In this document: piece after piece, positions 1 through 35,426 of the stretch
Layout: the number at the start of each line of letters is the position of its first letter
Position numbering within the stretch: position 1 is the first letter of the stretch
NCBI GenBank assembly: GCA_019245255.1
Contig: JAFARV010000085.1
Location: 1-35,426, forward strand
Direction of reading: 5' to 3'
Source of the DNA: Acidobacteriaceae bacterium
Lineage (GTDB): Bacteria; Acidobacteriota; Terriglobia; Bryobacterales; Bryobacteraceae
DNA: 35,426 bases
Notes under the pieces: model-generated
The model's input: only the letters and a program-made list of their open reading frames with translations
Databases searched by the model: none
Told to the model about the DNA's origin: nothing
Made by a program: the position numbers and the translations under genes

Positions 1-366
1 GCCGCCCAATTGATCGGCGTCACTCTCGCCAACGACGGCAAAGTGGTTGCGAATTACTCGAACGGTGCAGCCCAACAGGTAGTGGCGCAACTCGCAGTCG
101 CGAGCATCCGCAACCCGGAGTCGCTCATCGACGTGGGTAATAACAACTTCAGCCTGTCGGCACAAAGCGCCGCGCCGGCTGTTGGAACTTCCGGCACCGG
201 CGGCCGCGGCACCATCCAGGGATCGGCGCTCGAAGGCTCAACCGCCGATATCGCATCGGAGTTTTCCAACCTGCTCCTCTACGAGCGCAGTTATCAGGCG
301 AATTCCCGCGTCGTCACGGTTTCGGATCAATTAGCACAAGAAGCTGTGAATCTCATCCACTCGTAA
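1..366 (+). CDS. flgE: Flagellar hook protein FlgE, C-terminal part (cut by window start)
   Basis: The reading frame is open from base 1, so the ORF-track start (TTG at 10) is only the first permissible codon; the gene begins outside the window. The last ~50 residues carry the typical FlgE/FlgF/FlgG C-terminal signature (GSALEGSTADIASEFSNLL, then LLYERSYQANSRVVTV and DQLAQEAVNL), which forms the alpha-helical D0 domain of the axial rod/hook proteins. Hook protein is more likely than rod protein because of the preceding Ser/Gly-rich D1-like part (residues ending SAQSAAPAVGTSGTGG). The product is exported by the flagellar type III system and polymerises into the hook. It is followed by a strong hairpin and then fliN. 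Confidence 0.85.
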   Translation, partial: AAQLIGVTLANDGKVVANYSNGAAQQVVAQLAVASIRNPESLIDVGNNNFSLSAQSAAPAVGTSGTGGRGTIQGSALEGSTADIASEFSNLLLYERSYQANSRVVTVSDQLAQEAVNLIHS

Positions 367-383
367 GCACTAACTGAATAGCG

Positions 384-407
384 CAAGGGCGCGGATGCGC
401 GCCCTTG
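384..407. terminator. GC-rich hairpin between flgE and fliN
   Basis: Perfect 10-bp stem CAAGGGCGCG/CGCGCCCTTG around a GATG loop, lying 18 bases after the flgE stop. There is no clear T-run right after it (GACAGCACGTTTTG follows), so it may attenuate or stabilise the flgE transcript rather than fully terminate it. A hairpin with the same core and GATG/GATA loop recurs behind both PEP-CTERM genes (see findings). Confidence 0.55.
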
Positions 408-441
408 ACAGCACGTTTTGCCCGAGGTGCCTAGATACCCG

Positions 442-690
442 ATGACGCCAGCAGAAGAAATTGTCGGTTTTGAAGATGTTCACATGGCAGTCCAGGTCGA
501 ACTGGCTCGCCGGGTCATGACTGTCCGTGAAGTCTTACAACTCGATGTCGACAGTGTTCTCAAGATGAACCGCTCAGCGGGCGAGAATCTCGATCTTTGG
601 ATTGGCGGCGCGCTGATCGGCTTTGGTGAGATCGTGATTGCGGAAACGACCACCGGCCTGCGCATCACCGATTTCAATGTGAAGGAATAG
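442..690 (+). CDS. fliN: Flagellar motor switch protein FliN (short form)
   Basis: The ~82-residue product matches the SpoA/FliN C-terminal domain: LARRVMTVREVLQLDVDSVLKMNR, then LDLWIGGALIGFGEIVIAE and a closing LRITDF. FliN forms the C-ring of the motor with FliM and FliG and takes part in switching and export. I prefer the ATG at 442 because GAGGTG lies 12 bases upstream; the ORF track uses a TTG at 418 without a ribosome site. The gene is co-directional with flgE, while its partner fliM now lies 3.3 kb away on the other strand, separated by an accessory TA island. The N-terminal extension found in many FliN proteins is missing; this is the minimal version. Confidence 0.85.
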   Translation: MTPAEEIVGFEDVHMAVQVELARRVMTVREVLQLDVDSVLKMNRSAGENLDLWIGGALIGFGEIVIAETTTGLRITDFNVKE

Positions 691-828
691 TCCGCAACTT
701 CATAGTGTCCGGTCTTTGGTGAACGGCAAGCCGCAATAAATCATCGACGGTCGCAGCCCATCGTCGCGTCTCTATCAATCCCCCTTATCCTTCCGCGCCC
801 TTTTTTGCGAGCGTTCGTTGTGAGGCGG

Positions 829-1398
829 CTACAACAGCTCGGCAAATCGCCGGAGTTCGGCCGCCGTAGCGACCAAGCCGTTGCGCGTCAGGGTTTCAAG
901 GTACTCGCCGGTCGTGCAGGGCGGATTTTTCAACCGTTGGCGGATCTTCTGGACGCACCTGCAAAACAGGCCTTGCGCGAGGTTGAGATGATTGCAGAGA
1001 AACTCATCCGGGTGCTGCGCGTCGATCCCGAACGGCGCAAGCGCCGCTTCGGGAAAGTCCTTCAAATTGGCGGTCACAATAACGTCGCAGCGGCCGACAA
1101 TGGCGGCGGCGAGCACATGCCGGTCATTTTCGTCTGGAAGCTGAAGCGATGGGATGAGGCTTTCATAACCTGTGACCAGGGCATCGCGGGTGTTGCTGTC
1201 CATGAGATCGCGCGTCCGCTCCAGCTTGGCGCGCTCGCGGTGAGGTTCATTCTCAAGCAGTTTCTCGATCCATTCCCGGTGAATGTCGGCCGTCCACCTC
1301 GCCTTGTAAACGTCGGTGACGGCGAGCTGCAGAAGCAGATCGCGCACGGGCGCGGGGTAAAGCACATTGGCGTCGAGCAATGCCGTGTAGCCGCTCAT
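829..1398 (-). CDS. PIN-domain ribonuclease toxin (PIN_3/VapC-like)
   Basis: The 189-residue protein opens with a hydrophobic strand ending in an acidic residue (TALLDANVLYP), the first catalytic Asp of PIN domains. Further acidic positions are in LPDENDRHVLAAA and VTANLKDFP, the typical order for metal-dependent RNases of this superfamily. It is longer than VapC (~130 aa) and fits the PIN_3 type, with a C-terminal extension after residue ~140. Its start codon overlaps the stop of the upstream HTH gene by 4 bases (ATGA), so the two are translationally coupled and very likely form a type II TA pair. The RNA target cannot be told from sequence. Confidence 0.82.
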   Translation of the reverse strand: MSGYTALLDANVLYPAPVRDLLLQLAVTDVYKARWTADIHREWIEKLLENEPHRERAKLERTRDLMDSNTRDALVTGYESLIPSLQLPDENDRHVLAAAIVGRCDVIVTANLKDFPEAALAPFGIDAQHPDEFLCNHLNLAQGLFCRCVQKIRQRLKNPPCTTGEYLETLTRNGLVATAAELRRFAELL

Positions 1399-1865
1399 GG
1401 GCGGGAATAGCCCATGTCATTCTCCTGCGCGTCGGCGGTCAGTTGCGCCAGCACGTCCTCGCGTTCAGCATCGATGCGCTCCTTGTAGGCCATCACGTCA
1501 TCGATCAGTATGCGGCGATGCTTACCGACCAGGCGATGCGGGATGACCTTCTCGTCAAGCAGCTTGATGAGGTAGGGGCGCGAGACATTGAGGATGCTGG
1601 CGGCCTCGACGGTCGTCAGCTCCGCATTTTCGGGGACGATGGTGACGCCACGGCCGGCTGCCATGGCCTCCAGAACCTCCACCAAGACCGAGACCGCACC
1701 GGCCGGCAGCTCAATCGGCTCTTCCCGTCCGGCTTCCTTGACCTTGAGCGAGAGCGGCTTCTGCCGGCGGGCAAAGCGCGACAGGCTCTGTCCCGAAACG
1801 CGAGCCAGGGAAGCGTCCTGCGCCGTCGGCGCCGAATGACGATGCAAATGTGCAAGCGCGGCCAT
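1395..1865 (-). CDS. Antitoxin with excisionase/MerR-type HTH domain
   Basis: The 156-residue protein has a C-terminal helix-turn-helix (about 85-130) of the excisionase family: LTTVEAASILNVSRPYLIKLL followed by the wing-like IPHRLVGKHRRILIDDVMAY. The N-terminal ~60 residues are basic and of unknown fold; a short segment (EELPAG-like, PAGAVSVLVEVLEAMAAGRG) precedes the HTH. It is directly upstream of and overlaps the PIN toxin gene, and a strong Shine-Dalgarno (GGAGGAGAG) precedes its ATG. The combination is a recurrent TA arrangement in which the HTH protein represses its own operon. Repeated TATGTGCA words upstream are the likely operator. Confidence 0.8.
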   Translation of the reverse strand: MAALAHLHRHSAPTAQDASLARVSGQSLSRFARRQKPLSLKVKEAGREEPIELPAGAVSVLVEVLEAMAAGRGVTIVPENAELTTVEAASILNVSRPYLIKLLDEKVIPHRLVGKHRRILIDDVMAYKERIDAEREDVLAQLTADAQENDMGYSRP

Positions 1866-1895
1866 GATGATTGCTCTCCTCCATAAGCATAGGCC

Positions 1896-1940
1896 ATATG
1901 TGCAGTATGTGCAATAAGTGAATTATCTGCAACATGTGCC
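1896..1940 (-). promoter_or_regulatory. Probable operator repeats upstream of the HTH/PIN operon
   Basis: Three near-identical 9-mers, ATATGTGCA, GTATGTGCA and ACATGTGCC, lie in an AT-rich stretch 30-75 bases upstream of the antitoxin start. The first two are directly adjacent (9-bp period) and the third is 27 bases further on, roughly multiples of a helical turn. They are the best candidates for autoregulatory binding by the HTH antitoxin. No convincing -35/-10 pair was assigned. Confidence 0.45.
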
Positions 1941-1945
1941 TATAT

Positions 1946-2213
1946 GCGGGAGGATAAACGCCGCATGTGTCGATTGACGGATTCCGAAAAGGATGTACCT
2001 GTTCGAGAGATGCGTGGGCGATTCCTTCGCACGCTCTGCACACATAGCGCTACTCGAACATTAATGTGAAGCTCTTGCGGCGGGACCCATTCGCAGGCGC
2101 CTTCTTCGCGCCGCACGTCGCCGTTGCCGCATTAAAAAGCGCAATGCCCATCGGCCAGGCTTGGACCAATGGGCGTTGGGCAGACCTTCGGGGAAAAGGG
2201 CGGAAAAGAATCG
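1946..2213. other. Non-coding spacer, possible hairpin downstream of Uma2 gene
   Basis: I see no credible gene here. Near 2143-2177 a CAATGCCCAT / ATGGGCGTTG imperfect inverted repeat could form a hairpin 3' of the minus-strand Uma2 gene. The remainder looks like unassigned or decayed accessory DNA. Confidence 0.35.
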
Positions 2214-2786
2214 TCAGGAGGGGCTATCCGTCAGGACGCCCTCATAGAGCAGCGAAAGATCGACCGAGACCAGTTCGCCCGAGGGTAGATCCAGGATGAG
2301 TTTGTGAGCGAGGGCCGTCAGATCCTGCATGGTCCACCCGCCCTGGCCACGTTTGTATTGCTCGACATAGAGACTGTCTTGCGCGATCAGCACATAAGTT
2401 TGAAGCGAAGAAAGCTCCCGATATTGCTGGAACTTCTTGCCGCGGTCATAGGCTTCGGTGGACTCCGACAAAATCTCGAAGAGTACCAGCGGATTGAGCA
2501 GGAAGTTGCCCTCGAACTGAGGCGAACAGGAGATCGACGCATCGGGGTAGGTGTAGAGGCCGGAAGGAAGTTTAACGCCTAGGCCGGACCCGAAAATTTC
2601 ACATGCACATCCGCGCAATCCGATTCCGAATTCCCGGATCAGGTTGACCAGGATGCGGGCGTGGCTCGGGGTGCCTCCAGCCATCGCGAACACTTCACCC
2701 CGGAAGTATTCGTGGCGCACCTCAGACGTCGCTTCGAAGCGTAGGTACTCTTCAACGCTGAGTAAGTGGTTCGGCTGAGTGCTCAT
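2214..2786 (-). CDS. Uma2 family putative endonuclease (DUF820, PD-(D/E)XK fold)
   Basis: The 190-residue protein has the full Uma2 layout: LSVEEYLRFEATSEVRHEYFRGEVFAMAGG (family N-terminal block), SHARILVNLI, the core acidic segment YPDASI, and LVLFEILSESTEAYDRGKKFQQY, where the E of VLFEILS and K of RGKKF fit a PD-(D/E)XK active site. The family is very abundant in cyanobacteria and Acidobacteriota; its biological role is not established. The length is normal and the frame intact, unlike the second Uma2 copy at 24995. The start ATG lies in TGAGTGCTCAT context, with AAAGGAAAT about ten bases upstream as a plausible ribosome site. Confidence 0.85.
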   Translation of the reverse strand: MSTQPNHLLSVEEYLRFEATSEVRHEYFRGEVFAMAGGTPSHARILVNLIREFGIGLRGCACEIFGSGLGVKLPSGLYTYPDASISCSPQFEGNFLLNPLVLFEILSESTEAYDRGKKFQQYRELSSLQTYVLIAQDSLYVEQYKRGQGGWTMQDLTALAHKLILDLPSGELVSVDLSLLYEGVLTDSPS

Positions 2787-2816
2787 TGGTTTGGATTTCC
2801 TTTTCAGCTTAAGAGG

Positions 2817-3209
2817 TCATTCGAAACGTCCCGTCATCTGATGCACGTTCGAAAGGCCCACCGTCACGCCCGGTCTCTCATCCGGGACCGAGAGCACGCG
2901 ATAGTGATCCCGGATATACCTGCGTTTCCGTCGCAACGAGCTGGCCTTTGTCGTGCACCAGCAGATCGTTCTTGTAGGCTTCGGGCAGGTTGAGGCGTTC
3001 CGCTTGAGCAACCAGCACCTTGTGAATGGCGTCCGGACTCATGCCGACCTCCGCTTGGTGGCAGGCTTGGTTTTTACATCGAGCGAAGCCGTGAGCACCG
3101 CCATCAGGTCTTCGGTTTTGGCAGCGGACCACGGCCATACCGTTGATCATAGCGGCGCTTGCCTGGTGGATAGAACTGGAGCGGCAACTCGGCGAATTTC
3201 TTCGCCCAT
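2817..3209 (-). pseudogene. Degenerate coding remnants (unidentified)
   Basis: On the minus strand, pieces of apparently real protein sequence lie in different frames. One ends in EDLMAVLTASLDVKTKPATK-RRSA and stops in an ATGA overlap with the next ORF (ATG at 3042), which reads MSPDAIHKVLVAQAERLNLP and continues in a shifted frame as YIRDHYRVLSVPDERPG. The first tail resembles the C-terminal tail of bacterial Ku proteins (DLM-x-x-L-x-ASL-x-KP-KRR), but this is a weak match. Coupled frames plus a frameshift suggest a decayed two-gene remnant. No function can be assigned. Confidence 0.35.
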
Positions 3210-3237
3210 CTACTCGAGTTTCGGGATCCGGACGGGC
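3210..3237. repeat. Left copy of 28-bp direct repeat matching the fliM 3' end
   Basis: Twenty-eight bases beginning CTACTCGAG and ending GACGGGC match the end of fliM (3995-4022) with two substitutions. Read on the minus strand it encodes PVRIPKLE and a stop, exactly the FliM C-terminus. It lies on the far side of the Phd/VapC module from fliM, so the module is bracketed by a duplicated fliM tail. Confidence 0.8.
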
Positions 3238-3320
3238 ACCACGGCGCTGAGCACCGATCCGACAACGAACAGGCTGAACGCTAACGAGTGCGTCGGCGCA
3301 CATCGACGCCGGTGGCTACC

Positions 3321-3566
3321 ATGAATGGCTACCATGTAGATATGACGTGCAGTGTGAAAGAAGCCCGCAACAAGTTCACTCAGCTGCTCAAGGCGGTTGA
3401 GGATGGTGAGGCCGTCACGATCACACGCAACGGTAAGCCTATTGTGGAGATGGTCCCAGCCAAACCACGGAAGCCCAAGTTCGGAACGATGAAGAATCTG
3501 GTGATCGATCCTAATTGGAACCGGCCACAGAACGACGTCGAAGCCTGGCTACGAGGCGACGTCTGA
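3321..3566 (+). CDS. Phd/YefM-family antitoxin (VapB role)
   Basis: The core is a classic Phd N-terminal fold: CSVKEARNKFTQLLKAVEDGE then VTITRNGKPIVEMVPA. The C-terminal tail (NWNRPQNDVEAWLRGDV) is the toxin-binding part and resembles the tail of the second Phd copy in this window (YPGWDDPIDLERFLEGD). Two starts are possible: ATG 3321 with GGTGG just upstream, or ATG 3342 (MTCSVKEARN), which fits family alignment better. It neutralises the PIN toxin encoded directly downstream and overlaps it by 4 bases. Confidence 0.82.
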   Translation: MNGYHVDMTCSVKEARNKFTQLLKAVEDGEAVTITRNGKPIVEMVPAKPRKPKFGTMKNLVIDPNWNRPQNDVEAWLRGDV

Positions 3567-3949
3567 CGCGCCTACTCCTTGATACCTGCGTCGCTATCAA
3601 CGCGGCTGAGGGGAAATTGCCGGTGAAGGTGCGGACTCTCCTGAGTGCATCCAGCACGGTGCGCCTACTTAGCTCGGTGAGTATAACGGAGATCGTTCTC
3701 AAAACCGCTCTCGGAAAGTTGAACATTCCTGAGCCGAGTCTTGATCAGTTGATTTGCGATCTCCAGCTCACGATGCTCCCCCACACTCCCACCCATGCTC
3801 GGCGGATGTACGGACTACCGATGCACCACCGGGAACCGTTCGACCGCATGCTGATCGCAGTCGCATTGGTGGAGGACATTCCCATCGTGACATCGGACAA
3901 GGACATTGAGAAATACAGCGATATGGGATTAAAAGTCGTCCGCTACTGA
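3563..3949 (+). CDS. VapC-like PIN-domain RNase toxin
   Basis: After the first residues (TRLLLDTCVAINAAEG) the first catalytic Asp is visible; the conserved Glu is in SSVSITEIVLKTALGKL, and the remaining acidic residues are in EPFDRMLIAVALVEDIPIVTSDKDI. Length (~128 aa) is normal for VapC. The ORF track starts at a TTG at 3515, deep inside the antitoxin gene. I prefer a CTG at 3563, overlapping the antitoxin stop as CTGA, because the paralogous pair at 22671 uses TTG in the same TTGA arrangement and the same position relative to the first Asp. A rare start plus coupling would keep toxin output low. Confidence 0.75.
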   Translation: MTRLLLDTCVAINAAEGKLPVKVRTLLSASSTVRLLSSVSITEIVLKTALGKLNIPEPSLDQLICDLQLTMLPHTPTHARRMYGLPMHHREPFDRMLIAVALVEDIPIVTSDKDIEKYSDMGLKVVRY

Positions 3950-3994
3950 GATCGTTGGATCTCGTGTTTGCTAACGAGAAGCTGGGCGATTTGC

Positions 3995-4022
3995 CTACTC
4001 GAGCTTCGGGATCCGAACGGGC
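3995..4022. repeat. Right copy of 28-bp direct repeat (fliM 3' end)
   Basis: This is the authentic 3' end of fliM on the minus strand. It matches 3210-3237 in the same orientation with two mismatches. A further 9-bp word, GCTAACGAG, occurs at 3281 and 3970, also flanking the Phd/VapC pair. Confidence 0.8.
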
Positions 4023-4972
4023 GGCGGCGGCAGCTGCTCTACAATAAACGATCGCTTGTTGCTGCAATCGATTACCTGACCCTTGAATTTGTTGGTTCCG
4101 TTCACCAGGCAATCAACCCGTTTCTCCAGCCGGTAGTCAAACTTGAGGCAATCTCCGACTTCCAGGTCGAGCAGATCACGCACCGTCAGCCGCGGACCAA
4201 CCAGCCGCGCATCGAGCGTAACGGCGGACTGACGCAAGAGGGCCATCATACGGTCCTGCTCTGCCTCCGTAGGGTCGGTTTTCCGCAGCATCCATTGCTG
4301 TTCAAACTTCTGGCCGATCATCTTGATGTTGATGGCCGGGATGGCAACGTTCAGGGTGCCTGCAGCATCGCCGATGCGGATTTCGATCGCAATCGCAACC
4401 ACGGCTTCCGTGGGCGACAGAATCTGCACCATCTGCGGCTCGGTTGCGATGGTCTCGATTTTGAAATTGATCAGCGCGACACTCTTCCAGGCCTCGCGCA
4501 GGTCGTTCAGAATAATCCGGAACAGGGTGTCGAGAAGGTGCTGCTCGATTTCTGTGATCTCGCGCTTGCGGTTATCGCTGCTTTTGCCCTTTCCTCCGAG
4601 AATGATCTCGAGGATCGGAAACACTAACGATGGGCTGATTTCGATCAGCGCGTTTCCGTCGTAGGGACGCAAGCTGAGCGATACGATACAAGACGGCGAC
4701 GGCAGGCCTTCGAGGAATTCGCCATACGACAACTGCTCCACGCTGATCAAATTCACCGTCAGGTAGGCACGCAGATAGGCCGCCAGGCTGGAGGCCAAGT
4801 TACGCGCAAATGCTTCATGCAGCAGGTGAATCGCCCGCAACTGCGACTTCGCGATACGATCCGGGCGCCGGAAGTCGAAGGGAACTTCTTTACGGCCTCC
4901 CCCGCCCTGCTCCTGGCCCTTTAATTTCTGGAAAACCGCATCGATTTCCTGCTGGCTAAGTTGCCGGTTCAA
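3995..4972 (-). CDS. fliM: Flagellar motor switch protein FliM
   Basis: 325 residues with all FliM parts: the N-terminal CheY-P-binding peptide (LSQQEIDAVFQKL, residues ~5-17), the CheC-like middle domain (from DFRRPDRIAKSQLRAIHLLHE to the LGGKGK and REITEIEQHLLDTLF motifs, ~35-230), and the C-terminal SpoA/FliN-like domain (LDARLVGPRLTVRDLLDLEVGDCLKFD, ~250-320). It links CheY signalling to rotation reversal in the C-ring. The start is a TTG with GAGG 6-7 bases upstream. It is divergent from cheY, so the two may share the 160-bp control region. The opposite orientation to fliN is unusual, as these genes commonly sit together. Confidence 0.95.
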   Translation of the reverse strand: MNRQLSQQEIDAVFQKLKGQEQGGGGRKEVPFDFRRPDRIAKSQLRAIHLLHEAFARNLASSLAAYLRAYLTVNLISVEQLSYGEFLEGLPSPSCIVSLSLRPYDGNALIEISPSLVFPILEIILGGKGKSSDNRKREITEIEQHLLDTLFRIILNDLREAWKSVALINFKIETIATEPQMVQILSPTEAVVAIAIEIRIGDAAGTLNVAIPAINIKMIGQKFEQQWMLRKTDPTEAEQDRMMALLRQSAVTLDARLVGPRLTVRDLLDLEVGDCLKFDYRLEKRVDCLVNGTNKFKGQVIDCSNKRSFIVEQLPPPPVRIPKLE

Positions 4973-5134
4973 AATATACCTCGTTTAAGGAGTGTGGTGT
5001 AAGCAGCAGCAATTTCAACTCCACATCTCCCCGGCACCTAGCAATTCACTATCCGATTTCTCTGAGCGAGTACTTATGTGCGAAAAAACCACTGCCTTAT
5101 GACCGAAGAGATTTTCGAGCAGGTGACACTCTGA

Positions 5135-5500
5135 ATGGACGTTTTGATCGTAGACGACTCCGCAGCGATTCGGAAAATTCTTAAGCGGGTTTTACAGCAA
5201 GCCGAAATCCCGACCGGCCAGGTGTATGAGGCAAGCGACGGTGTGGAAGCCATCGAACGCTTGAAGGAGCAGCCAGTACAGCTGATCCTGTCCGACATCA
5301 ACATGCCGAACATGGATGGCCTGCAGTTCCTAAGCCACATCAAGAGCACGGCCGAGTGGAAGCACGTTCCCGTTGTGATGGTCACAACCGAAGGCAGCCA
5401 ATCGAAAGTGATTGAAGCGGTTGAGCTCGGCGCCGTCGGCTACGTCCGCAAACCGTTTACTGCCGAGCAGATCAAAGAGAAACTCGCCGGGATCATTTAG
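5135..5500 (+). CDS. cheY: CheY-type single-domain response regulator
   Basis: 121 residues, the size of a stand-alone receiver. The acidic pocket is D7-D8 (LIVDDSAAIRK), the phospho-acceptor is D54 (LILSDINMPNMDG), the switch Thr is T84 (VMVTTEG), and the invariant Lys is K106 (YVRKPF). A ribosome site AGGTGA lies 8 bases before the ATG. Placement between fliM, whose N-terminus binds CheY-P, and a CheX phosphatase gene argues for true chemotaxis output rather than another regulatory role. Confidence 0.93.
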   Translation: MDVLIVDDSAAIRKILKRVLQQAEIPTGQVYEASDGVEAIERLKEQPVQLILSDINMPNMDGLQFLSHIKSTAEWKHVPVVMVTTEGSQSKVIEAVELGAVGYVRKPFTAEQIKEKLAGII

Positions 5501-5520
5501 ACCCCGTGGGACGGATACAA

Positions 5521-6036
5521 ATGGAAAGACAACAGATTATTGACGCGATTCACGCCGCAACAGCAGAAGTTTTCTCGACAATGCTCGGTCTCGAAATCGA
5601 GCCCGCCAGCGTCCACACGGACCAAGCGTGTCCTTCGGTGAACGACGGCGTGATGGCAATTGTCGGGATTGCGGGTCCCTGGGCCGGAAATGGTGTAATT
5701 TCGTGCACCGCTCCGTTTGCATGCCGGGTTTGTGAGCTGTTTCTCATGACCGAGGCGGTCGCGGTGAACGAAGAAGTCCTGGACGCAGTCGGTGAACTCG
5801 CGAACATGGTCATCGGAAATTTCAAGACCGCGGCTGAAGCCGTCGTGGGGCCACTCGGGCTTAGTGTTCCGACCGTCATCTATGGCCGCAACTTTACGTC
5901 AAAGAGCCTGGGCAACAATGATTGGCTGGTGCTTCCCTTCAAGTGCGCTGAGGATATCTTTGAAGTCCGGGTTTGGTTTGCACCCGCGAGCGAAAGTCAT
6001 CCCAGGCACTTTGTAAATCATCTGCAGTCGGTCTAA
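5521..6036 (+). CDS. cheX: CheX-like CheY-P phosphatase / chemotaxis protein
   Basis: The 171-residue protein belongs to the CheC/CheX/FliY phosphatase group. The single active-site helix DAVGELANMVIGNFKTA carries the E-x-x-N signature (E92, N95 from the ATG at 521-relative start, i.e. base 5521), used to attack CheY-P. One such helix, rather than two, points to CheX. The start ATG 5521 is preceded by GGACGG 7 bases upstream; the ORF track begins at an earlier GTG (5506). It follows cheY by 20 bases, so the kinase output and its quencher are co-expressed. Confidence 0.85.
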   Translation: MERQQIIDAIHAATAEVFSTMLGLEIEPASVHTDQACPSVNDGVMAIVGIAGPWAGNGVISCTAPFACRVCELFLMTEAVAVNEEVLDAVGELANMVIGNFKTAAEAVVGPLGLSVPTVIYGRNFTSKSLGNNDWLVLPFKCAEDIFEVRVWFAPASESHPRHFVNHLQSV

Positions 6037-6488
6037 AGATCACGGCCGCGTATTTCCGGGACGTAACTCTCCCGCGTCCCGCAAACTCTCTTCTTGCCAG
6101 AGCCTGTGTGACATGCACAACCGGGAGCGCAGGCACTCCGAGCTGTTGTCCTGGCCTTGGTGCACCAACAGCCGGATGAACGTATGCGCTCACGTTCAAG
6201 CTTGATCTTAACGATCGATTTCCAGTCGCTGCAATATTTCATTCGTCCTTTCTCAGCTGTAACATTCTGCCGGACTTTCCTTATCAAGCTTGCCGTACCA
6301 AGCCAATGCAGATTTTTCACTCGCGATGTCCACTAATACAAGTGAGTCACGGACTTTCCTGACTAACGTTCCTGTGGCTCGCCAACCGATATGTACTGTG
6401 AAGCACACTGGAAACACCGGTAACCGCTTCATACAAGATCGGACGCGGCTGATACCGCTGAATGTCCGAAATACGGGAGTTTATATTC
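6037..6488. other. 450-bp gap before the porin gene; no gene seen
   Basis: Neither strand has a convincing ORF; the small ORFs listed have no family features. The stretch must hold the promoter of the porin/PstS-like/MCP cluster. ACCGATAT at ~6385 is close to a sigma-28 -10 box, but I could not find a matching -35 at the right distance. Confidence 0.4.
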
Positions 6489-7706
6489 GTGAGATTAACT
6501 AAAGTCTTATTTGCTTTGGGCTGCGCCGGCATGTTCGTCTCGGCACTTCAGGCGCAACAGATACCAGATTTAAAGGTCGGCAACGATACGGTCCAGTTCC
6601 ATGCATTTGCGTCGCAGGGATTCGCCTACACCAACGACAACAATTACCTGACGATGAACACAAGTAACGGCAGCGCTGCGTTTACGGAGTTTGGTTTTAA
6701 TGCGTCGATGCAAGTTACCAACAAGCTTCGAGTCGGTGCGCAGATGTACGACCGGAACATCGGTCAGCTGGGCGGATGGCATCCCACATTTGACTGGGGA
6801 TACGCCGACTATCGCTTCAACGATTGGTTTGGGATCCGAGCCGGAAAAGTGAAGACTGCATTGGGTCTCTTCAACGATACGCAAGATACCGAAGCGCTTT
6901 ATACCTGGGCGCTGTTGCCTCAATCGGTTTACCCGATCGACTTACGCAGCAATAACATCGCCCACACGGGTGGCGACGTGTACGGCTCACTCTCATTGCA
7001 TAAGGCCGGCACAGTCGGATACACCGCGTATATCGGAGCGCGTTCCTTCGACCCATACGGCGGGTACAATTACTTCTCGGCTAATCTCGGCATACCGATC
7101 GTTAGCAACTCGGGTCGCGCCGCCGGCACGGATGTCCGCTGGACTACGCCCGTCACCGGTTTGATGGTTGGCGGGTCCTTTATGGATCAAACGCAGGACA
7201 GAAAGGGATACTATACAACTCTCGCATTGGGAGCGCCGCTAGGCACCCCTTACAGCTTTGTTGCTAACCCACAGCGAACGTCGGCTGCTTACGGAGATTA
7301 CACACGTGGTAATTGGCACTTGAACGCAGAGTTCCGGCGGGATCACTATATCGGCGATATAAGCACGACATTCGGTCCCGTGTTCCCGTGGAACGGTAGC
7401 GATAAAGCATGGTTTGTGTCAGCAGCCTACCGTATCAACAAGCATCTGGAGCTTGGAGCATATCACTCGCATTACACGGTTGATGCACCATTTATTGCGA
7501 CGGACCCCAATAGCAATCACATTTATGACGAAGTCGCGACAGCTCGTGTGGATGTGACCTCGTGGTGGGATGTAAAGATCGAAGGCCATTTCATGAATGG
7601 TTACGGTGATATGTTCTCCGCACATGGATTCTATGTCGCGAACAACCCGCAAGGCATGAAGCCGAGCACCGATATGCTCGTTATCCGCACGGGTGTGAAT
7701 TTCTAA
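6489..7706 (+). CDS. Outer-membrane beta-barrel porin-like protein
   Basis: 405 residues with an N-terminal signal peptide (MRLTKVLFALGCAGMFVSA, cleavage near LQA-QQ), alternating amphipathic strands throughout and a C-terminal Phe (VIRTGVNF), the usual barrel-assembly signal. Regions such as DVYGSLSLHKAGTVGYTAYIGARSF and YRFNDWFGIRAGKVKTALGLFNDTQ look like OprO/OprP-type phosphate-selective or alginate porins, though I cannot name the substrate. I chose GTG 6489, with GGGAG 9 bases upstream, instead of the ORF-track start 6462, because it places the signal peptide at the very N-terminus. A PstS-like protein is encoded 29 bases downstream, which supports a phosphate or oxyanion connection by inference. 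Confidence 0.7.
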   Translation: MRLTKVLFALGCAGMFVSALQAQQIPDLKVGNDTVQFHAFASQGFAYTNDNNYLTMNTSNGSAAFTEFGFNASMQVTNKLRVGAQMYDRNIGQLGGWHPTFDWGYADYRFNDWFGIRAGKVKTALGLFNDTQDTEALYTWALLPQSVYPIDLRSNNIAHTGGDVYGSLSLHKAGTVGYTAYIGARSFDPYGGYNYFSANLGIPIVSNSGRAAGTDVRWTTPVTGLMVGGSFMDQTQDRKGYYTTLALGAPLGTPYSFVANPQRTSAAYGDYTRGNWHLNAEFRRDHYIGDISTTFGPVFPWNGSDKAWFVSAAYRINKHLELGAYHSHYTVDAPFIATDPNSNHIYDEVATARVDVTSWWDVKIEGHFMNGYGDMFSAHGFYVANNPQGMKPSTDMLVIRTGVNF

Positions 7707-7735
7707 CTACGGACGCGTCATCAGGAGAAGAAAAC

Positions 7736-8158
7736 ATGAGACGTCTCAATCATTTATTCGCGGCAGCAGCGCTGAGTGCGCTGCTCGGCGTGGCCGCCAA
7801 TGCCGGAGAATTCAAAGTCATCGCCAATTCGAGTGTGGACACTGCGGCGGTCTCGCTCGACGATCTGAAATCGGTGTTTCTCGAAACCAAGATGGAACTG
7901 GGCTCCGGGCACGTGGTGCCGGTGCTCGAGAAATCCGGGCCTGCACACGAAGCGTTTCTGAAGGACTGCCTGGGCAAGTCGGACTCGGCGCTGTCCACGT
8001 ACTATCGCAGTCTGGTGTTCACCGGTAAGGGCTCGATGCCCAAAGCCCTCGGTTCGGATGCCGATGTAGTGGAGTACGTAGCCAAGACCAAGGGCGCCAT
8101 CGGCTATGTGGCGGCGAGCGCCGCGGCCGCCAGTGTCAAAACTCTCGAAGTGAAGTGA
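7736..8158 (+). CDS. Small periplasmic phosphate-binding (PstS-like) protein
   Basis: 140 residues with a signal peptide ([18 protein letters not shown]). The mature part shows the half-domain seen in short PBP-like proteins: [39 protein letters not shown] and [10 protein letters not shown], the last equivalent to the GAIGYV motif of PstS. It is much shorter than PstS (~320 aa) and lacks a second lobe, so it is unlikely to feed an ABC transporter directly. AGGAGA precedes the ATG. It sits between a porin and a chemoreceptor and touches the latter (GTGA overlap region), so a sensing role as a periplasmic ligand carrier for the receptor is a reasonable inference. Confidence 0.7.
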
Positions 8159-8163
8159 TCCAT

Positions 8164-9600
8164 ATGCGAAACCTCAGTATTACGGCGAAGATTTGGCTCA
8201 GTATTGGGGTCTTCGTAGCCGGATTTGTGCTCTCGACGGTGCTCGGACAGGTGGAGAGCTTCGCCACCGAGCACACCTTGAATGCTGCCTCCGACGCGCT
8301 GTTTCCGGCCGCGCAGCAGAGCCAGGAAGCGGAAGCGGCGTTTCAGCGCGCGGTCAAAGGCTTCGGCGATGCGGTGGTGATGCAGGACGCCTCGGGGCTG
8401 GAGCGCGCGGCACAGGAAGGCCAGGCGGCGGTGAGCAGCCTGAAAGGGGTAGCTGCCATCAAAGGTCTGCCGGCGGCGAACAAGGCCACAGCCGGCGAGC
8501 TGGCACAGTCCGTCGATCGGTTCACCGCCGATGCCCGCAAGACCTACAGCGCGCTGCTGAGCGGCGGGGCCGGCAATATGTCCGCCGAAACCCAGGACTC
8601 GATGCAGAAGCTGGCAGCGCGTACTGATGCCTTGAAAGCCTCGCTCGCGGGTCTGAAAAGCGGTCTCTCCAACGACCTGCATAAACAGTTGAGCAGCACC
8701 CGCGCCGCTTCCGTTGCCCAGCGCTGGGTGGCGATCTGCGTGTTTTTGATCACGGTGGCGGTAGCCGGCGTGATCGTGCATCTGACCATTCGCAAATCTA
8801 TCACCGGCCCGATTGTGCACGTCATTCATGGGGTGCAGGAAGCGGCCGATGGTGCAGCTTCGGTTTCCGACGAAATGGCTGCCGCCGGCGATCGCGTGGC
8901 GCGCGAAGCGCAGCAACAGGCCGCCTACATCCAGGAGACCTCGGCATCGCTCGAACAGATTTCCGCCACCACGCGGCAAAATGCCGCGCGTGCCGAGGAA
9001 GCCGATAAGCTGATGCGCACCGCGGGAGACATGGCCGGGCGAGCCGGCACTGCCATGACCGACCTGACGAACTCGATGAAGGCCATCGCCGAATCCAGCC
9101 GCCTGGTTTCCGACGTGCTCAAGAGCATCGACGAGATTGCCTTCCACACCAACATCCTGGCCTTGAACGCAGCCGTGGAAGCGGCGCGCGCCGGTGAGGC
9201 CGGGGCCGGCTTCAGTGTGGTAGCCGATGAAGTACGGGCGCTGGCGCGGCGCGCCGCCGATGCCTCTAAACGCAGCGGCGACATCATCCAGAAGACCATC
9301 AAAGATGTGAACGAAGGGGTGCAGCTGCTGGGTGCGGCGCAAGGAGCGTTCAACGAAGTCTCCTCCGGCATCAACTCCAGCGCGGTTGTGGTCACCCAGA
9401 TTGCCGCCAGCAGTCAGGAACAAGCCATCGGCGTGGGGCAAGTCAGCACTTCGATTACCCGCATCAGCAAGGTCACGCAGAGCAATGCGGCCAATGCCCA
9501 CCGCACTGCTCAATCCATTGCCCAGATGAAGGAACAAGTGGAATCCACACGCCGCCATCTCGAGCAACTGGTCTCCGTCGTCGGTCTGCAGCAGGCGTAG
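8164..9600 (+). CDS. Methyl-accepting chemotaxis protein
   Basis: 478 residues: TM1 (~10-30, [19 protein letters not shown]), a ~155-residue helical periplasmic ligand domain with no Cache/PAS signature, TM2 (~190-210, [18 protein letters not shown]), a shortened HAMP-like linker, then a cytoplasmic signalling coiled coil. The hairpin tip ([25 protein letters not shown], quoted in part) and [18 protein letters not shown] are diagnostic for CheA/CheW binding. ATG 8164 is preferred over GTG 8155 because family members begin M-x-N-L-S-I. Local GC is clearly higher than that of the porin gene. A strong terminator follows. No CheR pentapeptide is visible at the C-terminus (VVGLQQA). Confidence 0.93.
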
Positions 9601-9626
9601 TAGCTCACGCTACAAAGTACAAAGTC

Positions 9627-9660
9627 AAACGGCGTTCCCGTCGAGGCGGGAACGCCGTTT
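9627..9660 (+). terminator. Strong intrinsic terminator after the MCP gene
   Basis: A perfect 14-bp stem, AAACGGCGTTCCCG / CGGGAACGCCGTTT, around a TCGAGG loop, 26 bases after the stop codon, followed by CTACTT. It ends the porin-PstS-MCP transcript and may also act toward the minus strand. Confidence 0.85.
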
Positions 9661-9909
9661 CTACTTACAGAATTCGCGTAAGGCCCGCGCTGCGCCGGGG
9701 GCCGATAACGCCGGCACACACATCCGCCCCGTTCTCAGGAACCTGACAGGCTCGTGAGAATCTTCGCGTGCGGAGTTTTAACCCGGCACACCCCGACTAT
9801 CGGCGTACAAATAACCGCAGGAGTGCTTGAGTACTCCCTTCAGTGACTGTTTCCGTAAATTAAACCCGATCTAAAGCTTCCGCACAATGTCCTCGATAGG
9901 ACAGATGAC

Positions 9910-10161
9910 CTAGACAGCTGCAGTAAGCATATGCAGAGCGGCACGGCACACGAGTTCAGCGGTGGAATGAATATCCAGCTTTTTGCAGATAGCCTTCCTG
10001 TGATTACTCACTGTGCCGGCGCTCAATTGGAGTAGTGCAGCAATCTCTTTGGTGGTTTTGCCTTGGCCGATCAGATCCAGGACCTGCCGTTCCCTAGGTG
10101 TCAATTGCGCAATGTTACCGCTGAGATTCGACCTTCCATTCAGAGCATTCTTCAGAAACAC
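9910..10161 (-). CDS. Stand-alone LuxR/GerE-type HTH regulator
   Basis: 83 residues, almost only the DNA-binding domain: LTPRERQVLDLIGQGKTTKEIA, then LQLSAGTVSNHRKAICKKLDIHSTAELV, the complete four-helix GerE fold. There is no receiver or autoinducer domain upstream; the frame is closed by a TGA four codons before the GTG start. GAGG sits 5 bases ahead of the GTG, so a short protein is intended rather than a truncated one, although a remnant of a larger response regulator cannot be excluded. It lies between the chemoreceptor and the flagellar operon; a role in motility control is only inferred from place. Confidence 0.78.
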   Translation of the reverse strand: MFLKNALNGRSNLSGNIAQLTPRERQVLDLIGQGKTTKEIAALLQLSAGTVSNHRKAICKKLDIHSTAELVCRAALHMLTAAV

Positions 10162-10698
10162 GTTCGCCTCGACTCATCAAGTTCCTTGGTTATGGTCTTT
10201 GAGCGTGCAGCGGAATACTCACAGACGCAAGCGGAATCTCGCGCCCGCGGCGCCGCTACTATCTGAATCTAGAACTCGCTAAAAGGGAAGAGCCTTGGTG
10301 ACTCTATGACATCCTCGTCTTTCAGCGCTTGGTAAGAGATCCGGCGGAGGTTTAAGTCCTCGGCTGGGGTGCAACTTATCTGAAACGCGTCGAAAGTTAA
10401 GGTGCGTGCAGAGGCATGTATGATTTTTGTGTTTGCATTGCTTTGCCCTCTCCAAAAGGCTTGTTGTTCAGCGATCCGGGTAAGGTCAAGCTCCGGAACG
10501 CACTAAGTTTCGAGAGAGAATACCATATAGACGGCGGGATTACAATACGTTAATAACTGATGTTAATAATTAAAGGCCGCAGCAGCATTTGATACAGCTG
10601 AACGCCGTCGGCGGGTATGATAGCAACGCACTTCCGGCAATTGCCACGAATGGGGGCGGGCCAAGCTGGATCGGACTCGAGCCGAGTCGGGCTAAGCG
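10162..10698. other. 537-bp spacer between luxR-like gene and flgL; no gene seen
   Basis: No ORF with coding character on either strand. An AT-rich patch (GTTAATAACTGATGTTAATAATTAAAGG, ~10548-10575) with two GTTAATAA words is the only notable composition. Near 10675-10689 GACTCG-AGC-CGAGTC can form a short hairpin just 3' of flgL and may be its weak terminator. Confidence 0.4.
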
Positions 10699-11622
10699 CT
10701 AGGAAGGCAATAAATTAAACAGAGACGTTTGCGGCATCTTGGCCTCGGATGCCATGGCAGCCTGGAGGTTAGTCACATATTGCTGCATTTCGACGATGGC
10801 CGAAGTGGCGTCGGCGTCCTGGCGGTTCGAGAGATCCTGTTGATACGCAATGTTCTGACTTGAGGCCTGGGTGAGAGCTGCACTGACGCGGTTCTCAACA
10901 TTTCCATAGAACCCCTGCTGCTGGTTCAGGTAGGTCGACGCATCCTTCACGGCCGATGTAGCCGTCTGCAGGCCGGCGCTATCGTTATTTTGCAGCGCGA
11001 CACGGACCGCATTCATAGCTGCAAAGACGTTCCCTGTCGTGGGTTGATCGGAGCTGTCACGGGCGTCAAAAATTTGCGTCGCGGTTAGCGCAACGGGGAA
11101 CTTGTTGCCGGACGTGTCTTCCGCTTGGCGAGTCGAAGTTGTAACTTGCAGACGGTCGACACCAGTGGGCGAGTTCGCGTCGAACTGGTAGCTGGGGCTT
11201 TGATCGGCGTCACCGCTGAAAATGTATCGTCCGTCGACCTGGGTCTGAGTGAGCGAGACCATCTGCTGCATCAACGTTTGTACCTGGGAAGCGAGTGTCT
11301 GGCGCGTGGCGGCCGTCTGGTTCATCCCAAGGCCCTCGGCTGCCAACGTAGACACCTGATCGAGCACCGTGATACCGCTTGACAGGTTCTGGTCCGCGGT
11401 TGTAACTTCACCTTGCACGGCCGTCAGATTGGTTTGGATCTGCTGGTTCTGCTGAATGTTGGCGTGCAGTTGCAGAATATCGCTGACCTGGTCGGGCGCA
11501 TCCGCCGGAGTCTGTACCTTCAGGCCTGAAGACAATTCAGACTGCACCTGAGACAGGCGGGATTGCAGGTCATTAACGTTGGTTACAAATTGTAGCCCTG
11601 AAGCATTTAATCCAGATACCAT
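10699..11622 (-). CDS. flgL: Flagellar hook-associated protein 3 FlgL
   Basis: 307 residues with the flagellin-like N- and C-terminal helices: LQSRLSQVQSELSSGLKVQTPAD near the N-terminus (the flagellin SGL/RINSAADD-like segment) and NRQDADATSAIVEMQQYVTNLQAA at the C-terminus. VDGRYIFSGD in the middle is typical of FlgL. FlgL forms the junction between FlgK and the filament. The gene follows flgK by 27 bases and completes the flgM-flgN-flgK-flgL operon. Confidence 0.92.
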   Translation of the reverse strand: MVSGLNASGLQFVTNVNDLQSRLSQVQSELSSGLKVQTPADAPDQVSDILQLHANIQQNQQIQTNLTAVQGEVTTADQNLSSGITVLDQVSTLAAEGLGMNQTAATRQTLASQVQTLMQQMVSLTQTQVDGRYIFSGDADQSPSYQFDANSPTGVDRLQVTTSTRQAEDTSGNKFPVALTATQIFDARDSSDQPTTGNVFAAMNAVRVALQNNDSAGLQTATSAVKDASTYLNQQQGFYGNVENRVSAALTQASSQNIAYQQDLSNRQDADATSAIVEMQQYVTNLQAAMASEAKMPQTSLFNLLPS

Positions 11623-11649
11623 GCGTATTCCTTATCGGCTATTCCATCC

Positions 11650-14600
11650 TTAGGCGCTTTGCGGGATGATTGCGAGTACGGACTGAACCATATCATCAAC
11701 GACCGTAATCATCTTTGAGGCGGCCTGGTACGCCATTTGATATTGCAGTACGCGAGTTGCTTCCTGGTTCAGATCTACTCCCGAAACCTGCTGGCGCAGC
11801 GACTGAGCCTGGGTGACGAGACCTTGCTGGACAGACTGCCCATTCTTAGCGTCCGACAGACTAGCGCCAACGGAACCCGCAATACTCCCGAAATAAGCAG
11901 TGAAGCTTTGGCCGTTGATTTCGTCGGTGCCGTCTGTCGGATTTGCCAGCCCGGCCAGAGTGAGTGCAACGGAATTCGCGCTGTTCTGATACGTGGCGGT
12001 GGTAGCCGTCAGTCCGAGCGTCGCATTTGCGGTCCCCGGGAGAATCTGAATGGATCCGTTGGGCCCGGTGTTTGTGGTTGCGAGCACCAGCGCGCCGCTA
12101 TTCGGGTCGAGACTCGCTGTCGCTCCGACGCCGAGCGACTTGAACTGGCCATTGAGGTCGTTCACAACACCGCTGAGCGTTGTATCGGCCGGATTCAGCG
12201 TGATCGCAGAAAGAGATTTCCCGTCGACCTGCAAGTTTAAGGTGTCGTTCGTCTTTGGCGTAATGGTGAATGCAGGCGATAATGCCGTTCCCGCCAGAGA
12301 GGTCAACTGCGGCGATGGCAGGCTCACTGGCCTGGTGTTCCCAAGCCCGAGCGTCGCATTCGCGCTTCCTGCAAGCAGTTGGATCGAGCCGCCAGGCCCG
12401 GTATTGGTAGTCGCAAGCACGAATCCGCCGGTATTCTCGTCGAGACTCGCCGTGGCGCCAATGCCCTGCGATTTAAACTGGCCGTTCAGGTCTGCGACTA
12501 CAGCGCTGAGACTCGTGTCGGCCGGATTCAGCCTAATCCCTGGGACAGAGTTGCCGTCCACCTGTAAGTTCAGGGCGTCGTTTGTGCCTCCAGTAATGGT
12601 GAAAGGGGCAGAAACACCGGCTCCCATTAGCGCCGATACGGGCGCTGGCTGGCTAACCGGCGTGGTAGCCGCAAGTCCGAGCGTCGCATTCGCGCTTCCC
12701 GAGAGAATTTGGATCGATCCACTCGTCCCCGTGTTGGTGGTTGCAAGTACGAGCGCACCGGTATTCGGGTTCAGGCTTGCGGTCGCGCCAATGCCGAGCG
12801 ATTTAAATTGACCATTCAGGTCCGTCACCACACTGTTGAGACTGGTATCCCCGGAATTGAGCGCGATTCCCGGGACAGATTTGCCGTCGACCTTCAAATT
12901 CAGGGCGTCGTTTGTGCCGGCAGTAATGGTGAATGGAGCTGCAACAGCCGTCCCCATCAGAGCCGAAACCTGTGGTGATGACACGCTAACCGGCGTCGCC
13001 GCGGTAAGCCCGAGCGTGGCATTCGCGTTTCCTGTAAGAACCTGGATGGATCCGTTGGGCCCGGTGTTGGTGGTGGCAAGCACGAGCGCGCCGGTATTTG
13101 CGTCAAGACTCGCCGCCGCCCCAATGCCGAGGGACTTGAATTGCCCGTTGAGGTCGGCCACCACGCTGCCCAGCGTTGTATCGGCCGGATTCAGCGTGAT
13201 CGGGGAAAGAGATTTACCGTCGACCTGTAAGTTCAGGGTGTCGTTTGTACCCGGCGTAATCGCAAATGGAGCGCCGACGGCTGTTCCTGCCAGAGCCGGA
13301 ACCTGCGGCGATGCCACATTGACGGAGGTCGTGTTCGTGAGACCAAGGGTCGTATTCGCGTTTCCGGAAAGAATTTGAATGGAACCGTTGGGCCCGGTGT
13401 TGGTGGTGGCAAGCACGAGCGCGCCGGTATTTGCGTCAAGACTCGCCGCCGCCCCAATGCCGAGCGATTTGAACTGGCTGTTCAGGTCCGTGGCGACAGC
13501 ATTCAGACTGCTGTCGGCCGGATTCAGCGTAATCGGTGAAATCGTCTTGCCGTCAACTTGAAGCTTTACTGTGTCGTTTGTTCCTGGAGTGATTGTCAAC
13601 GCGGGTGTACTGGCCGTCCCCGTCAGGGCTGATACCTGTGCAGACGGCAAGTTTGTGGCTGTGACATTCGGATTTATCTGCAGAGTTGCGGCTGTGCTGG
13701 TCCCGCTCGTCTGATCGTAGGTGAACAGCGGCACGCCTAAAACAGTGTTTACCCGGTCGGCGAAGGTCCTCGCCAGTTCGTTTAGAGAACCGGTTTGGCT
13801 GCTGTCGCCTTGAAGGCCAGGCAGTATCTGGTTGCGTACTGCGATGGCGCCGGCGAGCTTGCCGGTCGTAATTTCAGTGGTAACGTCATTGCCATGCGAA
13901 TCGGTGACTTGCGCCTGCGGAGGGGGGTTGACGGCAAGCCCGAGGGTGGTATTTGCAGTCCCGGAAAGGATCTCGACCGATGCGCCGGCGCCGGTCGATC
14001 CTGACGCCATCACAAGCTGGGTTCCGGTGGAATCAACGCTCGCCTTCGTCGTACTGCCCATGGCCTGCAACTGCGTGTTGATGTCGTGCGCTACGGCAGC
14101 TACTGTCGTATCGCTCGGACTCAGAGTTATCGGCTTCGACAGCGCCTTGCCGTCGATTTTCAAGTTCAAGGCATCGTTAACGCCGGCTGTAATCTGGATC
14201 GGAACGTGTACGGGGGCGCCGCTTTGCACGACAGGAGTTGTCGGAACGTAGACCGCGGCGGTCAATTTGTTCACCGTCGAACCGTCCACCAGCTCAGTCT
14301 GTCCGCCGAGCATCACGCGGAACGTTCCGTCCGGCTCCTTGATGGTCATCACATTGGCGACCTCGGACAGCTGTTCCAAAGTACTGTTCACGGCTGCATC
14401 GACGGACGGATCCAGCTGCCCGCCGGCAGAGATCTGGGCGTTATAGCCCGCCAACTGCGCTGCCAGTTGATTGACTTGACCGGTCAAATTGCTGACCTCG
14501 CCGTCTGTGTTTTGAGCCACTGTGGACACGTTCGCGGCTGTACTGTTGAATGCAGAAGCGACGGTTTGGGCTTGATTGATGACTGCTTGCCGGGTAACGC

Positions 14601-14982
14601 TGCTGTTTGGAGACGAAGCCCAGGAGCTGAATGCGGTAAACAGGCTATTAAATGCGGCCGGAACGCCGCTGTTCCCCGAAAGGTCGAATTGATTGTTGAG
14701 GGGCGTCAGGTCGTTGACCTGTTGCTCGTAATAGCCAAGCTGAGCAGTGCTGTTGCGGACGCTTGTTTCGGCATAGTCACTGCGGGAACTTTGCAATGGC
14801 CCCAGCTCGACACCTCCCGGCTCCTTCCCTCCGACTTCGAACGGCATGGCCTCAAAGGTCGGGGTTTGCTCTACGTATCCAGGCGTCGAGGCATTGCTGA
14901 CATTGTTTTGAACGACGTTCAGGGCATTTTGAAATGCCGCAAGAGAGTTCGAGGCGGATGTAAGACTCGAAAACAGTGACAT
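11650..14982 (-). CDS. flgK: Flagellar hook-associated protein 1 FlgK with five tandem hook-IN-like repeats
   Basis: 1110 residues, about twice the usual 450-650. The ends are canonical: MSLFSSLTSASNSLAAFQNA and VVQNNVSNASTPGYVEQTP at the N-terminus (SNxxTPGY of axial proteins), and DLNQEATRVLQYQMAYQAAS plus MITVVDDMVQSVL at the C-terminus. The FlgK body extends to ~440. Residues ~451-997 are five copies of a ~111-residue unit with the landmarks ALxGTA, ITxGTNDxLNLQVDGK, ITLNPADTTL, LNGQFKSLGIGA, ALVLATTNTG and NATLGL, resembling the Pfam 'flagellin hook IN motif'. A diverged sixth copy is at ~251-350. The unit should form a surface-exposed domain at the hook-filament junction. The copies stay in frame, suggesting selection. 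Confidence 0.93.
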   Translation of the reverse strand: MSLFSSLTSASNSLAAFQNALNVVQNNVSNASTPGYVEQTPTFEAMPFEVGGKEPGGVELGPLQSSRSDYAETSVRNSTAQLGYYEQQVNDLTPLNNQFDLSGNSGVPAAFNSLFTAFSSWASSPNSSVTRQAVINQAQTVASAFNSTAANVSTVAQNTDGEVSNLTGQVNQLAAQLAGYNAQISAGGQLDPSVDAAVNSTLEQLSEVANVMTIKEPDGTFRVMLGGQTELVDGSTVNKLTAAVYVPTTPVVQSGAPVHVPIQITAGVNDALNLKIDGKALSKPITLSPSDTTVAAVAHDINTQLQAMGSTTKASVDSTGTQLVMASGSTGAGASVEILSGTANTTLGLAVNPPPQAQVTDSHGNDVTTEITTGKLAGAIAVRNQILPGLQGDSSQTGSLNELARTFADRVNTVLGVPLFTYDQTSGTSTAATLQINPNVTATNLPSAQVSALTGTASTPALTITPGTNDTVKLQVDGKTISPITLNPADSSLNAVATDLNSQFKSLGIGAAASLDANTGALVLATTNTGPNGSIQILSGNANTTLGLTNTTSVNVASPQVPALAGTAVGAPFAITPGTNDTLNLQVDGKSLSPITLNPADTTLGSVVADLNGQFKSLGIGAAASLDANTGALVLATTNTGPNGSIQVLTGNANATLGLTAATPVSVSSPQVSALMGTAVAAPFTITAGTNDALNLKVDGKSVPGIALNSGDTSLNSVVTDLNGQFKSLGIGATASLNPNTGALVLATTNTGTSGSIQILSGSANATLGLAATTPVSQPAPVSALMGAGVSAPFTITGGTNDALNLQVDGNSVPGIRLNPADTSLSAVVADLNGQFKSQGIGATASLDENTGGFVLATTNTGPGGSIQLLAGSANATLGLGNTRPVSLPSPQLTSLAGTALSPAFTITPKTNDTLNLQVDGKSLSAITLNPADTTLSGVVNDLNGQFKSLGVGATASLDPNSGALVLATTNTGPNGSIQILPGTANATLGLTATTATYQNSANSVALTLAGLANPTDGTDEINGQSFTAYFGSIAGSVGASLSDAKNGQSVQQGLVTQAQSLRQQVSGVDLNQEATRVLQYQMAYQAASKMITVVDDMVQSVLAIIPQSA
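11992..13632 (-). repeat. Five tandem ~333-bp repeats inside flgK
   Basis: The repeat period is 110-111 codons (landmark Leu at residues 453, 564, 675, 785 and 896). Neighbouring copies share long identical DNA runs: about 80 bases are the same at ~13053-13128 and ~13383-13458. This points to recent duplication or gene conversion. A divergent related unit lies further upstream in the gene (~13930-14232), separated by normal FlgK sequence. Confidence 0.9.
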
Positions 14983-14993
14983 CGACTCACCTC

Positions 14994-15335
14994 CTACAGA
15001 TGAACCAGCGTGGTTGACGAACCGTACGGTTCCAGGCTCTTGATTGTGCCGCCGCGCTCATACGAGCCGAAATTTGCCGCCCGCAACGCCTGGAGGCCTT
15101 CGTAGAATTTGACGGGAGCTTCCATCAACTTCCGGATGGCGGCCATTTCCCGCGGAACGCCGGATAGGAACGCACGTTCGTTACCGCCGGGCGCAGCAGT
15201 CTGCATCGCAGCGATCGGCTGCAGCAATGCCGCGATCGTTTCCAACTTCCCGGTAACCTGATCGAAGTTCTCGGGCGTGGGATCGGTCAACAGACGGTGT
15301 ATGTCGCGAATCTCCTGGGCCGCGCTTTCGACCAT
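14994..15335 (-). CDS. Small helical protein, probable FlgN-type export chaperone
   Basis: 113 residues, mostly predicted helical: MVESAAQEIRDIHRLLTDPT, LETIAALLQPIAAMQ and FYEGLQALRAANFG. There is no signal peptide or membrane segment. It lies between flgM and flgK with only 10-11 bases on each side, exactly where flgN, the chaperone for FlgK and FlgL, is normally found. Sequence similarity to FlgN itself is weak by eye, so the assignment is mainly from position, size and helix content. The C-terminal FGSYERGGTIKSLEPYG is not typical of E. coli FlgN. Confidence 0.6.
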   Translation of the reverse strand: MVESAAQEIRDIHRLLTDPTPENFDQVTGKLETIAALLQPIAAMQTAAPGGNERAFLSGVPREMAAIRKLMEAPVKFYEGLQALRAANFGSYERGGTIKSLEPYGSSTTLVHL

Positions 15336-15345
15336 AGGGCGTCCC

Positions 15346-15642
15346 CTATCTCGCAGGGCTAATCGCTTCCGACACGATGCCCTTACTGATCTGCATCGGA
15401 TTAATCTGAAAAGCCTTGGAATTCACAGCCTTAGCGATTTGACTGAGCCGTGCCGAGCGATCCGCGTCCACGGACGCGCCGCTCTGTAGCCGTGAAGCCA
15501 AACTCGATAACTGCAGATTGTCGGAGGCCCCAGACCGCGACGGCGCCTTGGAGGAGGATGAGCCCGTTGCGGTGTCGACCTCGCTGGTCCGGCCGGTTTG
15601 CGTCGTTATGCGCTCGGAGAATCCCTGGTCGGTAATTTTCAT
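15346..15642 (-). CDS. flgM: Anti-sigma-28 factor FlgM
   Basis: 98 residues. The C-terminal half carries the FlgM sigma-28-binding signature: LQLSSLASRLQSG, then DRSARLSQIAKAVNSKAFQI and INPMQISKGIVSEAI. The N-terminal half (SSSSKAPSRSGASD) is Ser-rich and probably disordered, as expected for a protein secreted through the hook. FlgM holds FliA inactive until the hook is complete. It heads the flgM-flgN-flgK-flgL operon and lies behind a sigma-28-like promoter, so FlgM would be part of a feedback loop. Confidence 0.88.
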   Translation of the reverse strand: MKITDQGFSERITTQTGRTSEVDTATGSSSSKAPSRSGASDNLQLSSLASRLQSGASVDADRSARLSQIAKAVNSKAFQINPMQISKGIVSEAISPAR

Positions 15643-15757
15643 ATCTGTTCTCTACTTGCGATTCGGTGCGTAGGTACTACCTGTATCGGGCTATACCCTG
15701 AACGGGAAAACGGAGTGGGTGGTCCGATGTAGTTCAAGAGAACAGTCCGCATAAATA

Positions 15758-15784
15758 GTCTCGGCAAAACTCTAATTTTCTTTA
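15758..15784 (-). promoter_or_regulatory. Sigma-28 (FliA)-like promoter of the flgM operon
   Basis: On the minus strand TAAAGAAA is followed by exactly 11 bases and GCCGAGAC; the sigma-28 consensus is TAAAGTTT-N11-GCCGATAA. The -35 matches at TAAAG and the -10 at GCCGA plus one further base. The predicted transcript would start ~110 bases before flgM. Established knowledge places flgM-flgN-flgK-flgL among late genes, which fits. Confidence 0.6.
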
Positions 15785-15888
15785 GAAAAAAGTCGAAAAG
15801 TTCCTGTGCCGGCAAGCACAGTATTAATGCCGCTGCTATCGGTATCTAGGGACGCGGCTTTTCCCGGTCATGACCGGAACGAAACATA

Positions 15889-17304
15889 ATGGCCATAACC
15901 AAACCTCAGGCAGTTTTGTGCGTTACCCATGCAGTGATGCTGCAGCATCTGCAAACTGTTGCAACCGAACTGGATGTCAGCCTGGTCGAGGCACACAGTA
16001 CCGAAGCCCTGTTGAGCTATGCGGAGCTGGCTCGTGCAGCCGCAATTGTAGTGGAGGTGTCTGAATTTTCGTCCCAAACCTCGCAATTGATGGACGCCCT
16101 CCGGGCGCAAGCACCCGACGTTCCGATCATTGTTCTTCTCGAGAAGCCCTCGGCCGCCGACGCCATCCGCTTTAGCCGATATGGCGCATCTGACTGCCTG
16201 GATTGCTTATCGACCACGGAGCAATTCTTTTCGGCGTTGCAGATTTCACTCGCAGCGAGCAAAAATGTGCGTGAAAGCACGGACACGGCGGCGGCGGCGG
16301 AGCCCTGGCGGAAGCTCCTGGTGGGCCGTAGCGTTCCGATGGAACAGATCAGTAAAGTCATCCGGCTGATTGCATCGCGGCGCTGTACCGTGTTGATCTC
16401 AGGGGAAACCGGAACAGGTAAGGAAGTGGTCGCCAAGGCGATTCATATGGCCAGTTCCCGCGGCCGGCGGCCGATGGTGTCCGTGAACTGCGGCGCCATA
16501 CCCGAGAACCTGGTGGAGGCGGAACTCTTCGGCCACGTAAAAGGGGCGTTTACCGGCGCGGTGAATCATCGCATCGGCCGATTTGAACAAGCCAATGGCG
16601 GCACGCTGTTTCTGGATGAGATTGCCGATCTTCCATTGGAGCTGCAATCGAAACTGTTGCGCGCCTTGCAAGAGAAAGAGATCCAGCGCCTCGGTGGCAG
16701 CGAAACGCTCAAGGTGGATGTCCGTGTGATTGCGGCAACAAACGCCGACCTGCTCGCTCGCGTCCGCGAAGGGCGGTTCCGCGAGGATCTCTATTACCGG
16801 CTCAATGTCGTGCCTATTCACCTGCCTACTTTGAGGGGCCGCGCCTGCGATATTCCTCTGCTGATCGAACACTTTGTGCGCAAGGTCTGTGAGGCCGAAG
16901 GTATCGCGCCGAAATCGGTCAGCCCGGAGGCAGTGAGGCTGTTGTCCGGACACTCCTGGCCCGGTAACGTGCGCCAGCTCGAGAATGCCGTCGAGCACGC
17001 AGTTGTCATGAGCGGCGATCGTGAATATCTGTATGCGTCGGACTTTTCCCTGCGTCTCGATCACACGACAACACCGGCTGCAGTGTCTCAGGACGGAAAC
17101 ATCGTGGATACGGTTCCGGGAAGCCAGAAGGAATTTCCTGAGGAAGGCCTCGATTTCACGGAAACGCTACGCCAGTTCGAGCGGGCCATTCTTCAGGAGG
17201 CGATGTCGCGGGCCCAGGGCAACAAAACAGTCGCCGCGGATATGCTGAAGCTGCCTCGCACCACATTGATTCATAAATTACGCGTGCTGGACACCGTAAT
17301 GTAA
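15889..17304 (+). CDS. Sigma-54-dependent activator (NtrC/FleQ type) with degenerate receiver
   Basis: 471 residues. Residues ~1-125 have a receiver-like fold but lack the acid pocket (VLCVTHAV) and have Glu in place of the phospho-Asp (AIVVEVSEF), so phosphorylation is unlikely. The AAA+ domain (~145-380) is complete: Walker A GETGTGKE (172-179), GAFTGA sigma-54 loop (219-224), Walker B FLDE (241-244), and arginine finger region FREDLYYRLNVV. A Fis-type HTH closes the protein (AQGNKTVAADMLKLPRTTLIHKL). It stands between the flgM operon and motAB and is the likely master activator of flagellar genes, comparable with FleQ or FlrA. Confidence 0.9.
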   Translation: MAITKPQAVLCVTHAVMLQHLQTVATELDVSLVEAHSTEALLSYAELARAAAIVVEVSEFSSQTSQLMDALRAQAPDVPIIVLLEKPSAADAIRFSRYGASDCLDCLSTTEQFFSALQISLAASKNVRESTDTAAAAEPWRKLLVGRSVPMEQISKVIRLIASRRCTVLISGETGTGKEVVAKAIHMASSRGRRPMVSVNCGAIPENLVEAELFGHVKGAFTGAVNHRIGRFEQANGGTLFLDEIADLPLELQSKLLRALQEKEIQRLGGSETLKVDVRVIAATNADLLARVREGRFREDLYYRLNVVPIHLPTLRGRACDIPLLIEHFVRKVCEAEGIAPKSVSPEAVRLLSGHSWPGNVRQLENAVEHAVVMSGDREYLYASDFSLRLDHTTTPAAVSQDGNIVDTVPGSQKEFPEEGLDFTETLRQFERAILQEAMSRAQGNKTVAADMLKLPRTTLIHKLRVLDTVM

Positions 17305-17306
17305 GA

Positions 17307-17324
17307 GCACGGCAGAAGCCGTGC
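17307..17324 (+). terminator. Hairpin after the sigma-54 activator gene
   Basis: Stem GCACGGC / GCCGTGC with an AGAA tetraloop directly follows the stop codon and is followed by CTTAAAA. It separates the activator from motA, although readthrough is possible because the T-run is short. Confidence 0.6.
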
Positions 17325-17374
17325 CTTAAAAGCCGTATTCACTCTTCAAACAGCCGATATGTGAGTACGGAATC

Positions 17375-18256
17375 ATGTTCGCAATTATCGGCATCGTTGT
17401 GGTCATCGGCGCAATCCTAGGCGGCTACCTCATGGAGAAAGGGCCACTTATGGTCTTGGTGCAGCCTGCGGAGCTGCTCATCATCGGTGGTGCATCGCTG
17501 GGGACTGTCCTCATCGCAAATCCCCTGCCTACGGTTATCAAGCTGTTCAAAGGCATCCTCGGCATTCTCGGGGGCAGCAAGTATACTCAGGCGTCCTATC
17601 TCGAAAGTTTAAAGATGCTGAGCGACCTGTTTCAGTTCGCACGCAAGAACGGCTTGCCAAAGCTCGAAGCGGACCTGGATGAGCCGGAAAAGAGCGCCGT
17701 CTTCAGCAAGTACCCGAAGTTTCTTGCCGACCATCATGCGGTGGCATTTGTGTGCGACACACTGCGCATGTTCATCAGCGCTGGTGCCGATCCGTTTGAC
17801 CTGGACCAAATGATGGAACTCGATATGGAGGTTCATCATCACGAAACACAAGAGCCGACGGCGGCGCTGGCAACCATGGCCGATTCCCTGCCCGGATTGG
17901 GAATTGTTGCCGCGGTGCTGGGCATTGTCATCACCATGGGTGCAATTGGAGGCCCGCCTGAGCAGATCGGCCATAAGGTAGCGGCGGCGCTTGTCGGTAC
18001 CTTCCTCGGCATTCTGATGTGCTATGGCTTCATCGGGCCGATCGCAGCCAACCTGACGAAGATCAATGAGGCCGACGGCCAGTACTATCATTTTCTGCGC
18101 GTGGGTGTGCTGGCCTTTATCAAGGGTTCATCACCCATGACAGCGGTTGAATTTGCGCGGCGGTCGATTCCATCGAGCGTTCGCCCAAGCTTTAAGGAAA
18201 TGGAAACCGCCTGCCGCGGGGGCGCCGCGGCACCGGCGCCTGCGGCCGCGGCGTAG
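17375..18256 (+). CDS. motA: Flagellar stator protein MotA
   Basis: 293 residues with four membrane segments: ~1-20 (FAIIGIVVVIGAILGGYLM), ~30-50 (PAELLIIGGASLGTVLIAN), ~170-190 (LPGLGIVAAVLGIVITMGAIGGPP, the Pro-containing proton-channel region) and ~200-220 (LVGTFLGILMCYGFIGP). The cytoplasmic loop with KYPKFLADHHAVAFVCDTLRMFISAG touches FliG. The C-terminus ends in an Ala/Pro tail (AAAPAPAAAA) not needed for function. The gene is followed after 3 bases by motB, and both share one transcript. Confidence 0.95.
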   Translation: MFAIIGIVVVIGAILGGYLMEKGPLMVLVQPAELLIIGGASLGTVLIANPLPTVIKLFKGILGILGGSKYTQASYLESLKMLSDLFQFARKNGLPKLEADLDEPEKSAVFSKYPKFLADHHAVAFVCDTLRMFISAGADPFDLDQMMELDMEVHHHETQEPTAALATMADSLPGLGIVAAVLGIVITMGAIGGPPEQIGHKVAAALVGTFLGILMCYGFIGPIAANLTKINEADGQYYHFLRVGVLAFIKGSSPMTAVEFARRSIPSSVRPSFKEMETACRGGAAAPAPAAAA

Positions 18257-18259
18257 TCT

Positions 18260-19096
18260 ATGGACTCGCGCCGGCCGATCATCATCAAAAAGAAAGTCGT
18301 CCACGGCGGTCATCATGGGGGCGCGTGGAAGGTTGCCTACGCCGATTTTGTGACGGCCATGATGGCACTGTTTATTGTGCTCTGGCTGCTCACGTCAAAT
18401 GAGAAGGTGCGTCAGGCAGTGGGCGGTTACTTCAAGGATCCGATTGGCCGCGGCAAGAATCCCGGCACCAGCATGACCGGTACGGGGCGCGACGTTTCCG
18501 TGCTGAAGGATGACATGAGCGGCCTCAAGGAGAAGCTGCAGTCTGTAATCAAGCTGATTCCCCACTTCGAACAAATGAAGGGAAATGTCGAGTTCACCAT
18601 CACCGAAGAAGGTCTCAAGATCGATCTGATCGAGAACTCGAAGGGCATCTTCTTCGAATCAGGCAAGCCGCAACCAAGCGATCTTGGGAAGGAGCTTCTG
18701 GTTGCGCTCGCGAAGGAACTTGGCCGGTTACCGAACCGGCTCCTGATCGAAGGTCATACCGATGCACAGCAGTATGCCGATGTGACGGCGTACTCGAATT
18801 GGGAACTCTCCGCCGACCGTTCCAATGCCGCCCGGCGCTTAATGGAAGCTAACGGGCTGGCATCCAACCAAGTCGCACAGATCAGAGGTTATGCCGATCA
18901 AGATCTGCGGAACAAAAATAATCCGGAAGATCCCGCGAATCGCCGGGTCTCCGTTATCGTCCGCTATTTGGATGCCCCGAAGCAGGTGAAGCTCAACTCG
19001 CTAGAGGGTAAAGTTCAGGAGACCGAGCAGCACCCCGTTGTCAACCCTGCAGGCATTGTGGTTCCGGCCAGCGCCAAATCGCCAAAAGGCCACTAG
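18260..19096 (+). CDS. motB: Flagellar stator protein MotB
   Basis: 278 residues. A basic N-terminus (IIIKKKVVHGGHHGGAWKVA) precedes the single membrane helix, with the essential proton-binding Asp at D29 in YADFVTAMMALFIVLWLL. A plug/linker follows, then the OmpA-like peptidoglycan-binding domain with LLIEGHTDAQ, WELSADRSNAARRLM and NRRVSVIVRY. A proton rather than sodium motor is suggested by MotB-type features, but I cannot prove it. The stop codon overlaps the stop of the convergent rep-like gene in the four bases CTAG, marking a sharp edge of the motility block. Confidence 0.95.
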   Translation: MDSRRPIIIKKKVVHGGHHGGAWKVAYADFVTAMMALFIVLWLLTSNEKVRQAVGGYFKDPIGRGKNPGTSMTGTGRDVSVLKDDMSGLKEKLQSVIKLIPHFEQMKGNVEFTITEEGLKIDLIENSKGIFFESGKPQPSDLGKELLVALAKELGRLPNRLLIEGHTDAQQYADVTAYSNWELSADRSNAARRLMEANGLASNQVAQIRGYADQDLRNKNNPEDPANRRVSVIVRYLDAPKQVKLNSLEGKVQETEQHPVVNPAGIVVPASAKSPKGH

Positions 19097-20478
19097 CTTC
19101 GGTTAAGTCCGAGACATAAGCGGATCAGATGCTTCTCCTGCTCGGAGACCGAAGGATCCAACAGCGCAGCTTCCTGTTCCCTTCTCCAGCGATCCACTGA
19201 TGCCTGCTCTTCTGCCTCACGGCTGGACTCTGATTCCTGTTCGCGCATCCGATCGTTCCGATATTTTTTCAAGACCTCACCAGAAAAGCATTTTGGAACC
19301 GCGGTCAGCAGAAAACCAATCGGACTGTGTACTCGGCTCTCACGTTTCTGAATATGACTGGCCTTTTCCCGAACAAAGTGCACGATCTCAGATTCGGTGC
19401 AATCCGCTGCCTGAGCGCGACACGCAGCTACCAGGCGCACTACAGCGTCGTCGTCGATCGGGCCAAGCTGATTCAAGGCGGCGTATACGACGGGATATGC
19501 GGACGATGACGTAGTGCTGTCTAAAACATTTGTATCTAATAGATGCCCGGACATTTTGACTACAGTAGACCGGTTGTTTTTGACCACAGTAACTGTGGTC
19601 TCCGGGACCATAGTAGACACGTCTCCGGTAACCACAGAGGACATATTGGACCTGGCTACTGTGGTCATGTCGCTCATTTCAGCCGGGCGAGCTACTGACG
19701 AGGTATTCGAGTCGAGCGGCCGCGCATACGAAAACCCGGGCCCCATTTTTGCGACATACAGGCGGCCCTTCCGAACATGGCGGTCCAGCACGGCTTTGTA
19801 GCTAAAAACGCGGTAGATAGTCGGGGCGCGCTGGTAAATGTCGGCGCGCGTCTCGATTGCGATGAAATCTTTTTCGAGCAGCTTGGCAATAATGCGTTGG
19901 ATGGTCTTCCGCGCCAAGCGGGTCCGCTTCACCAGGTAGTCGTAGCCCGCCTGAACGAGACGGCAGGACTCGCGATCATCGGTAGAGACAAGCTTTGCGT
20001 TCCAAAGCGTATCGTATACGCACTCCTCGGCGGAATTAATCACATCCTGCGCCAAACGAATCCGTTTCACACGCGCCTCCGAGACCAGATCACCGTGTTC
20101 AGTGATCCAGAGCGGCCGCGCCTTGGGCGTTGCGGGAGCAACTGTGGCCACGTCGGAGGTGACCAGTGTAGGATCGGTGGTGCCGGCTGTTGGCGGGGAC
20201 TCGCCACGGGGACGCCTCGCAAATGACGTCATAGGCCTGACCACAGTGGTCATGTCTCGCGTTGCAGGGGAGCTTGTAGACCCGGCCACTGTAGCCAGGT
20301 GGGCGGCAGAACTGGAACCAGACGTGACTACAGGGGCCAGGCTGGAAGTGACTACAGTCGGAGCGGTAACCAGGTGCGAACCAACACCTTTGCCGACAGC
20401 GGGCGAGAAGATCAGGTCCTCAAGCTCGCTGGGATCGAAGGCTGGCTGCTTCTTACTAGACCGCGATGGTCTCGCCAT
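19093..20478 (-). CDS. Winged-helix protein with iteron-encoded TTVV repeats; putative replication initiator/partition protein
   Basis: The product from ATG 20478 (MARPSRSSKKQPAFDP) has ~461 residues; the ORF-track start at 20583 lies inside parA. A central domain (~140-240) is a winged helix: YDYLVKRTRLARKTIQRIIAKL and LLEKDFIAIETRADIYQRAPTI, then YRVFSYKAVLDRHVR. On either side are low-complexity linkers rich in T-V-V/S-S-V words; the C-terminal one is a run of 8-residue repeats (MTTVARSN, MSSVVTGD, VSTMVPET, TVTVVKNN, RSTVVKMS). These are encoded by DNA palindromes, see the repeat entries. The C-terminus (~330-461) is charged and helical. The gene overlaps parA by 23 bases. A Rep or ParB-like role is inferred from context; I do not recognise a named family. 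Confidence 0.65.
   Translation of the reverse strand: MARPSRSSKKQPAFDPSELEDLIFSPAVGKGVGSHLVTAPTVVTSSLAPVVTSGSSSAAHLATVAGSTSSPATRDMTTVVRPMTSFARRPRGESPPTAGTTDPTLVTSDVATVAPATPKARPLWITEHGDLVSEARVKRIRLAQDVINSAEECVYDTLWNAKLVSTDDRESCRLVQAGYDYLVKRTRLARKTIQRIIAKLLEKDFIAIETRADIYQRAPTIYRVFSYKAVLDRHVRKGRLYVAKMGPGFSYARPLDSNTSSVARPAEMSDMTTVARSNMSSVVTGDVSTMVPETTVTVVKNNRSTVVKMSGHLLDTNVLDSTTSSSAYPVVYAALNQLGPIDDDAVVRLVAACRAQAADCTESEIVHFVREKASHIQKRESRVHSPIGFLLTAVPKCFSGEVLKKYRNDRMREQESESSREAEEQASVDRWRREQEAALLDPSVSEQEKHLIRLCLGLNRS
19557..19667. repeat. Iteron-like array A: five sites with exact 24-bp period inside the winged-helix gene
   Basis: Sites begin at 19557, 19581, 19605, 19629 and 19653, each 24 bases apart. 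Each is a version of TGACYACWGTRGTCA: TGACTACAGTAGACC, TGACCACAGT..., GGACCATAGTAGACA, TAACCACAGAGGACA and TGGCTACTGTGGTCA. At 19582-19600 GACCACAGT-A-ACTGTGGTC forms a perfect 9-bp inverted repeat. The array encodes the 8-residue repeats of the protein's C-terminal linker. Confidence 0.85.
20136..20363. repeat. Iteron-like array B: six sites in the 5' half of the winged-helix gene
   Basis: Sites start at about 20136, 20160, 20238, 20283, 20325 and 20349. The 20238-20252 copy is a perfect 15-bp palindrome, TGACCACAGTGGTCA; the others have 2-5 mismatches. Spacings are 24, 78, 45, 42 and 24, all multiples of three, so every site is read in the same codon phase (giving T-V-V type words). Confidence 0.75.
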
Positions 20479-21259
20479 GCTGGTGCTCGCTCGACAGAAG
20501 TTGCGGCTTGAGCAGATCGAGAATCGCCGAGGTCGCTCCCTCGTAGTCTTCGAGGGCCTTTGCTTTGGGATCGATATCGGCAATCATGCGGTGGGCGCGG
20601 GCGGCTTTCCCGATGATCTGGTCCGTGCGGATGGCGTTCAGGACAGGGATCTTGTAGGTGTCGCTCAGCTGCTGGACCATCTTCATCACCACATCGGTGA
20701 GGCCGAAGCGGCGGTTGACGATCGTTGGCAGCAGCGCAAGCGTGTGTATCGGAGTGCGCACGCTATCGCCGATGGTTTGGGCCGAAAAAATGGTGGCGCC
20801 GGCGCCAGACACGCTGAGAGTGTCCATAGAAATCGGGATCAGCACGTTCTGGCAGAACACCATGGAACAGGCCTGGAGCAGGGAAATCGAGGGCGCAACA
20901 TCCACCACAATCGCGTCGTAGGACTCTTCGTACATGCGGAAGGCGTTCTGAAATACGTGTTCACGTCCGTACATGGTGAAAATGCGCTGCTCCATCGCAG
21001 TGGTCTCCCGGTTGCCGCAAAGCACATCGAGCCGCTCCGCGATCTTCACCACGCAATCCGGAAGGCGCAGCTGGTTCAGAATGAAGTCGGAGAAGTAAGC
21101 CTCCGGCTTTAAGCGGAGTGTGACGGCGATAGAACCTTGTGGATCGCTATCGATGAGCAGCGTCCGGAAGCCGCGGTCGGCGAGGCAACGCGCCACCGTG
21201 ATAGCGGTCGTCGTCTTCCCGACGCCGCCCTTCTGATTCCCAATCATGAGCTTAATCAT
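20456..21259 (-). CDS. parA: ParA-family partition ATPase
   Basis: 267 residues with a deviant Walker A at 10-17 (KGGVGKTT), the A' motif LLIDSDPQGS, and Walker B-like YDAIVVDVAPSISLLQ. The absence of an N-terminal HTH makes it a small (type Ib or chromosomal-like) ParA. It is encoded between an excisionase-like HTH protein (4-base ATGA overlap) and the winged-helix protein. No ParB gene is visible, so one of these DNA-binding proteins probably serves as the centromere-binding partner. Presence next to a recombinase supports an integrated plasmid or integrative element rather than the chromosomal par locus. Confidence 0.9.
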   Translation of the reverse strand: MIKLMIGNQKGGVGKTTTAITVARCLADRGFRTLLIDSDPQGSIAVTLRLKPEAYFSDFILNQLRLPDCVVKIAERLDVLCGNRETTAMEQRIFTMYGREHVFQNAFRMYEESYDAIVVDVAPSISLLQACSMVFCQNVLIPISMDTLSVSGAGATIFSAQTIGDSVRTPIHTLALLPTIVNRRFGLTDVVMKMVQQLSDTYKIPVLNAIRTDQIIGKAARAHRMIADIDPKAKALEDYEGATSAILDLLKPQLLSSEHQHGETIAV

Positions 21260-21450
21260 CGTTGCAGGGCCTCCCGAATGGATTGGAGGTCGACCTCGGT
21301 CCAGACCCGGTACTGGTTCTCGGGATTGCGCATCGGTTCGGGAATGCGTCCGTCTGCCAGCATCCGATACAGCGTGCGGGAACTCATGCCAAGAATTTTG
21401 GCGACTTGCGAGCTTCGGTAAACACCGATGCGGTCACGTTTCCGTCTCAT
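21256..21450 (-). CDS. Small MerR/excisionase-type HTH protein
   Basis: 64 residues: VYRSSQVAKILGMSSRTLYRML, then ADGRIPEPMRNPENQYRVWTEVDL, a complete winged helix-turn-helix of the Xis/MerR N-terminal type. It could be the recombination directionality factor for the tyrosine recombinase, the repressor of the par operon, or a small partition adaptor like those that accompany ParA in ParB-less systems. It overlaps parA by 4 bases, so translation is coupled. Confidence 0.75.
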   Translation of the reverse strand: MRRKRDRIGVYRSSQVAKILGMSSRTLYRMLADGRIPEPMRNPENQYRVWTEVDLQSIREALQR

Positions 21451-21575
21451 TCGGTTACATTTAGGCTAACGCGGATAGCGATGGCATTCAACAAAAACTT
21501 ATGACAGAAATAAAATTTCAAGCGGTACCGCGCAAAACGTCATGCCGCACGGCTGCCCCGCAATTACTTATGACA

Positions 21576-21654
21576 TGACTATAGGATCACGAAGTATGTG
21601 ACCACTGTAGTCAGGCATGTTCGGCATCGTTACACTACATGACCACAGTAGTCA
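21576..21654. promoter_or_regulatory. Upstream palindromic sites of the HTH-parA-rep operon
   Basis: Two full copies of the motif, TGACCACTGTAGTCA (21599-21613) and TGACCACAGTAGTCA (21640-21654), lie 41 bases apart; a weaker TGACTATAGGATCA starts at 21576, 23 bases before the first. They are the same motif as the intragenic arrays. Located in the 229-bp gap before the operon, they may be operator, centromere (parS-like) or origin sites. Confidence 0.75.
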
Positions 21655-21679
21655 GATACACTAGTGAAGCCGTCGCGCC

Positions 21680-22204
21680 TTACTGTCCTGGAGCCGTTTG
21701 TGCCATCGTGATCCGGCGGTCAAACTCCTCTGGGTCATTACCCATGGCCATAATGAGTGCAAGTAATTTCTGTTTGGCTTCGTCCGGTGTCATGAAGCTT
21801 TCAATAAGGATGCGGCCGGGCGAGAGGCGAACGCCCTCAGGGAGATCTTCGAGGTGCTGCGCCAGGATGGTATCAGACGCTTCGACGAGAACCTGCGGTT
21901 GCTTGAGCGCCTCGCGATGCCACGTCTGGATCAGCCCCGCAACCCGCCTCCGCCGCTGCTGTTCATACACGGCTTTATCGCCTCGCGCCAGGTGTCGCAG
22001 ATAGCGAATCACCTCGTCCTTCAAGGCCAGACCGTTCCTGCCGATCGTATGGCGGACGAGTGGTTGTAAGAGCTGTTGCGCGCGCCGGCGTCCGATACCC
22101 AGGATTGACTCGAGTGTTGCGCGATCGACCCAGGGGGAGGGAAGGGTAGCGAGTTGGGCCTCGGCTTCTGCGAGCCGGTCGTACCAGAGGGGTTTGTCCG
22201 GCAT
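21680..22204 (-). CDS. Unknown 174-aa protein with HTH-like N-terminus
   Basis: No family recognised with certainty. The N-terminal part WVDRATLESILGIGRRRAQQLLQPL looks like a helix-turn-helix, followed by a basic stretch (RYLRHLARGDKAVYEQQRRRR) and an acidic-helical second half (ILAQHLEDLPEGVRLSPGRI, FMTPDEAKQKLLALIMAMGNDPEEF). No signal peptide or membrane helix. It is the first gene upstream of the HTH-parA-rep genes on the same strand and is separated from them by the palindromic sites; it may belong to the element's control or maintenance functions. Confidence 0.6.
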   Translation of the reverse strand: MPDKPLWYDRLAEAEAQLATLPSPWVDRATLESILGIGRRRAQQLLQPLVRHTIGRNGLALKDEVIRYLRHLARGDKAVYEQQRRRRVAGLIQTWHREALKQPQVLVEASDTILAQHLEDLPEGVRLSPGRILIESFMTPDEAKQKLLALIMAMGNDPEEFDRRITMAQTAPGQ

Positions 22205-22288
22205 CAGGTGCTCTCGTGCGCTTATATAAACGTTACAGCCACAAGCGGTTGGCTCGTTTGTCAGGATAGCACGCTGTCACGGCGATTA

Positions 22289-22302
22289 TGCGCACGTGCG
22301 CA
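22289..22302. other. Perfect 14-bp palindrome in the 22.2-22.44 kb spacer
   Basis: TGCGCACGTGCGCA reads the same on both strands. It lies in the divergent region between the 174-aa gene and vapB and could be a dimeric regulator site. No partner protein can be named. Confidence 0.4.
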
Positions 22303-22399
22303 AAACCGCTGCAGTCTGACGTGTAAAACGTCTCTGGCGCACCTGGCTGCGTTAAAGTATGGGTTGTTCCTGGCTTTTGCTAAAGTTTATTAGCGAAAG

Positions 22400-22435
22400 T
22401 TGACAAGAGCTATTATTTCCGGCCATACTAATGGC
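22400..22435 (+). promoter_or_regulatory. vapBC promoter with overlapping palindromic operator
   Basis: TTGACA (22400-22405) is a consensus -35; CATACT 18 bases on is a 4/6 -10. The palindrome GCCATACTAATGGC (22422-22435) covers the -10, as expected for antitoxin autorepression. The vapB ATG follows only 8 bases later, so the message would have a very short leader. Confidence 0.6.
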
Positions 22436-22443
22436 TATTAAAT

Positions 22444-22674
22444 ATGGACGTATCTATTGCAGAAGCGAAGAACCGTTTGCCGGAGCTGATTCGCGCGGTC
22501 GAGGGCGGGGAACAGGTTGTCATCACGCGGCATGGGAAACCCGTCGCCCAAATCGCGCCGCCACCAGCCGAACGTAGTCGGGTCCAACTGGGATCGATGC
22601 GAGACCGAATCAAGTTATATCCCGGCTGGGATGACCCAATTGATCTGGAGCGCTTCCTCGAGGGCGACAGTTGA
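22444..22674 (+). CDS. vapB: Phd/YefM-type antitoxin (VapB role)
   Basis: 76 residues with the family N-terminus MDVSIAEAKNRLPELIRAVE, then VITRHGKPVAQIAPP, and the toxin-binding tail WDDPIDLERFLEGDS. It is a clear paralogue of the 3321 antitoxin in organisation and tail. It controls the PIN toxin downstream, whose start overlaps its stop (TTGA), and probably represses the promoter through the palindrome just upstream. Confidence 0.88.
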   Translation: MDVSIAEAKNRLPELIRAVEGGEQVVITRHGKPVAQIAPPPAERSRVQLGSMRDRIKLYPGWDDPIDLERFLEGDS

Positions 22675-23060
22675 GCCGCTACCTCCTCGACACGAATGCT
22701 GCGTTGCTAGGGTTATCGACCCCCGAATCGCTGCCGGGTAAAGTGCGCGAGGCGATGTTAGCTGGCCGAAACACTCTAAGTGTCCTTGCTTATTGGGAGG
22801 TGCTGCTCAAGAGTATGAAAGGCAAGCTTGATGTCGGGGACCCACGCGCATGGTGGCTGGATGCAGTGAATAAGCTTTCAGCAACCATTGTGCAATTGCG
22901 TGTAGAACACATCTCTGCCATTCGCGAGTTGCCCCCGATCCACCAGGACCCGTTCGACCGTGCACTCATCGGGCAAGCGATGGTCGAGGATCTGACGTTG
23001 GTGACCCTCGACGGTGACATCCCCAAATACGCCTCAGATCGGTTGCGAGTTCTCGTATGA
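22671..23060 (+). CDS. vapC: VapC PIN-domain toxin
   Basis: 129 residues starting at TTG: SRYLLDTNAALLGLSTPE gives the first Asp, LAYWEVLLKSMKGKLDVG the conserved Glu, and DPFDRALIGQAMVEDLTLVTLDGDI the remaining acidic residues. The last ~27 codons are duplicated 820 bp downstream, directly in front of the recombinase gene. In this copy the stop overlaps an ATG (ATGA) that leads only into a frameshifted integrase fragment. The toxin reading frame is intact. Confidence 0.88.
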   Translation: MSRYLLDTNAALLGLSTPESLPGKVREAMLAGRNTLSVLAYWEVLLKSMKGKLDVGDPRAWWLDAVNKLSATIVQLRVEHISAIRELPPIHQDPFDRALIGQAMVEDLTLVTLDGDIPKYASDRLRVLV

Positions 23061-23123
23061 GCGCGCGCTTGTCACCGTTTCCGATCCCCTCCCGGCGATT
23101 CGCCGCCTGGTGCTCGATTCCGT
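22980..23123. repeat. 144-bp direct repeat, left copy (vapC tail + integrase start)
   Basis: Begins ATGGTCGAGGATCTGAC and ends GCTCGATTCCGT. It matches 23801-23942 with one base change near its left end, a few changes at the vapC stop and a 2-base insertion (GCGCGCGC versus GCGCGC). The insertion throws the copied integrase start out of frame. The two copies bracket the unknown 202-aa gene. Confidence 0.9.
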
Positions 23124-23162
23124 TCCGCGAAGCCGCGGTGAATTCTTGAAAAGGAGCGGCTG

Positions 23163-23771
23163 ATGAGCGAACGTTTACCTACGCAATCAGCTTTCAATAT
23201 TGGTTTTCCGCAGGAAATCGTGTCCGGTCGTCCACGTGTTGTACAGACCGACCGAAAGGACCCGGTGCTCGGGCAGACTATTCTGCAGGAGATGAGGGAG
23301 TTTTTGCCGGACGGAAGAATACTTGAAGAGTCGTACTACAGGTCCGACGGCACGATCGCACACCGCTTGATGCACGAATATTCTGAAGCAGGTGAACCGA
23401 CTCTGATCAAGCGATTCGAGGGCGCAGAAGTAGAGAAGTACACCATCTTGGCGCCGGAGGGCCTTTCGAATCCGCTAACTGCGCGGTCACCCATCGAAGT
23501 TCAATCAGGTGAAAACGGACCGGTTTTCACCCTTTTTACGCCCGAACAGCAAGTTATAGGGCGGGCTGAGATGAGGCTTGGAGATACCGTCCGTGAACTG
23601 TCCTGGTTCGCAGATGGTGAAACACGTCCCGGAATGAGGAGGATAGAGCGTGTGGATTCACGGGACAACAACGGGAATTGGACGCAAAAAACACTTTTTG
23701 AGCAGCGAGGGAATGGCGAGCCAAAGCCTATAGCGGAGTTGTATCGGCGAATAGCATATTACGAGACGTGA
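23163..23771 (+). CDS. Unknown 202-aa protein inserted between vapC and integrase
   Basis: Not recognised. The sequence is polar and beta-rich, with phrases such as FLPDGRILEESYYRSDGTIAH, EYSEAGEPTLIKRFEG and VRELSWFADGE that faintly recall YD/RHS-type or MORN-like repeats. There is no signal peptide or membrane segment, so it is probably cytoplasmic. AGGAG lies 7 bases before the ATG, so it is likely expressed. It is placed precisely between the two copies of a 144-bp duplication, which suggests arrival as a passenger cassette. Roles such as defence, immunity or a YD-type toxin partner are guesses. Confidence 0.7.
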   Translation: MSERLPTQSAFNIGFPQEIVSGRPRVVQTDRKDPVLGQTILQEMREFLPDGRILEESYYRSDGTIAHRLMHEYSEAGEPTLIKRFEGAEVEKYTILAPEGLSNPLTARSPIEVQSGENGPVFTLFTPEQQVIGRAEMRLGDTVRELSWFADGETRPGMRRIERVDSRDNNGNWTQKTLFEQRGNGEPKPIAELYRRIAYYET

Positions 23772-23800
23772 ATACGACATCAAACCGGGTACCGTTGCGT

Positions 23801-23942
23801 ATGGTCGAGGATCTGACCTTGGTGACCCTCGACGGTGACATCCCCAAATACGCCTCAGATCGGTTGCGAGTTCTGGCATGAGCGCGCTTGTCACCGTTTC
23901 CGATCCCCTCCCGGCGATTCGCCGCCTGGTGCTCGATTCCGT
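23801..23942. repeat. 144-bp direct repeat, right copy (vapC tail fragment + true integrase start)
   Basis: Contains an isolated vapC 3' fragment (MVEDLTLVTLDGDIPKYASD and seven more residues, stop at 23879-23881) and the genuine first ~22 codons of the integrase, whose ATG at 23878 overlaps that stop. The fragment shows that vapC and int were once directly coupled. Confidence 0.9.
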
Positions 23943-24840
23943 CTCGAGCCCACTCACGAAAACGCTCTACGCGAAGGCGCTGGACGACTTCTTCGCCTGG
24001 CGGCTCGAAAACGGATCCCCAGTATTTCATCGCGCAGCCGTGCAAGCTCATCGCGCGTGGCTCGAAGCGCAGAACTATGCGCCATCTTCAATCAACCAAC
24101 GTCTGGCCGCACTTCGGAAACTAGCGCGGGAAGCCGCGGCCAATGGCTGGCTCGACGCCGAGACGGCCGCTGGCATCGACCAGATGCCGGGTGTGAAACA
24201 GCAGGGAACCCGGAGTGGCAACTGGTTAACCAAGCAGCAAGCGGCGGCGCTGCTGCATGCGCCGGACCCGTGTACGCTCAAGGGAATTCGGGACCGAGCC
24301 ATTTTGGCGGTCCTCATCGGATGCGCTCTGCGGCGGTCCGAACTGGTGGCGCTTGAAACGGACCATGTGCAACAGCGCGATGGCCGTTGGGTGCTGGTTG
24401 ACCTCCGCGGCAAGCACGGCCGTATTCGCTCGATCGCCATTCCGCCTTGGGTCAAACAGGCGTTCGATCTCTGGATGGATGCTGCCGATGTCATCGAAGG
24501 AAAACTGTTCCGCGCCCTCAATCGTCACGGCATGCTCACGCGCGATACGCTTTCCACGCAGGCGGTGCTCGACATTGTGAAAGAGTACAGTGAACGACTC
24601 GGGATTCGGGTGCGCCCGCACGATCTGCGGCGCACCTGCGCGAAGCTGTGCCGGGCTGCGGGCGGGGATTTGGAACAGATTCAGTTGCTGCTCGGGCACG
24701 CCTCCATTCAAACAACGGAGCGTTATCTTGGCACCCGTCAGAACCTGGCCGACGCTCCTAATGACCGGCTGGGGCTCGGTTGGGACGCGTCAGCGAGAGA
24801 AGGGCGGGTGTTTTCGGAGCTTGAGTTCCAAGCTCCTTGA
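23878..24840 (+). CDS. Tyrosine recombinase / phage-type integrase
   Basis: 320 residues. The N-terminal core-binding SAM-like domain (~20-100) is followed by the catalytic domain with the full set: R152 (CALRRSELVALE), K179 (RGKHGR), H248-x-x-R251 (PHDLRRTCAKL), H274 (LLGHASIQTTERY) and nucleophile Y283 (ERYLG). XerC/D-like length and lack of an extra arm-binding domain suggest an integron-, transposon- or Xer-like recombinase rather than a lambda-type one. It was once translationally coupled to vapC. It may have mobilised the parA/rep segment; no attachment site could be found by eye. Confidence 0.9.
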   Translation: MSALVTVSDPLPAIRRLVLDSVSSPLTKTLYAKALDDFFAWRLENGSPVFHRAAVQAHRAWLEAQNYAPSSINQRLAALRKLAREAAANGWLDAETAAGIDQMPGVKQQGTRSGNWLTKQQAAALLHAPDPCTLKGIRDRAILAVLIGCALRRSELVALETDHVQQRDGRWVLVDLRGKHGRIRSIAIPPWVKQAFDLWMDAADVIEGKLFRALNRHGMLTRDTLSTQAVLDIVKEYSERLGIRVRPHDLRRTCAKLCRAAGGDLEQIQLLLGHASIQTTERYLGTRQNLADAPNDRLGLGWDASAREGRVFSELEFQAP

Positions 24841-24994
24841 TGGCATGAGTCAGTGAGTATCAGCCGCATATCGCCAACGCCAGCCGTGCGATTTCAGGAA
24901 CGGCGGGAAAGAGAGGTTAGCCTGGCTGCACCATGACTGCCGCAGCAAACTTGACCCGTCCAGGAAACCCTTTCATAGTGAAGAAGGAGATGAT

Positions 24995-25538
24995 ATGTCG
25001 GCATCGACAGCCCAACTCACACCGGACGCTCTTCTCCTTTTACCGAAACCCCCCGAAGGAAAGCAATACGAACTGAGCGATAGAGAGCTGATCGTCGTGG
25101 GCAACGCCGGCGCTCTCGATGAGCTCATCAAGACGAGAGTGTTCGAGATCCTGACGGAATACCGTCTGCGGATGAAGAACGGCCGTGCTTTCGCCGAAAC
25201 GCAGTTCACCTTGCGCCAGGATCGCGCGCGCATTCCGGATGTGGCGTGGGTGGGCCAGGACAAGCTCGCTCTGATTCCGCGTGCGAATCAGGCCATTCCC
25301 ATCGCTCCTGATTTGGCGGTCGAAATCATTTCGGACTCCGAAGCGCCGGAGGAGACGGAACAACGGCTCCGAGACTACCTGGGAAGCAGGCAGCGAGGTC
25401 TGGCAGGTGTTCCCGTCGCTTGCCAGCGTAACGGTGTGGCGGGGAAACCAAGGTTCAAGAGTAGACAAAGAGCAGGTCGTCACCTCCGAACGGCTGCCCG
25501 GGTTTGTCATCCCCGTTTCTGAACTGTTCCGGTTGTAA
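24995..25538 (+). pseudogene. Uma2-family gene with a single-base frameshift
   Basis: The first ~128 codons are a good Uma2 protein: KQYELSDRELIVVGNAGALD, ILTEYRLRMKNGRAFAETQF, ARIPDVAWVG and the core APDLAVEIISDSEAPEETEQR. After LRDYL the frame goes off; the missing end is found in the next frame as EAGSEVWQVFPSLASVTVWR and ERLPGFVIPVSELFRL, ending at 25538. Removing one G from the GGG at 25381-25383 restores CTG-GAA-GCA-GGC and the family's usual length (~180 aa). It is therefore either a recent pseudogene or an assembly error. The active-site residues all precede the shift. Confidence 0.85.
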
Positions 25539-25588
25539 GCAGGTCGCGGCACTCCCCCCAAGCAGATACGATGGAGGAAAGTAAGCAC

Positions 25589-25825
25589 ATGGCTGCACTG
25601 GATTGGTCCCAATGCCCAGCAGTAGAGAGCATTCCCGGCAAGCGCAGCGGCGCCTGGGTATTCAAAGGCACCCGCACGCCCATTTCCACTGTCTTCGAAA
25701 ACATCGAAGATATGAGCGTTGACGAGCTTGTTGATGAATTTGGAGTAACGCGGGAGCAGGTTCACGCCGTTCTTCAGTTCGCTGCGCAAAGTGCCGAACC
25801 GATTATGACCGGTCCGCGCGCATAA
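25589..25825 (+). CDS. DUF433 antitoxin
   Basis: 78 residues from ATG 25589 (MAALDWSQCPAVESIPGKRS). The family marks are clear: GAWVFKGTRTPISTVFENIE and VDELVDEFGVTREQVHAVLQFA, a small HTH-like fold. DUF433 proteins are paired with DUF5615 PIN-like proteins as predicted TA modules. Here the partner begins directly at the next base after the TAA, but it is interrupted by a mobile element, so the antitoxin is probably an orphan now. The ORF-track start 25571 is possible but would lose the ribosome site GGAGG. Confidence 0.85.
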   Translation: MAALDWSQCPAVESIPGKRSGAWVFKGTRTPISTVFENIEDMSVDELVDEFGVTREQVHAVLQFAAQSAEPIMTGPRA

Positions 25826-25870
25826 ATGCTCGTTCTGTTCGACAACGGAACACCGCGCACGCTGGCCCGT
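25826..25870 (+). pseudogene. DUF5615 PIN-like toxin, 5' fragment
   Basis: Fifteen codons reading MLVLFDNGTPRTLAR are the characteristic N-terminus of DUF5615/PIN-like proteins (first Asp in LFDNGTP). Four bases further the inverted repeat of the 3.06 kb element begins, after which the frame runs to a chance stop at 25918. The rest of the gene is at 28940. Confidence 0.85.
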
Positions 25871-25874
25871 TTCT

Positions 25875-25899
25875 GGGTAGCGGTAAGGATTCCTTCCAA
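25875..25899 (+). repeat. Left terminal inverted repeat
   Basis: GGGTA followed by the 20-bp core. The core contains its own dyad AAGGA-T-TCCTT, which may be the transposase recognition centre. Confidence 0.85.
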
Positions 25900-26018
25900 A
25901 AACCCATTGATCTCTTAATTTAGGCGTGGCGTTGCGCTCGGGTAACAGCTATCCAGCTCTTTCGCCGTAGGGTGAGCCTTCAGCCGCGGATACCGCGGTA
26001 TCGATTGCGGTGGGCACG

Positions 26019-26309
26019 CTATCTCTTTGCCTGCCGTTTCTGAAATGCAGGTTTGGCGTTCCTTGCCAGAATGCGGGAGATCGTAGCGGGATGTACTCTG
26101 AAGAGGCGCGCCGCGTCGGCGGCTGTCTTCTCCCCCCGGTTGGACCATCTTCACAACGGCCGCCGGATGCCTTTTCGCGAAAGATCTGATCGCACTCTGC
26201 CGCCTTCAGAGCAGCAACTTGCGCGGCTGTGCCCTGATCGTCGGTGGAAACGCGCGCGTAGCCGAAGCGCAGTGCATAATCGCCATCGATTTCGTCATGC
26301 AATACAGTT
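26019..26309 (-). pseudogene. Serine recombinase (resolvase) remnant with internal deletion
   Basis: The N-terminal catalytic start is clear: RFGYARVSTDDQGTAAQVAAL, then ECDQIFREKASGGR, with Ser in ARVST. The following ~90 residues are missing and the frame shifts; the DNA-binding end appears in another frame as TAADAARLFRVHPATISRIL then ARNAKPAFQKRQAKR and stop. The original was a Tn3-type or invertase-like resolvase of ~190 aa. Without the central catalytic helix it cannot work. Exact 5' end is uncertain because the start codon is not clear. Confidence 0.82.
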
Positions 26310-26348
26310 CTGCAACGCGAGAATCGAGCAATCGGCTGAGTGGGGTTC

Positions 26349-26376
26349 CGTTGCACAAACGGAGGTTTGCACAACG
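26349..26376. repeat. Interrupted inverted repeat upstream of the resolvase remnant
   Basis: CGTTGCACAAAC-GGAG-GTTTGCACAACG: 12-bp arms that pair at 10 of 12 positions (the central CA/CA do not). It lies ~40 bases upstream of the resolvase coding start, where res sites normally occur, and may be one resolvase-binding subsite. Confidence 0.45.
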
Positions 26377-26489
26377 TGTTTCGATCAGCAGCCGGTGAAG
26401 AGGCCCGTCTCAACGCCTCTGATAGGCTTCCTCCCTAAGCAGCGGAATCTGCTGAGTCTGCCCGCAGACCGCCTGAAAGTTCTCAAAAC

Positions 26490-27371
26490 TTAGTTCTGTA
26501 CTGACGATTGCGGTAATGCTTTTCTCTCGATCCAATCTCCCCGACTATCCTGCCACTTCACAAGCACATCGCCCGAGGGTTCCGTCTCGAGGCGGAGGTT
26601 GTGAATGGGATCCTCTGACTCACCAATGCGTTCGTATGGCGGCAAAGTCGGGTCTACACCTGACCAAGGTTCCCCCACGCGAGGTCTAACCGGGCTATTT
26701 GCAGCCCAAGTCGCGGTGCTTTCTAGAACAACGTGCTTCCCACCAAGTGAGACGGCAAACACGTTTACGCCACGCATGACGGCCTCTGTTGTGTTGTCCT
26801 CGTAGTGTAGATTTTCGCGTTTGACCGCGAGAGAAGCAAAATCCTCCAGCAGAGGCTCGCGAACAATAAAATCAGCATAGGCCCGCGGATCATAGCTATA
26901 CGCCAGCCGATATTGCCCGGGCTTCAAAGGTACACAGCCAGTCGGCAGCAGTGGCCGACCCGAAAACACGGGGGCATCGCTGCGGGTCGTTCTCGTAAGT
27001 CGGTCTTGCGGTTGCAACAGGACCGTATGGTCATCTGACCAGGGCGTGTAGGCAGAATACGGGTGGGGTGAAAGGTTTCGATATTCCAGATCGCCTTCAG
27101 CGTCTCCGCGTGCCTTCTCCAGAATGTCTATACCGGACCGCTCGGGCCAAAACGGCGACAGCACTTCGAGCGTCCGGTCGGCCGGATTCACAACTGAAAT
27201 CGTGAGCGTTGCCAGTTCGCCCGGTGCATATACCGTGTGGTCCATGCTTATAGTCGTTTGAAGATATCTCATGTTTGATTCCGGAGCTGTTGGCTCTTCA
27301 TCAAGTGCCACTTGAGGCCACAACGGGGTGACGCCAAAAACAAATATCATTACAGATCTCAGTAATCGCAT
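26490..27371 (-). CDS. Secreted protein of unknown function (passenger of the 3.06-kb element)
   Basis: About 293 residues starting at ATG 27371, with GAGG 5 bases before; the ORF-track start at 27404 is upstream of this. The N-terminus MRLLRSVMIFVFGVTPLWPQ is a signal peptide. The mature part has an immunoglobulin-like beta domain (ISMDHTVYAPGELATLTISVVNPADRTLEVL) similar to bacterial 'intracellular protease inhibitor/BsuPI' or DUF-type Ig folds, then a region with KPGQYRLAYSYDPRAYADF. No enzyme motif is visible. It is co-directional with the metalloprotease gene and 46 bases downstream of it, so an inhibitor or partner of that protease is possible but speculative. Confidence 0.65.
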   Translation of the reverse strand: MRLLRSVMIFVFGVTPLWPQVALDEEPTAPESNMRYLQTTISMDHTVYAPGELATLTISVVNPADRTLEVLSPFWPERSGIDILEKARGDAEGDLEYRNLSPHPYSAYTPWSDDHTVLLQPQDRLTRTTRSDAPVFSGRPLLPTGCVPLKPGQYRLAYSYDPRAYADFIVREPLLEDFASLAVKRENLHYEDNTTEAVMRGVNVFAVSLGGKHVVLESTATWAANSPVRPRVGEPWSGVDPTLPPYERIGESEDPIHNLRLETEPSGDVLVKWQDSRGDWIERKALPQSSVQN

Positions 27372-27416
27372 TATGACCTCGACATTTAGTGGAACTTCAC
27401 CCATATGTTGTGCCTG

Positions 27417-28749
27417 TCATCTGGCGGGCCAGGATAATACGTCCACTCGTCTATATCCTTGAAGAGTCCAACGCGGAGTCCAATCCATAATGTGTTGGAG
27501 TTGGTCCTCAATTAGCAGATTAGTTGCTGGCCCAGCAAGCGCATTCCGAGTTGTTACGCGATAGATGCAATCTGGCAAGCCTAGACAATTAGCCAATCCC
27601 TTAGGTGGAACTTCAGTCTTTCCCGTGATGCTGTTGCCTGCTAATGCGCCAAGAGGGAGGACGTCGTCAGATATTTCAGTCCCACCGAGGTAGTCATACC
27701 GGTCCAGCCGCACGAACAACTGGTTATCACGCCGTTCTGCAACACTGTACTGTTGCAATGACAATGACTGCACGTTGGCTGGCTGGTCTAACGGGAGAAT
27801 GGGTCCTGGCCTCAGTGGATGGTGCAAATTAAATTTATGCCCAGTTTCATGGGCTACAATTTGCGCCAGGTACACACTAGCAGGAAACTGCTTCAGAGCA
27901 GCGCATGCCCCCAACTGGGAAAAATCGATTTGAGTTGCTGTACCATCGTTTGTAAATGTTATTGCGTTTCCAACCGGTCCACCCTTTGGCGGAGTTGCGT
28001 TGCAAGCGGCACCGAGGCGGTGATCCTCATAGAACAAGGCATATCCTCGAAACTGCGCAGTCGCGTATGGGCTATTGAAGTTCAGGAGTCCGAGTCTGTC
28101 GTGGGCGTGCGTATGTCCAGACTGGTCGGAATTTACACGCCTGTAGACGACAAAAGAGCTTGTCTGGGGGGCAAGGATACTCCTTAATGCGCTGGTTAGG
28201 CAGTTTGGCTGCAAGCCCGCGGCTCCGCAGGTCTGGGTGCCGATCAAGTCCAAGAAGAACACGTCCTGTTTGCCAACTGGATCCGTATCGCTCCAAGCGA
28301 CAGTGCTGTCATCGTCTGTTACATAATGAAAGCCACGGTATTCATCGTAGACTGAGAATCCATCACCAGTAGGAGCAGTTGAATCGAAGCCCGGCTCCTG
28401 GTCCCAGTCTGGCGGTAGATGGGCACCATTAACAGTTGAGTACTGGTCTTCCCAGCTATCTGCGATTCCATCGCAATCCTGATCCACGGGCAGGCTTGCG
28501 AAGTTGCCGGAGCCGGCGCAACTCGGCGGTGTTGCGTTCAGTCCCCGCCGTCAAGAATCCTCTATCCCCTCCATCCGGAAGCAATCCGATGTACGATCCG
28601 AATGCGTTGCTGCAGGTAGTCTGAGTATGAACAGGAATGGCAGCTCCGGTGACGAGCAACGACAAAACGGACAAAAACTTTGCGAGGTACGTAGACCGTT
28701 TGATGAAGACCGGTCTTTTCAGGCGGTCCTGGGCCATTTGCATCGGCAT
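27417..28749 (-). pseudogene. Secreted metzincin-like zinc metalloprotease, one-base frameshift near the N-terminus
   Basis: The main frame (27417-28487) holds VAHETGHKFNLHHP, an HExxHxxxxxH zinc site with Asn where metzincins usually have Gly, and IMDW near the C-terminus as a candidate Met-turn. It begins with a Ca-binding-like DQDCDGIADSWED. The signal peptide (YLAKFLSVLSLLVTGAAIPV) is in another frame (to 28749). Dropping one base from the CCCC run at 28543-28546 (GGGG in the gene) fuses TAG-LNATPPSCAGSGNFASLPV and gives one continuous secreted protein of ~440 aa. So this is a recent frameshift or a sequencing slip. Target proteins unknown. Confidence 0.75.
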
Positions 28750-28914
28750 CGAAGTTGTTATCGACGCGCTGAAAGGCTGATACGAGGGAATTTGTGGTGT
28801 TGGATCACCCTAATCCGTACGGGAGTGAGGGTGAGTACTTACAGAATCTCTAAGCATTGGATCGCGAACTCTTAATGTCATCGACCTGCCCGGACGGCGG
28901 GTAAGAATCAATCA

Positions 28915-28938
28915 TTGGAAGGAATCCTTACCGCACCC
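28915..28938 (-). repeat. Right terminal inverted repeat
   Basis: Complement of the left end: TTGGAAGGAATCCTTACCGC then ACCC. The two ends differ by one extra base (GGGTAGCGG versus GGGTGCGG). Confidence 0.85.
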
Positions 28939-28939
28939 T

Positions 28940-29251
28940 TATCTGATTGACCGGCACACCGTCACCGAAGCCCGTGCGCGCGGATGGGGAGAGCTTGGAA
29001 ACGGCGAGCTTTTAAACGAAGCCGAAGCCGCAGGACTTGAAGTATTGGTAACGACAGACCGCAATATCAGGTATCAGCAAAATCTTGCCGGTCGTAAAAT
29101 CGCTCTTGTCGTTTTGGGCAAAGGCCGGTGGACCATCATAAAGCCACATATCACCGAGATTGTGGCCACCATCGCTGCCGCCACTCCCGGCAGCTACGTC
29201 GAGGTGGAGATTCCGTCCGCGCCGAAGTTGAACGTCAGGCAGAAACCGTGA
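28940..29251 (+). pseudogene. DUF5615 PIN-like toxin, 3' fragment
   Basis: 103 codons without a start: YLIDRHTVTEARARGWGELG, NGELLNEAEAAGLEVLVTTD, RNIRYQQNLAGR and KIALVVLGKGRW are the conserved remainder of the DUF5615 family, including the Asp of VTTDRN. Joined to 25826-25870 it gives a 118-residue protein, the normal size. No stop or frameshift has yet accumulated, so the insertion is probably young. Its 3' end overlaps the convergent deacetylase gene by 17 bases. Confidence 0.85.
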
Positions 29252-30134
29252 CTGCTTCTGCAACGCCGAAGGACTGCTCCGGACTGATGCGGGCGTAGAC
29301 GTCCCGGATGGTCGAAAACCGGAAATCCTGCAAGAGGCGCGTGAGCTTTGGTCCCATGCTGCTGAGCCCTAAATACGTTCGCATGCGGGCAATCGGACCG
29401 TTTGCCAGCCGCGGCTGGCCAGGGTCAACTTCCCATGGATGCACATAGACGCAGGCAGGCTCGCCTTCCACACGATTGACTCTTCGAATGCCCGCTGCCG
29501 TGTAGCGATAAGGAAAAATGCGTAAATAACCTCCACCGCCAATCGGAGCCACGCGATTCCCGGAGAGTTGCACAGTCGCAACCGGGATTTCCGTGATCTG
29601 ACCCGAAGGAGTGTGGATCACATGTGCGTGACGCGGCGAGCCGGGAATGCCATACCGGTCATGCACAATGGGGCAAATGCTCGAGTCATGCGTGAAGCCG
29701 CACTCGGCAAGGACGTCGAGTGCCCAGAGACTGTTCTCGGTTATGGAAAAGCTCGGCGCGCGGTAGGTTCTCGGAGTCACACCGCAGGCGTCTTCGATGG
29801 CCTTAACAGCCGCTTTCGTATCGGCCTTAAATTGCGTGGGCGAGAGCTCATAGACCAACCGGTGTTCATGGCTGTGACACGCGATCTCATGTCCGGCCGC
29901 GGCAATGCGCCGGACCAAATATGGATGTTCAGAAGCGACCCATCCGAGGATAAAGAATGTCGCCCGAACATCGAATGCCTCGAGCAAATCTAAAACGTAT
30001 GCCGTACCGCTTTCGACTCGAGAGGGCAGGGAAGACCATTGAGCGGAGCTGACATGAGCTCCGACTTCGCTCGGATGAAAGTATTCCTCTACGTCTACGC
30101 TAAATGCATTCAGCATGGTCTCAGAGGTACTCAT
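29235..30134 (-). CDS. XrtA/PEP-CTERM-type polysaccharide deacetylase (NodB fold + DUF3473)
   Basis: 299 residues. LNAFSVDVEEYFHPSEVG gives the first Asp pair of the family; RATFFILGWVAS, IAAAGHEIACHSHEHRLVYE (metal His motif) and TYRAPSFSITENSLWALDVL are NodB-homology motifs. The C-terminal region PACVYVHPWEVDPGQPR and RFSTIRDVYA is the DUF3473 tail found in deacetylases of exosortase-A exopolysaccharide loci. It removes acetyl groups from a cell-surface polysaccharide. No exosortase gene is in the window, but PEP-CTERM proteins encoded nearby support the link. Confidence 0.88.
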   Translation of the reverse strand: MSTSETMLNAFSVDVEEYFHPSEVGAHVSSAQWSSLPSRVESGTAYVLDLLEAFDVRATFFILGWVASEHPYLVRRIAAAGHEIACHSHEHRLVYELSPTQFKADTKAAVKAIEDACGVTPRTYRAPSFSITENSLWALDVLAECGFTHDSSICPIVHDRYGIPGSPRHAHVIHTPSGQITEIPVATVQLSGNRVAPIGGGGYLRIFPYRYTAAGIRRVNRVEGEPACVYVHPWEVDPGQPRLANGPIARMRTYLGLSSMGPKLTRLLQDFRFSTIRDVYARISPEQSFGVAEAVTVSA

Positions 30135-30313
30135 TTCGAAGAGACATCACAGTCACGGAGATTCGGTGCATCGGGAAACAGTAAGTAAGCACGTCCTGTG
30201 CCAGGCACGAAAATGCTGAGGAGAGCGTCATCGCGACGCACTTTGTCCCAATTTTTAGGAATTGTAGCTAGACGGCAAAGCGCCGCAGTTGTCCGGTGTT
30301 CGCAAGCAATTGC

Positions 30314-31534
30314 TTACAGCTGCGGAGCTACAACAGGCACAAACTTCCAGACCTGATCCGGTTGCAGCGTGCAGCTTGATTCCCGGATGGCTTGTTGCCC
30401 ACCGGCGCCGGTGAGACATTGGAGCGATTGCTCGGACAGAAGCACAAACCCCGATTGCGAAATAGGAATCATTGCCCAGGTTGAGCTGGTGCCGTTGAAC
30501 TGAAGTACAAGCTGCGGCGACCCGCTAGTTCCACTATCTAAAAACCCCGAATCGAACCGGATGTCGTACCCCGCGGTGACGGCTGCGACTTGCACCACTT
30601 GCTGTTGCCTCCCCGAGCAGGCTGCTTCAACTACGATGGTTTGCAATCGTGCCCCGGACGCGGCCGTCATACAGGCTCCGGTGCTGTTATCAACAATCTC
30701 AAAGCGCGAAGAGGACAAAGACGGCATGAGCGTCAAAGGCGTTGCGACGGTGCTGGAGCTAGAGGCAATTGTGATGGTCGCGGTCAATATGCTGGCCGGC
30801 GGATTCACCAGGATTTGAAACGCCCCCGCATTGGCGCCTTTGGGAATCGTCAGCGTGGCCGGGACAACGAGATTCGGAGAGGAACTGGAGATTGATAGCT
30901 GCGTGTTAGCTAGAACTGGGGCATATAACTGTACAGCGCAAATCCCAAAAGCGGCGCCCACGATGATGCTCGGTTCACAAGAGAGGCCCGTTATCTGCAC
31001 GGGTGGACTTTGCCCGCCAGCGTTGATCGAGATGGTTCCTGCTGCAGCTGTTATTGCTAACGAAGCGCCGTTTGCGTCCGCAGCGAGGACGTTTGAGAGT
31101 GGAACCGATACGGAACCCGCGACGGTTGACGCCAGAGTGATCTGAACCAGCGCCAGGACGCCGTTCCCGATGAGATTGTCATTGACAATTCCCGCCGCAA
31201 TGCAGGTGTATCCGGTGGGCTCCTGGTTACACACGATGCTCTTATTCGCTGCCAGCGCTGCCGGACCGGGCGAGACGGAGATGGAAGTAACATCCGCCGT
31301 TGGGTAAGCGAGTGTCCACTGGAGAGCCGCCGGGTTCGTGGCCGATGCGCCGGATGAGTATGTCAGGGGCAGCTGAATCGTCCCGCCCGGCGTCGATGTT
31401 CCGGAAGATAGCGTCAGGACGTCTTGGGCGCAAGCCAGACTGCAGAAGCACGCCAACACTAGGGCGCAGGCAGACTTTGAGGCGGCGCGCAGAGCACACG
31501 TATAGAGCGGTGCCAGCATAAACGGTGCAAGCAT
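30314..31534 (-). CDS. Secreted protein with cohesin-like and ricin-like domains
   Basis: About 406 residues from ATG 31534 (further ATGs at 31519; the ORF-track start 31633 gives an unlikely long leader). Signal peptide: ACALVLACFCSLACAQ. Residues ~40-165 look like a cohesin-type beta sandwich (LTLSSGTSTPGGTIQLPLTY, ALQWTLAYPTADVTSISVSP, GVLALVQITLAST). An Ig-like segment follows (TLTIPKGANAGAFQILV), then a C-terminal ricin-type lectin-like region (RFEIVDNSTGACMTAASGA, QSLQCLTG, LQPDQVWKFV, with Q-x-W). A carbohydrate-binding surface protein is likely. No dockerin partners are visible. Confidence 0.7.
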   Translation of the reverse strand: MLAPFMLAPLYTCALRAASKSACALVLACFCSLACAQDVLTLSSGTSTPGGTIQLPLTYSSGASATNPAALQWTLAYPTADVTSISVSPGPAALAANKSIVCNQEPTGYTCIAAGIVNDNLIGNGVLALVQITLASTVAGSVSVPLSNVLAADANGASLAITAAAGTISINAGGQSPPVQITGLSCEPSIIVGAAFGICAVQLYAPVLANTQLSISSSSPNLVVPATLTIPKGANAGAFQILVNPPASILTATITIASSSSTVATPLTLMPSLSSSRFEIVDNSTGACMTAASGARLQTIVVEAACSGRQQQVVQVAAVTAGYDIRFDSGFLDSGTSGSPQLVLQFNGTSSTWAMIPISQSGFVLLSEQSLQCLTGAGGQQAIRESSCTLQPDQVWKFVPVVAPQL

Positions 31535-31863
31535 AAACAAGGTTAATTGTTGGCGGACAATCGATAATACTATAGTCCTGCTAGGGATATGCCGGCCTAT
31601 CGCATATATCCGTCCACGCCAGCAATCCTGCAATCGCTCTCGCCTCGGGAGCGAACCGACCTGTAGTCTACTGGATTGTTTTTAGGCTGAAACTCAAATC
31701 CGTTTCACTTAATGCCAGATACGACTGAGGTATGGTTCCCCCTAGTTGTCTTCATAGCCAGCTAAGTCGAAGAAAATGCACGGCGAGTTTGGATGGCCGG
31801 GCGTTTGCTTATGAATGTGACCGCGCTTACGCGGCTCTCAGATCTGAGGAGGAGTAAGAAGTA

Positions 31864-32565
31864 ATGCTAAAAATTTCAGGCGCCGTGCTTTCCGCGGCGC
31901 TCGTTTTATCCACATTCGCAGCCACAGCACAAGCTGCGATGGAAGTACAGGTAACCGATAACGTTTCCACCGTAACCGTAGCCGACCAGGGAGCGGGTGA
32001 TACGAATCCGATTGCAGGTATACTGTCAACCGACATCCCGCAACTTTATTTGATAGGGGTCAACAATGCGACGATTACCGCGGCGGGAAGTCCTGCGATC
32101 GGGCAAGGCGCATTAGATCTGAATGATCTCGACATCGCCGTCGGCTCGGCCACGACGATTACGGTAGAGCTTTCCGAAAACAATCAAACGTCGCCGACCG
32201 GCCCAGCTTATCTGAATCAACAGTTCAGCCTGACTTCACTCTCCGGGAACGCGACCGTGACTCTGACGGGGTATGAAAACAACTCGAATACGCTGTTCGA
32301 TACCACCGGATTGGCAACCAACCCGTTGTCACTTTCTACCGTCGGCGGCCTGACGGACTCATCCGCTGTCGGATCGTTCAGCTCGCCGTACTCGTTGACC
32401 GAAGTTGCGACCATCGTATTCCACACCATGGGTACGCTGGACCTGCAATTTACTGGCAACCTCTCAGCTTCACCGGTTCCGGAGCCGACCTCGATCCTGC
32501 TATTCGGAACGGTTCTCGCGGCAGCCGGCCTCGTGATGCGGAAGCGTTTCGTAGCCAACAACTAG
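31864..32565 (+). CDS. PEP-CTERM sorting-signal protein, copy 1
   Basis: 233 residues: signal peptide MLKISGAVLSAALVLSTFAA (cleavage after AQA), a polar beta-rich body (~25-205), and the PEP-CTERM signal SPVPEPTSILLFGTVLAAAG followed by MRKRF: the VPEP motif, a hydrophobic helix and a basic end. Such proteins are processed by exosortase and placed on the surface or in the exopolysaccharide matrix. The body has no known domain. GGAGGAG lies just upstream of the ATG. The signal peptide (first ~27 residues) and the C-terminus are almost identical with copy 2, while the body differs in ~20-25% of positions. Confidence 0.9.
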   Translation: MLKISGAVLSAALVLSTFAATAQAAMEVQVTDNVSTVTVADQGAGDTNPIAGILSTDIPQLYLIGVNNATITAAGSPAIGQGALDLNDLDIAVGSATTITVELSENNQTSPTGPAYLNQQFSLTSLSGNATVTLTGYENNSNTLFDTTGLATNPLSLSTVGGLTDSSAVGSFSSPYSLTEVATIVFHTMGTLDLQFTGNLSASPVPEPTSILLFGTVLAAAGLVMRKRFVANN

Positions 32566-33106
32566 CCTCGACGCGTTCCGTTAAGAGCGCAAAGGGCACG
32601 GATGCGTGCCCCGAGGCAGGGGAAAGAACCCGCTGGCCCGTTGCGTGGCGCGCCACAAGCGCACAGCCGGTTGGTGGCGTCGTGCGCGATGGAACAAGTC
32701 CGTGCCCGTTTTGCGCGGGTTCGTCAAGAACGCGCCGACTCTAGGGAGCCAAGGCCTATATGGTCTTCGGCTCCCTTTTTTGTTTTTTGACTCATGGTGT
32801 CACTGTGTTCAATTCCGGCTTGACCGCAAAACCGAAGCTCCTTCTTGTTCGAAGTCTGCGAGCCGCCCGCTATCGCCGCACCGGAACCATCCAGCTTAAA
32901 CCTAAATACCGCAACGATTAAGGTCACTTGTAAAATCCAAATCTGTTTCACTTACTGGTTGAAATGGAGAATTATCTCCCATAAGTGTTTACCTATTTGA
33001 CTAAGTTAACTAAAATGCGAGCTATAAAACTGGATGGCCGACCGTTTGCTAATGAATGTGTAACCGCATTTAGGCGGCTCTCAGATCGGAGAAGGAGTAA
33101 GAACTA
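32566..33106. other. Spacer between PEP-CTERM genes: structured 3' region, terminator, leader of copy 2
   Basis: Contains the GGGCACG-GATG-CGTGCCC hairpin (~32596-32614), a ~130-base GC-rich stretch conserved behind copy 2, the terminator at 32744, then ~150 bases of unique DNA and the duplicated leader from 32938. I see no gene; the ORFs listed here are shadows. Confidence 0.6.
32744..32788 (+). terminator. Intrinsic terminator after PEP-CTERM copy 1
   Basis: GGGAGCC / GGCTCCC stem with an 18-base loop, followed by TTTTTTGTTTTTT. Confidence 0.88.
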
Positions 33107-33808
33107 ATGCTAAAGATTTCAGGCGCCGTGCTCTCTGCGGCGCTCGTTTTATCCACATTCGCAGCCACGGCACAAGCGGCGATGGAAGTAAAAGTAAGCG
33201 ATAACCTTTATAGCGTAACCGTAGCGGACCAGGGACCGGGTGATTCGGTTCCAATTCCAGGTATACTGCAAACCAATATCTCGCAATTCTATTTTTGGGG
33301 CCTGAACGACGCAACGATTACCGGTGCCGGAAGCCCCGTGCTCGGGGAAGGCGCGCTAGCGCTGAATACTCTCGACATCGCCGTCGGCACGCCTACGACG
33401 CTAACGGTAGCTCTCTCCGAAAACGATGAAATGTTGCCGACCGGTCCGGCTTATCTGAATCAACAGTTCAGCCTGACTTCACTCTCCGGCAACGCGACAG
33501 TGACTCTGACCGGGTATGAAAGTAATTCGAATAAGCTGTTCGATACCACCGGATTGGCAACCAAGCCATTGTCACTTTCCGCAGTGGGCGGTGTGACGGA
33601 TTCATCCGCCGTCGGATTATTCAAGGCGCCATACTCGTTGACCGAGGTTGCGACCATCGTTTTCCAAACGTGTGGTGAGCTGGACCTGCAATTCACTGGC
33701 AACCTGGCGGCTTCGCCAGTCCCCGAGCCGGCCTCCATCCTGCTATTCGGAACGGTTCTCGCGGCAGCGGGCCTGGTGATGCGAAAGCGTTTCGTGACCA
33801 ACAACTAG
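33107..33808 (+). CDS. PEP-CTERM sorting-signal protein, copy 2
   Basis: 233 residues, same length as copy 1. Signal peptide MLKISGAVLSAALVLSTFAA and the sorting signal SPVPEPASILLFGTVLAAAG are conserved, as is the block LNQQFSLTSLSGNATVTLTG. Differences cluster in ~30-110 (NLYSVTVADQGPGDSVPIPG, ISQFYFWGLNDATITG), the part most likely exposed. Equal length and conserved ends indicate that both copies are kept functional. Exosortase-dependent surface localisation is inferred from the family. Confidence 0.9.
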   Translation: MLKISGAVLSAALVLSTFAATAQAAMEVKVSDNLYSVTVADQGPGDSVPIPGILQTNISQFYFWGLNDATITGAGSPVLGEGALALNTLDIAVGTPTTLTVALSENDEMLPTGPAYLNQQFSLTSLSGNATVTLTGYESNSNKLFDTTGLATKPLSLSAVGGVTDSSAVGLFKAPYSLTEVATIVFQTCGELDLQFTGNLAASPVPEPASILLFGTVLAAAGLVMRKRFVTNN

Positions 33809-33998
33809 CTTGATACCGTACCCGCTTTGCGCGGGTTCTCAAGAGCGCAAAGGACGCGGATACGCGCCCCGAGTCAGAGGAAGAAACCCGCTGCTGTTTG
33901 CGGGGTGACCGAGCGCACAGCCGGTTGGAGGCGTTGTGCGCGATTCAGAGGCGGCCGCGGCCGTTTTGCGCGGGTTCGTCAAGAACGCGACGAGTCGA

Positions 33999-34038
33999 GG
34001 GGAGCCAAGGCCTATATGGGTCTTCGGCTCCCTTTTGT
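33999..34038 (+). terminator. Intrinsic terminator after PEP-CTERM copy 2
   Basis: GGGAGCC / GGCTCCC stem followed by TTTTGTTTT. It lies just before the 3' end of the convergent TetR gene. Confidence 0.85.
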
Positions 34039-34048
34039 TTTGGCGTGC

Positions 34049-34663
34049 TTAATTGTGCAGATACGCTAAAACAGCCCGCACAATCTCGGCTTTTGTTTCC
34101 GCCAGCGACAAACTGCCAGGCCGGCGAAAGATCGCTCCATGCGTCAGCGAGTCCACCATGTGAGCGACAACGAACGCGAGTTTTCGCGGGTCCCGGCCGT
34201 CCTTTAATTCCGCGGATCTCGACGAAATGGCAAGCAGGAACACACCATGAAGCCGCACCGCAAAGTCCCGTGCCCCATCTCCCCGATGAGGAACCTGCGA
34301 GAGCAGTACGTGTAGCTCCGGGTCCTTCCTATGTACCTCAATCATGGCGTCGATCATGGCGCGCACAAGGACCTCAAGTGAAGATGATGCGTGATCGACA
34401 AGCGTAGCGTTCACCAGAATGTCGATCTGTTCCACATGCCGCTCGTGCAGTGCGGCAAAGATTGCGGCCTTGTCCGGAAAATACTGGTATATGGAGCCAA
34501 TACTGACCCCGCCCACTTCAGCAATGCGGTTCGTGGTAACAGCCTCGAATCCCTCGCGTTTCACGATCCGGATCGCGGAGTCGAGAATCGCTTCCACCAT
34601 CTGGCGCGCCCGGAACTGTTTAGGCGCCCGCCGAATTGAATGTGAGGTATGCTTCGCAGCCAA
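34049..34663 (-). CDS. TetR/AcrR-family transcriptional regulator
   Basis: 204 residues. The N-terminal HTH (~18-65) is canonical: RARQMVEAILDSAIRIVKREG, FEAVTTNRIAEVGGVSIGSI and YQYFPDKAAIFAALHERH. The C-terminal ligand/dimer domain is helical, of the AcrR-C type seen with YQYFPDK regulators. It is divergent from the NmrA-like gene 58-133 bases away and probably represses it, releasing in response to an unknown small molecule. Confidence 0.9.
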   Translation of the reverse strand: MAAKHTSHSIRRAPKQFRARQMVEAILDSAIRIVKREGFEAVTTNRIAEVGGVSIGSIYQYFPDKAAIFAALHERHVEQIDILVNATLVDHASSSLEVLVRAMIDAMIEVHRKDPELHVLLSQVPHRGDGARDFAVRLHGVFLLAISSRSAELKDGRDPRKLAFVVAHMVDSLTHGAIFRRPGSLSLAETKAEIVRAVLAYLHN

Positions 34664-34795
34664 ACATATCAGTGTATAAAATGTGAGCTTTCATGCAGAT
34701 ATTGGCTGATTATAGATTGAATGGAGGCTACATCGGTCGGCCCGCAAATGCGAGTAGACTTAGGATCCACCACGGCCCTATCCTGTTGGCAGATT

Positions 34796-35269
34796 ATGAG
34801 CAACAGTCACAATTCGCCCGTAGCCCCGCATGATGCAGAGACATACCTGATTACCGGAGCAACTGGAGATGTCGGTTCTAAAGTCGTTCACCAATTACTG
34901 GAGCTTGGCCACAGACCGCGAGTTTTTGCTCGAGATGCCGCTAAAGCAAGGCTGCAGTTTGGTCAATCAGTCGATATTTTCGTGGGAGATCTTGCTGACA
35001 AGAAATTGCTGGCCGCAGCTCTGGACGGAGCTCACGCGCTGTTTCTGATCACCACGGGCCCGCGGATTCCTGTACTCGATCAGATCGCGGCCGACGCCGC
35101 AAAAGCAACCGGTATTCGGCACATCGTAAAATTATCATCTCTCGACGTTGAGCAGCATCTCGCAATTGGCGCGTGGCACGAGCATGGAGAGGCGGCCATT
35201 CGCGCGAGCGGAATACCGTTCACCTTCGTTCGGCCTGCGCTTGTCCCCTGGCGTGGCACAAAAAGTTAA
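34796..35269 (+). CDS. NmrA-like NAD(P)-binding oxidoreductase, apparently truncated
   Basis: From ATG 34796 about 157 residues. TYLITGATGDVGSKVVHQLL is a Rossmann GxxGxxG dinucleotide site; VFARDAAKARLQFGQSVDIF, GDLADKKLLAAALDGAHALF and IRHIVKLSSLDVEQH are typical of NmrA/SDR-a5 proteins. The family usually has ~280 residues; here it stops right after IPFTFVRPALVPWRGTKS, before the substrate-binding half. The abrupt change in sequence suggests an insertion or deletion junction near 35250. An upstream ATG at 34721 is possible; neither has a good ribosome site. Confidence 0.7.
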   Translation: MSNSHNSPVAPHDAETYLITGATGDVGSKVVHQLLELGHRPRVFARDAAKARLQFGQSVDIFVGDLADKKLLAAALDGAHALFLITTGPRIPVLDQIAADAAKATGIRHIVKLSSLDVEQHLAIGAWHEHGEAAIRASGIPFTFVRPALVPWRGTKS

Positions 35270-35426
35270 GACACTGTTAGCCGTTGGCTGAAAAGTTCTT
35301 GGCCGACGGCGGGCCTGTATTGCAGAATGGCTTCCGGTTGGTGAAGCGGAGGCGAGCGCTGCAGGAGTGCAACTGGCCGAGGAATAACCAACCGGAAACT
35401 CATCGAGACGATGAGCCGGGGAGCGG
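35270..35426. other. Unassigned end of window
   Basis: No gene is identifiable in these 157 bases. The piece GTGGCACAAAAAGTTAAGACA, spanning the end of the truncated NmrA-like gene, has the look of an insertion-sequence end but this cannot be tested without the next bases. Confidence 0.3.

Follow-up and report, generated by a model that had tools for sequence, protein, structure and literature searches.

Results

The flgK locus and its two insertions

The window, the whole stretch of 35,426 nucleotides analysed here (contig JAFARV010000085.1 of an Acidobacteriaceae bacterium assembly, GCA_019245255.1, GTDB family Bryobacteraceae), contains on its minus strand a flgK gene, whose product joins the flagellar hook to the filament, together with the neighbouring reading frames collected in Table 1. 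The gene order, a flgM-like frame and a frame in the position of flgN, then flgK and flgL, is that expected for FlgK, and antisense frames overlapping flgK were taken as shadow frames. Elsewhere in the window a MotA/MotB pair lies at 17375-19096 (Pfam), and positions 29235-30134 and 31864-32565 hold an XrtA-system polysaccharide deacetylase and a PEP-CTERM protein.

Table 1. Features at the flgK locus of the window (positions of the forward strand)
Feature	Position	Strand	Evidence
flgL, 307 aa, without inserted unit	10699-11622	-	TIGR02550, 136.9 bits
flgK, hook-filament junction protein with two insertions, 1110 aa	11650-14982	-	ORF; TIGR02492; Pfam FlgK_D1; alignment with 29 relatives
Insertion 2 (aa 455-1000), five tandem units	11983-13620	-	TRF; about 27 aligned relatives have almost no residues here
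Unit K5 core	12010-12273	-	HMM E 3.0e-44
Unit K4 core	12343-12606	-	HMM E 2.7e-43
Unit K3 core	12673-12936	-	HMM E 1.1e-42
Unit K2 core	13006-13269	-	HMM E 1.5e-44; structure model pLDDT 92
Unit K1 core, 88 aa	13339-13602	-	HMM E 2.5e-43
80-bp exact match of K1 to K2 (13052-13131)	13385-13464	-	Gene-conversion trace
Insertion 1 (aa 248-353), with diverged unit K0 (13936-14202)	13924-14241	-	Unit HMM E 3.3e-37; missing in relatives
Small ORF, 113 aa, in the place of the FlgK/FlgL chaperone flgN	14994-15335	-	Position only; no Pfam match
flgM-like anti-sigma-28 factor, 98 aa	15346-15642	-	PF04316, E 0.0011, 19.6 bits, below the cut-off of 25

The FlgK assignment is supported by a TIGR02492 score of 211.5 bits (cut-off 170.75), by the Pfam domains FlgK_D1, Flg_bb_rod and Flg_bbr_C and by the conservation of both the N and the C ends. 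When aligned with FlgK from 29 relatives, the protein separates into 458 core amino acids and two insertions, which more than double its length; with both insertions taken out the core is similar to the FlgK of the relatives (450-490 amino acids). An earlier sequence-only reading of the window had described a FlgK of about 1110 amino acids with five tandem modules of about 111 residues at 11992-13632, and the frame, the unit length and the array itself are borne out with closely similar boundaries. The count of five applies to the array in the second insertion; a sixth, diverged unit in the first insertion had been missed.

Sequence and history of the array units

The tandem repeat (TRF) extends over 12014-13541 with a period of 333, 4.6 copies and a score of 1361, and the unit starts are spaced 111, 111, 110 and 111 residues apart. 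Pairwise identities among the five full-length array units are 63-77% at the protein level and 69-77% at the DNA level, and unit K0 has a protein identity of about 42-45% to them. Silent sites between the array units are near saturation, with 38-58% of third codon positions differing, and dN is 0.09-0.19 compared with a dS of about 0.7-2.0, which indicates that the units are old copies under purifying selection.

The sequence-only reading had also noted about 80 identical bases between two copies. This run is exact and occurs once, the K1/K2 pair being the only one to share an exact tract of more than 31 bp. Third positions of K1 and K2 are identical at 26 of 26 sites within the tract compared with 22 of 62 outside it, and an identical run of this length was reached in 0 of 100,000 codon shuffles. 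An earlier conversion event involving units 1 and 2 is well supported as the origin of the tract, which is no evidence of present copy-number change; the proposal that the units are recombining now, so that their number may vary among cells, was overstated given the high dS and the single exact tract.

Homology and fold of the unit

A profile was constructed from eight units, the six of FlgK and two of the hook protein FlgE described below. It matches FliD genes from Pseudomonadota, Nitrospirota and one genome labelled Actinomycetota with E values down to 4e-14, as well as a FlgL-like gene of Nitrospirota (named by eye), a Clostridia flagellin, giant flagellins of the organism's own family and a phage-type tail sheath. 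Among solved structures the profile matches FliD (PDB code 5FHY, E 8.7e-5). A single unit modelled with 39 aligned units gives a confident model (pLDDT 92, pTM 0.84) with strands, a helix at 45-59 and further strands, and its best fold matches in the PDB are FliD and phage sheath, the lowest E value being 2.7e-3 at a probability of 1.00. Flagellar axial proteins, phage tail or neck proteins and related cell-surface flagellins account for all of the first 20 PDB matches, and the named viral matches are headed by phage tail-sheath and baseplate proteins. The FliD D2/D3 head domains (PDB codes 5FHY, 5XLK and 5H5T) are similar to the FlgK unit in both profile and fold; FliD, however, is a cap protein with few domains and, unlike the FlgK of the window, has no five-fold tandem array.

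The Pfam hook IN motif (PF07196, Flagellin_IN) has no match on FlgK at E < 1, and a search of the whole genome with this profile gave none at E <= 0.001; hmmscan places it in the genome's own flagellin (23.1 bits), which has two such stretches. Matches of PF07196 and of the unit profile overlap in this flagellin and in the FliD of L079. Because the Pfam model does not match FlgK the unit is filed as hook-IN-like and not as a member of PF07196, and by profile homology and modelled fold it is a FliD-D2/hook-IN-like domain. The term hook-IN-like, already used in the sequence-only reading, is appropriate at this level of homology and fold and does not extend to the Pfam model itself.

A 2007 survey described a beta-grasp domain in FliD, FlgL, FlgK and Mu-like phage tail proteins (PMC1949818), which by its description resembles the unit in its host proteins and in having strands and one long helix; the sheath and baseplate matches of the unit parallel its Mu-like tail hosts. 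The FlgK units also match the phage family phrog_19400, whose function is unknown (whole-protein E 2e-16). A unit-like stretch, GPFxIxAxxNDTLTFxIDG, is present in four family genomes (L053, L058, L063 and L065) in frames that by eye are not flagellar, the L058 fragment having no Pfam match.

Units in the hook and filament proteins of the same genome

Beyond the window, two units are found in FlgE of the same genome (L040; G000:C723, 1-1671, minus strand) with E values of 1e-37 to 1e-38, and no closer relatives of the FlgK units were found. The FlgE frame lies on a different contig from flgK in a draft genome that is 79% complete, and at the contig end, where it is truncated, it already has at least 559 amino acids compared with 409-507 in congeners (fragments of 260 and 274 amino acids not counted). 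In the congener FlgE only a short linker is present where the two units are inserted here. The flagellin (L086 4704-8474, minus strand; G000:C252), with 1256 amino acids, also carries about five units, more distant and with E 0.037 for the weakest, and its frame of 1270 amino acids compares with 281-750 in congeners. The same contig holds a second pair (L086 52-1544) that is MotA/MotB-like by eye. The genome's FliD (frame of 473 amino acids) is not enlarged and has no unit match, and FlgL, the component between FlgK and the filament, has normal length and no inserted unit.

A phylogeny built from 39 units unites all six from FlgK with the two from FlgE (support 91/80), the latter branching first, and places the flagellin units apart. 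The FlgK and FlgE units appear to constitute one domain lineage, with moderate support, and the grouping favors intragenomic spread between flgE and flgK. The early branching of the FlgE units suggests that FlgE would be the more likely source, a direction to be taken as provisional.

FlgK length and domain sharing among relatives

The family and phylum lists used for comparison are samples. A FlgK match is present in 136 of 150 family genomes, and among the matches listed no other FlgK frame exceeds 711 amino acids. In the phylum sample a match is present in 114 of 396 genomes and the FlgK of the window is the longest, the next-longest frame having 816 amino acids with a match that spans only about 460 codons. 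The unit profile has no match at E <= 0.01 in any of the 16 other genomes of the genus, and a profile scan of genome contigs from other species gave relatives in FliD, FlgL and flagellin and no FlgK array. Two proteobacterial FlgK frames of 781 (L123) and 929 amino acids (L121) have insertions in roughly the same place and were set aside, the unit profile having no match in either.

The congener G014 has a FlgK of 708 amino acids (L031 3930-6056, plus strand) with an insertion of its own of about 222 amino acids, different from those in the window. The outer domain of the flagellin from G014 itself is 51% identical to this insertion and, in the set of flagellins compared, its best match, if narrowly (E 2.9e-49, with 4.7e-49 for the G004 flagellin). 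In family f3 (L035, L036 and L037) FlgK and FlgL share an outer domain of about 200 amino acids with 42-50% identity within a genome; this sharing is likely to be older, since identity among the FlgK orthologues is higher (about 64%).

Discussion

The arrangement is probably best explained by an ordinary FlgK core to which FliD-D2/hook-IN-like domains were added, forming a structural collar suited to the enlargement of hook and filament. A junction core of about 458 amino acids would have received beta-alpha-beta domains, putatively of the beta-grasp type, at two outer-region loops, with one copy in the first and five in the second, the latter through tandem duplication and at least one later conversion. 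The 11 FlgK subunits would carry these extra domains outside the conserved D0/D1 core, and the resulting bulky collar may extend the surface of the enlarged hook and filament and bear load between them. Within the genome the domains may have passed between neighbouring axial genes, and the presence of the unit in FlgK, FlgE and flagellin suggests that neighbouring machine parts are enlarged with the same brick. A full-length FlgK model from the single sequence reached a pLDDT of only 38, so the prediction that the array faces outward draws on the known architecture of FlgK, an 11-subunit ring with an exposed D2 (PMC12221982).

The closest published precedent is FlgK1 of the Fla1 flagellum of Rhodobacter sphaeroides, which has 1363 amino acids, conserved ends and a central insertion of 860 amino acids with at least three hook-IN motifs and internal repeats (PMC7277832). 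The region of hook-associated proteins at the junction is bulky and needed for swimming under load; deletions of 100 amino acids in FlgK1 reduce swimming, and with two of these the flagella look normal and the cells cannot swim in liquid (PMC7277832). By this description the FlgK of the window is similar in being oversize with conserved ends, a large insertion and repeats. In the available part of that report, however, the repeats are not described as a regular array and domain sharing with the hook protein is not reported, unlike the situation here, and FlgK1 has hook-IN motifs where the FlgK of the window has no direct PF07196 match. This precedent and the exposed D2 make a load-bearing collar the most likely reading. 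The suggestion in the sequence-only reading that such an array is uncommon agrees with the sampled family and phylum, in which none is as long, but a comparable protein is on record in R. sphaeroides. Giant flagellins with tandem domain-extension regions (PMC6248924) provide a further case of an axial protein enlarged through duplication of outer domains, although there it is a filament protein with two copies of a domain defined in Oceanospirillales and relatives.

A non-adaptive origin, in which near-harmless tandem duplications at tolerant loops were kept by drift, would be in keeping with the wide variation in FlgK length and with the different insertion of G014 within the same genus. It is nevertheless an unlikely explanation, as the units are under purifying selection (dN well below dS), FlgE, FlgK and flagellin (FliC) are enlarged in a matched way in one genome, and deletions in R. 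sphaeroides FlgK1 are harmful (PMC7277832). Still less probable is a variable surface array, in which unequal recombination changes the number of units among cells and alters an exposed part of the flagellum: the conversion tract between adjacent units and the exposure of outer domains in axial proteins (PMC12221982) are compatible with it, but the dS values, the absence of any other exact inter-unit repeat above 31 bp, the limitation of FlgK to an 11-subunit ring and the purifying selection on the units, as judged from one genome, argue against it. A role of such an array in surface binding or in escape from flagellum-dependent phages or predators is held to be similarly improbable. An assembly artefact, collapse or expansion in a fragmented metagenome-derived draft of 1041 contigs and 79% completeness, is very improbable considering that the longest exact repeat in flgK is 80 bp and each unit has its own sequence, that the frame is unbroken across 1110 codons and that related units occur independently on another contig.

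The collar and the shared FlgK/FlgE lineage are themselves weakened by the moderate support (91/80) for the joint group, by the truncation of the FlgE contig and by FlgL not being enlarged. The relatives point to a wider reading, offered tentatively, in which FlgK acts as a general acceptor, taking up outer domains of its axial neighbours through exchange inside genomes. The partners in such exchange might be FlgE here, as donor or in both directions, flagellin in G014 and FlgL in family f3, again as a tentative assignment.

The flagellar axis is a continuous tube of different proteins that need to fit one another. The same brick in the hook, the junction and, more distantly, the filament suggests a testable route by which the structure may be rescaled without broken joints, and the other bricks common to FlgK and flagellin or FlgL in the relatives suggest the same route. 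If FlgK is indeed a general acceptor, the diameters of hook, junction and filament could change together.
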